DNA of 62,795 nt from Promethearchaeota archaeon. Its GTDB lineage: Archaea > Asgardarchaeota > Lokiarchaeia > Sigyniarchaeales > SOKP01. The stretch is from NCBI GenBank assembly GCA_016839915.1, contig JAEOTH010000174.1:1-62795 (forward strand), in the 5' to 3' direction. The position numbers and the translations under genes are program-made. The notes under the pieces are model-generated. The model saw nothing but the letters and a program-made list of their open reading frames with translations, was not told the origin of the DNA and made no database searches. Of the stretch, positions 1 through 62,795 are shown piece by piece. Each line of letters opens with the position of its first letter. Within the stretch, counting starts at the first letter, position 1.

Positions 1-399
1 AGCATAACTCTAGCTTTCTTTGATTACATAAAAGCTTATTCAGATTATTATCGTCTTAATCTCTCTGCTAGAGTCCCTCGGTTTATGAATATGCTTCAAA
101 ACGACGATGATAATGATACAAAAATTGAAAATGCGGAAGAATATATTGGATTAAAAACAGAATTACTTGAGATTTTAACTGAAGCTATCAGTTTAGGAAT
201 TAAAGATGGTACAATAAGAAAAGACTTAGATCCCATACAGACGGTAATGCTTTTGAGCTCTTTCATTGAGGATATCGTATATCTATCTCCTGTAAATCAA
301 TTGCTCTTAGAAACATATGGCATAACTGAAGAGGGATATATTAAACACTCAACAAATGTGTTATTACAGGGAATAGCTGGAGAAAATAAAGTTATATAA
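1..399 (+). CDS. TetR-family regulator, C-terminal part (5' truncated by window edge)
   Basis: The reading frame is open from base 1, so the apparent Met start at position 85 is internal and the gene begins before the window. The visible 132 residues are all-helical and charged. The run from ILTEAISLGIKDGTIRKDLDP onward is the typical helix-turn region of TetR ligand-binding domains, in which a member is asked whether growth conditions match a bound effector. No DNA-binding helix is visible because it lies upstream. The flavodoxin gene follows 15 bp later on the same strand, so the regulator and flavodoxin are probably co-transcribed. The family call rests on the C-terminal pattern only. Confidence 0.55.
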   Translation, partial: SITLAFFDYIKAYSDYYRLNLSARVPRFMNMLQNDDDNDTKIENAEEYIGLKTELLEILTEAISLGIKDGTIRKDLDPIQTVMLLSSFIEDIVYLSPVNQLLLETYGITEEGYIKHSTNVLLQGIAGENKVI

Positions 400-414
400 A
401 TAAAAGGAATAAAA

Positions 415-978
415 ATGGAAAAGACAAAAATTTTAATTGCATATGGTACTCGTTATGGAGCAACAACTGGTACCGCAGAAGAAATTGCTAAAGTTCTTCA
501 AGAGGAAGGAAATGAGGTAAAAGTAGTTAATCTCAAAGAAGAGAAGGTCAAAAATATCTCAGAATTTGATCTCATTATAATTGGGAGTGGAATGAAAATG
601 GAAATGTGGACAAGTAAAGTTAAAGCATTTTCAAATAAGTTTAGTAATGAGCTCAAGAAAAAGAAAGTAGCAATTTTCGTGTCTTCAGGTGCACGAGCAC
701 TCATGGAATATAAAAATGAACATGATGAAATTGAGAGAATAACTAAGAAATATCTTGAAAATAAAGCTTCTAAATACGGTTTAAATCCAATTTCGATGAC
801 CATGTTTGGAGGTATCTGGGATTATAATCAGATGGGCAAAATATATAGAAAATTCTTAGATCCAGAATTAGAAAATTTCATTCCAGCAGGCTTTAAGGAA
901 ATAGAGCCAGGAGTCTACGATTCAAGAAATTGGGAAGAGATTCGGGAATGGGCTAAAGAGTTAGCTAGAATGATTTAA
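415..978 (+). CDS. Flavodoxin-domain protein (HemG-like)
   Basis: This is a 187-residue protein with a flavodoxin fold. The FMN phosphate-binding loop is seen at residues 10-16 (YGTRYGATTGTAEEIA), followed by the strand LIIIGSGMKM and a C-terminal segment (MFGGIWDYNQMGKIYRKFL) typical of the flavodoxin domain proteins annotated as menaquinone-dependent protoporphyrinogen dehydrogenase. It should be a soluble FMN electron carrier or a small quinone/porphyrinogen oxidoreductase. No haem-synthesis gene is nearby, so an electron-carrier role is more likely. The start ATG has an AAAGGA ribosome-binding sequence 6-11 bases upstream. It sits directly behind the TetR-like gene. Confidence 0.8.
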   Translation: MEKTKILIAYGTRYGATTGTAEEIAKVLQEEGNEVKVVNLKEEKVKNISEFDLIIIGSGMKMEMWTSKVKAFSNKFSNELKKKKVAIFVSSGARALMEYKNEHDEIERITKKYLENKASKYGLNPISMTMFGGIWDYNQMGKIYRKFLDPELENFIPAGFKEIEPGVYDSRNWEEIREWAKELARMI

Positions 979-980
979 AA

Positions 981-1026
981 CCTTAGATTAAGGCATTTTA
1001 AGAACTATTTTTTTTATTTCTTTTTT
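981..1026 (+). terminator. Candidate terminator after flavodoxin gene
   Basis: A short hairpin, CCTTA-GAT-TAAGG (981-993), follows the flavodoxin stop codon. Two T-runs come after it (T8 near 1008-1015 and T6 at 1021-1026). Archaeal terminators are mainly oligo-T, so the T-runs are the stronger part of the evidence. AT-rich background weakens the call. Confidence 0.45.
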
Positions 1027-1129
1027 AAACTCTGTTAAATAATATTTAATTCTAAAGTCTCATTAAATCATCCATACTTTGAAATGATGTTTTTAATTTA
1101 ATAATCAGAACTTAGTGGAGTGAAATTCT

Positions 1130-3310
1130 TTGATACGAGCAGAAAAAAAATATGAAATCCATGATGTCCGAAAAGGGTATGCAAATCGGACTTTATATAT
1201 CAATCTTTCTAACAATGAGATTACGATCAAATCTGTTTCTGATGAAATGAAAGAGAAATTCATTGGTGGAAAAGGATTTGATTTATGGATAATGTGGAAC
1301 TCACTTCCCAATGATCGTATAGTAAAATGGAATGATCCTGAGAATGAAATATGTATTTCATCGGGGCCTCTGGGTGGAAATATCTTTTATCCTGGTTCTG
1401 GGAAGTCAATAGTTACAGCAATTTCACCTCTAACGGGAATTATTATCGATTCTAACGTTGGAGGGTACTTTGGTCCTTATCTAAAATTTTCTGGATTTGA
1501 TGTTATAGAAATCCAAGGAAAAGCAGATAAAGATGTAATCATATATATTGATGGAATAAAAGGTTTGATTCAAATAGAAGAAGTAGAAGATTCTGATAAA
1601 CTTTCTGAATATTCACATGAACTTACACAACAATTAACAGAAAGATATGCATCAGATGAAAATGAGAAACAACGGATTTCAGTAGTGAGTTCGGGACCTG
1701 GAGCTAAATATACCAAATGGGGGATGTTAAATTTCTCGTGGTTTGTTCGTGGTCGTAATTGGGGATCATCCAAACAAGCAGGACGAGGAGGGATTGGAAC
1801 TGTCTTTAGAGATAAAAATCTCAAAGCTCTAGTCTGTCGTTCTCCAAAAGTAACAATTAATTCAAATAAACCCGCAGATTTAGAAACAGCTCGAGAACTA
1901 GGAAAAGCCCATAGCCAAGAAATAATAAGACTTGATCCCAAACAAAATGAAATGCGGAGAGTTGGGACAGGACATCTTCCAGATATAATGAATGTGACTG
2001 ATCTCTTGCCTACTGAAAATTTTCGCTTTGGAATGCATAAACAAATTAGTGGCAAAGATATTCCTTATAGCCGTGAAGTCATGAGAAAGATCTATTCTGG
2101 AAAGGAAGGGGCCGATGGTTGCTGGATTGGTTGTACAGTTAGTTGTTCACACTATACTGAAGGACATACTGTATTAACTGGTCCATTTAAGAGTAATAAA
2201 GTAATTGTAGATGGACCTGAATATGAAACGATTGCAGGCTGTGGTTCTAATTGGGGTGTTTGGGATCCTAAATGGGTGCTGGAAACGAATTTTTATTGTG
2301 ATACTTATGGTTTAGACACCATATCTGTTGGTACGGGCATTGCTTTTGTCATGGAATGTTATGAAGAAGGTATATTAAATAAAGAAATAACAGGTGGTCT
2401 TGAACTGAATTTTGGGAATGCAGAAGCCGCATTAGAATTAATCCATCAAATGGCTAAGGGAAAAGGGTTTGGAATTATAGTAGGTCAAGGAATCAGAGAA
2501 ATGAAAAAAAATTTTGTAGAGAACTATGGTGCGGATCCTCAATTTTTAAATGATATTGGAATGGAACATAAGGGTCTAGAATTTTCTGAATATATAACAA
2601 AAGAATCTCTTGCCCAGCAAGGAGGATATGGATTAGCGCTTAAAGGTCCTCAGCATGACGAAGCTTGGTTAATCTTTGATGACCAAATTCGAAATTCTAT
2701 TCCTAGTTTCGAAGATAAAGCTATGGCTCTTCGCTGGTTTCCATTATGGCGTACTTGGTTTGGTCTCAACGGGCTTTGCAAGCTTCCCTGGAATGATATT
2801 CAACCAGAATCTCAAGCAAATTACCCAATTAAAGATCCAAAGACAGGACAATTAGTTCGAGCAAAAATACCTGACCATGTTGAATGGTATGCTAAATATT
2901 ATTCAGCGGTTACTGGGAGAATTTCTACTCCAGATGATCTTATTGTAATGTCAGAAAGGGTTTATAACTTCCAAAGAATTTTCAACATTCGATTAGGGCA
3001 AGGATTACGTGAAGGAGATTCTAATTTACCCTATAGAGCAATGGGACCGGTTACAATATTAGAATATGAAAGCCGTCAAAAAAGATATGATGGACAACTT
3101 CAAGAATTAGGTATTGATGTATCTGACAAGCCCACAGATGAAAAGATAAAAATACTTCGAAAATATCGTGAAGATCAATATCTAAAACTTCAAGAAGCTG
3201 TATATAAAGAACGTGGATGGAATCAAAACGGGTGCCCTACAATAGAAAAAGTGAGAGAATTAGGGCTTGATTTTGATGATATTATTAAAATTATACGACC
3301 TTACCAGTAA
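1130..3310 (+). CDS. Tungsten-dependent aldehyde:ferredoxin oxidoreductase family protein (long form)
   Basis: This 726-residue protein belongs to the AOR family: bis-pterin tungsten enzymes with a 4Fe-4S cluster that oxidise aldehydes to acids with ferredoxin, in the cytoplasm. The N-terminal domain shows FIGGKGFDLWIMW and ISPLTGIIIDSNVGGYFGPYLKFSGFD. The pterin-binding region has RGGIGTVFRDKNLKAL. The cluster ligands appear as GCWIGCTVSCSH around residues 327-335, with spacing C-x3-C-x3-C instead of the usual C-x2-C-x3-C. A fourth cysteine may be LNGLCKLPW. It is about 100 residues longer than classical AORs (about 605-630). The start is TTG with a GTGGAG ribosome-binding sequence about 8 bases upstream. 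It heads a run of redox genes, so its substrate may be an aldehyde or acid from amino-acid oxidation. Confidence 0.88.
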   Translation: MIRAEKKYEIHDVRKGYANRTLYINLSNNEITIKSVSDEMKEKFIGGKGFDLWIMWNSLPNDRIVKWNDPENEICISSGPLGGNIFYPGSGKSIVTAISPLTGIIIDSNVGGYFGPYLKFSGFDVIEIQGKADKDVIIYIDGIKGLIQIEEVEDSDKLSEYSHELTQQLTERYASDENEKQRISVVSSGPGAKYTKWGMLNFSWFVRGRNWGSSKQAGRGGIGTVFRDKNLKALVCRSPKVTINSNKPADLETARELGKAHSQEIIRLDPKQNEMRRVGTGHLPDIMNVTDLLPTENFRFGMHKQISGKDIPYSREVMRKIYSGKEGADGCWIGCTVSCSHYTEGHTVLTGPFKSNKVIVDGPEYETIAGCGSNWGVWDPKWVLETNFYCDTYGLDTISVGTGIAFVMECYEEGILNKEITGGLELNFGNAEAALELIHQMAKGKGFGIIVGQGIREMKKNFVENYGADPQFLNDIGMEHKGLEFSEYITKESLAQQGGYGLALKGPQHDEAWLIFDDQIRNSIPSFEDKAMALRWFPLWRTWFGLNGLCKLPWNDIQPESQANYPIKDPKTGQLVRAKIPDHVEWYAKYYSAVTGRISTPDDLIVMSERVYNFQRIFNIRLGQGLREGDSNLPYRAMGPVTILEYESRQKRYDGQLQELGIDVSDKPTDEKIKILRKYREDQYLKLQEAVYKERGWNQNGCPTIEKVRELGLDFDDIIKIIRPYQ

Positions 3311-3382
3311 TTAAAAAAAATTTAATGTATTTTGCTTTTTTTATTTAATTATTAAGAAATTTAATATCACGGTTAGAAGATT

Positions 3383-4654
3383 ATGACTATTTTAGAGGAT
3401 GCCTTAAATAAAAATATCACAGATGATTTTAGACAGCTTGCCAAAGATGAAAAAGTAGGTATAAATACTATTTTTAAAACCGTTTCAAAAGGTCGAGCTG
3501 TAATAGTAAATAGAATAAATACTAAACCCCTAGGTATCGGTTTCCCTTTTAGGACAAAGATTAATGTTAATATTGGCACATCCGCCTCGTTGGCTAATGT
3601 TGATACAGAATTAAAAAAAATTAAAATTGCTGAGAAATTTGGAGCAGATACAATATCGGATTTATCCATGGGAGGCAATATTGATTTAATTAGGAAAAAA
3701 ATCTTAGATATCTCAACTGTTCCAATAACAACTGTGCCAATATATCAAACTCTTATTGAAGCAAAGACAATCGAAGATATAACTGATGAACTAATCTTTA
3801 ATATTATTGAAAAGCATTTAAAAGATGGAATTAGTTCTTTAGTTATTCATTCTGGCTTTACTCTTGAAGATTTAAAATCAATGAAAGGAAAGAGGATGAT
3901 GGGAATGGTTTCTAAAGGTGGCTCATATACAGCAGCTTATATGGTCAACAAAGGAGTCGAAAATCCATTTTTGAAAAATTTTGACTATCTCCTTGATATG
4001 TTTAATAATTATGACGCGGTATTAAACCTAGGAAATGCTATGAGAAGTGGTTGTATTCATGATAAAGTTGATAAATTTCAACTTTCTGAAATAAAATTTA
4101 ATTCAAGACTTGCAAAGAGAGCGAACAAAAAAGGAGTGCAAGTTATAATTGAAAGCTTAGGAGGTCATGTATTAGCTAAGGATTTAATAAAATATTTAAA
4201 ACTGTGTAAAAAAATATCAAATAATAGACCTTTGTTTGTTTCAGGCCCAATTCCAACAGATTTTGCGCCTGGTTATGATCATATTGCTGCTGCTATTGGA
4301 GCTGCGTTTGCTTCTGGTTTTGGTGCAGATTATTTATGTGCTATTACACCTGCTGAACATCTTTGTTTACCCTCCATTGATGATGTTAAAAAGGGATTAA
4401 TTGCTTGTCGTATTGCCGCTCACGTTGGGGATTCGTTCAAATTTGGTTTAAATTATTTATTTAATGATGACTATCATCTTTCTAATTACCGATTTAAAAA
4501 AAATTGGCAAAAGCAATTTGAATGCAGCATTGATCCTACAGAACCTCAAAAAAAGCATCCAATTAGTGAAGATGTCTGCTCGATGTGTGGTAAATATTGT
4601 GCGTTATCAATTTCGCAAAAGCTTTTTAATAATAAACCATCAACAAAATTTTAA
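3383..4654 (+). CDS. ThiC-family radical SAM protein (HMP-P synthase or hydroxybenzimidazole-synthase-like paralogue)
   Basis: This 423-residue protein has the ThiC landmarks. There is a GIGFPFRTKINVNIGTS segment, DLSMGGNIDLIRKKIL, TVPIYQTL, APGYDHIAAAIGAA and TPAEHLCLP, and it ends with the C-terminal cluster motif CSMCGKYCAL. ThiC rearranges aminoimidazole ribotide to the thiamin pyrimidine using a 4Fe-4S cluster and SAM. BzaF-type paralogues make 5-hydroxybenzimidazole for B12. The usual EGPGH metal-site segment reads ESLGGH here and the LGDALRPG segment reads LGNAMRSG, so this copy is diverged, and I cannot say which reaction it performs. The cluster spacing is C-x2-C-x3-C. It lies between an AOR and an amino-acid dehydrogenase rather than with thiamin genes. 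Confidence 0.75.
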   Translation: MTILEDALNKNITDDFRQLAKDEKVGINTIFKTVSKGRAVIVNRINTKPLGIGFPFRTKINVNIGTSASLANVDTELKKIKIAEKFGADTISDLSMGGNIDLIRKKILDISTVPITTVPIYQTLIEAKTIEDITDELIFNIIEKHLKDGISSLVIHSGFTLEDLKSMKGKRMMGMVSKGGSYTAAYMVNKGVENPFLKNFDYLLDMFNNYDAVLNLGNAMRSGCIHDKVDKFQLSEIKFNSRLAKRANKKGVQVIIESLGGHVLAKDLIKYLKLCKKISNNRPLFVSGPIPTDFAPGYDHIAAAIGAAFASGFGADYLCAITPAEHLCLPSIDDVKKGLIACRIAAHVGDSFKFGLNYLFNDDYHLSNYRFKKNWQKQFECSIDPTEPQKKHPISEDVCSMCGKYCALSISQKLFNNKPSTKF

Positions 4655-4724
4655 AATCTTACAAATCTTTAATTTAAAGCTATTGTAATATAACTTAAAT
4701 TTATATTTAAAAAGAAGATTCTAA

Positions 4725-6809
4725 ATGGAAGATATAAAAAAACATCCTATTATAGAAATACCAGAAAGAAAAAAAATTACTTTTAGTTTTGACAAGAAAA
4801 AACTCATTGGATTTGAGGGAATGGTTATATCTTCAGCACTTTTTTTAAATAAAATAAAAATTTTTGGGCATCATGAGAAAGATAACAGACCTCAGGGTAT
4901 ATTTTGTGCTAATGGACAATGTGCTCAATGTAATGTCATAGTCGATGGTGTTCCAGTAAAAGCATGTATGACCCCCCTTAAAGAAAATATGAGAATAGAA
5001 AGTTGTAATGGAGTACCAGAGTTACCGGCTAAAGATAATGTTGTAGTGGTTGGAGATTCTGAAATTATCAACACAGAAGTTTTAGTGATAGGTGCTGGTC
5101 CAGCAGGATTATCAGCAACTAAAATCTTAGGAGAAAATAATGTTAAGGTTATTTTGGTTGATGATAAGTCTGAACTTGGAGGGAAATTAGTTCTTCAAAC
5201 GCATAAGTTTTTTGGTTCAGAAGAAGATGTATATGCAGGCAAACGTGGAATAAATATTGCTAAAATTTTGGGAAAATCAGTACAAGCTTTATCGAATGTT
5301 AATATTTGGTTAAATAGTGTCTGTTTAGCAGTATTTAGTGATGGATTCATTGGTATTTTAAAAAATAATAATAAATATGTCTTAGTAAAACCTAAATTCC
5401 TTTTGATTGCCACTGGCGCTAGAGAAAAAATGTTAGTCTTTCCAGGTAATACCTTACCAGGAGTATATGGTGCTGGTGCGTTTCAAACTCTAGTCAATCG
5501 TGATTTAATAAGAGCAGCAGATAAAATATTTATTGTTGGGGGAGGCAATGTAGGATTAATTGCAGGTTACCATGCAATTCAAGCTGGTATCGCAGTTGCC
5601 GGTCTAATTGAAACATTGCCTCAGTGTGGTGGTTATAAAGTGCATGAAGATAAGCTCAGAAGATTAGGAGTTCCTATTTATACAAACCATACAATAATTT
5701 CAGCTAATGGTGAACAAAAAGTAGAATCGATAACTATTGCCCGAATTGATAAAGATTTTAATATTATTTCTGGAACTGAAAAAACATTTGCATGTGATAC
5801 CATTTTAATTGCTGTAGGACTTAATCCTGTTGATGAGTTTTATCTTAAAGCTAAAGAATTTGGATTTAACGTCTGGGTGGCTGGAGATGCTCAAGAAATA
5901 GCAGAAGCTTCAGCTGCAATATTTACAGGGAAAATTGAAGCTTTAAAGATTCTTAAAGAATTTGGTGTTGAAATTTCAGAGAATATTAACGAATTAGAAG
6001 ATTTTGCTGAGGTTATGAAAGCAAAACCTCCGCAACCTATTGGTAAAGAAATTGAATTCAAAGAAGAAGGAATTTATCCTGTATTTTATTGTAATCAAGA
6101 AATTCCATGTAATCCATGTACTACAGTATGTGATCAACAACAAATTGAGACAATCGATGATCTAATTACCCAATTACCATATTTTAAAGGTGAACAAGAG
6201 TGTATAGGGTGTGGTAAGTGCGTTGCTGTCTGTCCTGGATTAGCCGTCGTGTTAATTGATTATCGAAAAGATAAGGAATATCCATTAGTAACCTTTCCAT
6301 TTGAGCTTACTGAGGATAAGTTAGAAAAAGAGCAAAAAATTACTGTTGTAAGTAATGATAAGGAATTGGGAATATATGAAATCCATAGAGCTCGCACATT
6401 AAAAGATTTTCCTAAGACTCAATTAATAACCCTTAAATTACCCTCTAGAATAGCAAAACAAGCAGTAGCAATTAAACTGTATGAGACTATAATTAATGAA
6501 CCAATAGATTTATACCAAAAATCATTTACTGAGGATGATACGATAGTATGTAGATGTGAGCGTGTATCTGTAGGTGAAATTCGAAAGTGGATACACTCAG
6601 GAGTTAGAGATTTTAATGAATTAAAAGCATTAACTAAAGTAGGAATGGGTGCTTGTGGAGGTAAAACCTGTACTTCTTTAATTGAAAAAATATTTCGCGA
6701 GGAAGGAATATCACTTGATGAGATTACACCTGGTACAAAACGTCCTTTATTTATAGAAGTTCCACTTGGAATATTCGCTAATACCAAAAATAAAAACGAG
6801 GAGCTGTAG
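4725..6809 (+). CDS. Multidomain FAD/Fe-S amino-acid dehydrogenase, alpha subunit (HcnA-HcnB/SoxA-like fusion)
   Basis: This 694-residue electron-transfer subunit has four domains in order. The first is an N-terminal 2Fe-2S domain with Cys61, 66, 69 and 81 (FCANGQCAQC...ACMTP). The second is an NAD/FAD-binding pyridine-nucleotide-disulphide oxidoreductase domain starting at GAGPAG (123-128), with a second dinucleotide site at IVGGGNVGLIAGY. The third is a ferredoxin-like 4Fe-4S region near residues 490-503 (CIGCGKCVAVCPG). The last is a C-terminal BFD-like 2Fe-2S domain near 608-650 (CRCERVS...GACGGKTC). This is the architecture of HCN synthase HcnAB, opine oxidase and archaeal proline/hydroxyproline dehydrogenase alpha subunits. 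Its catalytic partner is the next gene, whose ATG abuts this stop codon, so the two are translationally coupled. Confidence 0.85.
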   Translation: MEDIKKHPIIEIPERKKITFSFDKKKLIGFEGMVISSALFLNKIKIFGHHEKDNRPQGIFCANGQCAQCNVIVDGVPVKACMTPLKENMRIESCNGVPELPAKDNVVVVGDSEIINTEVLVIGAGPAGLSATKILGENNVKVILVDDKSELGGKLVLQTHKFFGSEEDVYAGKRGINIAKILGKSVQALSNVNIWLNSVCLAVFSDGFIGILKNNNKYVLVKPKFLLIATGAREKMLVFPGNTLPGVYGAGAFQTLVNRDLIRAADKIFIVGGGNVGLIAGYHAIQAGIAVAGLIETLPQCGGYKVHEDKLRRLGVPIYTNHTIISANGEQKVESITIARIDKDFNIISGTEKTFACDTILIAVGLNPVDEFYLKAKEFGFNVWVAGDAQEIAEASAAIFTGKIEALKILKEFGVEISENINELEDFAEVMKAKPPQPIGKEIEFKEEGIYPVFYCNQEIPCNPCTTVCDQQQIETIDDLITQLPYFKGEQECIGCGKCVAVCPGLAVVLIDYRKDKEYPLVTFPFELTEDKLEKEQKITVVSNDKELGIYEIHRARTLKDFPKTQLITLKLPSRIAKQAVAIKLYETIINEPIDLYQKSFTEDDTIVCRCERVSVGEIRKWIHSGVRDFNELKALTKVGMGACGGKTCTSLIEKIFREEGISLDEITPGTKRPLFIEVPLGIFANTKNKNEEL

Positions 6810-7976
6810 ATGGTTGAATATGATGTAATTATTATTGGTGCTGGCAGTGTTGGTGTTCCTACAGCTTTAGCTACCGTAAATGATGGGTTAAAAGTATTAG
6901 TTATCGATTCATTATCTTCTGTTGCTCAAGCAGAAAATAAACACGCTATTGGTGGTATAAGAGCGACTCATTCCGATAAGGGAAAAATTTGGCTATGTCA
7001 AAGATCGATTGAAATCTTCTCTAATTGGGAAGAAAAATATGGAGACGATATCTGGTGGGTTCAAGGGGGTTATACTTTCTTAGCTTATACAAGCGAACAC
7101 GAAAATTTATTAAGAGAAACAGTAAAGCTTCAAAAAAGTTATGGTTTAAATATTGATTATGTAGATGTTGAAAAAATTAAAGAGATAATACAAGGGGTAA
7201 GTGATGATGGTTTATTAGGTGGAACATATAGTCCACAAGATGGAAATGCCTCACCTTTATTGTCCTTACATTCTTTTTTTAGCCAATCAAAAAAATTAGG
7301 TGCAGAGTATCGATTTAAAGAAAAAGTGATAGATATAATTAGTGAAAAAAATAAAGTTGTTGGTGTAAAAACTACTAATGGAGTATATAAAACAAGATCA
7401 ATAATTAATGCTGCTGGAGCGCATGCTAAGGAAATTGGTGCTATGGTTGGCGTCGATACGCATGTAGAACCAGAATCACATGAAGCTGGAATAACTGAAC
7501 CCGTGAAAAGATTTTTATCTCCCTTAGTTGTAGATATTCGCCCCTGCTCTGATCCAAAATTTGGTGATTCAAAGAATTATTACTTTTATCAAAATAAAGA
7601 AGGAAAAATTATCTTTTGTATAACTCCTACACCTAATATTCCTGGCTTGGACCGTAGAGAAACAAGTTTATTTTTACCTCAAATTTCAAAAAGAATGGTA
7701 CAACTTTTACCACGCTTAAGAAACATACGAGTGAGACGAACTTGGCGTGGTCTGTATCCTATCACTCCAGATGGGAATCCAATTGTTGGAAAAGTTAATG
7801 AAATTGAGGGATATATTAATGCTGTAGGAATGTGCGGTCAGGGTTTCATGTTAGGCCCAGGTTTAGGAGAACTTTTAAGCCGTCTTTTAGCAGAGAAAAC
7901 AAATTCAAAAGACGAAGAGATCTTAAGTTCTCTTTCATGTAATCGAGATTTCTGTGTAGAAGAAGAATTGAAATAA
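6810..7976 (+). CDS. FAD-dependent amino-acid oxidoreductase, beta subunit (DAO/HcnC/SoxB family)
   Basis: This 388-residue flavoprotein has an N-terminal Rossmann motif GAGSVGVPTALAT (residues 11-16 and following), an internal INAAGAHAKEIG segment and a C-terminal GNPIVGKVNEIEGYINAVGMCGQGFMLGPGLGE region. All are typical of DAO-family amine and amino-acid oxidases. With the upstream subunit it should form a heteromeric dehydrogenase that takes hydride from the C-N bond of a D-amino, N-methyl or cyclic imino acid and passes electrons on through the alpha-subunit clusters. The start ATG immediately follows the upstream TAG, and GAGGAG lies just before it. The D-aminoacylase gene downstream suggests a D-amino acid substrate; the exact substrate is unknown. 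Confidence 0.85.
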   Translation: MVEYDVIIIGAGSVGVPTALATVNDGLKVLVIDSLSSVAQAENKHAIGGIRATHSDKGKIWLCQRSIEIFSNWEEKYGDDIWWVQGGYTFLAYTSEHENLLRETVKLQKSYGLNIDYVDVEKIKEIIQGVSDDGLLGGTYSPQDGNASPLLSLHSFFSQSKKLGAEYRFKEKVIDIISEKNKVVGVKTTNGVYKTRSIINAAGAHAKEIGAMVGVDTHVEPESHEAGITEPVKRFLSPLVVDIRPCSDPKFGDSKNYYFYQNKEGKIIFCITPTPNIPGLDRRETSLFLPQISKRMVQLLPRLRNIRVRRTWRGLYPITPDGNPIVGKVNEIEGYINAVGMCGQGFMLGPGLGELLSRLLAEKTNSKDEEILSSLSCNRDFCVEEELK

Positions 7977-7998
7977 TAGAAAAAAGAGGTTTTTTCTA

Positions 7999-9621
7999 AT
8001 GAGTTATGATCTTATTATTAGAAATGGGAGAATTATTGATGGAACAGGAAATCCATGGTACCATAGTGAAATTGCAATTAAAAACGGAAAAATAATAAAA
8101 ATTAGAACACAAATAGAAAGAGAGGCTAGTAGAGAAATTGATGCAACAGGGATGATAATCTGTCCAGGATTCATTGATATGCATTCTCATACTGATTTTA
8201 TCTTACCAATCTTCAATAAAGTAGAATCGTTTGTTCGTCAAGGGATAACAACAAATGTTATAGGGATGTGTGGAAATAGTTTTGCTCCTATTCATCCTGA
8301 TCGAGTAGAAGAGTTTCGAAAGTTTTATACAAGAACAATACCTCTGTATGCGGATTATGTTTTTACATGGAATTCATTTAGAGAATATCTTGAAAAAATA
8401 GAAAAAGACCAATGTCCAATTAATACAGTGCCTGTTGTTGGATTTGAGAATGTGAGAATTGCTGGTGGTCCTGGGTATGAAAATCGTCCACCAACTCCAG
8501 ATGAACTCAAGAAAATGAAAGAATATATTGTAGAAGCAATGGAAGCAGGAGCTTTTGGAATGAGCACAGGCTTGATTTATGCGCCTCAAGTCTTTGCTAA
8601 AACTGAAGAAATTGTAGAATTAGCTAAAGTTATTGCTCAATATGGTGGGTTGTATTTTTCTCATATTCGTGATGAAGGAGAATTTATTATTGATGCTATA
8701 AATGAATTAATTAAAATTGTTGAAAAGTCAGGGTGCAGGGGTGGCCATATTGCACATCATAAAATATCAGGAAAAAAAAATTGGGGTAAAAGTAGGGATA
8801 CATTAAAACTAATAGAAGAAACGAATAATCGTGGTATCAGTATTACATATGATCAATATCCATATAATAGGGGATTCACATCCCTTACAGCAATAATCCC
8901 TCCATGGATTCATGAAGGTGGTCCTGATGTATTACTTGAACGTATAAAGCAAATATCTACTCAAAAGAGAATCAAGGATGATATAGAAAAAGGAATAAAG
9001 GGATGGGAAAATTTTGTAGGAAATAATGGGCTAGAAAGTATTTATATATCATCTGTTGTATCAGAAAAATGGAAAGATATTGAAGGCAAAAGTTTAACTG
9101 AAATCTCACAAATTAAAGGTTTGAAAGATGAGTGGGAAGCAATGTTTTCAATTATTATTGATGATGAAGGTGGTTCTACCATAACAGTTGAATCAATGAG
9201 AGAAGAGGATATCCAGAGAATAATAACAGGGAGATATCATATGGTTGGCACTGATGGGCTAGGAATTCCTAATAGACCTAGCCTTGGAAAATATCACCCT
9301 CGCTTTTATGGAACATATCCAAGAATATTGGGGAGATATGTAAGAGAACAAAAACTCTTGACCATGGAAGATGCTATTCGAAGGATGACTTCTTTTCCTG
9401 CAATGAGATTAGGATTAACGGATCGTGGATTAATAAAAGAAAATTTTTGGGCAGATATTGTCATTTTTAACCAAGATACAGTGATTGATAAAGCCACATT
9501 TGAAAATCCTCATCAATTCCCTGAAGGAATCCCTTATGTCATTGTTAATGGAGTTATTGTTATAGATAATAATAAACAAAAAAGGAAATTTCCCGGAAGA
9601 GTATTACGTCGCCCGTTATAG
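7999..9621 (+). CDS. N-acyl-D-amino-acid deacylase (D-aminoacylase, amidohydrolase superfamily)
   Basis: This 540-residue amidohydrolase shows the D-aminoacylase/dihydroorotase-like pattern. It has an N-terminal urease-like strand start (YDLIIRNGRIIDGTGNPW), the metal-binding motif DMHSHTDF near residue 60, then FGMSTGLIYAP, LYFSHIRDEGE, GGHIAHHKISG and a C-terminal GTDGLGIP. D-aminoacylases are zinc enzymes that remove the acyl group from N-acyl-D-amino acids. The gene lies 22 bp behind the two-subunit amino-acid dehydrogenase, so the operon could deacylate an N-acyl-D-amino acid and oxidise the product. The length is normal for the family (480-540). An AGAGGT sequence precedes the ATG. Confidence 0.85.
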   Translation: MSYDLIIRNGRIIDGTGNPWYHSEIAIKNGKIIKIRTQIEREASREIDATGMIICPGFIDMHSHTDFILPIFNKVESFVRQGITTNVIGMCGNSFAPIHPDRVEEFRKFYTRTIPLYADYVFTWNSFREYLEKIEKDQCPINTVPVVGFENVRIAGGPGYENRPPTPDELKKMKEYIVEAMEAGAFGMSTGLIYAPQVFAKTEEIVELAKVIAQYGGLYFSHIRDEGEFIIDAINELIKIVEKSGCRGGHIAHHKISGKKNWGKSRDTLKLIEETNNRGISITYDQYPYNRGFTSLTAIIPPWIHEGGPDVLLERIKQISTQKRIKDDIEKGIKGWENFVGNNGLESIYISSVVSEKWKDIEGKSLTEISQIKGLKDEWEAMFSIIIDDEGGSTITVESMREEDIQRIITGRYHMVGTDGLGIPNRPSLGKYHPRFYGTYPRILGRYVREQKLLTMEDAIRRMTSFPAMRLGLTDRGLIKENFWADIVIFNQDTVIDKATFENPHQFPEGIPYVIVNGVIVIDNNKQKRKFPGRVLRRPL

Positions 9622-9747
9622 TTTTTCCCTTTATAATTAGTAATACAATATGAAAGCTTTATATATAATTAAATTTTATACAATTTTCAACGGTTTTTGA
9701 AAACCATTAAAAAATAATTAAAATTAAAAATTTAAAATGGTGTAAAT

Positions 9748-10266
9748 ATGGGATTTGGAAAGGTTGTAAGTATAATAGGTGCTGCTCTTGGATTATCAAG
9801 TATTATCCTTAGTTTTATTTTTCCTCAATGGTTTAGTTGGTTTAAGCATGAAGTGGTTAATATTACTGTGGTACAAGGATATTATCTAACTGGTTTTGGT
9901 ACTACTAACGCTATACCACCTTCAGGAGCTATCTCTAGCATTGCTATATTAGAGTTAATAGGCGGTATTTTAGTTGTCTTAGGATCAATTATCTGTATAG
10001 TTGGCATCACAAAAGAAACAAAAAAATTAGGATTAATTGGTGGAATTTTGATACTTTTAGGACCAATTCTCTTAGTCACTGATTTTTTACTTGTAATGAG
10101 CGAATATGCTCAATGGGTAGATTTTTACCAGATAGTCCCAGGTAGTAATATATTTTGGGACAGTATTGAAATACTTCCCTTTACCTATTATTGGAACTTA
10201 TGGATTGGTTTTTTTCTAGGAGTATCTGCAGGAGTTTTGGGAATAATAGGTGGAGTGGCACTTTAA
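9748..10266 (+). CDS. Small four-helix membrane protein, unknown function
   Basis: This 172-residue protein is predicted by eye to have four membrane helices: about residues 5-28, 66-88, 92-115 and 147-172. The larger loop between helices 1 and 2 holds aromatic residues (FPQWFSWFKHE, VQGYYLTGFGTT), giving a tetraspan-like shape. I recognise no family signature. It stands alone with about 125 bp of AT-rich DNA before it, which includes a small GGTTTT/AAAACC inverted repeat at 9692-9705. Similar tetraspan proteins of unknown role are common in Asgard genomes, but that is a general impression, not a match. Confidence 0.6.
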   Translation: MGFGKVVSIIGAALGLSSIILSFIFPQWFSWFKHEVVNITVVQGYYLTGFGTTNAIPPSGAISSIAILELIGGILVVLGSIICIVGITKETKKLGLIGGILILLGPILLVTDFLLVMSEYAQWVDFYQIVPGSNIFWDSIEILPFTYYWNLWIGFFLGVSAGVLGIIGGVAL

Positions 10267-10424
10267 TTTAAAATCTGAGATATTTATTTAAAAATAATTT
10301 TTATTATTTTATAATTTTTGAACTATTAATATTATCATACACATTAAGCTAATTAGCAAATTGGTTTTTTAAATATATTGGTTAAATTAGTGTAAGTAAT
10401 CATTCATAAAATTCATAGATAAAA

Positions 10425-10440
10425 CGAAAGTTTAAAAATT
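10425..10440 (+). promoter_or_regulatory. Candidate BRE/TATA promoter of the carbamoyltransferase gene
   Basis: CGAAAG followed directly by TTTAAAAATT has the form of an archaeal BRE plus TATA box. It lies about 50 bp upstream of the ATG at 10482, which would put transcription start about 20-25 bases before the start codon. AT-rich DNA makes chance matches likely; the purine-rich BRE gives it some weight. Confidence 0.4.
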
Positions 10441-10481
10441 TATAATGAGTATGTAATTTAAAAAAAATGACATGATAAAAA

Positions 10482-11414
10482 ATGGTTCGACATCTATTAA
10501 AAATCTCTGATTTTTCAGAAGAAGAGTGTGAGAAAGTTATAAATAAATCAATTGAGATTAAGGAAAATCCTAAAAAATTTAGCTCAACTTTAGAAGGAGA
10601 AACTCTTTTGATGTTATTTGAAAAACCTTCTTTAAGAACGCGAATATCTTTTGAAACTGGGATGCAACAATTGGGCGGTCATGCAATTTTTTACTCAATA
10701 AAAGATTCTCCCCTTGGTAAAAAAGAAAACATATCAGATACAGCTAAAGTGGCCTCTCGATTTGTTAATATAATTGCAGCTCGTGTTTTTAAACGACAAG
10801 ACATCTGGGATCTGGCAAAATTTGCTGATGTCCCAGTAATAAATATGCTAGATGATTTCGCACACCCTTGCCAAATTCTAGGAGATTTTCAGACTATAAA
10901 AGAGAAAAAGAAAAGTTTAGAGAATATGAAACTCTCTTACTTTGGAGATGCGTATAATAATGTTACTTATGATTTAATGCGGATGTGTGCTATATTTGGC
11001 TGGAGAATGGACATTGCCTGCCCTAATGCTCCAGAATATTCACCTGAACAAGCTGTTTTAGATGAGGTTTCAGGTTTGTCTAAGGATACTGGTGCAGATG
11101 TAAAAGTGGTTCATGATGCTCTAAAAGCTGCTAGTGAATCAGATGTTATATATACTGATAGCTGGATGAGTTATGGAATACCTCAAGAGCAGGAAGAAGA
11201 ACGAAAAAGAGCATTTATGCCTTTTCAAGTTACTTATTCTATTATGGAAGCCGCAAAACCAGAAGCTATATTTATGAATTGTTTACCTGCAATGAGGGAA
11301 TATGAACAAACCGCGGAAGTGATTGATGGACCTCAATCAATTGTGTTTGATCAGGCGGAAAATAGGCTCCATATTCAAAAAGCTATTATGTTGTTTTTAC
11401 GAGATAAATTTTAA
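10482..11414 (+). CDS. argF: Ornithine carbamoyltransferase family protein
   Basis: This 310-residue transcarbamylase has a carbamoyl-phosphate loop SLRTR at 50-54, HPCQ at 128-131 and a C-terminal NCLPA...TAEVIDGPQSIVFDQAENRLH segment. Ornithine carbamoyltransferases interconvert ornithine plus carbamoyl phosphate with citrulline. Together with the carbamate kinase at 15128 and the ornithine aminotransferase at 16045, the likely direction is catabolic: citrulline is phosphorolysed and ATP is made from carbamoyl phosphate. Two motif positions differ from the textbook enzyme. The ornithine-loop SMG reads SYG (TDSWMSYGIP), and HCLP reads NCLP. The true amino acid substrate is therefore open, though these variants may be lineage-normal. 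No arginine deiminase was found in the window. Confidence 0.8.
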   Translation: MVRHLLKISDFSEEECEKVINKSIEIKENPKKFSSTLEGETLLMLFEKPSLRTRISFETGMQQLGGHAIFYSIKDSPLGKKENISDTAKVASRFVNIIAARVFKRQDIWDLAKFADVPVINMLDDFAHPCQILGDFQTIKEKKKSLENMKLSYFGDAYNNVTYDLMRMCAIFGWRMDIACPNAPEYSPEQAVLDEVSGLSKDTGADVKVVHDALKAASESDVIYTDSWMSYGIPQEQEEERKRAFMPFQVTYSIMEAAKPEAIFMNCLPAMREYEQTAEVIDGPQSIVFDQAENRLHIQKAIMLFLRDKF

Positions 11415-11529
11415 CCTCATTCCTAATTTATCAGATTTATATAGATTGTGGTACTAATATCTATTATATTCCACTAAGCACACCTAAAAAATAGGTATTT
11501 ACAAGGTCGAATCTTCAAGGAAATTCAAT

Positions 11530-13932
11530 ATGAATAATCAAGCAGTAGAAGAACAGGACAAACCAGAAGATTTAACATATGCTGAGCAACTTATAGATGA
11601 CAATAAATACACAGAAGCTTTGCAAGTTTTCATAGAGCTTGGAAAAAAAAAGAACCTACCACTTTATTATAAAGTCTATTGTCTATTGCGTCAAGGCTAC
11701 ATGTTTAGGCGGCTAGGAAAACATAGAGATTCTCTCAAATTTTCCGAAAAAGCATATGAGGAGAGTTTAGGATTAGGGAAGAATCTAATAAAAATTGATG
11801 CTTTAACCCATATGGCATTAGTGAATAATTGGCTAGGAAATTTTGTTAATTCTTATGAAATAATTAAAAAAGCTGAAGAACTCTTTAAATCATTTCCAGA
11901 AGAAACATCAGTAGATTATATCCATAGAAAAGCCAATCTAAATTTTATTAAAGGATTTTTAATATCGAGGAAAGATGCTTATAAGGGTTTAGAACTCTTA
12001 AACTATAGTTTATCTTTATGGGATAAATTAGATCTTCGAATAGAAAAAGCTATGACAATTATGTGTGTTGGTTTAACTCTTTATTCTTCCAAAGGTGAAT
12101 TAGATCAATCTATCAAAAAATTCGAAGAGGGTTTAGCAATTGCAACATATATTAACGATAAATATGGAATTGCGTTTCTAGAATCTCACCTTGGAAATTC
12201 ATATCACCTTAAAGGTGAAATTAATAATTCTTTTAATCATTACCAACATTCCTTAAGACTTTATGATGAAACCAATAATAAAGCAGGAGTAGCATGGGTA
12301 AATTACGCATTAAGTGGTCTACTCTTCGAAAAAGGCGATTATGATCAGGCTTCCGAACATATAGAAAAAAGTATTGCGATATACGAAGAGCTTGAAGATT
12401 ATTTCGCAATACTTGCCCCTCTAGGAATAGGTATTCAATTATCTATAGATAAAGGTGATAAAAATCTCACTTATAAGTATAAGCAAAGATATAAACGAAT
12501 TAGTAAACAATTTCAAAACCCCCTATCTGAATTATGGGATTCTTATTATGATGCTTTGCTACTTAAAAAGAGTTCTCGTACACGAGATAAAGCTAAAGCA
12601 GAAGATATATTAAAAGCAATACTCGAAAAGACAGATATTGAGAGGTTTTCTCTTACAATAAATGCATTAATTCATTTATGCGACATATATTTAACCGAAT
12701 TACAAACAACCAATAATTTAGAAGTATTAGATGATATTAATCCTTTAATTAATATGCTTCTTGAAAATGCCAAAAAATCACATTCATATTTGGTTCTTTG
12801 TGAAACTCATATACTACAAGCTAAGCTGTCTTTATTAACTAAAGATATAAAATCAGCTCGTCAATTTTTAACTCAAGCACAAGATATTGCTGAAAAATAT
12901 GGCTTAAATCTTTTAGCTATGAAGATTTCAGATGAGCATGATGAATTACTAAAGCAATTAAGCTTTTGGGAAAAATTGAAAGAAACTGATATTTCTGTTG
13001 ATAAATTTATGAAAGAGGTAAGAATAGATGATCATATGAAATCTATGCTTAAAAAACAAGTAATTGAACCTCAGGAACCACAAAATGAACAACCTGTTTT
13101 GCTTACAATAATCTCAAAAGAGGGTTATCTGGTTTTCTCCAATCCATTTACTGCAGATATGACATTCGATGCTGATCGAATAGGAGACTTCTTATCCTCT
13201 TTTAATACTTTTATCGATCAAATTATGTACGAAAACCTCGATCGTGTAAAATTTTTGGATTATACTGTATTAATGAAAACTATTGATTCATTAACTATTA
13301 GTTATATATTTCAAGGAAAATCATACTCTGCCCGACAAAAACTAGCACATTTCTTTGAAGCTATGAAAAATAACACAGATATTATGACAACATTGAATTC
13401 AGCCATTCAAAATAAAGAAATCTTAGGTATTAAAGAAATTCCATTTATTGAGGATTTGATTACTGAGAGTTTTCTGTCTGATCCTCAAAATTTTCAAGTG
13501 CCATTCAATGCATATGAGGGAGAAAAGCCATATTTGTTCGTAAGTTATGCTCATGTAGATAAACTTCATGTCTATCCAATAATAGATTATCTAAATAAAG
13601 GAGGAATTAATATCTGGTATGATGAAGGGATTCCAATAAGCGAGAATTGGAGGAAAATCATAGTAGAAAATATAGAAAAATGTAAAGCTTTTCTGGTTTT
13701 TATTACACCCCATATATTGGATTCAGAGTACGTTCAAAAGGAAATTAATTTTGCATTAAAGAAACGTAAGGCATTTTTTGCGGTTTATATTAAAGAAACA
13801 AAACTACCAAGTGAACTAGAATTTGAAATTAGCAGTATACAACATATAAATAAGTATCTTATGCCAGAATCTAAATTTTATGATAAACTGAAAACAGAAC
13901 TATCTTCCTTGTTAATCTCTAAAAGTGTTTAA
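11530..13932 (+). CDS. TPR repeat protein with longin/roadblock-like segment and C-terminal TIR domain
   Basis: This 800-residue protein has three parts. Residues about 15-480 are helical tetratricopeptide repeats (for example AFLESHLGNSYHLKGEINNS, DYDQASEHIEKSIAIYEEL). Residues about 520-650 form a mixed alpha/beta segment (LLTIISKEGYLVFSNPF... through ESFLSD) resembling longin/roadblock-type domains in Asgard proteins. Residues about 667-795 are a TIR_2-type domain with YLFVSYAHVDK, IWYDEGIPISENW and SEYVQKEINFAL, whose Glu738 occupies the position of the NADase glutamate. TIR domains either scaffold signalling or cleave NAD. No signal peptide or membrane segment is visible. It sits between the carbamoyltransferase and carbamate kinase genes, beside a leucine-rich-repeat gene. 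The middle domain assignment is the least certain part. Confidence 0.82.
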   Translation: MNNQAVEEQDKPEDLTYAEQLIDDNKYTEALQVFIELGKKKNLPLYYKVYCLLRQGYMFRRLGKHRDSLKFSEKAYEESLGLGKNLIKIDALTHMALVNNWLGNFVNSYEIIKKAEELFKSFPEETSVDYIHRKANLNFIKGFLISRKDAYKGLELLNYSLSLWDKLDLRIEKAMTIMCVGLTLYSSKGELDQSIKKFEEGLAIATYINDKYGIAFLESHLGNSYHLKGEINNSFNHYQHSLRLYDETNNKAGVAWVNYALSGLLFEKGDYDQASEHIEKSIAIYEELEDYFAILAPLGIGIQLSIDKGDKNLTYKYKQRYKRISKQFQNPLSELWDSYYDALLLKKSSRTRDKAKAEDILKAILEKTDIERFSLTINALIHLCDIYLTELQTTNNLEVLDDINPLINMLLENAKKSHSYLVLCETHILQAKLSLLTKDIKSARQFLTQAQDIAEKYGLNLLAMKISDEHDELLKQLSFWEKLKETDISVDKFMKEVRIDDHMKSMLKKQVIEPQEPQNEQPVLLTIISKEGYLVFSNPFTADMTFDADRIGDFLSSFNTFIDQIMYENLDRVKFLDYTVLMKTIDSLTISYIFQGKSYSARQKLAHFFEAMKNNTDIMTTLNSAIQNKEILGIKEIPFIEDLITESFLSDPQNFQVPFNAYEGEKPYLFVSYAHVDKLHVYPIIDYLNKGGINIWYDEGIPISENWRKIIVENIEKCKAFLVFITPHILDSEYVQKEINFALKKRKAFFAVYIKETKLPSELEFEISSIQHINKYLMPESKFYDKLKTELSSLLISKSV

Positions 13933-13964
13933 ATTTAAGTATAAATACACGTTTAACAGATTTT

Positions 13965-14118
13965 CAATTAAAAGATATTCCATCAATTGAAAAGTTACTC
14001 AATGAAAGTTTTCTTACTATCTACAATTTGGAAGTAAAAACATGAGAGTCGTATTGAATTAAAAGACTATACCTTACTTTATGAGTTACTTACAGAATCA
14101 TTTCAATTTAACAACTAA
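13965..14118 (+). pseudogene. Two decayed fragments related to the middle domain of the TPR-TIR protein
   Basis: Translating 13965-14045 gives QLKDIPSIEKLLNESFL and then a stop. Translating 14047-14118 in another frame gives IELKDYTLLYELLTESFQ and then a stop. Both resemble each other and the IKEIPFIEDLITESFL segment (about residues 636-651) of the upstream TPR-TIR protein. They look like remnants of two further copies of that domain, broken by stops and frame changes. They are too short for a confident domain assignment. Confidence 0.45.
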
Positions 14119-14197
14119 GTAATTTAAATTTAAAAGAAATAAGTTCTTTATTTATATTTAGAAATTGAAATTCAATTATAAAAAAAAAGTGAATTAA

Positions 14198-15019
14198 TTG
14201 AGCTCTGTTACAATCCAAGGTAAGAAAACTAAAGTAAAAAGAGGAAAATTGTCTTTAAAGAAATTGGGTATTACAAATATGTTTGAAATTCAGGGACTCA
14301 GTAATCTTACAAATCTAAGGAAATTAAATCTTAAAAAAAATGCTATAACAAAAATTGAAAATTTAGATTGGTTGATAAACTTAGAAAAATTAAAACTAAA
14401 AAAGAATAATATTCTGGAGATTGAGGGGCTTGATAAACTATATAATTTAATTGAATTAAATTTAAGTGGAAATCAAATAAAAGAAATTAAAGGATTTGAA
14501 AACTTGACTAATTTAAAGCGTCTAAATCTAAGAAAAAACCAAATTTCAGAAATAAAAGGGCTTGAGAGTCTTAAATCCCTAAAGTATCTAAGTCTAGGTT
14601 TAAATCAAATAACAAAAATAAACGGTCTTGACAGACTAGAAAATTTAGAAGGCTTAGATCTTTCAAATAATCATATCTCTAAAATTTAAGGGCTTGAAAG
14701 CTTAATTAGTTTAAAAACTTTATATCTTAGAGGAAATAATTTCACTATTATAGAAGGATTCCAAAATTTACAAAATCTAAGACATATTACCATTGGATTT
14801 AAACGAGTAATTGGCGGATTAGATCTTAATGGAATTAAAATCTCTACAGCTGAAAGAAAAAAAATGGGTGTGAAATTTGACCCAGAAAATGGTATACGAA
14901 TAGATGCTAATAAAATGGTTACGTATTGTCAATTTCCAAGAGAAACAGAAGTTTTCGATATTCCTATGTCTGAACCATCTAATTCACAAAAAGATTGGAA
15001 AAAAAGAATAGAAAAGTGA
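14198..15019 (+). pseudogene. Leucine-rich-repeat protein gene interrupted by one in-frame TAA
   Basis: A TTG start opens an LRR protein of regular 22-residue repeats (pattern L-x2-L-x2-L-x-L-x2-N-x-I-x2-I-x-G-L). The frame is closed by TAA at 14687-14689. Beyond that codon the same frame continues without interruption to TGA at 15017-15019, with a seventh repeat (LESLISLKTLYLRGNN), part of an eighth and a non-repetitive C-terminus. The TAA falls one residue before the repeat glycine, where the other repeats have Glu, Lys or Asn (two use AAA before GG), so one A-to-T change in AAA explains it. The intact protein would be about 273 residues, SDS22-like, probably a binding scaffold. Assembly error or readthrough are alternatives. 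A 163-residue truncated product remains possible. Confidence 0.75.
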
Positions 15020-15127
15020 ATAGGTTATTTGAATCGGCTCTTCACAAATAATCTTAGTATATGAAAAAAATTTTAAATAATAAGCAAGATAATCTTATTT
15101 TTCTATTGAATATAAGATTGATTTTCT

Positions 15128-16042
15128 ATGAAGACTCTAATTGTTGCTCTTGGTGGAAATGCTTTAATAAAATTTGGAGAAGAAGGTACTACAGAAGAGC
15201 AATTTAGGAATTTAAGAGTTCCAATTAGCCAAATTGCGGAATTAGCAAGAGAATACAACATTATTATAACTCATGGTAATGGCCCACAAGTAGGAAATCT
15301 TTTACTGCAACAGGAAGCAACTGAATTTGTGTCAAAAAGACCTTTACAAATATTAGTAGCAGAAACTCAAGGTCAGATTGGGTTTATGATTGAGAGTACG
15401 TTAGACGAGGAACTCATGAAAATTGGGCTTGATGAAGAAAAGCTTTTCCTAACAATCCTAACATATGTAAAAGTTGATCCAAATGATCCTGCATTTAAGA
15501 ACCCTACAAAACCAATTGGTCCAGCTTATCCTGTCCGTACAAAACGAGGGCAAGTGAAAACAGCTAAGGGTTGGCGTCAAGTTGTTCCCTCTCCCAAACC
15601 AATAAAAATCTATCAATGGCGTGAAATTAAGAAGCTAATGGAATTGGGTAGTTGGATTGTAATAGCTTGTGGAGGTGGTGGTATACCCGTTATAAAGGAA
15701 GCTAAAAAGTTATATGGTGTCGAAGCGGTAATAGATAAAGACCTTGCGAGCTCTAAATTAGCTGAACAAGTTGGAGCAGATATTCTTCTTATTGCTACTG
15801 ATGTTGAGAAAGTTGCACTTAATTATGGGACATCTAATCAAAAAAATTTGGAAAATCTTTCAATATCTGAGGCAAAGAAGTATTTAGAAGAAGGACAATT
15901 TCCAACTGGAAGTATGGGCCCAAAAATCCAAGCAGTAATAAAGTTTATGGAAGCAGGAGGAGAAAAAGCAATAATAACTTCTATTGAAAAAATAAAAGAA
16001 GCGTTAAAAGGAAACGCTGGTACTCAAATAATTTTAGACTAA
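15128..16042 (+). CDS. arcC: Carbamate kinase
   Basis: This 304-residue amino-acid-kinase-family protein has VALGGNALIKFG at residues 5-16, HGNGPQVGNLLLQQEA, a central ACGGGGIPVI segment and a C-terminal GSMGPKIQAVIKF. All are hallmarks of carbamate kinase, which makes ATP from carbamoyl phosphate and ADP. It completes a catabolic set with the carbamoyltransferase at 10482 and the ornithine aminotransferase that converges on it with a 2 bp gap. The length is normal. The region upstream (15020-15127) is short and AT-rich with a TTTTAAAT box about 57 bp before the ATG. Confidence 0.93.
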   Translation: MKTLIVALGGNALIKFGEEGTTEEQFRNLRVPISQIAELAREYNIIITHGNGPQVGNLLLQQEATEFVSKRPLQILVAETQGQIGFMIESTLDEELMKIGLDEEKLFLTILTYVKVDPNDPAFKNPTKPIGPAYPVRTKRGQVKTAKGWRQVVPSPKPIKIYQWREIKKLMELGSWIVIACGGGGIPVIKEAKKLYGVEAVIDKDLASSKLAEQVGADILLIATDVEKVALNYGTSNQKNLENLSISEAKKYLEEGQFPTGSMGPKIQAVIKFMEAGGEKAIITSIEKIKEALKGNAGTQIILD

Positions 16043-16044
16043 TT

Positions 16045-17307
16045 TTATTGCTTAACAAACACTTTTTCAATAATTTCAATTGCCCAATCAATATCATCCT
16101 TGGTAATAACCAAAGGTGGGGCAAATCGAATAGTTGTAGAATGGGTATCTTTTGCTAAAATTCCATTATCCTTGAGTTCTTCAACTATTTTTCTCGCATC
16201 TTCTGTAAATTCAACAGCAATTAACAACCCTTTTCCTCTAATTTCTTTAATTGGAATTCTAGTTTGCTTTTCGGCAACTTCTTTTAATCTTTTTATAAAA
16301 TACGCCCCCATTTCTTTCGCTCGCTCAGCAAGATTCTCACGTAAGTGGATATCTATTGATTTCATACCAATAGCTGCAGCTAAAGGATTTCCACCAAAAG
16401 TGCTTCCATGAGTTCCTGGGGTAATAACATCTGGACCAATCACGTCTTTTGTACTTACACATCCAGAAACGGGATAAACTCCTCCTCCAAGTGCTTTTCC
16501 TAATAATAACATATCTGGTTTTACATCTTCATGATCACAAGCAAAAAATGCTCCAGTTCTGCCAAACCCGGTTTGTATTTCGTCTAAAATCATTAAAACA
16601 TTATATTTTGTACAAATCTCTCTAACCTTTTTTAAATATCCGTCTGGAGGAACTTTTACCCCCGCTTCTCCTTGAATAGGTTCAACTAAAAAAGCAGCAA
16701 CCTTTTCTGGGCCAATTTCAAGTATTGTATTTTCTAGTTCTTCAGCATTTCCATAAGGAATGATTATAAAACCAGGGGTATAAGGTCCAAAATTACCATA
16801 ATACCGTGATGCTGAAATATCAGAACTAAAACCTACAATTGTTATTGTTCGCCCATGGAAGTTATCTCGGCAAACAATTATTTTAGCTTCATTTTTGGGA
16901 ATTTTTTTCTTGATATACCCCCATGCTCGCGCCACTTTTAAACCAGTCGATACTGCTTCTGTTCCAGTATTCATAGGAAGAGACATTATACCAGAATCAC
17001 CAGGATCATTGATATGAGGTCCAATTACTTCAGCTAACATTTTTAAGAAAGGTCCCATCATATTATTATGAAATGCACGAGAAGTTAGTGTTACTATACT
17101 TGCTTGTTCTTTTAGAGTAGCTACAATTTCAGGATGACAATGACCCGCATTTTGACTTGAGTATGCTGATAAACAATCCAAATACTTTTTCCCTTCTGGA
17201 TCATAAACCCAAACTCCTTCAGCTCTAGAAATTACAACTGGAATCGGATGATAGTTATGAGCAGCATATTTATTATCCATTTCAATAAATTCTTTCGAAG
17301 TTGGCAT
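16045..17307 (-). CDS. rocD: Ornithine aminotransferase (class III PLP aminotransferase)
   Basis: This 420-residue class III aminotransferase most resembles ornithine-oxo-acid aminotransferase. It has the N-terminal NYHPIPVVISRAEGVWVYDP, LDCLSAYSSQNAGHCHP, MNTGTEAVSTGLKVARAW, the cofactor Asp in LMILDEIQTGFGRTG and the Schiff-base lysine in LLGKALGGGVYPVSG. It would convert ornithine plus 2-oxoglutarate to glutamate semialdehyde and glutamate in the cytoplasm. It is convergent with the carbamate kinase gene (2 bp apart), so it has its own promoter. Ornithine released by the carbamoyltransferase is the obvious substrate. Other omega-amino acids are possible for this family. Confidence 0.88.
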   Translation of the reverse strand: MPTSKEFIEMDNKYAAHNYHPIPVVISRAEGVWVYDPEGKKYLDCLSAYSSQNAGHCHPEIVATLKEQASIVTLTSRAFHNNMMGPFLKMLAEVIGPHINDPGDSGIMSLPMNTGTEAVSTGLKVARAWGYIKKKIPKNEAKIIVCRDNFHGRTITIVGFSSDISASRYYGNFGPYTPGFIIIPYGNAEELENTILEIGPEKVAAFLVEPIQGEAGVKVPPDGYLKKVREICTKYNVLMILDEIQTGFGRTGAFFACDHEDVKPDMLLLGKALGGGVYPVSGCVSTKDVIGPDVITPGTHGSTFGGNPLAAAIGMKSIDIHLRENLAERAKEMGAYFIKRLKEVAEKQTRIPIKEIRGKGLLIAVEFTEDARKIVEELKDNGILAKDTHSTTIRFAPPLVITKDDIDWAIEIIEKVFVKQ

Positions 17308-17419
17308 ATAATTTCACTTTTCTTTCTTTATATACTATTCTACTTAATTATATGGACAGATTCATTAAAAATTTAGATGTTCTCTTTATAAATTTGGGAA
17401 GAAAATGGGATTTTAAGAA

Positions 17420-17434
17420 AAGCATTTATAATAA
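17420..17434 (+). promoter_or_regulatory. Candidate BRE/TATA promoter of the tldD-tldE pair
   Basis: AAGCATTTATAATAA upstream of tldD contains a TTTATAAT box with a purine-rich stretch before it. It lies about 65-75 bp before the tldD ATG. The rest of the 190 bp divergent gap between the ornithine aminotransferase and tldD is AT-rich, and I see no other signal in it. Confidence 0.3.
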
Positions 17435-17497
17435 AATTAAATAGATAGAATTAAAAAACATTAGAAACTTAGAAATCTAATTAAAATAGGTGATAAA

Positions 17498-18922
17498 ATG
17501 TTTGATAAATTACAGACAATCATCTCAAAAATTGAATCGAAAGGTGCTGATTTTGTCGATGCACGTTATGATGAGCTCTTAACCAGGACAATCGTTAAAG
17601 AAAATGAGAGAATTGAAGAATGTAAGACAATTAAAAGAGCTGGAGTTGGTTTTAACGTATATTATAAAGGAGCGATAGGGTATGCATTTTCAGCTGATCT
17701 ATCATCAAAAATATTAGAACAGGCGGCTAATGATGCATTGGGGATTGCAAAAGCAAGTTCCCACGCTATTAATATCAAATTAGAAATTGAGCCTTTACAG
17801 CCCACAACTGAGTTGAATCTTAAACTTAACATAAAAGAACCAGCTTGGTTGAGTGATTTAGATGAAAAAATGGAATTATTGAAGAGAGGAGAAATTTCTG
17901 CTAAAGAATATGGTGAAAACATAACTTCATTAAAACTAATGTATGGCGAGTTATCAGGAGAGAAAATATTTACAAATTCTGAAGGAACAGAAATTCAATG
18001 GAATCCACTCCTTCTTGAATTAATATGTATTGTAACAAGTAAAAATCAACAAGGAGATTTAGCTACTGGGTATGAAGCAAAAAATGGTTCAACTGGACTG
18101 GAATACTTTAAAAATAAAGATTCTACACCTGAAGATATTGGAAAGAATGCCGCTCTGATGGCTAAAGAAAAGATGACGGCAAAAGCAGCACCTGCAGGAA
18201 AGTTTTCAGTACTTTGTGAGAATATTCTAGCTGGTGTTCTAGCCCATGAAACTTTTGGTCATTTAACTGAGGGAGATTTTATCATTTCAAAAGGAAGTCC
18301 ACTTCACGATAAATTAGGAGAAACTTTAGGTTCTGAATATGTTACTATTATAGATGAGGGTGTTCTCCATACAGATTATACATTGAAGGGATTATGGTTA
18401 CCATATGATGATCAAGGAGTCAAAACAAAGCGCTCTGTTCTCATTGAAAAAGGAATACTGAAGGAGTTTTTACATTCACGAGCAACAGCAAAAATATTAA
18501 AAGTAGAACCTACAGGTAATGCTAGGGCTGTAAATTTTACATTTGCTCCTATACCAAGAATGAAAAATACTTATTTTACACCAGGAGATTTAACTGAGGA
18601 AGAAGCATTAAAACAATTAGATACAGGTATTTATGCTATTAAAAGTTTAGGAGGGAGTACGGAATTTGACGGTTCATTTATTTTTCAAGCCCTCAAAGGT
18701 TATTGGGTTGAAAATGGAGAGAAACAGTATCCTTTAAAAGATGTGGCACTATCAGGGAATATTCTAGAGTTACTAAAGAATATACGAGGTGCGACTAAAG
18801 ATCTAGAAATATTCAGTTCATTTTTTGGTGGGTGCGGTAAAGATGGGCAAGCCCCATTGCCTTGTGGTATTGGAGGACCAAAGCTGATAATTGATAATGT
18901 TCGTTTTGGGGGTGAGCAATAA
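17498..18922 (+). CDS. tldD: TldD metallopeptidase subunit
   Basis: This 474-residue protein is TldD, one half of the TldD/TldE metallopeptidase that degrades or trims unfolded and modified peptides. The zinc-binding HExxxH is visible in LAHETFGHLTEGDF near residues 250-255. The later GLWLPYDDQGVKTKRSVLIEKG, a ring of glycines (SGNILELLKNIRGATKDLE) and the cysteine-containing C-terminus are typical. A GGTGATAAA sequence precedes the ATG. The partner tldE follows after 2 bp, with its ribosome-binding sequence inside the tldD 3' end. No ribosomally made peptide precursor was recognised nearby. Confidence 0.93.
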   Translation: MFDKLQTIISKIESKGADFVDARYDELLTRTIVKENERIEECKTIKRAGVGFNVYYKGAIGYAFSADLSSKILEQAANDALGIAKASSHAINIKLEIEPLQPTTELNLKLNIKEPAWLSDLDEKMELLKRGEISAKEYGENITSLKLMYGELSGEKIFTNSEGTEIQWNPLLLELICIVTSKNQQGDLATGYEAKNGSTGLEYFKNKDSTPEDIGKNAALMAKEKMTAKAAPAGKFSVLCENILAGVLAHETFGHLTEGDFIISKGSPLHDKLGETLGSEYVTIIDEGVLHTDYTLKGLWLPYDDQGVKTKRSVLIEKGILKEFLHSRATAKILKVEPTGNARAVNFTFAPIPRMKNTYFTPGDLTEEEALKQLDTGIYAIKSLGGSTEFDGSFIFQALKGYWVENGEKQYPLKDVALSGNILELLKNIRGATKDLEIFSSFFGGCGKDGQAPLPCGIGGPKLIIDNVRFGGEQ

Positions 18923-18924
18923 CA

Positions 18925-20298
18925 GTGACTTCAGATTTTGATGACTGGGAATCTGATCTCCTCGCTCGTATTGAACGAGGTTTAAAATTCAGTAAATCTT
19001 TGGGTATTGATGCTCTTGAATTATATGCTACTAATTCACGCTCGCTAAATGTTAAACTAAGAGGTGGGATGATTGATGCTACTCAAGGAGGAAATATTGG
19101 GGTAGGCTGTCGTTGTTTGACAGGTAGAAAGATTGGATTTGCTTCTGCTTCAGGAATTACTGATTCTGCTGTAGATTTTGCGATAAAATCAGCTTTGAGT
19201 ATCTCTAAAACTCTTCCTGATGAAGATAATCGTTGGAGTAATTTTGTCCAAACATCAGAAATAGGTAAAAATGGAATAATTGATACATCTGTGCTTGAAA
19301 TTAGTAGTGAAGAAATTGTTAATGGTGTTAATTCAATTTCTAAAGAAGCTAAAGATTATGATTCACACGTTTCATCTATCGATAGTATGATATCCATAGG
19401 GTATAGTGCATTTGCAGTTGGAAATACCGAAGGATTAGCAAAAACAAGTAGAACTACTTTTGGAATAATTGAAGCTTATGTTGTAGCGTCTGAAAAATTA
19501 AAAACTAAGACAGGAGTTGGATTCTTAGTGGGGAGAGGTGCCCCTAAATTTAAAGGAATAGGGGAATACGCTGCTAAAAAAGCTGTTAAATTATTAAATT
19601 CAAAATCTTTAGAAAAAACAGGACAGATGAACGTAATACTTAATAGTTTAGCCGCTAGCGAATTTATGAACGCAGGATTAAGTAATAGTATAAATGGTCA
19701 AAGTGTTATTGAGGGAAGAAGCGTATTTGCTGAAAGACTTGGTGAAAAAGTTGGAGTACCTTCTTTAACAATATATGATGATGGTCAAATGGCTGGAGAT
19801 CCAAATATGGTTGGTATTGATGATGAGGGTTTCCCCCGTAAAACAACTCTAATAATAGATAAAGGAGTTTTGAAGAATTTTATTTTTAACCAGTATTATT
19901 GTAATATTTCTTCGACTAAAAATACTGGTAATGCAAAAAGGAGTGGCCCTCAATCATATGAATCTCTACCAAAAATTTCACCTAATTCAATTTCTGTTGT
20001 TCCAGGAAAGAGAAAAATTGATGATATAGCCTCTGATATAAATAATGGGATATTAGTGGAAGATATTTTATTAGGTTTGCATACTTCTGATCCAATTTCC
20101 GGAGATTTCTCGATTGTAGCTCCGAATTGTTATAAAATAGAAAATGGGGAGATAAAAGAACCTCTAGAACCATTATCTATGGCAGGTAATATGTACAAAG
20201 CGTTTAACCAAATTCTTGTTTTAGGGAATGAAACTAAATTAACACCATTTGGAATGGTTCCCGCGATAGCATTTAAAGATTTCACTATCTCAGGTTAA
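18925..20298 (+). CDS. tldE: TldE/PmbA metallopeptidase partner subunit
   Basis: This 457-residue protein is the TldE (PmbA) partner of TldD. It has the shared TldD/PmbA fold (ALELYATNSRSLNVKLRGGMIDATQGG at the N-terminus, VIEGRSVFAERLGEKVG and YYCNISSTKNTGNAKR in the middle) but lacks the HExxxH, as expected for the non-catalytic partner. The start is GTG, with GGGGGTGAG overlapping the last codons of tldD, so translation is coupled. The two chains normally form a heterodimer with one active site. Confidence 0.92.
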   Translation: MTSDFDDWESDLLARIERGLKFSKSLGIDALELYATNSRSLNVKLRGGMIDATQGGNIGVGCRCLTGRKIGFASASGITDSAVDFAIKSALSISKTLPDEDNRWSNFVQTSEIGKNGIIDTSVLEISSEEIVNGVNSISKEAKDYDSHVSSIDSMISIGYSAFAVGNTEGLAKTSRTTFGIIEAYVVASEKLKTKTGVGFLVGRGAPKFKGIGEYAAKKAVKLLNSKSLEKTGQMNVILNSLAASEFMNAGLSNSINGQSVIEGRSVFAERLGEKVGVPSLTIYDDGQMAGDPNMVGIDDEGFPRKTTLIIDKGVLKNFIFNQYYCNISSTKNTGNAKRSGPQSYESLPKISPNSISVVPGKRKIDDIASDINNGILVEDILLGLHTSDPISGDFSIVAPNCYKIENGEIKEPLEPLSMAGNMYKAFNQILVLGNETKLTPFGMVPAIAFKDFTISG

Positions 20299-20386
20299 AA
20301 ATTAAATTTGATATTATTTTTAATTTCAATTATTATAAAGAAATATTCTAAAAATTAAATAGTATAAAAGCAAAAATAAAGTAAGA

Positions 20387-22348
20387 ATGGAAAAAAAAGA
20401 TCTTAAGTTTCTTAGAAAAATAGGTATTTTAATTCTATGTCTCACATTTTCGCTCACATTTTTATTTGTAAATAAATCGGTAAGCTATTCGAGGTATGAA
20501 CGTGTTCAATTTCAATCAGCTGGAGCAACACTATATGCAAATTTATATTATCCATCAAAGCCTCTTGCCTTTCAGGAAAATAGGCCTTTGATTATTTATT
20601 GCCACGGCATTGGAAGCCAGAGAGATTTTGATCTTAGAATTCCAATTGAACTCACTAAACGTGGTTTTTATTTAGCAGCATTAGATTATCAAGGACACGG
20701 AGAGAGTACTGGTAGCATTAATAATATGGTTCCAATTGAAAATATTCCAGCAGTAGCCCAAGACTGTTCTAGGTTGCTAGACAAATTGGAGACAATGCCA
20801 TTTTACTCAAATGTAAATACCTCTCAGATTGGTCTAATCGGTCATTCACTTGGAGGGATGGTTGTCTTAATGAACCAAGCGTTAGATGATCGATTCAAGG
20901 TAACAGTCGCATGGGCTCCAGCTGTTAACTTCGATCCATCCCTGTTAGGAATTACCGATCCAGATTGGATTGCTTATATTCCTGTTTCTATACTAAATAT
21001 GACAAATTCAGAGAATCTTTTAATTATCATGCATGTCAATGATGAAGTTTTAGATTTTACTGAAAATGCCATACAAGCTCAATTATTAACAAATTGTACT
21101 GTAATTCCTGTAACAGGGGTCTTAATAGGAGGAGGTCACCAGCTATTTTCAGATGGAGTAATTATTGAATCTATAAATTGGTTCGAAGCCCATTTTTTTA
21201 ACTCTGAAACATTGAATGGGCCAATTCGTGTTTCTTTCATGATTAATTATATATTTCTATTTCTAACGCTTGGAATATTAATCGCAATAGTATTATCTTT
21301 AACTTCATATACCTCAAAATATTTTACATTAGAGGAAAAAGAAGAAATAACTGTCAAATCAAAAAAGAAGCACTCTTTTAAAAAAGTTAAGCAAAGCATA
21401 AAACTAATTAAGATAGGTCTTTACTCTGGAGCATTTGTTATAAATTGGTTATTATTTGAATATTATTTTGGTTTGATAGGTATTTTCTACGCTTCACTTA
21501 TAATTACATTGATTTATTTAATAGGGACCTTAAGTATTCGTTTTAGGAAACTTATGAAAAAAGAAGAGAAATCTAATATTAAAGAGTTTATCATTTCCAA
21601 ACTTCGGTTGAAACATTTCATTTATTCAATGTTTTTCACAATTTACTTTCTTGTAGTTTCAATTCTTTTTCTAATTTCTTATCCATCAGCACCATTACCA
21701 CAATCACCGTTCCTGGATGGAGCATTATTTTTTATGATCATATTTTTAATTGCAAGCATAACTTTATCATTTTCCTTTGGATTTGTCCTGTTTTATCTAG
21801 ATAAAAAACAGCAAATTAGGTTGAAGTTTAAAATTAATATAAGAAATATTAAGATTCAAAATAAACGTCTTGTAAGAATTTTTCTTTATTCATTTGCCTG
21901 TTCTTTCTATTTTATTATAATATACTTAACATTTTCATTTTCATATCCATTTGCTTTTATGTGGCCTTCAAACTATATCAACTATGTATTAACTGAGATT
22001 GCTCTACCTATTTTATTCTCAATGGAGCTTCTTTACAGGAAGCTAATCTATCCGAATTTATCATTTCTGAATGAAAAATCTAAACGAAGAGCTATAATAA
22101 TTATTGCTGTTATTATTCAAATCACTCTCATGTTTTTAACTCAGACATGGTCTTTTTTTCCATCAGTTCTATTTACCTATTTTATGTTTTTATTTGTAAT
22201 TATTCAGAATACCTTAATTTATGAGCATACTCATAATTTTCCTGCGGTAGTGCTAAGTTCTTTTAATATTATACAAATATTTTTCGCTGCGGTTATATCC
22301 AATGCTTTAGGAATTGGATCTGCCTTGCATTCTTTTGTTAGCCTATAA
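20387..22348 (+). CDS. Membrane-anchored alpha/beta hydrolase with multi-helix C-terminal domain
   Basis: This 653-residue protein starts with one membrane helix (about residues 11-30). An alpha/beta-hydrolase domain (about 35-280) follows, with the oxyanion-type strand YCHGIGSQ, LDYQGHGESTG and the nucleophile elbow GHSLGG near residues 157-162. A second half of about eight membrane helices completes the protein (for example VSFMINYIFLFLTLGILIAIVLSL, FIIIYLTFSFSYPFAFMWPSNYI). The hydrolase domain should face outside the cell, judged from the single N-terminal helix. The substrate is unknown; lipid, ester or peptide are possible. The fusion with a long membrane module is uncommon in bacteria. 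It appears monocistronic, with tldE upstream and the RAM transporter downstream. Confidence 0.75.
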   Translation: MEKKDLKFLRKIGILILCLTFSLTFLFVNKSVSYSRYERVQFQSAGATLYANLYYPSKPLAFQENRPLIIYCHGIGSQRDFDLRIPIELTKRGFYLAALDYQGHGESTGSINNMVPIENIPAVAQDCSRLLDKLETMPFYSNVNTSQIGLIGHSLGGMVVLMNQALDDRFKVTVAWAPAVNFDPSLLGITDPDWIAYIPVSILNMTNSENLLIIMHVNDEVLDFTENAIQAQLLTNCTVIPVTGVLIGGGHQLFSDGVIIESINWFEAHFFNSETLNGPIRVSFMINYIFLFLTLGILIAIVLSLTSYTSKYFTLEEKEEITVKSKKKHSFKKVKQSIKLIKIGLYSGAFVINWLLFEYYFGLIGIFYASLIITLIYLIGTLSIRFRKLMKKEEKSNIKEFIISKLRLKHFIYSMFFTIYFLVVSILFLISYPSAPLPQSPFLDGALFFMIIFLIASITLSFSFGFVLFYLDKKQQIRLKFKINIRNIKIQNKRLVRIFLYSFACSFYFIIIYLTFSFSYPFAFMWPSNYINYVLTEIALPILFSMELLYRKLIYPNLSFLNEKSKRRAIIIIAVIIQITLMFLTQTWSFFPSVLFTYFMFLFVIIQNTLIYEHTHNFPAVVLSSFNIIQIFFAAVISNALGIGSALHSFVSL

Positions 22349-22417
22349 TTATATAATAAACAACTCATTTTTTATGATATAATTGTGTTAAGTTATTTCA
22401 ACAAATAAGCTAGAACT

Positions 22418-23740
22418 ATGCAAAACAAGCTGATTATTAATATAATTTTGGCAAATTTACTATGGAGCTTTATTCCAGTAATTGTAGAAGATTTATTTTT
22501 AGAAATATCCATCTTAATGGTGATTTTTTTAAGATTTCTTATTTCTGGATTTGCATTATTAATTATAGCTATTATACTTGTAATAATTAATAATAGAATA
22601 TCACACAATGCATCAATATCATTTAGATTTCTATTTAAAAATTTATTACATAAGAATAGAAGATTTTTTGACATAAAAAATATCACATATTACTTTTATT
22701 TAGGGTTTTTTGGTATAATTCTTAACATTATATTTTTCTTTTTAACCTTAAAGACTACTTCAATTACATTTACGATGATAGGATTTCTTTTAAGTGTCAT
22801 TTTTATTGCTTTTTATGAAAAAGGGGTGAATTTTGAGAAATTTGACATCTTTAAGGTACTTTATATCATAATTTTATTTTTTTCTATTATTATCTTGGTA
22901 TTTGTGGGTAGTACAGGAGCCGCATTACAAGGTAGGCCTCTGATGTTAAATGGGGTAATTTATTTACTCATTTTTAGTATATCAATTTCTTTTCTCTACA
23001 TTGTCATAAATAGAGATGCATATTCAGGAGAAGAAATTAAAATAATTAATAAAAATAAGAATTACAAAATACCTCGATTTCTCATTAAAATGTCAATATC
23101 TTTTTTAATTGGGGTAATTTGTATGATCCCAATATTACTATTCATATATGTATTACCAATCGAAACTGATTTAACCAATGAAATTTCAACTTTTTTTGCT
23201 CAGTTTGGAAGTTTATTTTTAATTTTAGGTAGATGGGAATTAATTTTTTTGATAGTTTTTTCAACAATTATCCCATATCTATTAATTTTTGTAGCAAATG
23301 TTAATTGGAAATCCACAGATTTAACTTATAGTCAATGGAGTAGTATTTTAAATTTAATAGATCCTATGGGTTCCATTATTTTTTCAGTAATTTTAGTCAA
23401 CGAGTATTTTCCTCTTGAATTATTGATTATTATAATATTTTTATTAGTTTTTACGTTCGTATTTAGATATTCTCATGAAGTTAAGAATTTAGTTCAAGCA
23501 GTAATATTAGTGAGATTGAAAAAAGGTTCAACTGATAGAACAGCCTTACGTATTTTTAAATATTACGGAATAACATCGATATTTGTCTTAATTGGAACTC
23601 ATGATTTGTTATTAAAAGTAAAAATAAGTTCTATAAAAGATTTTTATAGACTCATCAATATCAGATTGAAACCTTTAAAAGATATTGAAGATATTGAGAT
23701 TTTATTTATTAATAAAGTTATTAAAACACAAACTTATTAA
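22418..23740 (+). CDS. DMT/EamA-type transporter with fused C-terminal RAM (Lrp/AsnC effector) domain
   Basis: This 440-residue protein begins with a DMT-superfamily membrane part of about ten helices (residues about 1-355; it opens NIILANLLWSFIPVIVEDLF, has FLRFLISGFALLII, and ends with a second EamA-like half containing YSQWSSILNLIDPMGSIIFS). The last ~80 residues (from LVQAVILVRLKKG) read as an Lrp/AsnC-type RAM domain. They match the beta-alpha-beta-beta-alpha-beta pattern in which a small molecule, usually an amino acid, is bound between subunits (ITSIFVLIGTHDLLLKVKISS, then IEDIEILFINKVIK). The next gene encodes a free RAM domain. The position beside the lysine aminomutase genes suggests transport of lysine or a product, gated by effector binding. 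The substrate is inference. Confidence 0.78.
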   Translation: MQNKLIINIILANLLWSFIPVIVEDLFLEISILMVIFLRFLISGFALLIIAIILVIINNRISHNASISFRFLFKNLLHKNRRFFDIKNITYYFYLGFFGIILNIIFFFLTLKTTSITFTMIGFLLSVIFIAFYEKGVNFEKFDIFKVLYIIILFFSIIILVFVGSTGAALQGRPLMLNGVIYLLIFSISISFLYIVINRDAYSGEEIKIINKNKNYKIPRFLIKMSISFLIGVICMIPILLFIYVLPIETDLTNEISTFFAQFGSLFLILGRWELIFLIVFSTIIPYLLIFVANVNWKSTDLTYSQWSSILNLIDPMGSIIFSVILVNEYFPLELLIIIIFLLVFTFVFRYSHEVKNLVQAVILVRLKKGSTDRTALRIFKYYGITSIFVLIGTHDLLLKVKISSIKDFYRLINIRLKPLKDIEDIEILFINKVIKTQTY

Positions 23741-23759
23741 ATGAGAGATGGCTTAAGAT

Positions 23760-24005
23760 ATGGCAATAAAGGCAATCATGTTATGTAAGTTAGGTATCAG
23801 TGTAATAAAACCTGTAATTGAAGAATTGAAAAAGATTCCCCAAATCACTAAAGTGTTGTCTTTAACAGGGGATTATGATGCTTTAGCTGAAATAATAGTA
23901 GAAACACCTGAGGAATTATATGAGATATTTGCAAATAAAATCGATATGATTGATGGAATCACAGCTTCTAATACCCATATGGTAATGAAAGAATTTACAA
24001 AATAA
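23760..24005 (+). CDS. Stand-alone RAM (Lrp/AsnC ligand-binding) domain protein
   Basis: This 81-residue protein is a single RAM domain without a DNA-binding helix-turn-helix. It has AIKAIMLCKLGI, then helix VIKPVIEELKKIPQITKV, the ligand-loop LTGDYDALAEIIV, a second helix (PEELYEIFANKI) and the final strand NTHMVMKEF. Such proteins oligomerise and bind amino acids. The gene starts 19 bp behind the transporter gene that also ends in a RAM domain, so the two could form mixed assemblies on the membrane or share an effector. It converges on kamE, the end of the lysine 5,6-aminomutase operon. A direct role in transcription is unlikely without a partner. Confidence 0.88.
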   Translation: MAIKAIMLCKLGISVIKPVIEELKKIPQITKVLSLTGDYDALAEIIVETPEELYEIFANKIDMIDGITASNTHMVMKEFTK

Positions 24006-24017
24006 TTATAGAAGCTT

Positions 24018-24096
24018 TCTTATAAGTCTAATCATAAAAAATGCAAATTTGTTTGAATATCAAAACTTCTTTAAAAAAATTTTGAGACTTATAAGA
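24018..24096. repeat. 12-bp inverted repeat between converging genes
   Basis: TCTTATAAGTCT-type arms (24018-24029 and 24085-24096) are perfect reverse complements of each other, separated by 55 AT-rich bases. The right arm overlaps the kamE stop codon. The position between two convergent genes suggests a bidirectional terminator or an RNA-processing stem. The long loop is unusual, and the function is inference. Confidence 0.5.
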
Positions 24097-24874
24097 TATT
24101 TCTTTTAACCAGTTGTTTTATAGCAAAAGATGCTACTATTTCAGCGTAAGTCCCTGGACCAAAACCAGCGTCATATCCTAATTCCTTTGCTAATTCATTA
24201 TTTATTCTAGGACCACCACAAATAAGGACAACCTTATCTCTTATTCCTTCCGCTTCCAGAAGATCAACTAATTGAGTTAGATTTTTTACATGTATATCTT
24301 TCTGTGTAACTGTCTGGGAAACAAGTAAAACATCAGCGTTGAGTTCAATTGCTTTTTTAACAAATTCTTCATTCGAAACTTGACTACCTAAATTGAAAGC
24401 CTTGATCATTTCATAGTTCTCAAGACCATAATGACCAGCAAAACCTTTCATATTAATAATAGCATCAATTCCTACAGTATGAGCATCTGTACCCGTAGAT
24501 GCCCCAAGTATAACTAGCTTACGTCCAATTTTCTCTTTGATAAATGAATTAATCTGTTCCTTTGACATAACATCAACTTCTACAGTATCTATTTTAATTT
24601 TAGTATAATTGATTGTATGAATTGACTTTCCATAGATTACAAAAAATGTAAATCCTTTGTCTAATGCTGATAAATAAGCAATTTCTGGATCTTTTAACCC
24701 CATTTTTTCTGCGAGTTCTTTAGCTGCTTTAATTGCCTTTTCATCATGATTAATAGGAAGAGTAAAACTTACTTGTATTTTTCCATCATTCATTGTATCT
24801 CCATATGGTTTAATTCTTGTTAAATCAAGATCCTTATCAAGTACTTCCTTTTCAATAGAATATGGATCTCCCAT
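24089..24874 (-). CDS. kamE: Lysine 5,6-aminomutase beta subunit (B12-binding)
   Basis: This 261-residue subunit carries the cobalamin-binding domain of lysine 5,6-aminomutase. The B12 motif DxHxxG is seen as TDAHTVGID near residues 129-136, followed by MLLVS- and GG-type Rossmann strands (ADVLLVSQTVTQKD, KVVLICGGPRINNELAKELGYDAGFGPGTYA). With KamD it moves the terminal amino group of beta-lysine to carbon 5, using adenosylcobalamin and PLP. The start lies 1 bp beyond the kamD stop, and the sequence AAAGGAGGGTG within the last kamD codons is a strong ribosome-binding site, so the subunits are translationally coupled. It is convergent with the RAM gene. Confidence 0.95.
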   Translation of the reverse strand: MGDPYSIEKEVLDKDLDLTRIKPYGDTMNDGKIQVSFTLPINHDEKAIKAAKELAEKMGLKDPEIAYLSALDKGFTFFVIYGKSIHTINYTKIKIDTVEVDVMSKEQINSFIKEKIGRKLVILGASTGTDAHTVGIDAIINMKGFAGHYGLENYEMIKAFNLGSQVSNEEFVKKAIELNADVLLVSQTVTQKDIHVKNLTQLVDLLEAEGIRDKVVLICGGPRINNELAKELGYDAGFGPGTYAEIVASFAIKQLVKRNIL

Positions 24875-24875
24875 T

Positions 24876-26474
24876 TTAACACCCTCCTTTTGTTAATTCT
24901 TTAATCATAAGATCAATAAATGGATTAAAATAGTCAGGCTCTTTTCTAAATACACCATCTAATCCTTTACCTCCATCTATTGGTCTTTTAATATTAGCAA
25001 AGATTCCCTTTTCAATTGTTCTAAATAAACCTTGTTTTTCGATTTCTTTTAACAAATTATATGCTTTATTTAGCACCTCATCAACTCGTGTTTCCATTAT
25101 TCCCCCTTTCTTAAATACTAGTTCTTCACTAATAGATTTCATATTGTTGAATATATAGCGAGCATTTTCAATAGATAAAGCTCTATCTGACATGAAAGGA
25201 GTATGTATTGCTTCTGTTAACATACCAAGGAGGTGTATCCTTTGATTTGTCATTATTGTTATCATATTGAAAAGAGCATCTTGAATATGGCCCTTAAATA
25301 TATTCCCTGTCATATGTTTTGTTGGAGGCATGAATTTAAGTGGGCTATTCGGAAAAATCTCACGTGCCATCTGTGCTTGAGCTAATTCATATAAAAAACC
25401 ATTTTCCAAATCAGGATTCATTTCAAAAGCATGTCCTAAACCCACTTGCTCTTCTTTTAATCCAGCAAGTAAGGCAAATTGCTCATTTATAAATTCAGAA
25501 GCTAGGACCGTATGAGCTGCTTCATAAGCATCAGCAGTAGTAAGATAATTGTCTTCGCCAGTATTAATTATTACTCCCGCATAAGCATTAATCATTCTCG
25601 AAAAATACTGGTCAATTATTGTTCTTTTCATGTTGATATCTCTAAATAGAATCCCATAAAGAGCATCATTAAGCATCATATCCAGCCTTTCAAAAGCACC
25701 CATAGCTGCAATTTCTGGCATACATAATCCAGAACAATAATTAGTTAATCTAATATATCTGCCTAATTCTTCACTTACTTCATCTAAAGCTTTTCTCATA
25801 AGTCGAAAATTTTCTTGAGTCGCATAAGTTCCACCAAATCCTTCAGTAGTTGCACCATAAGGCACATAATCGAGTAGACTTTGGACAGTAGATCGAATGA
25901 CAGCAATTACGTCAGCACCTTGTCTTGCTGCTGCTTGAGCTTGAACAACATCTTCATAAATATTTCCTGTAGCCACAATAACATATATTAATGGGCCCTC
26001 TTTATCACCATATTTTTGAAGTAGTTTTTCTCTCTTTCTTTTATTTTGAGATACTTTTATTAATGTCTCTTGAGCAATGAGATTAATTGTTGCTTTTATT
26101 TCAGAAATCCCTCTTAATGGTAATTCTGATAAATTTAATTCTTCTTTACTAATTTTTTCTGCAATTTCTTGTGGAGATAGATTAGTGTGTAGAATAGCAT
26201 TGCCAATATGAGTAGCAATCCCAATACCAAGATGATTCCCTTGTTTAATATTATCCACAACAATATTAGGAAGTGGTACATCAAATTCATCCATACCATC
26301 TATCCCTAGCAATCTACAAACTGTTCTTTCGATAGCTGTTGTAGTATGATTATCAATAAATTTTTGGGTCTCAAATGCGATTTTTTTAGCTGTACCTCTA
26401 GCCTTTCGCACTAATGAAAAATTTAAATTCAATTTACTTTCTAATTGCATACGAATTTCAGTCAATTTTTTCAC
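24876..26474 (-). CDS. kamD: Lysine 5,6-aminomutase alpha subunit
   Basis: This 532-residue protein is the large TIM-barrel subunit of lysine 5,6-aminomutase (D-lysine/beta-lysine 5,6-aminomutase). The family pattern is clear throughout, for example NHLGIGIATHIGNAILHTNLSP, VPYGATTEGFGGTYATQENFR, CMPEIAAMGAFERLDMMLNDALYG and KFMPPTKHMTGNIFKGH. The length equals that of the clostridial enzymes (about 515-535). It lies upstream of kamE and 45 bp downstream of the KamB-like gene on the same strand. The products are the core of the B12-dependent lysine fermentation route, so a B12 source is required by the cell. Confidence 0.95.
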   Translation of the reverse strand: MKKLTEIRMQLESKLNLNFSLVRKARGTAKKIAFETQKFIDNHTTTAIERTVCRLLGIDGMDEFDVPLPNIVVDNIKQGNHLGIGIATHIGNAILHTNLSPQEIAEKISKEELNLSELPLRGISEIKATINLIAQETLIKVSQNKRKREKLLQKYGDKEGPLIYVIVATGNIYEDVVQAQAAARQGADVIAVIRSTVQSLLDYVPYGATTEGFGGTYATQENFRLMRKALDEVSEELGRYIRLTNYCSGLCMPEIAAMGAFERLDMMLNDALYGILFRDINMKRTIIDQYFSRMINAYAGVIINTGEDNYLTTADAYEAAHTVLASEFINEQFALLAGLKEEQVGLGHAFEMNPDLENGFLYELAQAQMAREIFPNSPLKFMPPTKHMTGNIFKGHIQDALFNMITIMTNQRIHLLGMLTEAIHTPFMSDRALSIENARYIFNNMKSISEELVFKKGGIMETRVDEVLNKAYNLLKEIEKQGLFRTIEKGIFANIKRPIDGGKGLDGVFRKEPDYFNPFIDLMIKELTKGGC

Positions 26475-26519
26475 AATTTCAAATTTTTATATTTACTTTC
26501 AAATTTTTATTATAAATTA

Positions 26520-27548
26520 TTAATTTGCTCCGAGATCAAACACGGGAACATCAAGATTTTTTTTCATTAAATCTAAAAAGACATTCTTTTCAAATTCATA
26601 TCCCAATGGAGAAGTTGGGTTTATAGTAACAGCAATAACATTTATGGGATTCAAAACTTTCAGAATTCCACCTTTTTTTTGTAACTTGTTCTTAATTTTT
26701 TTACTTAAGAAAAGTTTGGTAGGGTCTTCCACTAAAAAGGTTAATCCTTTATATTTGTCAGTAAGACTCATTAAATCTTCTAATAACTTATCGGTGAGTG
26801 CACCTTTTATTACAATATATTTTGAATTTTCATCAAGAGCACTAGAAATGTCATTAGCTGCATCTAAAGAAGTTAAAATATCGAGAAATTTTATAGAGTT
26901 TCTATTATCTATGATTCCCACATTTGATTTTCTTAGTATCTCATGTGAGATGTCTCTTATTACTTTATCTCCTTCACGTTCTAAATTTAATAATTCGATT
27001 GTATGAACTGTTAAATTAATAACATTTTGCATATCTTCTGATACAGAAGCACCTGTTGAAAGTATTGTAGCGTCAGATATAATAGGAGTTGCGAATGATC
27101 TCCTGTCAAAAGCACCATCGATGAGAATCAAATCACAACCTAGATTTTTTAATTCTAGACATATTTCTTGTAAATATTTGTTAATTGAAGGACCTGCTAA
27201 TTCGATAAGACCATCATTAATTGCCTTTAATATTAAAATTTCCCCTAATGGAGTGTTAAATTCTGTTTTCTTTAAAATTTCCATTTTGACTTCACTTGCT
27301 TCAAAACTCTGTCTAGCCGTTGCTACAATTGTACCTTTTTTTATCAGTATTCGCGGTTTAGGCAACTGTGTAATCACATCATATTTTTCTCCATCTCTTC
27401 CTATAGAAGTCAAACCAAGTTTATAACCTTTTAAATTCTTTATGATATAATTTAGAGTAGTAGTTTTACTGACATTTTTCGCGAGGCCAATAATTGAGAT
27501 AATTCTATACTTACTAATTTCATTCAAAAAATTTGTCATGAAGTCCAT
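26520..27548 (-). CDS. kamB: KamB-like lysine 5,6-aminomutase reactivase subunit (P-loop protein)
   Basis: This 342-residue protein has a nucleotide-binding start (RIISIIGLAKNVSKTTTLNY, about residues 15-34), followed by TSIGRDGEKYD, LILIDGAFDRRSFATP and LSTGASVSEDMQNVINLTVHT. This matches what I know of the KamB protein encoded beside clostridial kamDE, which helps repair inactivated aminomutase together with the MutS-like KamC. Here the usual Walker A glycine before Lys is serine (NVSKTTT). No kamC-like gene is present in the window. It sits directly upstream of kamD in the operon. A fragment nearly identical to its P-loop region is found at 29217-29292. Confidence 0.8.
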   Translation of the reverse strand: MDFMTNFLNEISKYRIISIIGLAKNVSKTTTLNYIIKNLKGYKLGLTSIGRDGEKYDVITQLPKPRILIKKGTIVATARQSFEASEVKMEILKKTEFNTPLGEILILKAINDGLIELAGPSINKYLQEICLELKNLGCDLILIDGAFDRRSFATPIISDATILSTGASVSEDMQNVINLTVHTIELLNLEREGDKVIRDISHEILRKSNVGIIDNRNSIKFLDILTSLDAANDISSALDENSKYIVIKGALTDKLLEDLMSLTDKYKGLTFLVEDPTKLFLSKKIKNKLQKKGGILKVLNPINVIAVTINPTSPLGYEFEKNVFLDLMKKNLDVPVFDLGAN

Positions 27549-27655
27549 TTTCTCGCTAAAAAGTGATATGATACTGATAATAAGAGAAATAAATCTTAAT
27601 TATATAAATGTTAGATATTGTTTAAAATTAGACTTAATCTATTTTTTCCATTCAT

Positions 27656-27677
27656 AACAATTCCAAAAAGAATTGTT
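27656..27677 (-). repeat. Hairpin just after the flavoprotein gene
   Basis: AACAATTC and GAATTGTT are perfect 8-base arms around a 6-base loop (CAAAAA on the + strand), beginning 12 bases beyond the stop of the gene ending at 27689. It lies in the 140 bp between this gene and kamB. No U-run follows on the minus strand, so it may be a processing or stability element rather than a terminator. Confidence 0.4.
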
Positions 27678-27688
27678 TAGTATCGAGA

Positions 27689-28933
27689 TTAAGCTTGATT
27701 TAAAAGGGAAGCAATATAATCCCATTTCTTATTAATTTTATCGGATGTACGTAACCGGTTAAATATTTTATATTCAAATGCACCAATTAGATTGTACATA
27801 TTTTTTACTTCCTTATATACATCTTGTTCTTCAAATTTTATGGTGTACTTCTCAATTTTATTGAAAGTCCATAAGTTTTCATTGATGTCTATTTTAGATT
27901 TATTAAGTTTTATTAAAGCTTCTAAATCTTGAGTGATCATACTAACCCAAAATTTCGCCATTTCCATAGAATAAAAGAGTCCGGAAGAACCAAATGGGTT
28001 TACAAATCCGGCGCTATCTCCCAGTAAAACTACACCAGGATTAGGAACGAACTTTTCAGCCATTTTCGCATTAGGTAAAGAAGTAATTTCTTCATAATCG
28101 ATATTACAATTCTTAAAAAACACACTAAACCCAGGATAATTTTGTTTTATTTCATTCCAAACTCTTAAGATCTCCTCATTATTGGGTATCTTCACTGTAT
28201 TCATATTGGGAACTTGTGCCATTCTTAACATTAATCCAACTTCAGCTCTTCTATTTTCTAAAGGAAAGAAGTATGCCACGCAAGGGGGAAAGTTAAGTGA
28301 GTAACCTAGATCTCCATTTCCTATAAAATAGAATTCTAAGTCAGGATTTTCTTTAATATCAAAATTTGCGTTACTAATAAGACATTTAATTATCGGGCAA
28401 TTCATTTTTGCATAATCTATTCCATATCTTTTACCGATAACTCCTTTAAACCCGCTACAATCTAATACAGCATTACCAAATACTTCTTGAATTTGACCAT
28501 CCATACTTTTATACTTCACGCCGAGCGTTATTCCATGCTTTTCAATTGGTTCAATAACGGTGGAGTTAAACGATATTTTTACACCTAAATCGTTCGCAAC
28601 TTCAGTGAATCGATCAATAAATTCTCTCCATTCAAAGAAATAATGATCATACCCTTTATATGTAGTAGTAATCTGTAAATCATTAGGTGAATGCCACACC
28701 CTACCACCATTCGATTTAAAACCTATAGAAGGTAAAAATCCCTCTCCCAATATTTCATCAACGATTGGCATATGAGCCATTCCTTCACCACGTGGATTCG
28801 GCCCAGCAAGTCTTCCCTTTTCTAAAATTATTGATGTAAAACCAAGTCTTGCTGCTATAATTCCCGCTGTTAGTCCAGCAGGTCCGGCACCAACTATAAT
28901 AAAATTAAAAAAACTAGAGTTTTCAGCATCCAT
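27689..28933 (-). CDS. Geranylgeranyl-reductase-family FAD-dependent oxidoreductase
   Basis: This 414-residue flavoprotein has the Rossmann motif VGAGPAGLTAGIIAARLG at about residues 14-31, the GG-doublet-type segment PNPRGEGMAH and the second FAD motif VVLLGDSAGFVNPFGSSGLFYSMEMAKFW near 300-328, the pattern of the geranylgeranyl reductase/FixC-like family. Archaeal members saturate isoprenoid lipid chains, but the family is broad and includes enzymes acting on other substrates. The gene lies between kamA and kamB on the same strand, so it may be co-transcribed with the lysine genes. A link to lysine metabolism or electron disposal is possible but not shown. There is no transmembrane segment. 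Confidence 0.8.
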   Translation of the reverse strand: MDAENSSFFNFIIVGAGPAGLTAGIIAARLGFTSIILEKGRLAGPNPRGEGMAHMPIVDEILGEGFLPSIGFKSNGGRVWHSPNDLQITTTYKGYDHYFFEWREFIDRFTEVANDLGVKISFNSTVIEPIEKHGITLGVKYKSMDGQIQEVFGNAVLDCSGFKGVIGKRYGIDYAKMNCPIIKCLISNANFDIKENPDLEFYFIGNGDLGYSLNFPPCVAYFFPLENRRAEVGLMLRMAQVPNMNTVKIPNNEEILRVWNEIKQNYPGFSVFFKNCNIDYEEITSLPNAKMAEKFVPNPGVVLLGDSAGFVNPFGSSGLFYSMEMAKFWVSMITQDLEALIKLNKSKIDINENLWTFNKIEKYTIKFEEQDVYKEVKNMYNLIGAFEYKIFNRLRTSDKINKKWDYIASLLNQA

Positions 28934-29053
28934 GTTTCAAAAGTAAGAGTCTAAGTAATTAAACCTTTTCGATCATAGAAAAAAGTTGAAGATCTCACTA
29001 TTTAGATTAGATATTAAAGTAAATGTAATTTTTACTACAAATCTTAGGAATTT

Positions 29054-29218
29054 TTACTTACTTGAATTGTTTCTTCTTAACTTTCTTTTTAAATCTGCAG
29101 GTTCAATAGTCACTTTTTGGCCGCTCAATAAATCACTAACACCAATTCACTTTTCACAGTCTTCACAATGGCAGTTGGGAACATAGGTTTCTGGTTCTTC
29201 GTACATTGTGATTACACT
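29054..29218 (-). pseudogene. kamA: Remnant of the 3' end of a second kamA
   Basis: The reverse strand reads VITMYEEPETYVPNCHCEDC, then a TGA, then IGVSDLLSGQKVTIEPADL and on to a normal stop at 29054-29056. It aligns without gaps to the last ~53 residues of the intact kamA just upstream, including the zinc-binding Cys-x-Cys-x2-Cys. The glutamine codon after EK is replaced by TGA. The DNA differs at many synonymous sites, so the duplication is old or was once under selection. It is joined directly to the kamB fragment at 29217-29292. Confidence 0.88.
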
Positions 29219-29292
29219 TTATAATATAATTGAGGGTAGTAGTTTTGCTAACATTTTTCGCGAGACCAATAATTGAGATTATTCTATACTTA
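29217..29292 (-). pseudogene. kamB: Remnant of the P-loop region of a second kamB
   Basis: The reverse strand of this stretch encodes about 25 residues identical to KamB residues ~14-38, including GLAKNVSKTTT, with several synonymous base changes. There is no start codon in register, and the reading frame runs straight into the kamA remnant. The upstream breakpoint is just before the Lys-Tyr-Arg codons. It is the scar of a rearrangement, not a gene. Confidence 0.85.
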
Positions 29293-29318
29293 ATGTATAT
29301 ATCAGTTTTTGAGAAATT

Positions 29319-30557
29319 TTACTTGGTTAGTTTTTTCCTTCTTAGTTTTCGTTTTAGATCTGAAGGTTCAATGGTAATCTTTTCGCCACTCAGTAATGCA
29401 CTAACTCCAATTTGCTTTTCGCAATTTTCACAATGACAATTAGGCACATAGTTTTCCGGTTCCTCGTAAGTTGTAATAACTCCTTCAAAATTTCTAAGTA
29501 CAACACGCTTATTTCCCTGGGAAATTGTGTAATCTGGCATCACAGGAATTTTTCCACCTCCTCCAGGAGCATCAACTACAAATGTTGGTACACACAAACC
29601 TGATGTATGACCTCTCAAACCTTCAATAATTTCAATTCCCTGAGCAACACTTGTTCTAAAATGACCTAATCCCATAGAGAGATCGCATTGGTAAATATAA
29701 TATGGTCTTACTCTTATTTTTACCAATTCTTGTACCAACTTCTTCATTATATGAATGCAATCATTTACTCCCCTCAATAAAACAGATTGATTTCCAAGAG
29801 GTATTCCTGCGTCAGCCAACATTTCACATGCTCTTGTAGAATCTTCTGTGATTTCATTTTGATGATTAAAGTGTGTATTAAACCAAATAGGTTGATATTT
29901 TTTTAACATTTCACATAATTCTGGAGTAATTCTAAAGGGATTTGTAACAGGAGTTCTAGATCCTATTCGAATTATTTCTACATGAGGAATTCCTTTTAAT
30001 TGTATTAGGATATCTTCTAATTTTTTATCAGACATTAATAAGGAATCACCTCCAGATAATAATACATCCCTAATAGAAGGTGTTTCTTGGATATATTTTA
30101 TACAGGCATCTATTTGTGATTGTGGAGGCGCCATGTCGTGATGACCAGCAAATCTCCTTCTTGTGCAATGTCTACAATACATTGAACATTTCTCTGTTAC
30201 TAAAAATAGTACTCTATCAGGATAACGATGCGTCAATCCTTCAACGGGAGAATCAATATCTTCACTCAATGGATCTTCAAGGTCACCAATATATCTATCC
30301 AACTCGTAAGTTGTGGGAATTGCTTGTTTTCTAACAGGATCATAAGTATCATCTGGGTCAATTAAAGATAAATAATAAGGAGTAATTGCCATCCTATATT
30401 CTTGTAAAATTCTAGGATCATCTTCTTCTTTTGTTAAGGTAATATATTTTTTAAGTTCTTCCAAAGTTATAATCCTATTTTTGACTTGCCAGCGCCAATC
30501 CTTCCAATTCTCGTCGCTCACATGTCCAAATAATCCTTTTCGTCTATTAACCTTCAT
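29319..30557 (-). CDS. kamA: Lysine 2,3-aminomutase
   Basis: This 412-residue radical SAM/PLP enzyme converts L-lysine to L-beta-lysine. The cluster motif C-x3-C-x2-C is at Cys124, Cys128 and Cys131 (EKCSMYCRHC). The PLP lysine lies in DAPGGGGKIPVMPDY near residue 335. The C-terminal zinc ligands appear as NCHCENC near 373-378, matching the clostridial enzyme. It is the first gene of the kamA-flavoprotein-kamB-kamD-kamE strand, though the remnants and 385 bp gap may separate transcripts. In methanogens a similar enzyme (AblA) makes the osmolyte acetyl-beta-lysine. Here the neighbouring kamDE, kdd and kce point to lysine fermentation. Confidence 0.96.
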   Translation of the reverse strand: MKVNRRKGLFGHVSDENWKDWRWQVKNRIITLEELKKYITLTKEEDDPRILQEYRMAITPYYLSLIDPDDTYDPVRKQAIPTTYELDRYIGDLEDPLSEDIDSPVEGLTHRYPDRVLFLVTEKCSMYCRHCTRRRFAGHHDMAPPQSQIDACIKYIQETPSIRDVLLSGGDSLLMSDKKLEDILIQLKGIPHVEIIRIGSRTPVTNPFRITPELCEMLKKYQPIWFNTHFNHQNEITEDSTRACEMLADAGIPLGNQSVLLRGVNDCIHIMKKLVQELVKIRVRPYYIYQCDLSMGLGHFRTSVAQGIEIIEGLRGHTSGLCVPTFVVDAPGGGGKIPVMPDYTISQGNKRVVLRNFEGVITTYEEPENYVPNCHCENCEKQIGVSALLSGEKITIEPSDLKRKLRRKKLTK

Positions 30558-30868
30558 ATTTTAACTCAATTATAGTTATAATATTTGACTTGATTAAACA
30601 ATTAATTAAAAATGTTTTTCTTCAAATATTTTATGTAAATTTTCAGAATTTTAATTAAGAGGCTTAGAAACATATTCAAAATTGAAATGATGTATTTTAA
30701 GAATGCATGTCTCTAAATTTTTAACCAAAACTAACAATTGAAAGATAGTTAGTAATTTTTTTATTAATTTTTTAAATTTATCTTATTTTAAATATGCAAA
30801 ATTTTAAATATTATAATTTACGATCATTCGTAAATTCAATAATATTAATCATAGAGGTAAATACTTGA
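30558..30868. other. 311-bp divergent intergenic region between kamA and the ZIP gene
   Basis: The region is almost entirely A and T and has no ORF or RNA gene that I can see. It must hold the promoters of kamA (minus) and the ZIP transporter (plus). A TTTTAAATAT box is visible at about 30801-30810 for the plus direction. The only clear structured element is the palindrome at 30815-30836. Confidence 0.6.
30815..30836. promoter_or_regulatory. Palindromic operator upstream of ZIP transporter/DtxR-like pair
   Basis: Two perfect 9-base arms, AATTTACGA and TCGTAAATT, flank the centre TCAT. The site is 22 bp long, lies 32 bp before the ZIP ATG, and is just downstream of a TATA-like box, where a bound repressor would block transcription start. 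The size and dyad form fit a DtxR/MntR-family operator, and such a regulator is encoded two genes on. Confidence 0.65.
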
Positions 30869-31624
30869 ATGTTAATTTGGATTATTTTGTTTAGTGTTTT
30901 AGGAAGTGTAGGTGCAATATTAGCAGCTTCAATTTTCATTCTAATAGGTGAAAAGGTGCAAAAAAAATTAGTAACCTCATTACTCTCATTTGCAACAGGA
31001 ACTTTATTAACAGCAGCATTAATGGGTTTGATTCCTGAAGCTATTGAATATGCCGGAGAACCTCATCTAGTTTCAATAGTTATTTTAGGAGGATTACTTT
31101 TTTTCTTCTTCTTAGAAAAATTTCTAATATGGAGAAACTGCCAAGTTGATGATTGTGAAATTCATACTCATGCTACTGGCCCTCTAGTATTAATTGGAGA
31201 TGCTTTTCACAATTTTACGGATGGAATTGTAATAGCTGCAGCTTTTCTTGCCAATTTTGGTGTAGGTTTAGCTGCCGGTATTACTATTATTATGCATGAA
31301 ATTCCTCAGGAGACTGGAGATTTTGCTATATTACTGCATGATGGAATGTCAAAGAAAAAGGCTCTTTTATATAATTTATTATCAAGTACAGCAACAATAC
31401 CAGCAGCAATCATAAGTTATTTTGTTTTAGATATTTTTGAAACAACTATACCAATATTTTTAGCGATTTCAGCAGCAAGTTTTCTTTATATTGCATTATC
31501 AGATTTAACTCCTCAACTTCATGAAAAAACTGAGACAAAAGAAATAATTAAACAGATAATTTTGGTTGTTACAGGCATTCTCGTAATGATATTAGTTTTA
31601 TCAATTGGACCCCATAGCCACTAA
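30869..31624 (+). CDS. ZIP-family metal transporter
   Basis: This 251-residue ZIP (zinc/iron permease) protein has about seven to eight membrane helices. The metal-transport motifs are GDAFHNFTDGIVIAAAF in helix 4 and MHEIPQETGDFAILLHDG in helix 5, with a His-rich loop (CEIHTHATG) before them. It would import Zn, Mn or Fe. An AGAGGT sequence precedes the ATG. The DtxR-like regulator starts 12 bp after its stop, and the palindrome at 30815-30836 lies in its promoter. A metal-regulated transporter inserted in the lysine cluster could supply zinc or iron to KamA or other enzymes, but co-location may be chance. Confidence 0.9.
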   Translation: MLIWIILFSVLGSVGAILAASIFILIGEKVQKKLVTSLLSFATGTLLTAALMGLIPEAIEYAGEPHLVSIVILGGLLFFFFLEKFLIWRNCQVDDCEIHTHATGPLVLIGDAFHNFTDGIVIAAAFLANFGVGLAAGITIIMHEIPQETGDFAILLHDGMSKKKALLYNLLSSTATIPAAIISYFVLDIFETTIPIFLAISAASFLYIALSDLTPQLHEKTETKEIIKQIILVVTGILVMILVLSIGPHSH

Positions 31625-31636
31625 TTTTTATTTATC

Positions 31637-32047
31637 ATGTTAGATTTAGATTATAAAGTTTTAAAGGTTTTACATCGTTCTAATGCCATGAAAGTAGGTG
31701 AAATTGCAAGAAAACTGGGAATTCCTCACTCAACCGTGGGAAGCAGTATAAAAAGGCTAGAAGATGGAGGAAATGTTATTTATGAGCGTTACAGACCCGT
31801 TTTTCTATCTAATAAAGGAAAAGAACTTGCTATAGAATTAGTTCGTCATGCACGACTCCTTGAAATTTTATTAATCAATGAATTTAATATGAATCCAAAG
31901 GTTGCTCATTCAGAGTGTGAAAAATTCAATTTACTTTTCTCATGTGATGTAATCAATAAAATTTGTGAAAAGTATGGGCACCCAATAGAATGTCCCTGCG
32001 GAGATACTATTTTAAACTCCGTTAAATGTTATTGTAAAAAAGAGTAA
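31637..32047 (+). CDS. DtxR/MntR-family metal-dependent transcriptional regulator
   Basis: This 136-residue protein has an N-terminal winged helix (KVLHRSNAMKVGEIARKLGIPHSTVGSSIKRLEDGGNVIYERY, residues ~8-50). A dimerisation/metal-binding domain follows, with ARLLEILLINEFNMNPKVAHSECEKF and the C-terminal signature YGHPIECPCGDTI, which corresponds to the family's GxPxxCPHG pattern. These regulators bind Fe or Mn and repress uptake genes. It is co-transcribed with the ZIP transporter (12 bp gap). The best operator candidate is 30815-30836. The final CYCKKE tail adds extra cysteines. The specific metal cannot be told from sequence. Confidence 0.85.
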   Translation: MLDLDYKVLKVLHRSNAMKVGEIARKLGIPHSTVGSSIKRLEDGGNVIYERYRPVFLSNKGKELAIELVRHARLLEILLINEFNMNPKVAHSECEKFNLLFSCDVINKICEKYGHPIECPCGDTILNSVKCYCKKE

Positions 32048-32132
32048 TGAATTCTAAATGAGTTTTAGTATTATTTACTTTTCTATGTATTATTTGATAT
32101 ACTTTTATATTAATTTAATAATAACTACTATT

Positions 32133-33140
32133 ATGAAAGTTCTGATAAAACCAAGAGCAGAATTAGAATTTCTTTTTTCGAAAGAACGTACTAAAACGGG
32201 TATTAGGCAGTTAATTGAACCAAATACGGATTTAATCTTTTATGACGAGATTAAAAATGAAGGGAGGGAATATATTATCAATGAAATAGAGGTACTTATA
32301 GGCCCTAAGATCGATGAAACGGAATTTAACTTATACAAAAACCTCAAAATGCATCAAACATTCGCAACTGGCTTAGAAGACTATAATTTTGATTTTTATA
32401 AGAATAAAAATGCGCTTCTCTGTAATTCACATACTCACTCCAAAATTATTGCTGAATATGGTTTTGCTCTTTTACTTTCAATAGCAAAGAACTTAAACAC
32501 GAATGATCAGCTTCTAAGAGAGGGAAATTGGGATTATACTCAATATCCCGCCATTACTCTATTTGGGAAAACTATTTTATTTCTGGGTTATGGAAATATC
32601 GCCATTATCTTTAAAGAAATGTGTAAACCATTTGAAATGAATTATATTGCAGTGAAAAGAACTAGACAATGTGATGACCCTGATATTGAGATTTTTACAC
32701 CTGAAGAAAAACTAGCAGCTATTAGACAAGCTGATATTATTATTAATACTCTCCCCTTAACCAAAAAAACAATTAATTTTCTTGATAAAGTTGAATTTGA
32801 TGTTATGAAACCAAGTGTGATAATTGTTAATGTGGGACGTGGTGTCACTATTAATGAAGAAAAGTTATACACTGCCTTGAAAGACAAGCGAATTAGGGGG
32901 GCTGCAATAGATGTTTGGTACAACTATCCAGAGGTTAGAGGAAGCGAAAAACAAGAACCTTTACCATGCTACCCATCTAAATTTCCCTTTCATGAATTAA
33001 AGAATGTTATTATGACCGCTCATAGAGCTTGGCAATCAGATGCGTTATTGACAGATCTTAGACCATTTCTAGATAACGTTAATAGATTTATCCGGGGTGA
33101 AAAACCTTTTAATATCATAAATCTAGAAGAAGGATACTAG
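32133..33140 (+). CDS. D-isomer-specific 2-hydroxyacid dehydrogenase
   Basis: This NAD-dependent dehydrogenase has about 335 residues from the ATG at 32133 (MKVLIKPRAELEF). I prefer this start because the upstream extension to 32058 is only hydrophobic, AT-derived sequence. The Rossmann motif LFLGYGNIAIIFKEM, the strand NTLPLTKKTINFL, VNVGRGVTINEEKLYTAL, AIDVWYNYP and the catalytic His segment MTAHRAWQSD are typical of the family. It reduces or oxidises 2-oxo/2-hydroxy acids. It follows the DtxR-like gene on the same strand and converges on kdd. Substrate is unknown; a ketoacid from amino-acid fermentation is plausible. Confidence 0.85.
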   Translation: MKVLIKPRAELEFLFSKERTKTGIRQLIEPNTDLIFYDEIKNEGREYIINEIEVLIGPKIDETEFNLYKNLKMHQTFATGLEDYNFDFYKNKNALLCNSHTHSKIIAEYGFALLLSIAKNLNTNDQLLREGNWDYTQYPAITLFGKTILFLGYGNIAIIFKEMCKPFEMNYIAVKRTRQCDDPDIEIFTPEEKLAAIRQADIIINTLPLTKKTINFLDKVEFDVMKPSVIIVNVGRGVTINEEKLYTALKDKRIRGAAIDVWYNYPEVRGSEKQEPLPCYPSKFPFHELKNVIMTAHRAWQSDALLTDLRPFLDNVNRFIRGEKPFNIINLEEGY

Positions 33141-33158
33141 AGAAATTCTTCTTAAAAG

Positions 33159-34199
33159 TTATCTTATGTATTTTTCTTTAAAGATTTTTCTTAACATGTC
33201 TGATTCTTTTATTAAATCTAGAGTAATTTGTGCATGATTTTTTGTATATCCATTACCAATTATCATTGTAACATCTTTTCCCACCCCTTCAGCACCTAAA
33301 GCGGCTTTTGTAAAGCTTGTGGCCATAGAAAAAAAGTACACAATTCCTCCATCTCTAACTGGAAGAATACTTGCCATTTCTGTGTTTGGTATGCTTAAAC
33401 AATTGATTGAAATGTCAACTTCTTGCCCATTATTCACACTTACAGTCTCTTCTAATATATTGATAGGATTAAGAACATCACCGATGATAACCTCATGACA
33501 AAAGTCCGTATTTCTAAGAAATTTAGCTCGAGTTTCATTTCTGGCTTGACCAATAACTTTTCCTCTCTTACCAACCATTTTTTTTGCCATATAGGAGCAC
33601 ATTAACCCTGATTTTCCAGTAGCGCCAAGGATCAAGATAACATCGCCTTCTTTTACAATATTTTTTACTTGTGCTGGAGCCCCCGCGATATCAAGAGCAG
33701 CTAATGCTAATGTATCTTCGATATCTTCAGGAAGCTTAGAATATATTCCACTCTCGAAAAGAATTGCTTTTCCTTCAATTTCTACTCTATCAATTTCAGG
33801 TTGAATATTTAGGATCTTATCTATTTTAAGTGGTGTTAATGAAAGTGAAACTAATGTAGCGATTCTATCTCCTATTTTTAAATCAATTTTATCTTGTAAT
33901 AAATCACCTATTTCCTCAACACGCCCCATGAGCATTCCACCAGAACCAGTTACTGGATTCTGCATTTTACCTCTTTCTTCAACAATTTTAATTATTTTAT
34001 TCTTAATTTTTTCAATATCCCCTTTTGCTTCTTCTTTTAATTGAGTAAAACTAGCTGAATCAATATTTAAATAATCTACATCTATTAAAATTTCATTATC
34101 ATATATATCCATATCATTAGAAATCTTGATAGCTGGTTGAGGTAAAGCACCTTCAGGTTCGATTACTCTATGAGTACCGTATTTAGATCCCTTTTTCAT
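33159..34199 (-). CDS. kdd: L-erythro-3,5-diaminohexanoate dehydrogenase
   Basis: This 346-residue protein matches Kdd, which oxidatively deaminates 3,5-diaminohexanoate to 5-amino-3-oxohexanoate with NAD(P) in the third step of lysine fermentation. Characteristic segments are the N-terminal YGTHRVIEPEGALPQPA, NPVTGSGGMLMGRVEEIG, the Rossmann-like VILILGATGKSGLMCSYMA and AGAPAQVKNIVKEGD, and the length equals that of characterised members. A strong GAAGGTGATG sequence precedes the ATG. It is the last gene of the kce-methyltransferase-kdd strand, with gaps of 6 and 15 bp. It uses the product of KamDE encoded 9 kb away in the same cluster. Confidence 0.93.
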   Translation of the reverse strand: MKKGSKYGTHRVIEPEGALPQPAIKISNDMDIYDNEILIDVDYLNIDSASFTQLKEEAKGDIEKIKNKIIKIVEERGKMQNPVTGSGGMLMGRVEEIGDLLQDKIDLKIGDRIATLVSLSLTPLKIDKILNIQPEIDRVEIEGKAILFESGIYSKLPEDIEDTLALAALDIAGAPAQVKNIVKEGDVILILGATGKSGLMCSYMAKKMVGKRGKVIGQARNETRAKFLRNTDFCHEVIIGDVLNPINILEETVSVNNGQEVDISINCLSIPNTEMASILPVRDGGIVYFFSMATSFTKAALGAEGVGKDVTMIIGNGYTKNHAQITLDLIKESDMLRKIFKEKYIR

Positions 34200-34214
34200 A
34201 ACATCACCTTCTTT

Positions 34215-34925
34215 CTATAATTTTAATCCTATATAAAGACCTCTTTCTTTCATTAAGCCATCTTTTAAAAATTCTGCCTTTAATCCTGCCTTAGTCATAA
34301 AATCTATGAATTTATCAATCTCAAATAACCCTAAATCATGTTTTTCGACTAAATACTCAACATCCTTATTTCTTTCACAAATTAAATAATGCATCTCCAA
34401 GATTGATATGTCCTTTTCTGTTTTAGTAGAATTTAATCTAGCAATCTTAATATCTTCTGCATTATATGTGGTCATTCCAGGACGTCCAGCATCGAAGGTT
34501 GATTTTGTAAACCATGGTTCGATAATTACAATACCACCCTTTTTTAAATGATTTGAAAAGTTTAGAATCGTTTTTTTCAAATTAGAATATGTTTTTACAT
34601 GTCCTATAGAACTGAACAAACATAATAATATATCAAACTCTTTTTTAAGATCCATACTTATCATGTCTGTTTGCATGAAAATTACACCACTAACTTTTTC
34701 CTTAGCAATCTCTAGCATTTCTGCATTAATATCAGTCCCAGTACAAGAAAACACATCTTTAAAATATTCTAAATGTTTTCCTGTTCCACAACCAACATCC
34801 AGTAATTTATCACCTTCAGATTTTTTATACTTCTTAATTAATTCCTTAATCCTATTAACTTCTCCTTTGTAATCTTTCCATGAATATATTAAATCATAAT
34901 ATTTTGCCAATTGTTTATACATCAT
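34215..34925 (-). CDS. SAM-dependent methyltransferase (amino-sugar N-methyltransferase-like)
   Basis: This 236-residue class I methyltransferase has motif I LLDVGCGTGKHLEYF (about residues 39-53) and the strand DILLCLFSSIGHVKTYSNL. The segment HLKKGGIVIIEPWF recalls the DesVI/TylM1-type N-methyltransferases that methylate amino groups of sugars. It is locked between kce and kdd with gaps of 6 and 15 bp, so it belongs to the same transcript as the lysine-fermentation enzymes. The usual lysine clusters have no methyltransferase, so its substrate is a puzzle. It might methylate an amino group of a pathway intermediate or be a general enzyme. GGAGAGGTAG precedes the ATG. Confidence 0.8.
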   Translation of the reverse strand: MMYKQLAKYYDLIYSWKDYKGEVNRIKELIKKYKKSEGDKLLDVGCGTGKHLEYFKDVFSCTGTDINAEMLEIAKEKVSGVIFMQTDMISMDLKKEFDILLCLFSSIGHVKTYSNLKKTILNFSNHLKKGGIVIIEPWFTKSTFDAGRPGMTTYNAEDIKIARLNSTKTEKDISILEMHYLICERNKDVEYLVEKHDLGLFEIDKFIDFMTKAGLKAEFLKDGLMKERGLYIGLKL

Positions 34926-34931
34926 TTCTAT

Positions 34932-35771
34932 CTACCTCTCCAAATAATTGATTTCTAAAATTTTACGTGCTTCATCAGGCGTAGCAATATCTCTCCCTAA
35001 TTCTTTTGAGATCCTAACAACCTTTTCAACTAATTCTCCATTGGATTTTGCTAATTTTCCTTTCGATAAATAGAGATTATCTTCAAAACCAACTCTCACA
35101 TGCCCTCCCATCATTATAGATAATGTAATCATAGGAAATTCATGCTTTCCGATTGCTCCAACACTAAATGTAGAGTTCCTAGGTATACTATTTATTAAAA
35201 ATAATAAGTCTCTCGGTGAAGCACCCATACCACCTTTTACCCCTAGCATAAAATTAAAGTGCATTGGATCTTTAATATACCCTTCACGATGTAATCTTAT
35301 AGCCGTATCAACCATACCTTTATCAAAACATTCCAACTCATATTTAATTCCACGTGAATTCATCTCTTCAGCAAAGTGGATTATAGTATTTTCAGTATTT
35401 ACAAAAATCTCATCTTCTCCAATCCAATTCATCGTTCCACAATCTAATGTAGCAATTTCAGGAGGAGGCTCTAAATAAATAGGTTGAAGCCTTTCCTCGT
35501 TAGTCATTCCTACAGCACCACCAGTAGAAGGTAAGATGATTACATCCGGACATCTTCGTTTGACTTCTTCAATACAAATTTTAAATCTTTCCTTACTTTG
35601 GGTAGGAGTCCCATTATCTTCCCTAACATGCAGATGAATTATGCTTGCCCCTGCTTTATAAGCTAATTCAGCTTCTTTTCCAATTTCTTTAACAGTATAG
35701 GGCACATTAGGGTTGTGTTCCTTAGTCACCTCTGCTCCACATATAGCTCCTGTTATTATTAATTTCTCCAT
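34932..35771 (-). CDS. kce: 3-keto-5-aminohexanoate cleavage enzyme (BKACE family)
   Basis: This 279-residue protein matches Kce. It has ITGAICGAEVTKEHNPNVPY at the N-terminus, AGASIIHLHVREDNGTPTQS (zinc-binding HLH), ILPSTGGAVG and GHVRVGFEDNLYLSKGKLAKSN near the C-terminus. Kce condenses 5-amino-3-oxohexanoate with acetyl-CoA and cleaves it to 3-aminobutyryl-CoA and acetoacetate. The family (formerly DUF849) includes other beta-keto acid cleavage enzymes, but the context of kdd and the aminomutases supports this one. It is the first gene of its operon, which would be transcribed from the 170 bp divergent gap that holds a palindrome at 35871-35889. Confidence 0.93.
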   Translation of the reverse strand: MEKLIITGAICGAEVTKEHNPNVPYTVKEIGKEAELAYKAGASIIHLHVREDNGTPTQSKERFKICIEEVKRRCPDVIILPSTGGAVGMTNEERLQPIYLEPPPEIATLDCGTMNWIGEDEIFVNTENTIIHFAEEMNSRGIKYELECFDKGMVDTAIRLHREGYIKDPMHFNFMLGVKGGMGASPRDLLFLINSIPRNSTFSVGAIGKHEFPMITLSIMMGGHVRVGFEDNLYLSKGKLAKSNGELVEKVVRISKELGRDIATPDEARKILEINYLER

Positions 35772-35870
35772 AACATCATCAATATTTCTATTATTTTAAA
35801 TTTGATCAGTTAACCTAAAATTTAATTAATGTTAAGATTGAATCATTTCTAGCTTAATTAGAATTATACA

Positions 35871-35889
35871 AAAATGTATCGTACATTTT
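35871..35889. promoter_or_regulatory. Palindrome in the divergent gap kce/acyltransferase
   Basis: Perfect 8-base arms, AAAATGTA and TACATTTT, flank the centre TCG. The right arm runs into a TTTTATAAA box that could be the TATA element of the acyltransferase gene 52 bp downstream. The site is about 100 bp upstream of kce. It has the form of a dimeric-regulator operator; the binding protein is unknown. Confidence 0.55.
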
Positions 35890-35941
35890 ATAAAAGATTC
35901 AACGTTTTTATGTTTAATTTTTGACAGGGGAATTATAAGAA

Positions 35942-37105
35942 ATGAATGAAATTGACTTAACTACAGAATTGTCAAATAATTTTAAAGAGGAGCAAAACAG
36001 GTTTTTTCAAATAGATGTTCTGAAAGCATTTATGATTTTATTTGTTATAATTGACCATTCACTTGCATTTGCGAATTTACAGGGAAAAGGATTTGAACTT
36101 TGGCAACGGATTGCAATCCCAATGTTTCTCATAATTATGGGATTTAACATGGGGAAATCTTTTGCAAGAGATGGTAAAAAGTCCTTAAAAGAATTATATT
36201 CCTGGAGTTACTTTAAGAAGAAATTCTGGCGTTACATTTATCCTTATATCATTTTATATCTTGTGGGCACAATTATTGGGTTTATTCTGCTTGGTGTTGC
36301 TTTTCCTGGCACTTTTAATGAAAATTGGTTTTTAGAATATATATTATTTCAAAAATCCCTTCTTGAAGGCCCCGGTAATTGGTTTATTCCTGTTTTATTT
36401 CAATCAATATTGATTATGCCCCTTCTATACAAAGCTTTTACGAAGTGGCCAAAATTATCTCTCATTTTATGCTTTATAATCGAATTTTTCATGCATTTAG
36501 TTATCTTTTCTATTGTTGGAGAGTTAACTATTCATAACATTCTGTTAGAACTTAATTTACGTTATAATGTTCTATTGTTTCTTTCAGCAATAGGGATGGG
36601 TATCTGGTTCTCCAAAAATCATAATTTATTTAGTAAGAAGAATATTTTTGTCTGGATTTTATTCCCAATTATCCTAGTCTATATGATTGCTTGGGATTTC
36701 TTTGGCTTTCGTCTAGCTATTGATGGAGCAGAAATTATTAGAGGAGATTATAATTATCTAACATATTTATATTCCGCGTTTATATTTTTAATCGCATTGA
36801 AATTGATTCCGCAAAATCCTAAAACAAAAATTGCTAAAATCTTCTCCACTGTAAGTGGTGCAACATTCCATATCTACTTAGTTCAAGATATCTATTTTAG
36901 TATATCATATATCCTTCATAGTGCAGAATGGATACCATTAGGTGGATTACCTATTGCTAATATTCTTGGAATCGCTACTAATGAAAGTTATATAAACTTT
37001 TTGTTACTAATCGTAAATTGGTTTATCTGTATCTCCTGTGGTGTTTTGTGGTGGTACATAGATAAAAAAATTAGAAGTATTAGATTAGAAAAAAAAATTA
37101 ATTAA
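35942..37105 (+). CDS. Acyltransferase 3 family membrane protein
   Basis: This 387-residue integral membrane protein has about ten helices. The start is RFFQIDVLKAFMILFVIIDHSLAF, the typical opening of acyltransferase-3 (OafA/NodX) proteins with the catalytic His in IDHS. Further on there are GFNMGKSFARDGKK, a tryptophan-rich loop (FNENWFLEYILF) and LVQDIYFSISYI near the C-terminus. The family O-acylates sugars or lipids at the membrane using acyl-CoA. A GACAGGGGA sequence lies before the ATG. The 3' end overlaps the convergent aminotransferase gene by 8 bp. No obvious polysaccharide cluster is nearby, so the acceptor is unknown. Confidence 0.8.
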   Translation: MNEIDLTTELSNNFKEEQNRFFQIDVLKAFMILFVIIDHSLAFANLQGKGFELWQRIAIPMFLIIMGFNMGKSFARDGKKSLKELYSWSYFKKKFWRYIYPYIILYLVGTIIGFILLGVAFPGTFNENWFLEYILFQKSLLEGPGNWFIPVLFQSILIMPLLYKAFTKWPKLSLILCFIIEFFMHLVIFSIVGELTIHNILLELNLRYNVLLFLSAIGMGIWFSKNHNLFSKKNIFVWILFPIILVYMIAWDFFGFRLAIDGAEIIRGDYNYLTYLYSAFIFLIALKLIPQNPKTKIAKIFSTVSGATFHIYLVQDIYFSISYILHSAEWIPLGGLPIANILGIATNESYINFLLLIVNWFICISCGVLWWYIDKKIRSIRLEKKIN

Positions 37106-38354
37106 CTACTTTTTTACATTCTTTTAGTGACTCAAAAACCATTTCTGATGCATAATCTAAATCATCACTTGTATGACGATATGCGATATATCCATGATGG
37201 TATGGTTGAAGAAAAACTTTTCGACGTATCAATTGTCTATAAAATTCTTCCCTTAATTTCCTATATACGTAATTTGGATCAGGTTCAAATGTAATATATG
37301 GCATCCAAGGACCCCCCGTAAATTTACACGGAACTCCAGTATCAATAATATGATCTTTAACTTGTTTAGCGAATTTTTCTCCCTTTTCCTTAATATTGTT
37401 TAATACATCATCTCTCTCTAAAATTTCTAAAGTTTTTAATGAAGCGATTTGTGATAAACTATTAGGAAAAAATGTTGAACTGAGGAAAACTTTTTCTACT
37501 AACACATCCATATATGCCTCTTTACCAACAAGGGTACTTATAGGGTATCCATTTCCCATCGCTTTACCAAATGCAGCAAGATCAGGAATCACTCCAAACA
37601 TTTTTTGCGCCCCGCCCATATTTACTCTAAAGCCTGTTCTTATTTCATCATATATCAATAAAGCATTATTGTCATTAGCTAACTCACGCAGACCTTCCAA
37701 GAATCCTGGTTTTGGCATCTCAACTTCTCGCCCACCTGGTGTATGAATTGGATTCACAATAATAGCAGCGATTTCATCTTTATTTTTTTTAAATAAATTT
37801 TCAACAGCTTCAAGATTATTAAACTCAAACTCAAAAAAATCTTCAAACAGCTTCTTAGGTATTCCTGTTTCAATCCCATGAACTTCACTGAAAGCGTCGT
37901 ACCAACCGTGGTATCCACAACTTAAAACTTTTATTTTTTTTGTATATGCTCTTGCTACTCTTATTGCTGCTGTTGTTGCATCAGTTCCCATTTTCATTAA
38001 AACCAATTTTTCGCAACATGGTATCAATTCTCTTAACTTTTTTGCTAGTTTGTTTTGAACTTGTTGGGTTAAAGACATACAAAACCCTTTATTTTCTATC
38101 TGCTCGATTACCGCGTTATCAATTTCTGCTTCTCTGTGTCCAATAATTATTGGTCCATAAGCACATAACATATCAATGTACTCATTTCCATCAACATCAA
38201 CTACTTTCCCTCCTTCAGCGGATTCAAAAAAGATTGGATATTCTCCTTCCACAAAATTATATGGTCTCCTTATACCTAAAATCGCACCTGGGATTAATTT
38301 CAATGCCTCATCATACAATTTGAATGTATTGTTAAGATTTAATTTATTCGACAA
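37098..38354 (-). CDS. Class III PLP aminotransferase (glutamate-1-semialdehyde aminomutase-like)
   Basis: This 418-residue class III enzyme is closest in pattern to glutamate-1-semialdehyde 2,1-aminomutases and related beta-amino-acid transaminases. It has the N-terminal PGAILGIRRPYNFVEGEYPIFFESAEGG, the NEYIDMLCAYGPIIIGHREAEID loop, the cofactor Asp in LLIYDEIRTGFRVNMGG and the Schiff-base Lys in LAAFGKAMGNGYPIS. No haem-synthesis genes accompany it. At the end of the lysine cluster it may act on a beta-amino or omega-amino intermediate, possibly bypassing the missing ammonia-lyase step. That is speculation. Its 3' end overlaps the acyltransferase gene by 8 bp. Confidence 0.85.
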   Translation of the reverse strand: MSNKLNLNNTFKLYDEALKLIPGAILGIRRPYNFVEGEYPIFFESAEGGKVVDVDGNEYIDMLCAYGPIIIGHREAEIDNAVIEQIENKGFCMSLTQQVQNKLAKKLRELIPCCEKLVLMKMGTDATTAAIRVARAYTKKIKVLSCGYHGWYDAFSEVHGIETGIPKKLFEDFFEFEFNNLEAVENLFKKNKDEIAAIIVNPIHTPGGREVEMPKPGFLEGLRELANDNNALLIYDEIRTGFRVNMGGAQKMFGVIPDLAAFGKAMGNGYPISTLVGKEAYMDVLVEKVFLSSTFFPNSLSQIASLKTLEILERDDVLNNIKEKGEKFAKQVKDHIIDTGVPCKFTGGPWMPYITFEPDPNYVYRKLREEFYRQLIRRKVFLQPYHHGYIAYRHTSDDLDYASEMVFESLKECKKVVN

Positions 38355-38557
38355 TATCTCTCTCCATTTTTTCTAATATTATAGCAATTAATTATTAAAC
38401 ATAATTATTGAATCTAATGTTTCACAAGGGTAAAGTCATTTTTACTTTTACTTTGAAAATAGAAAGATTGCTCTAATTATATTCCATAAGGGATCAATTT
38501 TTCTTTCTTTAATATTTGGATATGTTTAGAGAAACAAATCTCTTGGTGTTGAAAAAA

Positions 38558-38731
38558 ATGTCGAATAAATTAGTTTGTAGTATATGTGGTACTGAAAGAT
38601 CAGTTCCCGTTTGTTGTGATAAATCCATGATGTTGAAAGATGATTATCTGCTTTGTTGTTGTTCAGATGAGTGTGGATATCAACCTGTTCCTGATTGCTG
38701 TGGAAAAAAAATGGATTATGTTGAATTTTAG
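38558..38731 (+). CDS. Small cysteine-rich zinc-binding protein
   Basis: Starting at the ATG at 38558 (MSNKLVCSICG) this is a 57-residue protein with a CxxCG knuckle, a PVCCDKSMM motif, then CCCSDECG and PDCCGKKMDYVEF, that is, repeated CCxKxM-type pairs. It should fold around one or two zinc ions. Similar archaeal mini-proteins are common, but I know of no function. The longer start at 38516 adds 14 residues without cysteines; I prefer the shorter because a GGTG stands a few bases before it. It lies alone between the aminotransferase and coiled-coil genes. Confidence 0.65.
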   Translation: MSNKLVCSICGTERSVPVCCDKSMMLKDDYLLCCCSDECGYQPVPDCCGKKMDYVEF

Positions 38732-38768
38732 AAATAATGAAAAAGAAATAATAAATAAATAATTAAAT

Positions 38769-40349
38769 TTACCAAACTAGGTTAGCTATAATATCCTTTG
38801 CCATTTCAGCTTGTTTCTTACTTAAAATTTTACGAATTCTTAAATCATTAATTGCATCCTCAAGACGAGTATCTAAATTTTTAGTTTCCATCAAATTATT
38901 TTGATCAGATTGAGTTTCAACTAGTTCTATCATTGCATTATCTTTATTCATTAGATCCCTTAATTTTTGTCTGAAACCCGCTTTAACTTTTGTTTCTACT
39001 TTTTTACCACCGTCAATCAATATAGGAAGTACAGGAGCTCTTTCAGTAGTTCGATTTGAATTTGGATCTGTAAAGAAGAATATATATATAGGGATACCGA
39101 TAATAACATTTTGAGTCTTAATTTCAAGAGTATAGTTATTAAAAAAGTTTTGAACGTCAGTCATCTCTTTATCTTTAATACCTTCAATATTATCTAAACA
39201 AGATTGTTTCTCCGTTTTTATTTGAGCAACCGTATCTTCAGCAGAAGTTAAATCTTTACTAAGGCCACTATGTTTTGCTTCAATTTGCTTTTCAACTTCA
39301 GCCTTTTTACGTTCCAATTCTCTTATTTTCTGTTGTTTTGTTTTTTCAAGATCGGAGATTTCACGTTGAACATTTTTTCTTAATTGAGCAATCTCGTTAT
39401 TATACCTACTGATAGAATCTCCTAATTCTCTATATTTTCCATTAATGTCTTTCAAACCTTCTTCTACTAAGAATAGATCACGATTATTAATTGCATTTTT
39501 CAAACCATCAATACTATTCTTGATTGAGCTGAGGTTATTGTTCAATTCTCCAGTTTTATCATTGATTTTATATTTTCCTAATTTTACTAATTCTTCTGGA
39601 GATTTTTCAATCTCTCGTTCTTTTTCTGCTTGGATTTCCTTATTAAGGATTGCAAGTTGTTTTTCTTCTTCTCCTGTGTCTACTTTAGTATCTCTAATTT
39701 TATCTACATCTTTCCCGCCTTTTTCTACCCATCTTTCACATAATTTTATAATAGCATCTCCAAAAGTATCAAGCATTTTTACATCTTTTTGTGATACATA
39801 AATAGGAATTTCTGATGCTATTTTTGTTTGATTAACACTTTTAGTGATGGAACCTCCCTCTAATAAGAAATAGGGTGTTGAATGTGAACTTAAATTATAT
39901 TGGTTAAGGAAAAAATTCTGGAAAAATCCCACTTCACTTGCATTAAACAACGCTTCTTGAATTACAAGACCTCTCTTAAAGTTCTTTGAACGTCTTAGAT
40001 ATGTATTATTATAAGTTTGCAATGAATTTAAGAAAGAGACTGGATCTGCACCTTTAATAACATTTTCAGGTCTTGGTGGCATTTGAGCAAACTCGCCTAC
40101 ACTTAACTTCTCCTGTTTATTCAAGAGATAACTACAGACGCATGCTCTCGTATCACTTAGGGGTATTAAACGAACTGGCCAGAAAGCGGTTGAAATCTTT
40201 GAAATCTTTCCTAGTTTTTTAAGACTTTTACCATATATACTTATACAATCAATTAATCCCATAGCTAATTCATTTAATAGGGCTGCTTGGCTTCGGGCGG
40301 GAGTCACTTCACCCATATTAATTAAGTAAGGTACTACTTTATCAACCAT
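38769..40349 (-). CDS. Coiled-coil protein of unknown function
   Basis: From the ATG at 40349 (MVDKVVPYLINMGEVTP) this is a 526-residue protein; a TTG at 40427 would add 26 residues. Residues ~1-215 form a globular region (FWPVRLIPLSDTRACVCSYLLNK, ENVIKGADPVSFLNSL). Residues ~220-400 are a long charged coiled coil (for example EISDLEKTKQQKIRELERKK). The end has a strand-rich part (NVIIGIPIYIFFFTDP, RAPVLPILIDGG) and a helical tail. No catalytic motif was recognised. It is divergent from the SDR gene 40512. It may be a structural or membrane-associated scaffold, but I cannot assign a family. Confidence 0.6.
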   Translation of the reverse strand: MVDKVVPYLINMGEVTPARSQAALLNELAMGLIDCISIYGKSLKKLGKISKISTAFWPVRLIPLSDTRACVCSYLLNKQEKLSVGEFAQMPPRPENVIKGADPVSFLNSLQTYNNTYLRRSKNFKRGLVIQEALFNASEVGFFQNFFLNQYNLSSHSTPYFLLEGGSITKSVNQTKIASEIPIYVSQKDVKMLDTFGDAIIKLCERWVEKGGKDVDKIRDTKVDTGEEEKQLAILNKEIQAEKEREIEKSPEELVKLGKYKINDKTGELNNNLSSIKNSIDGLKNAINNRDLFLVEEGLKDINGKYRELGDSISRYNNEIAQLRKNVQREISDLEKTKQQKIRELERKKAEVEKQIEAKHSGLSKDLTSAEDTVAQIKTEKQSCLDNIEGIKDKEMTDVQNFFNNYTLEIKTQNVIIGIPIYIFFFTDPNSNRTTERAPVLPILIDGGKKVETKVKAGFRQKLRDLMNKDNAMIELVETQSDQNNLMETKNLDTRLEDAINDLRIRKILSKKQAEMAKDIIANLVW

Positions 40350-40511
40350 ATTTGATTCACTTGATATTTCTATATTATCTTTTAATACCAGTAGAATAAT
40401 TAAAGTTTTGGTTTTAGTACTTTTCAAAATCAGAATTTATAGTTTTATATAGTTGAAAAAAAATAATATTTATTAGCTGAATCAAATCTAAAGATCTAAA
40501 GAAAATAGTGT

Positions 40512-41330
40512 ATGTTAAAAATGAATGATAAATTTCTGGAAGGAAAAGGAGTTTTAATCACTGGGGGCGCCTCTGGGTTTGGAAGAGGATTTGCATTTGC
40601 ATACGCCCAAAGAGGAGCGGATTTAATCTTAGTTGATATAAATGAAGAACTATTAGAAGAGACTTCTAAAAAAGTAGAAAATGAAACTAGTCAAAGAGTA
40701 GTTCCAATTTTATGCGATGTAACAAAATCAGATCAAGTTCTAGAAATGGCTAAACAGGCGTTCAAAGAATTTGATAACATATATATTTTAAATAACAATG
40801 CAGGAGGAGGATTTGGATTTTATGATATAACTAGAGTTAAAGAAGATATTTTTGATAAAACAATAGCTCTTAATCTAAAGGGCCAATGGTTAGTAGCAAA
40901 AGAAATAGGGAGAAGAATGAAGAAACAAAATTTTAAACCCCTTGCTGGAAAAGTTATTCATACAGCTTCAATAGCAGGTGTAAGGGTAGATGGTGGAACG
41001 CCAATATATTCTATAAGTAAAGCTGGTATAATTGCTATGATGCAATTATTTGCTCAAAGTTTAGCTCCAAAAATAACTGTTAATGCAATTTCACCAGGAT
41101 ATCATTTAACAGGAGCTTATAAAAATAATTTAGATGCAATGAAACTAACGATGGATGAAGGTCATGTAAAAACTCCATTAAATAGATATGGTACTGTTGA
41201 TGATGTGGTTAATGTTTCAATTTTTTTGGCTTCGCCTGCGTCAAATTTCATCACGGGACATAATTTTATTGTAGATGGTGGTATTGCTGAGACTGGTGTT
41301 CCAGCTTATTACTTTAAATCAGAAATCTAG
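40512..41330 (+). CDS. Short-chain dehydrogenase/reductase
   Basis: This 272-residue SDR has the NAD(P) motif TGGASGFGRGFAFAYA (about residues 16-31), the structural NNAG in LNNNAGGGFG, the active-site pair YSISK near 171-175 and a C-terminal SNFITGHNFIVDGGIAETG typical of the classical SDRs such as 3-oxoacyl-ACP reductase and glucose/alcohol dehydrogenases. Substrate cannot be assigned. The start could be the ATG at 40512 or the one at 40521; both are short leaders. It is divergent from the coiled-coil gene. The sequence ATTAAGTTGTTTG occurs twice just after it (41337-41349, 41371-41383). Confidence 0.88.
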   Translation: MLKMNDKFLEGKGVLITGGASGFGRGFAFAYAQRGADLILVDINEELLEETSKKVENETSQRVVPILCDVTKSDQVLEMAKQAFKEFDNIYILNNNAGGGFGFYDITRVKEDIFDKTIALNLKGQWLVAKEIGRRMKKQNFKPLAGKVIHTASIAGVRVDGGTPIYSISKAGIIAMMQLFAQSLAPKITVNAISPGYHLTGAYKNNLDAMKLTMDEGHVKTPLNRYGTVDDVVNVSIFLASPASNFITGHNFIVDGGIAETGVPAYYFKSEI

Positions 41331-41458
41331 TTTAGTATTAAGTTGTTTGGCTTCTTTCCGTAGTATTTAGATTAAGTTGTTTGATATCAAAATTTTTATT
41401 ATTACTATCAATCTATAAATATTTATTATATTTAGAAATATCAAAAAAAGGAATAACT

Positions 41459-41857
41459 ATGTTAAATCTATTAATAGCAATTTTACAAATTATATTTGGA
41501 ATTGGAATTTTAGGTTTTTGGATATACTTTCTTTTAGTTGAGAATAAGGATCCAGAAAAAACTGAAGTGTATCTAGTATTTGAACGATCTTTTATACTTC
41601 CAGATCTTGGATGGATTATGCCTTGTCTATTCATTTCTGCATTTGGCTTGCTTACAAATCAAGGATACGGGGTATTTTTTTCTATTGCAGCAGGAAGTGC
41701 GATATTATTTCTCTTTCTCATGGATTTTTCTTTTAACATACAACGGGGGAATTATAAAAAAGACAAGAGGAAAGAAAACATTATAGAAATAATAGTGAAT
41801 CTTTTATGTGTAATTTCTGGTCCTTTATTTATGATCTATGGTTTCATAAATCTCTAA
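41459..41857 (+). CDS. Small membrane protein, unknown function
   Basis: I take the ATG at 41459 as the start because AAAAGGAAT lies just before it, and the upstream extension to TTG 41381 is poorly protein-like. The 132-residue product has about four membrane helices: residues ~3-23, ~44-60, ~62-82 and ~110-130 (MLNLLIAILQIIFGIGILGF, DLGWIMPCLFISAFGLL, SIAAGSAILFLFLMDF, IIVNLLCVISGPLFMIYGF). No family was recognised. It lies between an SDR and a methyltransferase on the opposite strand and is followed by a long T-run. Confidence 0.6.
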   Translation: MLNLLIAILQIIFGIGILGFWIYFLLVENKDPEKTEVYLVFERSFILPDLGWIMPCLFISAFGLLTNQGYGVFFSIAAGSAILFLFLMDFSFNIQRGNYKKDKRKENIIEIIVNLLCVISGPLFMIYGFINL

Positions 41858-41869
41858 TTTTTTTTTTTT
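41858..41869 (+). terminator. Oligo-T terminator candidate
   Basis: A run of twelve T directly follows the stop codon of the small membrane protein gene. Long U-tracts alone end archaeal transcripts. It is among the longest T-runs I noticed in the window, which makes chance less likely. Confidence 0.55.
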
Positions 41870-41944
41870 GGTTTCAATTTCTTATAGACTTTTTAAGTTA
41901 GGTTTTAACAAATATCCCATAACTAGAATATAAATTGTTTTTAA

Positions 41945-42571
41945 CTACTCTTTTTTTATAAAAATATATCTTAATCTGTGAGTATGTGGTCCAAGTTCAC
42001 TGTGATTTTCATTTTCTTCAAGGATACCTGCTTCAATTGTAGAAAAAGAATTAAAATGCTCTAAGATATCTTTTTCTGTGAAATAATGCGTAGGTCTATA
42101 GGATTTGCTTTCAAAAGTATTTTCCTCGATTTTAGTTCCTTTCCCAAAACTATTTTCAAGCTCAGAAAATACAGTGAAAAACGCAATTCCATTCTTATTT
42201 AGTTGGTTATAACATTTTTCTATGAATATTACTCGTTCATTTTTAAGTAATAAGTGTAAAACATTATAGCAAAATATTGCATCATAGATTTCATTATTAA
42301 ATGGCATATCCAACACTGACCCTAAGATAAGTTTGGATTTTGAATCAAATTCTTTAGCAATATTCAGTGCTATTTCAGAAATTTCAATACCAGTTACTTC
42401 ATAGTTATTTTTTGAAAAAAACTTGGTATGCCGTCCGTAACCAGAACCGGGGATTAAAACTTTAATAATATCATACTTTTTAAACAATTTAAGGGCGTAA
42501 ATTGCTGTTTTACTAGGTTCAATTCCCCAGATTTTTCCTTTAACTGAGAATCTATTATTCCAATATTCCAT
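41945..42571 (-). CDS. Class I SAM-dependent methyltransferase (TehB-like)
   Basis: This 208-residue protein starts EYWNNRFSVKGKIWGIEPSKTA, a start typical of TehB/thiopurine-methyltransferase-like enzymes. It has the SAM motif VLIPGSGYGRHTKFF (about residues 38-52), acidic loop VTGIEISEIAL and the post-motif strand AIFCYNVLHLLLK. The C-terminal HYFTEKDILEHFNSF is also typical. These enzymes methylate small molecules such as tellurite, thiols or metalloids, but substrates vary. It lies alone on the minus strand between a membrane protein gene and the NAD-kinase-like gene. Confidence 0.82.
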   Translation of the reverse strand: MEYWNNRFSVKGKIWGIEPSKTAIYALKLFKKYDIIKVLIPGSGYGRHTKFFSKNNYEVTGIEISEIALNIAKEFDSKSKLILGSVLDMPFNNEIYDAIFCYNVLHLLLKNERVIFIEKCYNQLNKNGIAFFTVFSELENSFGKGTKIEENTFESKSYRPTHYFTEKDILEHFNSFSTIEAGILEENENHSELGPHTHRLRYIFIKKE

Positions 42572-42690
42572 GGATGTTAAAAATTAGATAAATTAAAAGA
42601 TTTAATTGTTCAAAATAAATATATCTTAATGAATATTAAAATTTCTTTTTAATTGAATTAATGTTAGAATATAAGGAATGATACTAAAAA

Positions 42691-43815
42691 TTGAAGAAAA
42701 ATAGTAATGGTATAAAAAAGATTGGCTTAATAATAAATCCAATTGCAGGAATGGGTGGTATTGTGGGGCTTAAAGGAACAGATGGAACAATTTACAGAGA
42801 AGCAATAAAAATGGGTGCAACACCAGTAGCTCCTATTCGGGCATCTGAATTATTATCAAATATAAAAAATAAAGAAAAAATTATTCTTTTAGTTGCACCT
42901 GGCAAGATGGGTGCTGATATCGTCAGAGATATTGATATACAATTCAGAATCATAGGAGAAATTGGTAAGGAAACTACAAAGGAGGATACAAAGAGAATTG
43001 CAAAACAAATGGTTAGAGAAAATATTGATCTTCTCATTTTTTGTGGAGGTGATGGAACAGCACGAGACATATTTGATTCAATTGGGCTAAAAAAGCCTAT
43101 AGTTGCATTACCCTCTGGAGTAAAAATGTTTAGCTCTGTTTTTGCTATTAATCCCAGAGCTGCGGCGGAAATCATCGATAAATTTATCGAAGAAGCAATC
43201 GAAACACAAGAAAAGGAAGTTCTTGATATTGATGAAGAGTTATTTCGACAAGATATCTTACAATCAAAATTATACGGATATTTAAAGGTACCAAAAATTC
43301 GAAGATTAATTCAATCAGGGAAAATAGGTTCTGGATTTGGGCAAACAATTGAAGAGAATAAAAAACAAATTGCTCAATTTATTGTTGAAAATATGCAACC
43401 TGATATATTATATTTATTGGGACCAGGTACCACAATAAAAACCATTACTGATAATCTTAATTTACCTAAAACTCTTTTAGGGATAGATGCAATTTATAAT
43501 AAACAGAGTGTTGGAAAAGATTTAAATGAAAAGGGTATTCTTGAATTATTCAATAAATATGATAAAGTTAACATTATAATTTCTCCCGTTGGAGGGCAAG
43601 GTTTTCTTTTTGGACGCGGAAATAAACAGATCACACCAAAAATTCTAAAATTTGTTGGAAAAGACAATATTAAAATTGTAGCAACCACAGAAAAAATGAG
43701 AGAATTAAATTATTTGAACGTCGATACTGGAAGTATTGAAACTGATGAATTGTTGAAAGGTTTTGGAAAAGTAATTACAGGTTATAAAGAAGAACTTATT
43801 GTTAAAATTGAATAA
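42691..43815 (+). CDS. ATP-NAD kinase family protein (COG3199/AcoX-like)
   Basis: This 374-residue protein begins KKIGLIINPIAGMGGIVGLKGTDG and has the GGDGTARDIFD motif that binds nucleotide in NAD and diacylglycerol kinases (near residues 116-126). A segment VALPSGVKMFSSVFAINPRAAAEII and the late strand IISPVGGQGFLFGRGNKQI match the COG3199 branch, which is longer than ordinary NAD kinases. Such proteins are annotated ATP-NAD kinase, but few have been tested, and AcoX itself has no known activity. The start is TTG with no strong ribosome-binding site. It is convergent with the AOR gene. Confidence 0.82.
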   Translation: MKKNSNGIKKIGLIINPIAGMGGIVGLKGTDGTIYREAIKMGATPVAPIRASELLSNIKNKEKIILLVAPGKMGADIVRDIDIQFRIIGEIGKETTKEDTKRIAKQMVRENIDLLIFCGGDGTARDIFDSIGLKKPIVALPSGVKMFSSVFAINPRAAAEIIDKFIEEAIETQEKEVLDIDEELFRQDILQSKLYGYLKVPKIRRLIQSGKIGSGFGQTIEENKKQIAQFIVENMQPDILYLLGPGTTIKTITDNLNLPKTLLGIDAIYNKQSVGKDLNEKGILELFNKYDKVNIIISPVGGQGFLFGRGNKQITPKILKFVGKDNIKIVATTEKMRELNYLNVDTGSIETDELLKGFGKVITGYKEELIVKIE

Positions 43816-43851
43816 TGTAAAAAAATATGAACATCTCATTCTTCATTAATT

Positions 43852-45735
43852 TTATCTTATTATATTCAATTCTCTTAATTTTGCTTCAGTTGGTCTGCCT
43901 GTATTCCAATCCCACCCTCTCTTATTGTAATAAACTTTTAGATTTTCCTCCAAATCTACTTTCACGTGAACCGTTTTACCTGTTTTTAACTCCTCAGTCA
44001 AGATTCCTGGTAACTTATCGTCTTGCCTTGTAATTCCTAAATTACAATTTATCAATCTCTTAAGATTATTAATGCGTTCTCCAACTTTTAGTATTGATTT
44101 TTTATCATAATTAAAACCTGTTGAGGCATTAATATGTCCGACAGTATGTTCCAAACTAAGATTGACAAAGGAACAGTTAACAGCAGAATCATCTATTGCT
44201 CTAATATCTTGTAAAGCAATGACCCCTTTTTCTCTCCCTTTTATTAATGATCTACTTTTCCCAATTTTTACACGTAATTCTGGATAGGAGGCTGCTGTTA
44301 TTTCTACACTATACCAATCACATTTTTGATGGCTTCCTCCAACACAAGATGTAATGTAGCTTAATGCTTGGCCCGCAAAAGCTCTTGGATCATGCATTGG
44401 CATTTCTAAACCTTTTACATGAGCAGCTAATTCAGGATCAACACGTAGTTTTTCAGCAATTCTTCGTACTCCTTCAGCTAGTATATCACCTATCCCTTCT
44501 CGATTTGATATTTTTTTAATTAAATTTAATATTAATTTACCGTTACCCCATTTTATTTCTTCAAATTTGATGTCGCTTAATGTTTCTTTAATTTTTGCAT
44601 TAATAATATTATTTTCAATTAAATATATCAAAAATGCAATACATACTCCGCTTGAAATTGTATCAATTCCATAAATATTACATAAATGATTAGCCAAAAT
44701 TACATCTTTAGAATCAAAAACCCCACATAATGGACCGAACGCAGCAACACTTTCATACTCAGGACCATCAACTTTTATTTCTTCGCCATTATCTTGAAGA
44801 ATTGTTTGTTTACCACACCTCACAGTACAGCCAGCACAGCCATAATCTAAAACGGGATATTTTTCTCTTAACGTTTTTCCTGTTAACTTTTCAGCGGGAA
44901 ATTCTGTTTCTGTAAAATAATATGCGGGAGTATCGCCAAGAGCCATCCCAATATCGAGGTAACAATTTGTTCCATATAAAGTGTATAATAGTGGTGTAGT
45001 TGTTTTAAGGAGATTTCCTCTTTTTGCTTCTTCGTCTTCTTTTATTAATTTCTTACCTATCTTTGGATCTGCCATTGTAATTCTTTCAGTTCCATGAATT
45101 GCAATTGCTTTCAATTTCTTTGAACCCATTATTGTTCCTAATCCACACCTCCCAATAACCCTGCCCTCATCATTTATAATTCCAGCATATTTCACTAGAT
45201 TCTCGCCACCGATTCCAATTGTAGCAACTCTAATTCGATCATTATTTAGCTCCGTCTTAATTATTGACTGTGTTTCATAAGTATCTTTGCCCCATAGTTT
45301 ACTAGCATTTTTAAATTCAATTGCGTGGTCATGAATGTATAGATATATCGGATCTTTAGATTTTCCTACAATAATTATCGCATCAAACCCGCAATTCCTA
45401 AGAGAAATACAAAAAAATCCTCCTGAAGTTCCTTCTCCCCAAATTCCAGTAAGTGGTGATATCCCAGTTACAGAATATCTACCTGAAGATGGTCTTATTG
45501 TTCCTGTTATAGGACCAGTAGCAAAAATTAACGGATTTATTTCTGATAGAGGATCATTTTTTAAAACTTCATAATCCTTATCCGATAACAAATCATATGT
45601 TATTTTAGCACTTAATCCAGTACCACCAAGATACTCTTTTGCGATGTGCTTTTCTAAATCTTTTATCTCTATAGTTTGATTATTTAAATTAATATATGCT
45701 ATTTTTCCATTATAACCATAATCAATTTTTTCCAT
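43852..45735 (-). CDS. aor: Tungsten-dependent aldehyde:ferredoxin oxidoreductase
   Basis: This 627-residue protein is a standard-length AOR. The N-terminal domain has YLGGTGLSAKITYDLL, FATGPITGTIRPSSGRYSVTG and GISPLTGIWGEGTSGGFF. The pterin region has GRCGLGTIMGSKKLKAIA. The cluster ligands are in YGCAGCTVRCGKQ (C-x2-C-x3-C, about residues 302-309), with a fourth likely in DDSAVNCSFVNLS. It oxidises aldehydes to carboxylates and reduces ferredoxin. It lies 22 bp behind the iron-type alcohol dehydrogenase, so the pair can interconvert alcohol, aldehyde and acid. A GAGG sequence precedes the ATG. Confidence 0.95.
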   Translation of the reverse strand: MEKIDYGYNGKIAYINLNNQTIEIKDLEKHIAKEYLGGTGLSAKITYDLLSDKDYEVLKNDPLSEINPLIFATGPITGTIRPSSGRYSVTGISPLTGIWGEGTSGGFFCISLRNCGFDAIIIVGKSKDPIYLYIHDHAIEFKNASKLWGKDTYETQSIIKTELNNDRIRVATIGIGGENLVKYAGIINDEGRVIGRCGLGTIMGSKKLKAIAIHGTERITMADPKIGKKLIKEDEEAKRGNLLKTTTPLLYTLYGTNCYLDIGMALGDTPAYYFTETEFPAEKLTGKTLREKYPVLDYGCAGCTVRCGKQTILQDNGEEIKVDGPEYESVAAFGPLCGVFDSKDVILANHLCNIYGIDTISSGVCIAFLIYLIENNIINAKIKETLSDIKFEEIKWGNGKLILNLIKKISNREGIGDILAEGVRRIAEKLRVDPELAAHVKGLEMPMHDPRAFAGQALSYITSCVGGSHQKCDWYSVEITAASYPELRVKIGKSRSLIKGREKGVIALQDIRAIDDSAVNCSFVNLSLEHTVGHINASTGFNYDKKSILKVGERINNLKRLINCNLGITRQDDKLPGILTEELKTGKTVHVKVDLEENLKVYYNKRGWDWNTGRPTEAKLRELNIIR

Positions 45736-45757
45736 TTTTTTTTCCTCTAATTTATAT

Positions 45758-47044
45758 TTAAAAATCTATAAACCTACCATCCCAAGCATATTCAAAAATT
45801 TTCCTATATTGTTCTTCATTAATAGGACGATATGTTGTTAACGTTACAGCATCATTCATAGCATAATCTACTAATTTATCTAATTTTTCAAAATAATTCT
45901 GTTTGCTTACTATTGGTTCTTTGATATCTTTAACACAAGTGGAGCCTTCAACTGAGTGAATGAAATTTTTAAGTTTTTGAATGAATTCTCTTAATAAATT
46001 GTCTCTACTCTTATTTTCTGTTGGTATACCGAAAAGTGGGCATAATTCTATCCATCTATCAGTAACTTTCGCTTTAAAAGTAATTCCATATGGTAAGAAT
46101 AAACTAACAGCAATCCCATGATGGACGCTAAAAATTTTGCCAAAACTATGTCCTAACGCATGATTTATTCCAGGAGCCATATTGCCATATGACCCAAATG
46201 CTGCCCAGGTAGAAGCTATTTGCATATGACTTCGAGCTTCAATATCTTTTCCACCATATTTATAAGAACGAGAAAGATATTTTACAATTTCTTCAATAGT
46301 GGTTTTATTGGTCGCATCAAAATAAGGATTACCCCAATTTGTAGTAAATGATCCCATTGCATGTGCTAATGCATCCAACCCTGTAGCTTTTGTTAAAAAG
46401 GGTGGTAAATCTTTAACAAATTCTGGATCTAGTATAGTAATATCTGCGAGTAATTCTTCATGTACAACCTCAACTTTTTTTGGAGGATCTCTCGAAGTAT
46501 CAGTTATTAAAGCAGCTGTAGCAGTTTCAGAGCCGGTTCCGGCGGTAGTGGGTATCGCAATCAAGTATTTAATCTTTTGACGTAATCCCAGTGCTGCTCC
46601 AATACTAGGCAAAATCATGAAAAGATTTTGTTTTGGTTTTTCATATTTTACCATAACCATCTTAGCTGTATCCATTACACTCCCTCCTCCAATAGCAATT
46701 ATCACTTTTGGATTATATTCATTACAAGCTTTTGCTCCTTCATCTATAGTTGAAACTGGAACCTCTGGTAAAACTCCTGACCAAATTTTATAGTCCATTT
46801 CGATTAGTTTAAGGAAATCCTCTACATTTTTAACAAATTTTTTTGTAAATGAATCAGTGATAATTAAAGCCTTTCTCTCCTCCTTACTAATAGTTGCTTC
46901 TAAATATCTTGCAACCTTGAGTAAGGCTGATTTACCCGTGTATATTCTCGATAAGAAAAAATTAGTTTCTAAACCTCTAACAGCTCTAGCTCCTAAAATT
47001 GGCATCAGATCTTTAATAATTTGTGATTCATACCAAGTAGGCAT
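45758..47044 (-). CDS. Iron-containing alcohol dehydrogenase
   Basis: This 428-residue group III alcohol dehydrogenase has the NAD motif AIGGGSVMDTAKM (about residues 116-128), TTAGTGSETATAALIT, and metal-binding residues in ATGLDALAHAMGSF, INHALGHSFGKIFSVHHG (His near 294 and 308). Members reduce aldehydes or ketones, or oxidise alcohols, with NAD(P)H. It is the first gene of a two-gene operon with the AOR that follows. The N-terminus is slightly longer than usual. The pair could make alcohol as an electron sink from amino-acid-derived aldehydes. Confidence 0.92.
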   Translation of the reverse strand: MPTWYESQIIKDLMPILGARAVRGLETNFFLSRIYTGKSALLKVARYLEATISKEERKALIITDSFTKKFVKNVEDFLKLIEMDYKIWSGVLPEVPVSTIDEGAKACNEYNPKVIIAIGGGSVMDTAKMVMVKYEKPKQNLFMILPSIGAALGLRQKIKYLIAIPTTAGTGSETATAALITDTSRDPPKKVEVVHEELLADITILDPEFVKDLPPFLTKATGLDALAHAMGSFTTNWGNPYFDATNKTTIEEIVKYLSRSYKYGGKDIEARSHMQIASTWAAFGSYGNMAPGINHALGHSFGKIFSVHHGIAVSLFLPYGITFKAKVTDRWIELCPLFGIPTENKSRDNLLREFIQKLKNFIHSVEGSTCVKDIKEPIVSKQNYFEKLDKLVDYAMNDAVTLTTYRPINEEQYRKIFEYAWDGRFIDF

Positions 47045-47217
47045 CTTAAAATATCCCCTTTATTATCTTATTCAATTATTTTTTACAATAATAAGTAGTA
47101 AAGGCTTATTCAATAAAAAAACATTTTTAATATCATTTTTCGATATTATCTTAAAAACAAAATCATAATGAAACTCATATCTTTAATTTTAATATATAAT
47201 TCCTTGGTTTTACAATT

Positions 47218-48201
47218 ATGAAGATAAGACTGAATATGAACGAGATGTTTAAATCTCCTCCAGAATATATAATAAATCCAGTAAAAGAGAGTATTAGTCA
47301 GATTAACCGGTATACGCCTCAAAGCGAAGTGGATCTTTTAGTTGATCGCTTAGCACGCTATGCAAAAGTTCCTCATGAGTCTATATTTCTAAGTCCTGGT
47401 TCAGATCTCTTGATTAAAGAATTTATCTTTTTATTTTCAAATAACAGACAAATAATAATTGCTGATCCAACTTTTGTAGTAATAAATAATTCTGCTCAAA
47501 ATACTGACTCCGCTTTATTAAAAATTAAATTAAATGAACCAAATTACCAAATCTCTATAGAGTCTTTAGTTAATGAATTAGAAACTCCATCTTTAATTGT
47601 TTTTGATAATCCAAATAATCCAACTGGAAGTTTAATATTGACTCAAAAAGATATTGAGATTATTTTAAACCATGAAAATGTAATCTTATTACTTGATGAG
47701 GCTTATTATGAATTCTCTAAAGTTAGTTATGTTGAATTGATAAAAAGTTATCCTAATCTTGCGATATTAAGAACTTTAAGTAAATCTTTTGGATTAGCAG
47801 GATCTGGGATTGGATATTTAATTACAGGAGATTTAATACGTAAAAAATTCCAAGGATTAGAGATTATGTTACCATATCCAAGTGTGATCGCGGGAATAAA
47901 AGCTTTAGAACATTCAAGTTATATGGATGATTACATAAATGAAATAGAGACTGAAAAAGGAAGAATTATCAGCGTTGCATTAGAATTAGGAATAGAAGTT
48001 TATCCAAGTTATACAAATTTTATACTGATGAAATCAGAATTACAAAATATTTCAGAAAAGTTAGCAAGGCAGGGAGTATTAGTACATGATGCATCAAATC
48101 AATTAGGATCGGAATATTTCAGAGTTACCATAGGTTCTAAAAAAGAAAATGATTTCTTTTTAGAATCTCTCAAAAAAATTATTATTAATACAAACCATTG
48201 A
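47218..48201 (+). CDS. Class I/II aminotransferase, histidinol-phosphate aminotransferase-like
   Basis: This 327-residue PLP enzyme resembles HisC and related aminotransferases. It has FLSPGSDLLIKEFIFLF, IVFDNPNNPTGSLI (cofactor-contacting NPNNPTG), LLLDEAYYEFS and the Schiff-base lysine in LRTLSKSFGLAGSGIGYLI near residue 190. It is about 25-30 residues shorter than typical HisC. No histidine genes are nearby, so an amino-acid-catabolic role or a HisC-like CobD/Cobyric function is also possible. It is divergent from the alcohol dehydrogenase gene. The ATG has no obvious ribosome-binding site, as expected for a leaderless transcript. Confidence 0.85.
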   Translation: MKIRLNMNEMFKSPPEYIINPVKESISQINRYTPQSEVDLLVDRLARYAKVPHESIFLSPGSDLLIKEFIFLFSNNRQIIIADPTFVVINNSAQNTDSALLKIKLNEPNYQISIESLVNELETPSLIVFDNPNNPTGSLILTQKDIEIILNHENVILLLDEAYYEFSKVSYVELIKSYPNLAILRTLSKSFGLAGSGIGYLITGDLIRKKFQGLEIMLPYPSVIAGIKALEHSSYMDDYINEIETEKGRIISVALELGIEVYPSYTNFILMKSELQNISEKLARQGVLVHDASNQLGSEYFRVTIGSKKENDFFLESLKKIIINTNH

Positions 48202-48287
48202 TTAAAAATTTATTAACATTAACAACAAATTCTTTTCCATTAATGAATAAATTATAAAGAGTTAAATTTTGAATTTAAGGTGATTAT

Positions 48288-49121
48288 GTGAGTGAAAAAA
48301 TTAATAGAATATCAATAATTGGAGCAGGATATATGGGTCGCCAAATTATTGAGAAATCTGCTTTGTATGGATACAATATAAATGTTTTTGACGTAAGTTC
48401 TGAAGGATTAGAGGAATTTATTAATGATGTAAAAAAGAAAATTGACAAGAAGAAAATCAAAATTGATATTACGATCTATAATAGTATTTCTGAAGCTGTA
48501 AAAAATGCAGATTTAATTATTGAGGCTGTTCCAGAGAAGCTTGAATTAAAAAGAGAAATTTTTTCACAAATTGATAAATCAGCTCCATCTCATGCCATAC
48601 TTGCCACAAATAGTTCTTCCATTCCAATTTCAAAACTAGAAGAAGAGGTTGAACGAAAAGATAAAGTAATGAATATTCACTTCTACAACCTTTTTACTAT
48701 GCCATTGGCGGACATCATGCGGGGAACTCAAACAAGTGATGCTACATTCCAGAAGAGTAAATTATGGGTAGAAAGTATTGAAGTTATACCGCTTGAGGTC
48801 AAAAAAGAGTGTTATGGTTTTGTTCTTAATAGAATATGGAGAGCTATTAAAAAAGACTGTCTAAAGATCTGGGCCAAAGGTTATGCTGATCTTGAAACCA
48901 TTGATAAAGCTTGGCCTATTTTTTGCCAATATTTTATCACAAATAATTTTGGCCCTTTTAAATTCATGGATCGAATTGGCTTGGATGTGATTTACGATAT
49001 AGAGATGTCTTACTTCAAAAATAGTGGATTAGGAGATGATGAACCACCGGATAATCTTAAAGAAATGGTTGTTAGAGGGGAATTAGGAGTTAAAACTGGA
49101 AAAGGATTTTATAATTATTAA
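48288..49121 (+). CDS. 3-hydroxyacyl-CoA dehydrogenase-like protein
   Basis: This 277-residue protein has the family's Rossmann start RISIIGAGYMGRQII, the strand ADLIIEAVPEKLELK, TNSSSIPISKL and the C-terminal dimer domain ending GELGVKTGKGFYNY. The family oxidises 3-hydroxyacyl-CoA. The usual catalytic HFFNPVPVMKLVEV reads HFYNLFTMPLADIM here, with the His kept but the Pro missing and the Glu position occupied by Asp. Substrate may therefore differ, and L-carnitine or other hydroxyacids are possible. GTG start with AAGGTGAT before it. In a lysine fermenter, 3-hydroxybutyryl-CoA would be an obvious candidate. Confidence 0.82.
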   Translation: MSEKINRISIIGAGYMGRQIIEKSALYGYNINVFDVSSEGLEEFINDVKKKIDKKKIKIDITIYNSISEAVKNADLIIEAVPEKLELKREIFSQIDKSAPSHAILATNSSSIPISKLEEEVERKDKVMNIHFYNLFTMPLADIMRGTQTSDATFQKSKLWVESIEVIPLEVKKECYGFVLNRIWRAIKKDCLKIWAKGYADLETIDKAWPIFCQYFITNNFGPFKFMDRIGLDVIYDIEMSYFKNSGLGDDEPPDNLKEMVVRGELGVKTGKGFYNY

Positions 49122-49129
49122 ACCAAATA

Positions 49130-49139
49130 TTTTTTTTTT
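49130..49139 (+). terminator. Oligo-T terminator candidate
   Basis: A run of ten T begins nine bases after the stop codon of the hydroxyacyl-CoA dehydrogenase-like gene, followed by GATTTTT. This is the usual archaeal U-tract form. There is no hairpin. Confidence 0.45.
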
Positions 49140-49191
49140 GATTTTTAATTTGAGAAAGTAATAAAGTCTTAATTTTTGTTTGTTATTACCG

Positions 49192-49908
49192 ATGTCTGAA
49201 AAAAGAAAACAGGATATTCAACGGATTAAAGAACTTGAAAGTATTAATTTAGCAAGGGAAGAAATTAGAGATTTTGTAATAGAGACTAAAAAACAAGTTG
49301 AAAAAGACAATGATCTACTCGCAAATAGAATCAATAATGATCTAAAAAGTAGAGGTATAAAATCTATAGATATTGTTGGAGCAATAGGTGCCGGGAAAAC
49401 AGCACTATTAGAAAAAATATCAGAAAAAATATCTAAAAAATACAGAATCTTAGTAATTTGTGGTGATATAACAACTCGAGTTGATGCTGATAGGATTGAG
49501 AAACATAATGTTGATACAATACAAATTAATACTGGACGTGAATGTGCTTTAAACGCATATCATATTTATCAAGTTTTAAATAATATAGATTTAAATGATT
49601 ATGATTTAATTTTTATAGAAAATGTTGGAAATCTAATTTGTCCATCTGAGTTCCAATTAGGGACAGATAAAAGAATCACCATTGTTTCAATTACTGAAGG
49701 TGAATGGGTTATTGAAAAACATCCAATGCTATTTAAAATGTCTGATATCGCTGTTATTAATAAAATAGATCTTTTAGAGAGATTAGGGACAAATATTGAT
49801 AAAATGAAAAAGGATGCTAAGAGTTTCAACCCAAATATAAAAGTTATAACCACTAGTGCTAAAAATAACAAAAATATTGATTTATTAATTGAAGCCTTAG
49901 AGCTATAG
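49192..49908 (+). CDS. hypB: HypB-like GTPase (hydrogenase nickel incorporation family)
   Basis: From ATG 49192 (MSEKRKQDIQRI) this is a 238-residue GTPase. P-loop IVGAIGAGKTALLEKI at about 60-75, CGDITTRVDADRIEKHN, FIENVGNLICPSEFQLGTDK and INKIDL are diagnostic for HypB, the nickel-delivery GTPase of NiFe hydrogenase maturation. In ordinary HypB the metal site is a Cys-His pair in GxxCHLDAH; here it reads GRECALNAY, so the His is absent. The Cys in NLICP is present. No other hyp or hydrogenase genes are in the window. A TTG four codons upstream is the alternative start. The next gene follows after 20 bp. Confidence 0.85.
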   Translation: MSEKRKQDIQRIKELESINLAREEIRDFVIETKKQVEKDNDLLANRINNDLKSRGIKSIDIVGAIGAGKTALLEKISEKISKKYRILVICGDITTRVDADRIEKHNVDTIQINTGRECALNAYHIYQVLNNIDLNDYDLIFIENVGNLICPSEFQLGTDKRITIVSITEGEWVIEKHPMLFKMSDIAVINKIDLLERLGTNIDKMKKDAKSFNPNIKVITTSAKNNKNIDLLIEALEL

Positions 49909-49928
49909 AAATTTATGGAGTAAAAAAA

Positions 49929-50363
49929 ATGAAAAAAGATTTAAAAGAGATTGAGAAAACAATTAGCGATTTAGAGTTGAATTCTCAATCTCAGATTCAG
50001 GAATTATTAAGCAATTTTCTAAAAACTCATCTTAAACGAAGTAAGATTGAGAATTTCATAGGAGATTATCCCACATTCATAGAACCAGTTTATCTTGAAG
50101 AGAATGTCAAAATCGGAGATGATGTACTTCTCGGACCAAAAGTATACATAGGAAAAAACTCTGAGATAAAAGATTATGTTGAAATTTCAAACTCAATTAT
50201 TTTTGATAATGTTATAATTGGTGAAAACATGAAGTTGGATAATTGTATTATTGGAAAAAACACTATGTTGAGTATTAAGAATTTAAATGTAGACAATTGT
50301 GTTGTAATTGGAAAAATCAAAACTAAAGAAGAACTTTACAAGATCATGTATAAATTGAAGTAA
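49929..50363 (+). CDS. Left-handed beta-helix (hexapeptide repeat) protein
   Basis: This 144-residue protein starts with a charged helix (residues 1-40) and then shows hexapeptide repeats (NVKIGDDVLLGPKVYIGKNS, EISNSIIFDNVIIGENMK, NCIIGKNTMLSIKN). These form a left-handed parallel beta-helix as in N-acetyltransferases and the C-terminal domain of nucleotidyltransferases. There is no nucleotidyltransferase domain, so it may be a stand-alone regulatory or scaffold piece. It is 20 bp behind the HypB-like gene and probably co-transcribed. The function is unknown. Confidence 0.7.
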   Translation: MKKDLKEIEKTISDLELNSQSQIQELLSNFLKTHLKRSKIENFIGDYPTFIEPVYLEENVKIGDDVLLGPKVYIGKNSEIKDYVEISNSIIFDNVIIGENMKLDNCIIGKNTMLSIKNLNVDNCVVIGKIKTKEELYKIMYKLK

Positions 50364-50416
50364 TCTAATTTACAACAGAATGGTTCTTTTATTTAATAAA
50401 AAATAGGTAGTCTATT

Positions 50417-51229
50417 TTGAATTATGATAAATATTTTGAGATAAATCTTAAAAGGTGGAATGAGCTCGTAGATATTAATGCTAAATCTAAAGGGTATGAT
50501 TTAGAAGGATTCAGATCAGGAAAAACCTCTTTACTTTCAATAGAACTTGAGGAATTAGGAGATGTTAATGGAAAATCTTTATTACATCTGCAATGCCACT
50601 TTGGGATGGATACACTTTCATGGGCGAGATTAGGAGCCAGGGTTACTGGTGTTGATTTTTCAGATAAAGCAATTTCTTTAGCAAAAGAGTTAAGTGAAGT
50701 ACTAAATATTCCTGCGAGATTTATCAAAGCAAATATATATAATATTCCGAATATATTAAATGAACAATTTGATATTGTATTTACTTCATATGGGGCAATT
50801 TGCTGGTTACCTGATATAGTCAAATGGGCTCAAATTATAGATGATTATTTATATCCGGGTGGAATTTTTTATGTTATAGATAATCATCCTTTTGGTCTTC
50901 TTATTGATGAACATAAAGAACCATTTAAAGTAGGCTATAATTATTTTTCTGAAGGAGAACCAATATATTGGAATGAGGATGGTTCATATGCAGATCCTTC
51001 AGCAAAACTAAAGAACCGAGAATCTTACGATTGGCTTCATAGTATGAGTGTGATAGTGAATGCTTTAATAAACACTAATTTTGAAATTGAATTTTTGCAT
51101 GAATTTCCATTTACTTTTCATAATATACATCCTGATATGAAAAGGAGAGAAGATGGATATTGGGAATTCCAAAATTTTAATTTCTCTGTTCCAATGATGT
51201 TTTCGATCAAGGCTTATAAGAAAATTTGA
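50417..51229 (+). CDS. SAM-dependent methyltransferase
   Basis: This 270-residue class I methyltransferase has the SAM motif as LLHLQCHFGMDTLSWARLGARVTGVDFSDKA (residues ~54-84), where the GxGxG is replaced by QCHFG, a known subgroup. It also has FDIVFTSYGAICWLPDIVKWA, YPGGIFYVIDNHPFG and a long C-terminal part (SYDWLHSMSVIVNALINTNF). It resembles the ubiquinone-type/27-O-demethylrifamycin-like branch of small-molecule methyltransferases. Start is TTG; an alternative ATG further in would remove conserved residues. Substrate unknown. Confidence 0.83.
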   Translation: MNYDKYFEINLKRWNELVDINAKSKGYDLEGFRSGKTSLLSIELEELGDVNGKSLLHLQCHFGMDTLSWARLGARVTGVDFSDKAISLAKELSEVLNIPARFIKANIYNIPNILNEQFDIVFTSYGAICWLPDIVKWAQIIDDYLYPGGIFYVIDNHPFGLLIDEHKEPFKVGYNYFSEGEPIYWNEDGSYADPSAKLKNRESYDWLHSMSVIVNALINTNFEIEFLHEFPFTFHNIHPDMKRREDGYWEFQNFNFSVPMMFSIKAYKKI

Positions 51230-51362
51230 TTTTGAATCTTCTTATTAGTATTATTTAAAATAATTCATACTAATAGCGTTATTTCTTGAATTATAAGAAA
51301 TCTAAGAATTCTAAAAGAAAAGAAATTTAAAAAAAGAAAATTTGAAAAAATTAATGATTTAT

Positions 51363-52325
51363 TTAAGGCCAAGAAATTGGCAGCGAAACGGTCAAATTAA
51401 TAAATATTAATGCGTACAACGTAGAAAAGGTAATTTTAAACAATAAACTAGCTGTTTCGGTCAACAATCCTTCTATATATGCCGTATCAATACTTATATT
51501 AATTTCTTGATTTAAAGTTTGTGTGAATGCATGAAAAGTGTTTTGATATGGAACGGGGGAACCACCTATTTTCGTATCAAAAGGAAGTAGAAGAGGATCA
51601 CTGCTTGTTACTACATGTATTTCAGCATTTAAAATTACATTATGAATAGCATATAATCCACCATTGCTTACATCAAAAAGTATCGTAATAAAAAAGGTAT
51701 CATCTCCATAGACTCCTGGAGTTCCTCCATCATCATGAGTAGGAGGGGGAAATGTATCATGAAGATTTACTCCTAGATTTAATCCACTAAACAAAATACT
51801 TCCAAAATAACCTAATATTACAAGGCTTGCAATGATTCCTAGTACTTTAAAGATAGTGCTAACTTTGAACTCTTTTTTCACCGTTACTCGATATTCTTTC
51901 TTTTTACGTAATTCAATAGCTTCTACTAAGTATTGTAAGCCTCTAATTATTGTTGCACCTAAAAGCAACCAAGCTATTACTTTTAGACCTAAAAGAACCT
52001 GAATGAAAGACATATCTATGTAGTATGTTCCTAAAGTGGTTCCTGGGTCAAAACCTCCAAAAACATAGAAAAGGAATATTCCAGAATATACAGTGCTTCC
52101 AAATCTACTGAGCCGATTTGCAAATGTGTCTTCAGGGAACGCATGCCTTAACATAGATATTATGATCCCAATAATTCCGAAAATAATAATGGCTATTCTG
52201 TAAGTATCAGTAAAGGTCATAATACCATACAATTCAAGGAAATAGAACAAAACAAGAGGAACAACGAGGTAGAATATAGCAGAAAGAATTCCATGTAAAA
52301 TCATTTTTCCATATTGAATTTCCAT
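51363..52325 (-). CDS. Polytopic membrane protein with C-terminal extracytoplasmic domain
   Basis: This 320-residue protein has five or so membrane helices: ~13-32, ~40-58, ~72-90, ~108-130 and ~158-178 (FYLVVPLVLFYFLELYG, IAIIIFGIIGIIISML, VYSGIFLFYVFGGF, VLLGLKVIAWLLLGATI, IFKVLGIIASLVILGYFGSIL). A beta-rich domain follows (VYGDDTFFITILFDVSNGGLYAIHNVILNAEI) and the protein ends in SPLPISWP-like hydrophobic strand (SLLFKITFSTLYALIFINLTV). The beta domain looks like a Big or late-embryogenesis-type fold outside the membrane. No family was recognised. Confidence 0.6.
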   Translation of the reverse strand: MEIQYGKMILHGILSAIFYLVVPLVLFYFLELYGIMTFTDTYRIAIIIFGIIGIIISMLRHAFPEDTFANRLSRFGSTVYSGIFLFYVFGGFDPGTTLGTYYIDMSFIQVLLGLKVIAWLLLGATIIRGLQYLVEAIELRKKKEYRVTVKKEFKVSTIFKVLGIIASLVILGYFGSILFSGLNLGVNLHDTFPPPTHDDGGTPGVYGDDTFFITILFDVSNGGLYAIHNVILNAEIHVVTSSDPLLLPFDTKIGGSPVPYQNTFHAFTQTLNQEINISIDTAYIEGLLTETASLLFKITFSTLYALIFINLTVSLPISWP

Positions 52326-52491
52326 AACTCTTTTACCTATTTTAAATTTTTAATTTCAAATTTAAATGAAATATTACCCTTATTATCTCTTAAGTCTTAT
52401 ATAAATTTTCTGTCTAAGATTTAACCTTTTATATTTTTGAATTATGAAAAAGCAAAAAGAGAAAGAGATTTGAATTCATTGAGAAATTAAA

Positions 52492-52509
52492 GATTTTTTT
52501 AAAAAAATC
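52492..52509. repeat. Perfect 18-bp palindrome
   Basis: GATTTTTTT joined to AAAAAAATC is an exact palindrome in the 219 bp gap between the divergent membrane protein and DUF3795 genes, 36 bp before the DUF3795 ATG. Pure A/T arms make chance possible. It could be an operator or part of the promoter. Confidence 0.3.
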
Positions 52510-52544
52510 GAGAAATCTTAGGCAAGTCTATCTTTAAAAATTAA

Positions 52545-53594
52545 ATGAGATTAAATAATATCAGTGAAAAATTTATGAAGCAGATATTCTCTCGATGTGG
52601 TAACTTATGTTCAGAATGTCCTTGGTCTATTTACATGCGTAAAAAAATCGGTAAAGAAGAGTGGGAAGAGTATTCTCAGGAAGTAAAGAAGTATATTGGA
52701 TTTAAGCCAATTAAGTATGAATGGGAAGGTTGTGTAGGGTGTTTAACACCAAATGAAGAATTGCCAAAACACCCTTTTTTTAATTTCTTGAAAAAATGTC
52801 GTACGAGAAAATGTGGAAGTTATAATGAAGTTCATAATTGTGCTTATTGTGGAAGATTTCCATGTGCGAATACTGTAGCTAGTAATGATTTTACAAGAGA
52901 AAAAGTATCTGAAAAAACTGGAAGCGAGATTGATGATAAAACTTATGAGCGTTATATTAAAATGTTTGATGCTATGACAAATCTTAAGAAAATTCGTAGT
53001 GGTTTGCAGGACAATCAAATCAAAAATCCTAAGCTCATTTCTGAAAAAGGTGATATTACCAAATTAAAAGGAGAATTTAAGAATGAAAATTTTAGTAGAA
53101 TATATGAGAAGCTTGTTGAAATTGTGAATTCTAATTTAGGTATTAAAGGAATTGATACTGTTGCTGGTTTTGAACTTTATTTGCTAAGGAAAGCTTTTCT
53201 ATGGAGATTTATATGGATTTTCGGATTATATGGAAAAATTAATGAAAATGACCTAGGAATCGATAGTGTCACTTTATATGATAATCGAAAACCAATATCA
53301 CTTCCGACTAATGAGGAGCAATGGAAATTATACTTTGACATCCTATCACAATTTGGAATTCATGCAGAACTAGAGATAAAAACTGATAAATTATACACTC
53401 CTGGAGGATATATGAGAGCAAGAATCCCCCAAACTAATAAACCTAGTTATATTATTAAAATGAAAGTTACTCCCAGTCTTCAGAAATACCCGTTTTTTAA
53501 AGCATTGAAGGAAATCATATCTGGGTTACAAAATAAAACAGGAAAACGTGCGTTCACAAACTTTAAAAAATTAGATTTCAATACACTTCTATGA
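52545..53594 (+). CDS. DUF3795-type cysteine-rich protein
   Basis: This 349-residue protein begins with the DUF3795-like pattern CGNLCSECPWSIYMRKK (residues ~18-34), then GCVGCLTPNEELPKHPFFNFLKKCRTRKC and NCAYCGRFPCANT, up to about residue 110. The regularly spaced cysteines suggest metal or Fe-S binding. The second half (~120-349) is a separate alpha/beta region with LRKAFLWRFIWIFGLYGKINENDLG. Members are widespread in anaerobic archaea and bacteria, with no assigned function. It is monocistronic as far as I can see. Confidence 0.75.
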   Translation: MRLNNISEKFMKQIFSRCGNLCSECPWSIYMRKKIGKEEWEEYSQEVKKYIGFKPIKYEWEGCVGCLTPNEELPKHPFFNFLKKCRTRKCGSYNEVHNCAYCGRFPCANTVASNDFTREKVSEKTGSEIDDKTYERYIKMFDAMTNLKKIRSGLQDNQIKNPKLISEKGDITKLKGEFKNENFSRIYEKLVEIVNSNLGIKGIDTVAGFELYLLRKAFLWRFIWIFGLYGKINENDLGIDSVTLYDNRKPISLPTNEEQWKLYFDILSQFGIHAELEIKTDKLYTPGGYMRARIPQTNKPSYIIKMKVTPSLQKYPFFKALKEIISGLQNKTGKRAFTNFKKLDFNTLL

Positions 53595-53697
53595 TATGCT
53601 TAAAATGTAATAAACCAGCAAAAATTTTACCCTAATACTATTTTTGTAATATTTTGATTTTATCGTGAAACCCCTCTTTTACGAAGTTTCATGTTAT

Positions 53698-53735
53698 GAC
53701 AGTAACATCATAATGATATCATGGTATTATCTGTC
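53698..53735. repeat. Imperfect inverted repeat upstream of the GNAT gene
   Basis: GACAG at 53698-53702 is matched by CTGTC at 53731-53735, with the perfect palindrome ATGATATCAT between them. A nearby TGAAAC/GTTTCA pair (53666-53690) adds a second small inverted repeat. These may form an RNA stem or operators before the GNAT gene. Pairing between the arms is interrupted, so the call is weak. Confidence 0.25.
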
Positions 53736-53777
53736 TAAATATAAATTTTAAAAGGAATTTTTGAATTTAATAATTAC

Positions 53778-54311
53778 ATGATTAATTTGAAGATTCGAGA
53801 GATTAATAGGGAAGAAATTGAAGAGGTTGAAAAATTAGATAGACGTGAAATTATCAATCAAGTTTATAGAAACCAAAATGGTACATTAGTTATAGAAGAT
53901 AAATATTTTGATATAAAAGGTTGGAATCTTGAGGAATTAGAACATACCATTAAAGAGCTTTATGATCTCTATGATAAAGGTGGAATTTTCAATGGAGCCT
54001 TCACTAATCATAAATTTATTGGAATTATTGCTCTGGATTGTAAATTTATAGGAAGTAGGAATGATCAACTGCAAATAGTATTTTTGCATGTTGATCATAA
54101 CTATAGAGATAAAGGACTAGGAACAAATTTGATGAATATAGTGATAAAAAAAGCAAAAAATATGGGTGCTAAAAAACTCTACATTTCTGCAACGCCATCC
54201 AAGCACACAGTCGATTTCTATATGAGTTTAGGATGTAATTCAGCCTCAGAAATCAATTCTGAATTATTTCAATTAGAACAAGAAGATATACATCTGGAAT
54301 TACTGATTTAG
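53778..54311 (+). CDS. GNAT-family acetyltransferase
   Basis: This 177-residue protein has the GNAT core. The N-terminal strand and helix are ending KFIGIIALDCKFIGS; motif A is LQIVFLHVDHNYRDKGLGTNLMNIVIKKA (acetyl-CoA P-loop R-D-K-G-L-G), followed by AKKLYISATPSKHTVDFYMSLGC, which is typical of the Tyr-containing motif B. Substrate unknown; protein N-terminal, amino-acid or antibiotic acetylation are all possible. It is preceded by a 183 bp gap with small inverted repeats. Confidence 0.85.
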   Translation: MINLKIREINREEIEEVEKLDRREIINQVYRNQNGTLVIEDKYFDIKGWNLEELEHTIKELYDLYDKGGIFNGAFTNHKFIGIIALDCKFIGSRNDQLQIVFLHVDHNYRDKGLGTNLMNIVIKKAKNMGAKKLYISATPSKHTVDFYMSLGCNSASEINSELFQLEQEDIHLELLI

Positions 54312-54387
54312 GATTTAAATCTTATTTTGAGAAAAATTTTTAATTTTAAAGTGAAAAATTAATAATAGATGAAATTTGGATAGAAAT

Positions 54388-54990
54388 ATGCCACTTAAAA
54401 AAGAAGCAATATATATAATAACAGCTACACTCAGTCTATATATTCTTGTTACTGTCTTTTTCCTTTTAACTCCATTTACAGATGGATTTGATTTCATTAT
54501 TAGATTTGGTGCCTTATTTGGATTCACATCCATGTTTATAGCAACTATGATGACTCCTTTCGTGGTTCATTTATATAAAATTTTCGGAAAACCCTTCATA
54601 AAGATGCATCATATATATTCAATTACAGGACTAATACTAATTACACTTCATCCAATTGCATTCGCAATTTTTAAGTTAGATATTACTGTTTTTATACCAG
54701 ATTTTAATTCATGGTATGGTTTCTGGTCTTTAGGAGGACGTTTAGCTCTAATTTTAATCTATATCGCTGTTATAGCAGCACTTCTCCGAAAAAAAATAAA
54801 GAAAAATTGGAGAATTATTCATATTTTGAACTATATAGCATTATTTCTGGCTTATGTCCATGGAGTTCTTATAGGAACAGATTTTCAAAATCTTGGTATT
54901 TTAGTTACCTTTACAATTATGATAATTCTCAGTTTTAGTGTCTTGATTTTTAAAAGATATTTGAGTTTTAAGAGGAAACAAAAGGGATAA
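54388..54990 (+). CDS. Ferric-reductase-like transmembrane (cytochrome b-type) protein
   Basis: From ATG 54388 (MPLKKEAIYIITATL) this is a 200-residue membrane protein with about six helices. Histidines lie in helices 2-3 and 5 (TPFVVHLYKIFGKPFIKMHHIYSITGLILITLHPIAF; IIHILNYIALFLAYVHGVLIG), in the positions of the haem-binding histidines of the ferric-reductase/NOX and MsrQ type domain. It could be the membrane subunit of a reductase that moves electrons across the membrane. No flavoprotein or molybdopterin partner sits beside it. The TTG at 54376 is an alternative start four codons up. Confidence 0.75.
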   Translation: MPLKKEAIYIITATLSLYILVTVFFLLTPFTDGFDFIIRFGALFGFTSMFIATMMTPFVVHLYKIFGKPFIKMHHIYSITGLILITLHPIAFAIFKLDITVFIPDFNSWYGFWSLGGRLALILIYIAVIAALLRKKIKKNWRIIHILNYIALFLAYVHGVLIGTDFQNLGILVTFTIMIILSFSVLIFKRYLSFKRKQKG

Positions 54991-55037
54991 GGTTAACTTA
55001 CTTACTTTTTACTTTTTTCTTCTATTCTAAGAGCTGA

Positions 55038-55421
55038 TTATTCACCTTTACTTACTCTTCCTTGGAAGGAGGAAAATTGATTAAAAATAGCCTTAGTATC
55101 ACCTTCAATTTTAGCAAATATATTGACAGGGCTAGCAGCAACAGGCTTATCACCTGAACTCGCCGGAGTTGGTCCCCAGAAAATACAAAATCCCTGACCA
55201 CTAATCCAATAACCCACATCTCCACTCTCACATTCTATTTGAGAATTTTCTGACGGAATTGAGACAGGACAATCACCATAAAATTCTTCACCCCATCTTG
55301 ATAAGCTAACATCAAATGGAAGTGCGTTCCAAATTGATTGACAGGTTTTGGGGTTTTTTTCTAGCAATAGTTTGGCTTTAACTTTTCCTATTTTCTCGTT
55401 TTCAATGATAATATATTCCAT
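55038..55421 (-). CDS. Cyclophilin-like domain protein (DUF3830/TM1367-type)
   Basis: Taken from the ATG at 55421, where GGAG lies about 12 bases upstream, the product has 127 residues. It has EYIIIENEKIGKVKAKLLLEKNPKTCQSIWNALPF, then ARWGEEFYGDCPV-type (RWGEEFYGDCPVSIPSENSQ), GDVGYWISGQGFCIFWGPTPAS and ASPVNIFAKIEGD. This is the pattern of cyclophilin-like beta-barrels (TM1367/DUF3830), a family without known proline isomerase activity. It may bind a peptide or small molecule. It is convergent with the ferric-reductase-like gene and stands alone. Confidence 0.8.
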   Translation of the reverse strand: MEYIIIENEKIGKVKAKLLLEKNPKTCQSIWNALPFDVSLSRWGEEFYGDCPVSIPSENSQIECESGDVGYWISGQGFCIFWGPTPASSGDKPVAASPVNIFAKIEGDTKAIFNQFSSFQGRVSKGE

Positions 55422-55554
55422 TTTAAATAGCTCCAAAATAATCCTTTTGAATTATTCTAAGATTCCCTTTTATATAAAAAATCTTAAAATTATAGAATAT
55501 AAACTATAAATATCAAAATATAAATAAAAAAAAATTTTTATAGAAAATTAAAAT

Positions 55555-56004
55555 ATGACACAAAATAATATTGAAAAATTGCCATCAAATCCAATTGAAG
55601 CTCAAGGTTTATTAATTAAAGCTATGTATAATAGATTTGGAGAAGAAGTATTACCTATTATAAAAGATATTTGTAGAAAACAAGGAAAATCATTAGGTTT
55701 AAAAAGTAAAAAGAAACTTCCAAATTGTAATTTATCTACTGTTGCTAAAGCATTTGCTAAAAGTTTTGATCAAAATTATGTTAAGATAATTTCGATCTCA
55801 GATAATAAGTTCCAGATTCATGGTACCAAATGTCCATTTAGTCTTGAAAACACTTCTAGAGAATTATGTGAAGCTGTTATGGCTATTGATCACGAATATT
55901 TTCGTGAAGCGGTTAATGATAAGATAGAACTCAAGATTCTTAAAACTGTCGCAGAAGGGGATCCTTATTGCGATACCATTTATGAAATAAAGAGAGAATT
56001 ATAA
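55555..56004 (+). CDS. ATC-hydrolase-like (L-2-amino-thiazoline-4-carboxylate hydrolase family) protein
   Basis: This 149-residue helical protein has the C-terminal pattern of the ATC_hydrolase family: LENTSRELCEAVMAIDHEYFREAV followed by IELKILKTVAEGDPYCDTIYEIK. The GDPYC segment with its cysteine is the most telling. These proteins occur in many archaea and clostridia, mostly with unknown substrate; some resemble V4R-type domains. The following DUF364 gene starts 17 bp later, and the two are likely to be co-transcribed and to work together on a sulphur or metal compound. That link is inference. Confidence 0.65.
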   Translation: MTQNNIEKLPSNPIEAQGLLIKAMYNRFGEEVLPIIKDICRKQGKSLGLKSKKKLPNCNLSTVAKAFAKSFDQNYVKIISISDNKFQIHGTKCPFSLENTSRELCEAVMAIDHEYFREAVNDKIELKILKTVAEGDPYCDTIYEIKREL

Positions 56005-56021
56005 TTTTATGTATATTTTAA

Positions 56022-56837
56022 ATGATGATTTTAGAAAAAACAATTGATTTAATTAAACAGATTTATAAAATTCATAAGATAATACCCCCTCAAATCACAA
56101 AAGTTGTAATTGGGATAGGTTATACTGGCGTAGAAGTAACAGCTTATGCCTATGAGCCATTTTTAGGATTAGCATCGACCTTACCAAGTATCAGAAAAAG
56201 CACTAATTGTAGTAAAATTAAGTTTGCTGGAGATCTTACTAATAAATCCCTTAATGAGTTATTAAGCTGGTCTTTAAAAATTCCGAGTCTAGAAAGAATA
56301 ATTGGGATTGCCACTTTAAATAGTGTGTCCCAACATATTTTAAAGATAATTAACCCTTATAAGAAACTGGAAGGAAATTTATTAAATCACTTAAATATTA
56401 AAGCAGATACAAAAATCACGGTTATAGGTTTAATAAAACCTTTAATAAAAGAAATAAGTAAAATTACTCGATCAATAACAATTGTGGAAGATGCACTTGC
56501 TTCTTCATCGGAATTTAATTGTTTCAACTTTAAGAATGATATTGATGAATTAAAAGAAGAAGAAATATTTACGGATATTTTAATTTGTACTGGGACTGTA
56601 TTGTTAAATAATACTCTCGAACATATCTTAGAAAAATTTAGAAGAAAAGCTCGAAAAATTATTTTACTTGGTCCAACTGCTAGTATGATCCCTGATATTC
56701 TATTCGATTATGGTGTAGATATAGTTGGAGGAATGCAGTTCTTTAATTCAGAAGCTACACTACAAGTTTTGCAAGAAGGAGGGGGTACAAAGTTATTTAA
56801 AAAATTTGGAAAAAAATATAATCTGATGAAGGAATGA
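56022..56837 (+). CDS. DUF364-type (putative heavy-metal chelatase) protein
   Basis: This 271-residue protein has the DUF4213/DUF364 pattern: an N-terminal helical lead with VVIGIGYTGVEVTAYAYEPFLG, then SLNELLSWSLKIPSLERIIGIATLNS. A Rossmann-like C-terminal domain has KITVIGLIKPLIKEI, ILICTGTVLLNNTLEHIL and KIILLGPTASMIPDILFDYGVDIVGG. Family members are thought to bind transition metals or to modify cofactors. It begins with two adjacent ATG codons. It follows the ATC-hydrolase-like gene after 17 bp and is followed by the first small GTPase. Confidence 0.8.
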   Translation: MMILEKTIDLIKQIYKIHKIIPPQITKVVIGIGYTGVEVTAYAYEPFLGLASTLPSIRKSTNCSKIKFAGDLTNKSLNELLSWSLKIPSLERIIGIATLNSVSQHILKIINPYKKLEGNLLNHLNIKADTKITVIGLIKPLIKEISKITRSITIVEDALASSSEFNCFNFKNDIDELKEEEIFTDILICTGTVLLNNTLEHILEKFRRKARKIILLGPTASMIPDILFDYGVDIVGGMQFFNSEATLQVLQEGGGTKLFKKFGKKYNLMKE

Positions 56838-56867
56838 ATTAATATAAATTCTTAAATTTCTTTAAGA

Positions 56868-56877
56868 TTTTTATAAA
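56868..56877 (+). promoter_or_regulatory. TATA box of a probable leaderless small GTPase transcript
   Basis: TTTTTATAAA is centred about 27-28 bases before the ATG at 56900. That is the archaeal TATA-to-start spacing, so the transcript would begin at or next to the ATG. No ribosome-binding sequence of standard form lies immediately before it. Confidence 0.45.
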
Positions 56878-56899
56878 AAAAAAATAAATCACCTATAAA

Positions 56900-57430
56900 A
56901 TGGCCGAACTCTCATTTAAGGTACTTATGATTGGTCCAGCCGCAGTAGGTAAATCCAGTCTTATACGAAGATTTGTTGAGGATAAATTCACTCTGACATA
57001 CAAATTTACGATTGGTGTAGATTTCTCAACCAAAACTATAGAATATGCACCAGAGAAGATAGCCAGAGTAACCATTTGGGATATTGGAGGTCAGGATCGT
57101 TTTAAAACATTGCGTCGAAATTTTTATGAAGGTACCCACGGCGCTTTGATTGTGTTTGATCTTTCAAGAGCTCAAACCTTTCCAAAAATGAAAGAATGGA
57201 TATCAGATATGTATCTAATTCTTGGAGAAAGAATCCCGATTGTGATTTTAGGAAATAAAATGGATTTAATTTCTGAAATAGGTGAAGTTATTGATAAAGA
57301 AGAAGCTCAACATTTTGCTGAGATGATGGATAGTATATATATTGAAACCTCCGCTAAATCAGGAGATAATGTTAAAAAAGCATTTGTTGAGCTAGCTAAG
57401 AAGATTGTAAACAAGGCTTTTAATAAATGA
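56900..57430 (+). CDS. Ras/Rab-like small GTPase (1)
   Basis: This 176-residue protein is a single GTPase domain with all five G boxes: GPAAVGKSS at 12-20, switch I threonine near 37 (FTIGVDF), WDIGGQDRF at 60-67 with the catalytic Gln65, GNKMDL near 120 and ETSAKSG near 150. It is the Rab/Ras/Arf-like class expanded in Asgard archaea. The DIGGQ in switch II, instead of DTAGQ, is common in archaeal members. There is no C-terminal cysteine, so no prenylation is expected. It is likely leaderless. The second GTPase follows 204 bp later. Confidence 0.95.
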   Translation: MAELSFKVLMIGPAAVGKSSLIRRFVEDKFTLTYKFTIGVDFSTKTIEYAPEKIARVTIWDIGGQDRFKTLRRNFYEGTHGALIVFDLSRAQTFPKMKEWISDMYLILGERIPIVILGNKMDLISEIGEVIDKEEAQHFAEMMDSIYIETSAKSGDNVKKAFVELAKKIVNKAFNK

Positions 57431-57634
57431 AGTTTTTATTGTTTTTCTGATTTTGTCGTACTAAAAAAAGAATTTCTATTTAAACTCAATGTTTTGGAAA
57501 ATGTTTTAATAACAAATTGAGATTAAATAACTAGAAAAAAATATTGATGGTTTCTTTGTTTGGATTATTAGAAAGTTCTAAACCATTAATTTACAAAAAA
57601 GAAAAGTTGTTCCACAGAGTATAGGTTTTATTGT

Positions 57635-58165
57635 ATGTCACATCTCTATGTGTTCAAAGTAATCATCATAGGTCCAGGAGCTGTAGGTAAAACATCACTC
57701 TTACATAGGTTTGTTGAAAATAAGTTCTCGTTCAGATATAAACTAACGATAGGAGCAGATTTTCTTGCAAAAATAATTCAGAAGAACGATGAAACCATAA
57801 AATTACAAATTTGGGATATAGGTGGACAAGATAGGTATAAATTCCTTCGACCAAGCTTTTTTGATGGTGCTAATGGAGCATTAATAGTATTTGATCTTTC
57901 AAGATGGCATACATTTGAAGAACTTGAAAATTGGTTATCAGATTTACATGAATATGCTGGTGAAAATATCCCTTTTGCATTACTAGGAAATAAACTAGAT
58001 CTAATCGATAAAAAAGATGAATCATATGAACGGGAAAGTGCTGAAGTATTTGCTAAAAAAGAAAAAACTTTCTATATTGAAACTTCAGCAAAAACAGGTG
58101 AAAATGTGGAAGACGCGTTCCTGAATTTGACTGAAAGAATGCTAAAAAACGTTAATTCCAAGTAA
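57635..58165 (+). CDS. Ras/Rab-like small GTPase (2)
   Basis: This 176-residue GTPase is a paralogue of its upstream neighbour. G1 GPGAVGKTS at 13-21, switch I LTIGADF, WDIGGQDRY with Gln, GNKLDL and ETSAKTG are intact. The two proteins align over nearly their full length (for example RFVENKFSFRYKLTIGADF against the corresponding stretch of the first), so they arose by tandem duplication. No lipid-anchor cysteine is present at the C-terminus. It ends 9 bp before the convergent SNF2 gene. No GAP or GEF protein is recognisable next to it. Confidence 0.95.
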   Translation: MSHLYVFKVIIIGPGAVGKTSLLHRFVENKFSFRYKLTIGADFLAKIIQKNDETIKLQIWDIGGQDRYKFLRPSFFDGANGALIVFDLSRWHTFEELENWLSDLHEYAGENIPFALLGNKLDLIDKKDESYERESAEVFAKKEKTFYIETSAKTGENVEDAFLNLTERMLKNVNSK

Positions 58166-58174
58166 AGACTCCTA

Positions 58175-61100
58175 TTAATCGACGATTTTTAGTAATGCAA
58201 ATGATAAAAGAGTAGTATAAAATTTTGATTTATTCCTTTTAAGCATCTCATTTTTAAGATCTTCGTATTCGAATGAGAGCTCATCTAATTTTTTTTCATT
58301 TAATTTTATGCCATGTTCTAAAAATTTAATTTCTTCTTCCAATTTTTTAATAATGTTCAATTTATCTTCTTTTCTTTTTGTATCTGTTAATTTTTCTATG
58401 TTTTGAAGCTGACGTGCTGTAGGTCTTCTATTTTTCTTTTGCTCCAAGGCCAACTTCAATGATTCTTGTCTTATGTTTAGAGTTCTTCTCTTATGAGAAT
58501 AGATTTTTTCTTTTTTCTTTTTCTCTTGTGCAAAGATTGTATCGTTAAGCTTTTTAACTTCCTTTTTCCAGATTGATGTTTTAAATTTAACAATATTTTT
58601 TGCTTTTAGTTGTAGAGAATCAATGAAATTATACTCCATATCGAGATTTTCTATTTTGTCATCGAAGATAAATAATGTATTAATATTTTTTATACCTAAA
58701 ACAGCTTCAGCAAAATTCTCAATTTCATTTCCATCTTTATCAACAACAATAGCAGAAATTTGATTTTCAATTATATAGCCTTGAAATTTAACAGTAAATA
58801 TGAAAATATATAATTGATTTTCTAGAATTGATTTTAAATTATATTTATCTAATTCATGTTTCTTTAAAATTAACATACTGAAATTTCCCTGAAATTCATC
58901 ATTTATACAATAATCCAAAATACTATTAATTAATGGATGTCCTAATGCCAAGAACTCTAATTCTTCTTTTTTTCTTGCAAGTTCTAAATTAAACGTGCCA
59001 TTATATTCATTTTGAAGTCTATATTTAGAATTTTTTAATAAGGTTTGTTTCAACGTGATTTTTGACTCAAAATTAAAATCATTTTTGGTTTTCTCAAGAT
59101 TATATTGAATATCTTCTAAAGTACCATATAATTGGTTATCAAGATCGAAAAAATACTTAATTAACAAATATAATTCATTGTGAGTAAGTTTTACATCTAT
59201 ACATGAGGCTAAAGAGCTAATTAGTCCTTCCATTTGAAAAGATCTTTTATCGATCATTAAATCATCTAACTGCATTTCAATTTCTTTTGCCTTTCTGATT
59301 TCTTCATCAAGAGTTCGATAAAATTCATTTAATTTTTTTCTTTTTTTCCCATCCTCCTCAGCAAAAATTACATTTTTAAAATCTTTTTCAACTCTTCCAA
59401 TAATTGGTTCTAGAATCCCTATGGATTCTTCAAAAAGATTAATTCTTTTAATTAAAGCATGTATAACGTCTGTTTCAACAGTACCCTCCATAAAAAAATT
59501 GTAAATATAAATTTTTTGAGATTCTTGTCCAATTCTGTCTAATCTTCCAATTCGTTGTTCAAGTTTCATTGGATTCCAAGGTAAGTCATAATTAATAAGA
59601 ATACGGCAAAATTGAAAGTTTCGACCCTCACCACCGATCTCTGTAGAGATTAAGCATGCAAATTTATTACTTGATCTGAATCTCTCAACTGCATCATCTT
59701 TTTGGTTTTTATCTAATCCACCATAAAATAACTCAACATCGTAAACATTATTTTGGTTCTCTAGTAATGATTTTAAGTGCATTAAGGTATCAACAAATTG
59801 AGTAAAGATTATTATCTTCTCTTTTGGATTCGTCGAATATATTTGATTTAATAAATCCATCAATTTACCTGATTTTGAATCATATGGTAAGGATTTTAAT
59901 TTATTATAAAATTCTTTTAAAATTTTTTCTTGGTTAAGAAGCTCTTTCGTTTCTTCCTTCTTTTTCTTAGTCGATTTACTATTAAGATGATCCAATTTTT
60001 CTGAATCGAGATATTGATCCTCTAATTCTGCTTCATAAAACTCAGGATTACCTTTTTTTATTATATTTGTATCAAGAAAAATATCTTTATATCGACCAAT
60101 CTGATCCAATCTTCTTTCTAAGCTCTTTAAAAAAGCATATTTTGAACTTGTAAGTAATTTCTGTAAGGTTGTTATAACAAATCCAATCCCAATGTTTTCC
60201 TTGCTTATTGAAGAATTATAAATTTTAGCTAAATACAGGCGAATTTCATTGTATATCTGTAGTTCTTCTTTAGTAGGATATACCATTATTGTGTTTACAA
60301 TTCTTTTATTTATCAATTCTTCAGTAAATACATTTTTCTTGCGGTTTCTTATTAAAAATTTTGACAACGTATGGTCTTCTTCGATTTTTGTTAATAAGTT
60401 CAATTTGAAAGACTCAGTTTTCAGTTGCAAAAGAATTTTGTTAATATCTTTATTTTTATCTATATATCTAAGATCTTTCAGTAGTTTTATAGTATTCTTT
60501 ACTTCAAAATTATTTAATTTATCAATGTTATTCAAGTTAGAAATTAATAAGTTTATGAATGGCATGTTCTTACGAAAATGTTCAAAGTCACTAAAGTTTT
60601 CGAAGATTTCTGGATGGATTAATTCAATTAAAGAAAATAATTCAAATGAGTGTAGTTGTAATGGTGTAGCAGTTAGTAATAGTATACTTTCTGAATTTGA
60701 ACTCAAATTTTTGGCCAATTTATAATTTAGTGTCTCACGGTAGTTACCGGTCATCGCATTGATGAGATACCTTCTTAAATGGTGTGCTTCATCAAAAATT
60801 ACAATATCCCAATATATACTTGACAATAATTCAATGTACTTTTTATTTCGAGCAAATTGAAGTGAACAAATTATTAAATTATCATAATAGAATGGATTCT
60901 GAAGAATTTCTGGATGCTTATAGTCTCCTTTACGCTTTAGCTCTTTGATTTTTTTACCATCATATATTATGAAATTAATGTTAAACTTATTCTGCATCTC
61001 AAATTGCCATTGTTTGACCAATGATGCTGGGACAATAATTAGAATTCGTTCTGCTAAATTTCTTGCCATCATCTCCTTAATGTAGATACCAGCTTCAATT

Positions 61101-61780
61101 GTTTTCCCAAGACCGACTTCATCTGCCAAAATAATTTTTGGAAAAAGCTCTTCAGATAGTCTATGAGTTACATTAATCTGATGTGGCATTAAAGACAATC
61201 GAGAATTAGTAATACACTTAATCTGGTAGCTTTTATAATAAGAGTAGAATAAATTTGCCCAATACTTTAAAAGAAAATTTCTTGGAGGGTCAAAGATTTG
61301 TTTTGAAATTAGTGATTTTAAAGGAGTTTCATATCTAGAATAAATTTCACTCTCAAAAATTTGAGATTTCTTACCATCTTCCGTTAAAAATTCATAAGAT
61401 ATTATCCCATTTTTAATCAGGAAATCTTTTGTATTTATATAACCAATTCCATGTTTAGTAACGATTTTATCGTTAAACTCAAATATATAGTGAACAAGAT
61501 CAATCGGATGAATGATTTTAATGATGTTGTTCTTAAATGAGACTTTATATTTAGTAACAAAATAAGTATCATCATCATCTAAAGATTTTGATGTTGGGAT
61601 TTCTAACTTTCTTATTATTCGTCCAATCCCCAAATCTGGATTTAATTTATAAATAACTAGATTTCCTACGTTAAACTTGTGTCCTTGACAATAAACATTA
61701 TAGCATTTAGAAAATCTTGATTCTAATTCTTTTCCACAGAACGGACAACTATACTTAAGAGGATTTATCTTTAAAACCAT
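58175..61780 (-). CDS. RapA/HepA-like SNF2 family ATPase
   Basis: This 1201-residue protein starts with a zinc ribbon (Cys12, 15, 26, 31). Two SH3/Tudor-like segments follow ([39 protein letters not shown]). The SNF2 core has [40 protein letters not shown] near residue 220, DEAHHLRR near 330, and the C-terminal helicase half with [26 protein letters not shown] and [10 protein letters not shown] near 740. The last 250 residues are coiled coil. The N-terminal arrangement and the adjoining PHQ segment match RapA, which recycles RNA polymerase. It could alternatively be a defence or repair helicase. It is divergent from the Fe-S protein gene. Confidence 0.85.
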   Translation of the reverse strand: [1201 protein letters not shown]

Positions 61781-61849
61781 TATCTTTATATTTTATTTAA
61801 TATAGAAACAAGTAAAAATTTTAGTATTTTGAATTAAAAGTGATAGAAA

Positions 61850-62710
61850 ATGTCAGATGCAGGGATTGAACCGACTTATATTGGGAAAAATGAAAATCTT
61901 GTTTTTATTATTCCTAAAGAGCTATTTAACATGAGTTTAGGTCCAGCAGAAGTATTAGATCGCGAATCTGCTAAAATGTTTAGTAAATACATTAGAGGAA
62001 CATTTAAAGGTTTCCAACAGGCAAGGAAAACAAAATATGGTAATGAAAACAATACTAAGACAGAAGTGAGTCCTGATTTTTGGAAGACCTTCGAAAAAAA
62101 AGCTAAAGAACTTGATGTAGATTTCATAGGATATACGCCTGTGAATGAAAATTATATTTTTAAAGGTCTCAAACTCTATGGGAAAAATGCTATAGTGCTA
62201 GGAATGGAAATGAAATGGGATAAAATCAAGGAAGCTCCCGGAGCGATTTGTGAAATTGAAGTATTCCGAGTCTATAAGGTTTTAGGTGATGTTACAATGC
62301 AATTAACAGAATACATGAAAGAACTAGGATATAAAAGTGAAGCTCACCATCCTTTTGGAGGAAAACTTCTATATGGTCCTCATGCTACAGCTGCCAATTT
62401 AGGGATAATGGGGAGAAATGGATTAATCATTACACCTGAATTTGGTCCTCGACAAAGATGGAGTATAATTACAACTGATGCTGAAATTCCTGAAACTAAA
62501 GAAAGAGATTTCAGTGAGTTAAAAGACTTCTGTGAAAAATGTGGTGCTTGTGTGAGGGAATGTAAAGGAGGGGCTGTTTTAGAAACGCCAATTGAGAAAG
62601 AAAATGGAGTACTAACCCATATAGATCGATCAAAATGTATTCAAAGCATTTTGGATAACAATTATTGTAGTTATTGCTTAAGGATATGTATGCCCTCTAG
62701 ACATGATTAA
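61850..62710 (+). CDS. QueG/reductive-dehalogenase-like Fe-S protein
   Basis: This 286-residue protein has an N-terminal alpha/beta domain of the epoxyqueuosine-reductase/reductive-dehalogenase type (FKGLKLYGKNAIVLGMEM, HPFGGKLLYGPHATAANLGIMGRNGLIITPEFGPRQRWSIITTDAEI). Two 4Fe-4S motifs follow near residues 228-238 (FCEKCGACVRECKGG) and ~263-281 (CIQSI..NYCSYCLRICMPSRHD). QueG uses B12, and the other members vary. No Tat signal or membrane helix is present, so it is cytoplasmic. It is complete, with TAA at 62708-62710. The last 85 bp of the window are AT-rich non-coding DNA. Confidence 0.8.
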   Translation: MSDAGIEPTYIGKNENLVFIIPKELFNMSLGPAEVLDRESAKMFSKYIRGTFKGFQQARKTKYGNENNTKTEVSPDFWKTFEKKAKELDVDFIGYTPVNENYIFKGLKLYGKNAIVLGMEMKWDKIKEAPGAICEIEVFRVYKVLGDVTMQLTEYMKELGYKSEAHHPFGGKLLYGPHATAANLGIMGRNGLIITPEFGPRQRWSIITTDAEIPETKERDFSELKDFCEKCGACVRECKGGAVLETPIEKENGVLTHIDRSKCIQSILDNNYCSYCLRICMPSRHD

Positions 62711-62795
62711 AGACTTTCTAATAGAAATTTTTTATAATGAAAATATAATAGTTATATTCAAATTAAAACATACTTTCTAATAAATCATAAAAAAC

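Follow-up and report, generated by a model that had tools for sequence, protein, structure and literature searches.

Transporters with a cytosolic sensor are a known kind of system; the putative one that we describe here has an unusual reach and possibly two origins. On the transporter side, the closest described proteins are DMT/EamA-type permeases of solved structure (5i20, presumably YddG; LicB, 7paf; and 5y78), which are like our permease in its Pfam EamA match and in the fold recovered by Foldseek, and in none of which we know of a ligand-sensing tail. A literature search over titles and abstracts found no description of a DMT permease with a ligand-sensing domain, in agreement with the original prediction for this locus, which held that no permease of such a form had been described. 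Among the DMT families covered in a paper on the transporters of Asgard archaea, four are uncharacterised; that paper mentions no RAM domain or AsnC, and EamA and Lrp occur in its references only (PMC7997004). Among transporters of other families, the methionine importer MetNI has a cytosolic C2 domain that binds ligand and gates transport, as covered in a review on the control of transporter activity, the main text of which names no EamA, DMT, RAM or Lrp (PMC10710835). Our locus likewise places a domain of a ligand-binding type, predicted to be cytosolic, on a transporter, a likeness drawn from architecture only; MetNI, however, is an ABC transporter with a different domain, carried on the ATPase, whereas here a RAM domain is carried on a DMT permease. 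To our knowledge, the sensor domain of MetNI comes without a separate free copy.

On the sensor side, RAM domains are described as forming dimers and higher assemblies with amino acids bound between dimers, and the physiological role of stand-alone RAM proteins has been called unclear (PMC2995911). In the same source, the full regulator FL11 (PH1519; structures 2cyy and 2znz) responds to Lys, Arg and Gln, and the lone RAM protein DM1 forms a mixed octamer with it in vitro, with ligand between the dimers (PMC2995911). The stand-alone RAM proteins DM1, STS042 and TTHA0845 have the same fold and length as the lone RAM protein encoded here, but the named partner of DM1 is, in vitro, the DNA-binding regulator FL11, whereas ours is paired with a transporter gene. 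Lrp/AsnC regulators, of which FL11 is the nearest, share the RAM domain with our two gene products, yet neither product gave a Pfam match to a DNA-binding (helix-turn-helix) domain. A comparable pairing of a RAM-bearing regulator with the gene of an EamA-like transporter is found in PA2577/PA2576 of Pseudomonas aeruginosa, where an Lrp/AsnC regulator controls the transporter gene by transcription (PMC8707732); unlike the pair studied here, that system is transcriptional and unfused.

The window, by which we mean the whole stretch of DNA that was analysed (62,795 nucleotides), corresponds to contig C153 in a genome of 3.65 Mb. Its gene at 22418..23740 (+) encodes a protein of 440 aa that we identify, from Pfam, predicted fold and orthologs, as a RAM-tailed DMT/EamA-type permease. 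Residues 6-161 (22433..22900, +) match EamA (PF00892) at 6.5e-8, with 33.4 bits against a cut-off of 28.2, and residues 363-431 (23504..23710, +) match the RAM domain (AsnC_trans_reg, PF01037) at 2.9e-6, with 27.5 bits against a cut-off of 25; the tail submitted alone to Pfam matched PF01037 at 1e-7. The fused domain keeps G393 and D396 of the G..D loop, for which the lone RAM described next has G37 and D40. The original prediction, made from the sequence alone, had read this gene as an EamA-type permease ending in a full RAM domain, which proved to be the case, and had placed that domain at residues 355-440; a PF01037 match is indeed present there, with the narrower extent given above. The next gene, at 23760..24005 (+) and 19 bp downstream, had been read as a lone RAM domain, and this too was borne out, as were the coordinates of both genes: residues 16-78 of its 81-aa product match PF01037 at 9.5e-15, with 54.7 bits against a cut-off of 25. 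Based on Pfam, fold and co-occurrence, we consider this lone RAM protein a dedicated partner of the permease. The permease, with an open frame of 443 aa, is longer than the genome's other EamA proteins, for which the frames measure 147-347 aa.

AlphaFold2 models, calculated for single chains, fit these assignments. For the permease (39-row alignment; mean pLDDT 88.8, pTM 0.86), helices extend up to residue 357, and RAM-like strands and helices lie beyond the last membrane helix, with pLDDT values of 81-89 in the tail blocks and below 50 in the final 7 residues. When queried with Foldseek, the membrane part matched DMT structures with E-values of 4.5e-4 to 6.4e-3 and TM-scores of 0.62-0.67 over the target (top match: E 4.5e-4, TM 0.63 over the target, rmsd 6.9), among them the triose-phosphate translocator 5y78, the nucleotide-sugar transporter 5oge, LicB (7paf) and 5i20. 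The tail matched the Lrp/AsnC RAM domains of PH1519 and DM1 with an rmsd of 0.8 over 73 columns. The lone RAM was modelled with a pLDDT of 92.9 and matched DM1 (2e1a), STS042 (2zbc) and TTHA0845 (2djw) with TM-scores of 0.87-0.89 over the query and rmsd values of 0.9-1.7; PH1519 is the solved structure closest to it in sequence. We read the model of the permease as a DMT fold of probably 10 transmembrane helices, with some doubt between 10 and 11 due to an extra, weakly hydrophobic helix (251-270) between TM7 and TM8. Lys and Arg are more frequent in the loops on the N-terminal side than on the other side; taken together with a count of 10 helices, we read this as placing the RAM tail in the cytosol. 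Ten positions are invariant in the 39-row type A alignment (the type is defined below), including R39, E140, E206 and E354, the last at the junction between TM10 and the RAM domain. We suggest that R39 may contact the cargo, and that E140, E206 and E354, which we place on the cytosolic side, may couple to the basic tail.

We then asked how far this architecture extends. A search of 65 genomes of the family with the permease protein gave 33 near-full-length matches, the window's own included, and 3 copies cut by contig ends; the other 32 matches have 44-85% identity, the copy in G001 being interrupted by stops. Because near-full-length matches recur in 33 of 65 genomes, a chance read-through can be excluded. 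Genome searches covered the window's phylum (227 genomes), which we take, from contig titles, to be the Asgard archaea, along with one contig scan using the alignment of the window's type of permease (type A), which returned 34 loci, all from Lokiarchaeota or Lokiarchaeia. Counting full and contig-cut copies by hand from ranked match lists, as was also done for partner RAMs and marker genes, RAM-tailed permeases occur in at least 134 of the 227 genomes: type A in at least 49, and in at least 85 a second set, type B, of which the RAM tail matches type A and the membrane part does not. No genome among the matches listed had both types, and the type B copy of G170 consists of an N-terminal piece only, without the tail. 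Pfam analysis of 10 distant permeases gave a RAM match over the cut-off in 7 and below it in 3, while EamA failed to exceed the cut-off in 9: of the 7 type B proteins, 1 had an EamA match over the cut-off, 5 below it and 1 none, and of the 3 distant type A proteins, 1 had a match below the cut-off and 2 had none.

The profiles of types A and B, compared with hhalign, showed no similarity outside the RAM domain, and their membrane parts alone were aligned with a probability of 0.2%. This leaves either two fusions of RAM domains to different permeases or a divergence past recognition. In a tree of RAM domains (171 rows by 88 columns, few for a count of fusions), a single branch with an SH-aLRT value of 95 separates the type B tails from the rest; the type A tails need 3 label changes, and the lone RAMs of type A and of type B need 2 each. 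A plasmid search with one type B protein and a search of viral contigs with the type B alignment each gave no relative.

The free RAM gene follows the permease closely through this distribution. A lone RAM adjacent on the same strand was found, among the matches listed, in 123 of the 134 genomes with a RAM-tailed permease (44/49 for type A and 79/85 for type B), where any lone RAM match beside the permease was counted, and the partners in G004 and G045 come from the search with the partner RAM only. The search for the same pair in other Asgard genomes, which the original prediction had proposed as a check, was thus positive. The exceptions in type A include three genomes of f4, in which the lone RAM lies 2.1-4.7 kb downstream, and G160 (also f4), for which no lone RAM was found on its 9-kb contig; in G040, which has a permease and no partner RAM, the gene is cut by the contig end. 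Of the 6 type B genomes without an adjacent lone RAM, five have the permease at a contig end and one is unreadable. Within the family, the partner RAM was found, among the matches listed, in 35 of the 36 genomes that have the permease but in only 1 of the 29 that lack it, and it stands apart from the other RAMs listed for these 65 genomes (at least 109 bits versus at most 52 bits). One exception to the pairing is G012, a genome 78% complete, which kept a partner RAM (L268, 1347-1592, -) with no permease found beside it or by protein search.

Adjacent pairs are separated by up to 116 bp in type A; in type B the spacing ranges from short overlaps to gaps of 42 bp, with a gap of 284 bp at one broken copy. 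The lone RAM lies downstream of the permease in type A and in f28, and upstream in f10, f12, f17, f18 and f22-f25; lone RAMs flank the permease on both sides in f11 and f14, and two follow it in f3. The order thus varies while adjacency is kept, a pattern that speaks for two genes working together and less for a gene string handed down by common descent. The triples of f11 and f14 (lone RAM, permease, lone RAM) are found at L178, L228 and L235, and three lone RAMs of these triples form a group of their own in the RAM tree. In G047, a second, broken copy of the partner RAM lies just past the intact one (C15:33858-34061).

Several features of the sequences bear on function. The glycine of the ligand loop is kept in all tails examined (44/44 in type A and 19/19 in type B) and in every lone RAM that could be read at that site (65 of 66), and the aspartate is kept in 42/44 and 17/19 tails and in 44/46 and 20/20 lone RAMs of type A and type B, respectively. 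Okamura (2007) is said to provide a structural code by which the ligand of a RAM domain can be read from its sequence. In Sa-Lrp, for which D102 and K126 are named, D102 in strand beta-3 is a predicted glutamine contact, and the variant with alanine at this position bound DNA less strongly when glutamine was present (PMC3584215); the loop aspartate of our proteins is likely the equivalent of D102. The two kinds of RAM domain also differ in charge: across 63 loci (44 type A and 19 type B), the tails average +4.9 and the partner lone RAMs -4.7, the exceptions being four tails that are neutral or acidic and one lone RAM at 0. A larger type B set gave similar means (+4.8 for 84 tails and -5.4 for 81 lone RAMs), two lone RAMs of f10 averaging only -0.5. 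Other RAMs in the loci examined range from -5 to +4, with a hand average of about -1.4 over 19 distinct rows. Closeness to the membrane could account for the basic tail.

In five comparisons within a genus, in some of which dS exceeded 1, dN/dS ranged over 0.08-0.17 in the membrane part, 0.23-0.34 in the tail and 0.02-0.19 in the lone RAM. These values indicate that the RAM tail is under purifying selection, although it evolves faster than the membrane part, and the lone RAM was the most constrained part in three of the five.

We consider it somewhat more probable than an even chance that the two genes make up one two-part, RAM-gated transport system, in which a DMT-superfamily permease with a cytosolic RAM tail is served by a dedicated free RAM subunit. 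What we observed in its favour are the domains and their predicted folds, a fusion that is conserved, and a pairing that stays tight in both permease types although the gene order varies. In such a system, the basic tail and the acidic free RAM would associate into a mixed RAM assembly at the cytosolic face, with which the shared RAM ring of the original prediction would fit. At the interfaces between RAM domains, the conserved G..D loop would bind an amino acid or a metabolite related to one, and the ligand-bound assembly would shift in shape or size so that the permease opens or closes, as in MetNI. As to the direction of transport, amino-acid exporters are found among the known EamA-type permeases, although the DMT protein LicB is, to the contrary, an importer. 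For this reason we mildly favour an overflow valve that opens on build-up of the sensed compound; the alternative is an importer that trans-inhibition shuts. To the more specific proposal, that a mixed ring of DMT permease and free RAM senses an amino acid and gates transport, and that it was independently assembled on two Asgard DMT scaffolds, we give slightly less than even weight. If true, mixed-ring gating would be a new class of ligand-gated secondary transporter, and would give stand-alone RAM proteins their first clear role. The pairing as such already offers the lone RAM a concrete, testable role and suggests that amino-acid sensing may act directly on a secondary transporter rather than via transcription, in a system with parts small enough for expression and assay.

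Other explanations for the pair were weighed against this one. The permease might instead sequester regulators at the membrane, as AmtB does with GlnK in the model case, capturing the lone RAM or other RAMs of the Lrp family, so that the output would be gene regulation and not gating. The window's genome does have other RAM proteins, some of them Lrp-like, and lone RAMs are reported to be able to co-assemble in vitro with full Lrp regulators (PMC2995911); against this, the partner RAM is set apart by score from the family's other listed RAMs, adjoins the permease, and has no match to a DNA-binding domain. We regard sequestration as unlikely to be the principal role, bearing in mind that it and gating are not mutually exclusive. 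A little less probable still is that the RAM tail is a ligand-free module for oligomerisation or stability, with the lone RAM capping the assembly. The capacity of RAM domains for dimers and higher assemblies would fit such a module, as would the weaker constraint on the tail than on the membrane part (by dN/dS) and the report that some Lrp-like regulators answer to no amino acid tested (PMC2995911), but the glycine and aspartate of the loop are kept in nearly all tails and lone RAMs examined, and a purely structural role would not necessarily call for that. That the permease is an artefact, with two unrelated genes joined by misassembly or by a frameshift, is a reading for which we found no evidence; we rate it as having a negligible chance, and effectively rule it out, given that the open frame recurs in many separate assemblies and in two permease types, including the single-contig genomes G029 and G173.

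The original prediction had further proposed a transporter for lysine or a related product, on the grounds of the neighbouring genes, and this proposal, which can be widened to products of lysine fermentation and to ornithine, is taken up here. Convergent with the pair in the window are the genes for lysine 5,6-aminomutase (kam): the beta subunit (24089-24874, -), the alpha subunit (24876-26474, -) and the reactivase (26520-27548, -), in a lysine block that also holds a lysine 2,3-aminomutase and a BKACE enzyme. Upstream are an ornithine carbamoyltransferase (10482-11414, +), a carbamate kinase (15128-16042, +) and an ornithine aminotransferase (16045-17307, -), such that the pair sits between an ornithine/arginine block and a lysine block. 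The kam genes directly follow the pair in all 6 loci of the window's genus (g1), and lie within the stretch examined in 5 of 13 loci of g8 and 1 of 4 loci of g9, many of these being short contigs, for 12 loci altogether; in G052, they are farther away on the same contig as the permease. These three genera also have a carbamate kinase gene close to the pair, in 16 loci, and the nearest solved sequence to the lone RAM, PH1519, is FL11, with its reported response to Lys, Arg and Gln (PMC2995911). In f6, a homocitrate-synthase-like gene comes after the pair, which would also fit.

The wider distribution argues against such a link. In 2x2 tests that ignore phylogeny, and among the matches listed, genomes of the family with and without the permease did not differ in lysine 5,6-aminomutase (21/36 versus 15/29, Fisher p = 0.62), in carbamate kinase (21/36 versus 17/29, p = 1.0) or in ornithine aminotransferase over the cut-off (20/36 versus 14/29, p = 0.62), the latter two enzymes having been compared in the 65 family genomes only. 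A phylum-wide search with the alpha subunit of the aminomutase found it, among the matches listed, in 0 of 85 type B genomes, and 18 of the 43 kam genomes of the phylum had no type A permease, again among the matches listed. Lysine as a general function was rejected on these aminomutase results, and ornithine on the lack of association of carbamate kinase and ornithine aminotransferase with the permease in the family. The conserved placement beside kam genes that had been expected is confined, in the stretches examined, to the six loci of g1 and some of those of g8 and g9, so that the lysine and ornithine/arginine neighbours belong to the local setting and are no conserved component of the system. 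We thus regard it as improbable that the permease carries lysine or ornithine in connection with the aminomutase genes, more so than either of the two alternatives for the RAM domains discussed above.

Neighbours elsewhere are of other kinds. When those of 68 loci and the window were clustered, the widest cluster besides the pair itself was ABC-transporter-like and reached 6 lineage groups. Pfam analysis of 30 flanking proteins outside the kam-type loci revealed no common theme: they include a CLC channel with CBS domains, Cdc6, a family-4 glycosidase, an FlpD/ferredoxin protein, an MFS transporter, a U32 peptidase and a PAS kinase, and two read as amino-acid enzymes, homocitrate-synthase-like in f6 and AstE/AspA-like in f12. 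In many lineages, as far as the annotated neighbours show, the pair therefore occurs without any amino-acid gene context; with this the lysine claim falls, and a RAM-gated transporter does not.

Some further genes deserve mention. The homocitrate-synthase-like gene of f6 (G145; L149, 7270-8463, -) has the same orientation as the pair and follows it at a distance of about 0.6 kb. In the window, the gene immediately before the permease encodes a 653-aa alpha/beta hydrolase with seemingly many membrane helices (20387-22348, +), and it occupies the same place in only some relatives. The RAM-tailed proteins of f19 (L257-L260, in G136-G139) were considered as candidate permeases and rejected, as they read as non-permeases: they are proteins of about 470 aa, one of them cut at a contig end, that read like homocitrate/isopropylmalate synthases and have a C-terminal RAM domain, in other words a RAM tail on an enzyme. 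Finally, the window's genome encodes a 297-aa protein that reads as an Lrp-like helix-turn-helix and RAM domain placed behind a response-regulator receiver (L006, 1420-2313, -), and a 434-aa protein that reads as two tandem Lrp-like regulators (L011, 732-2036, -).
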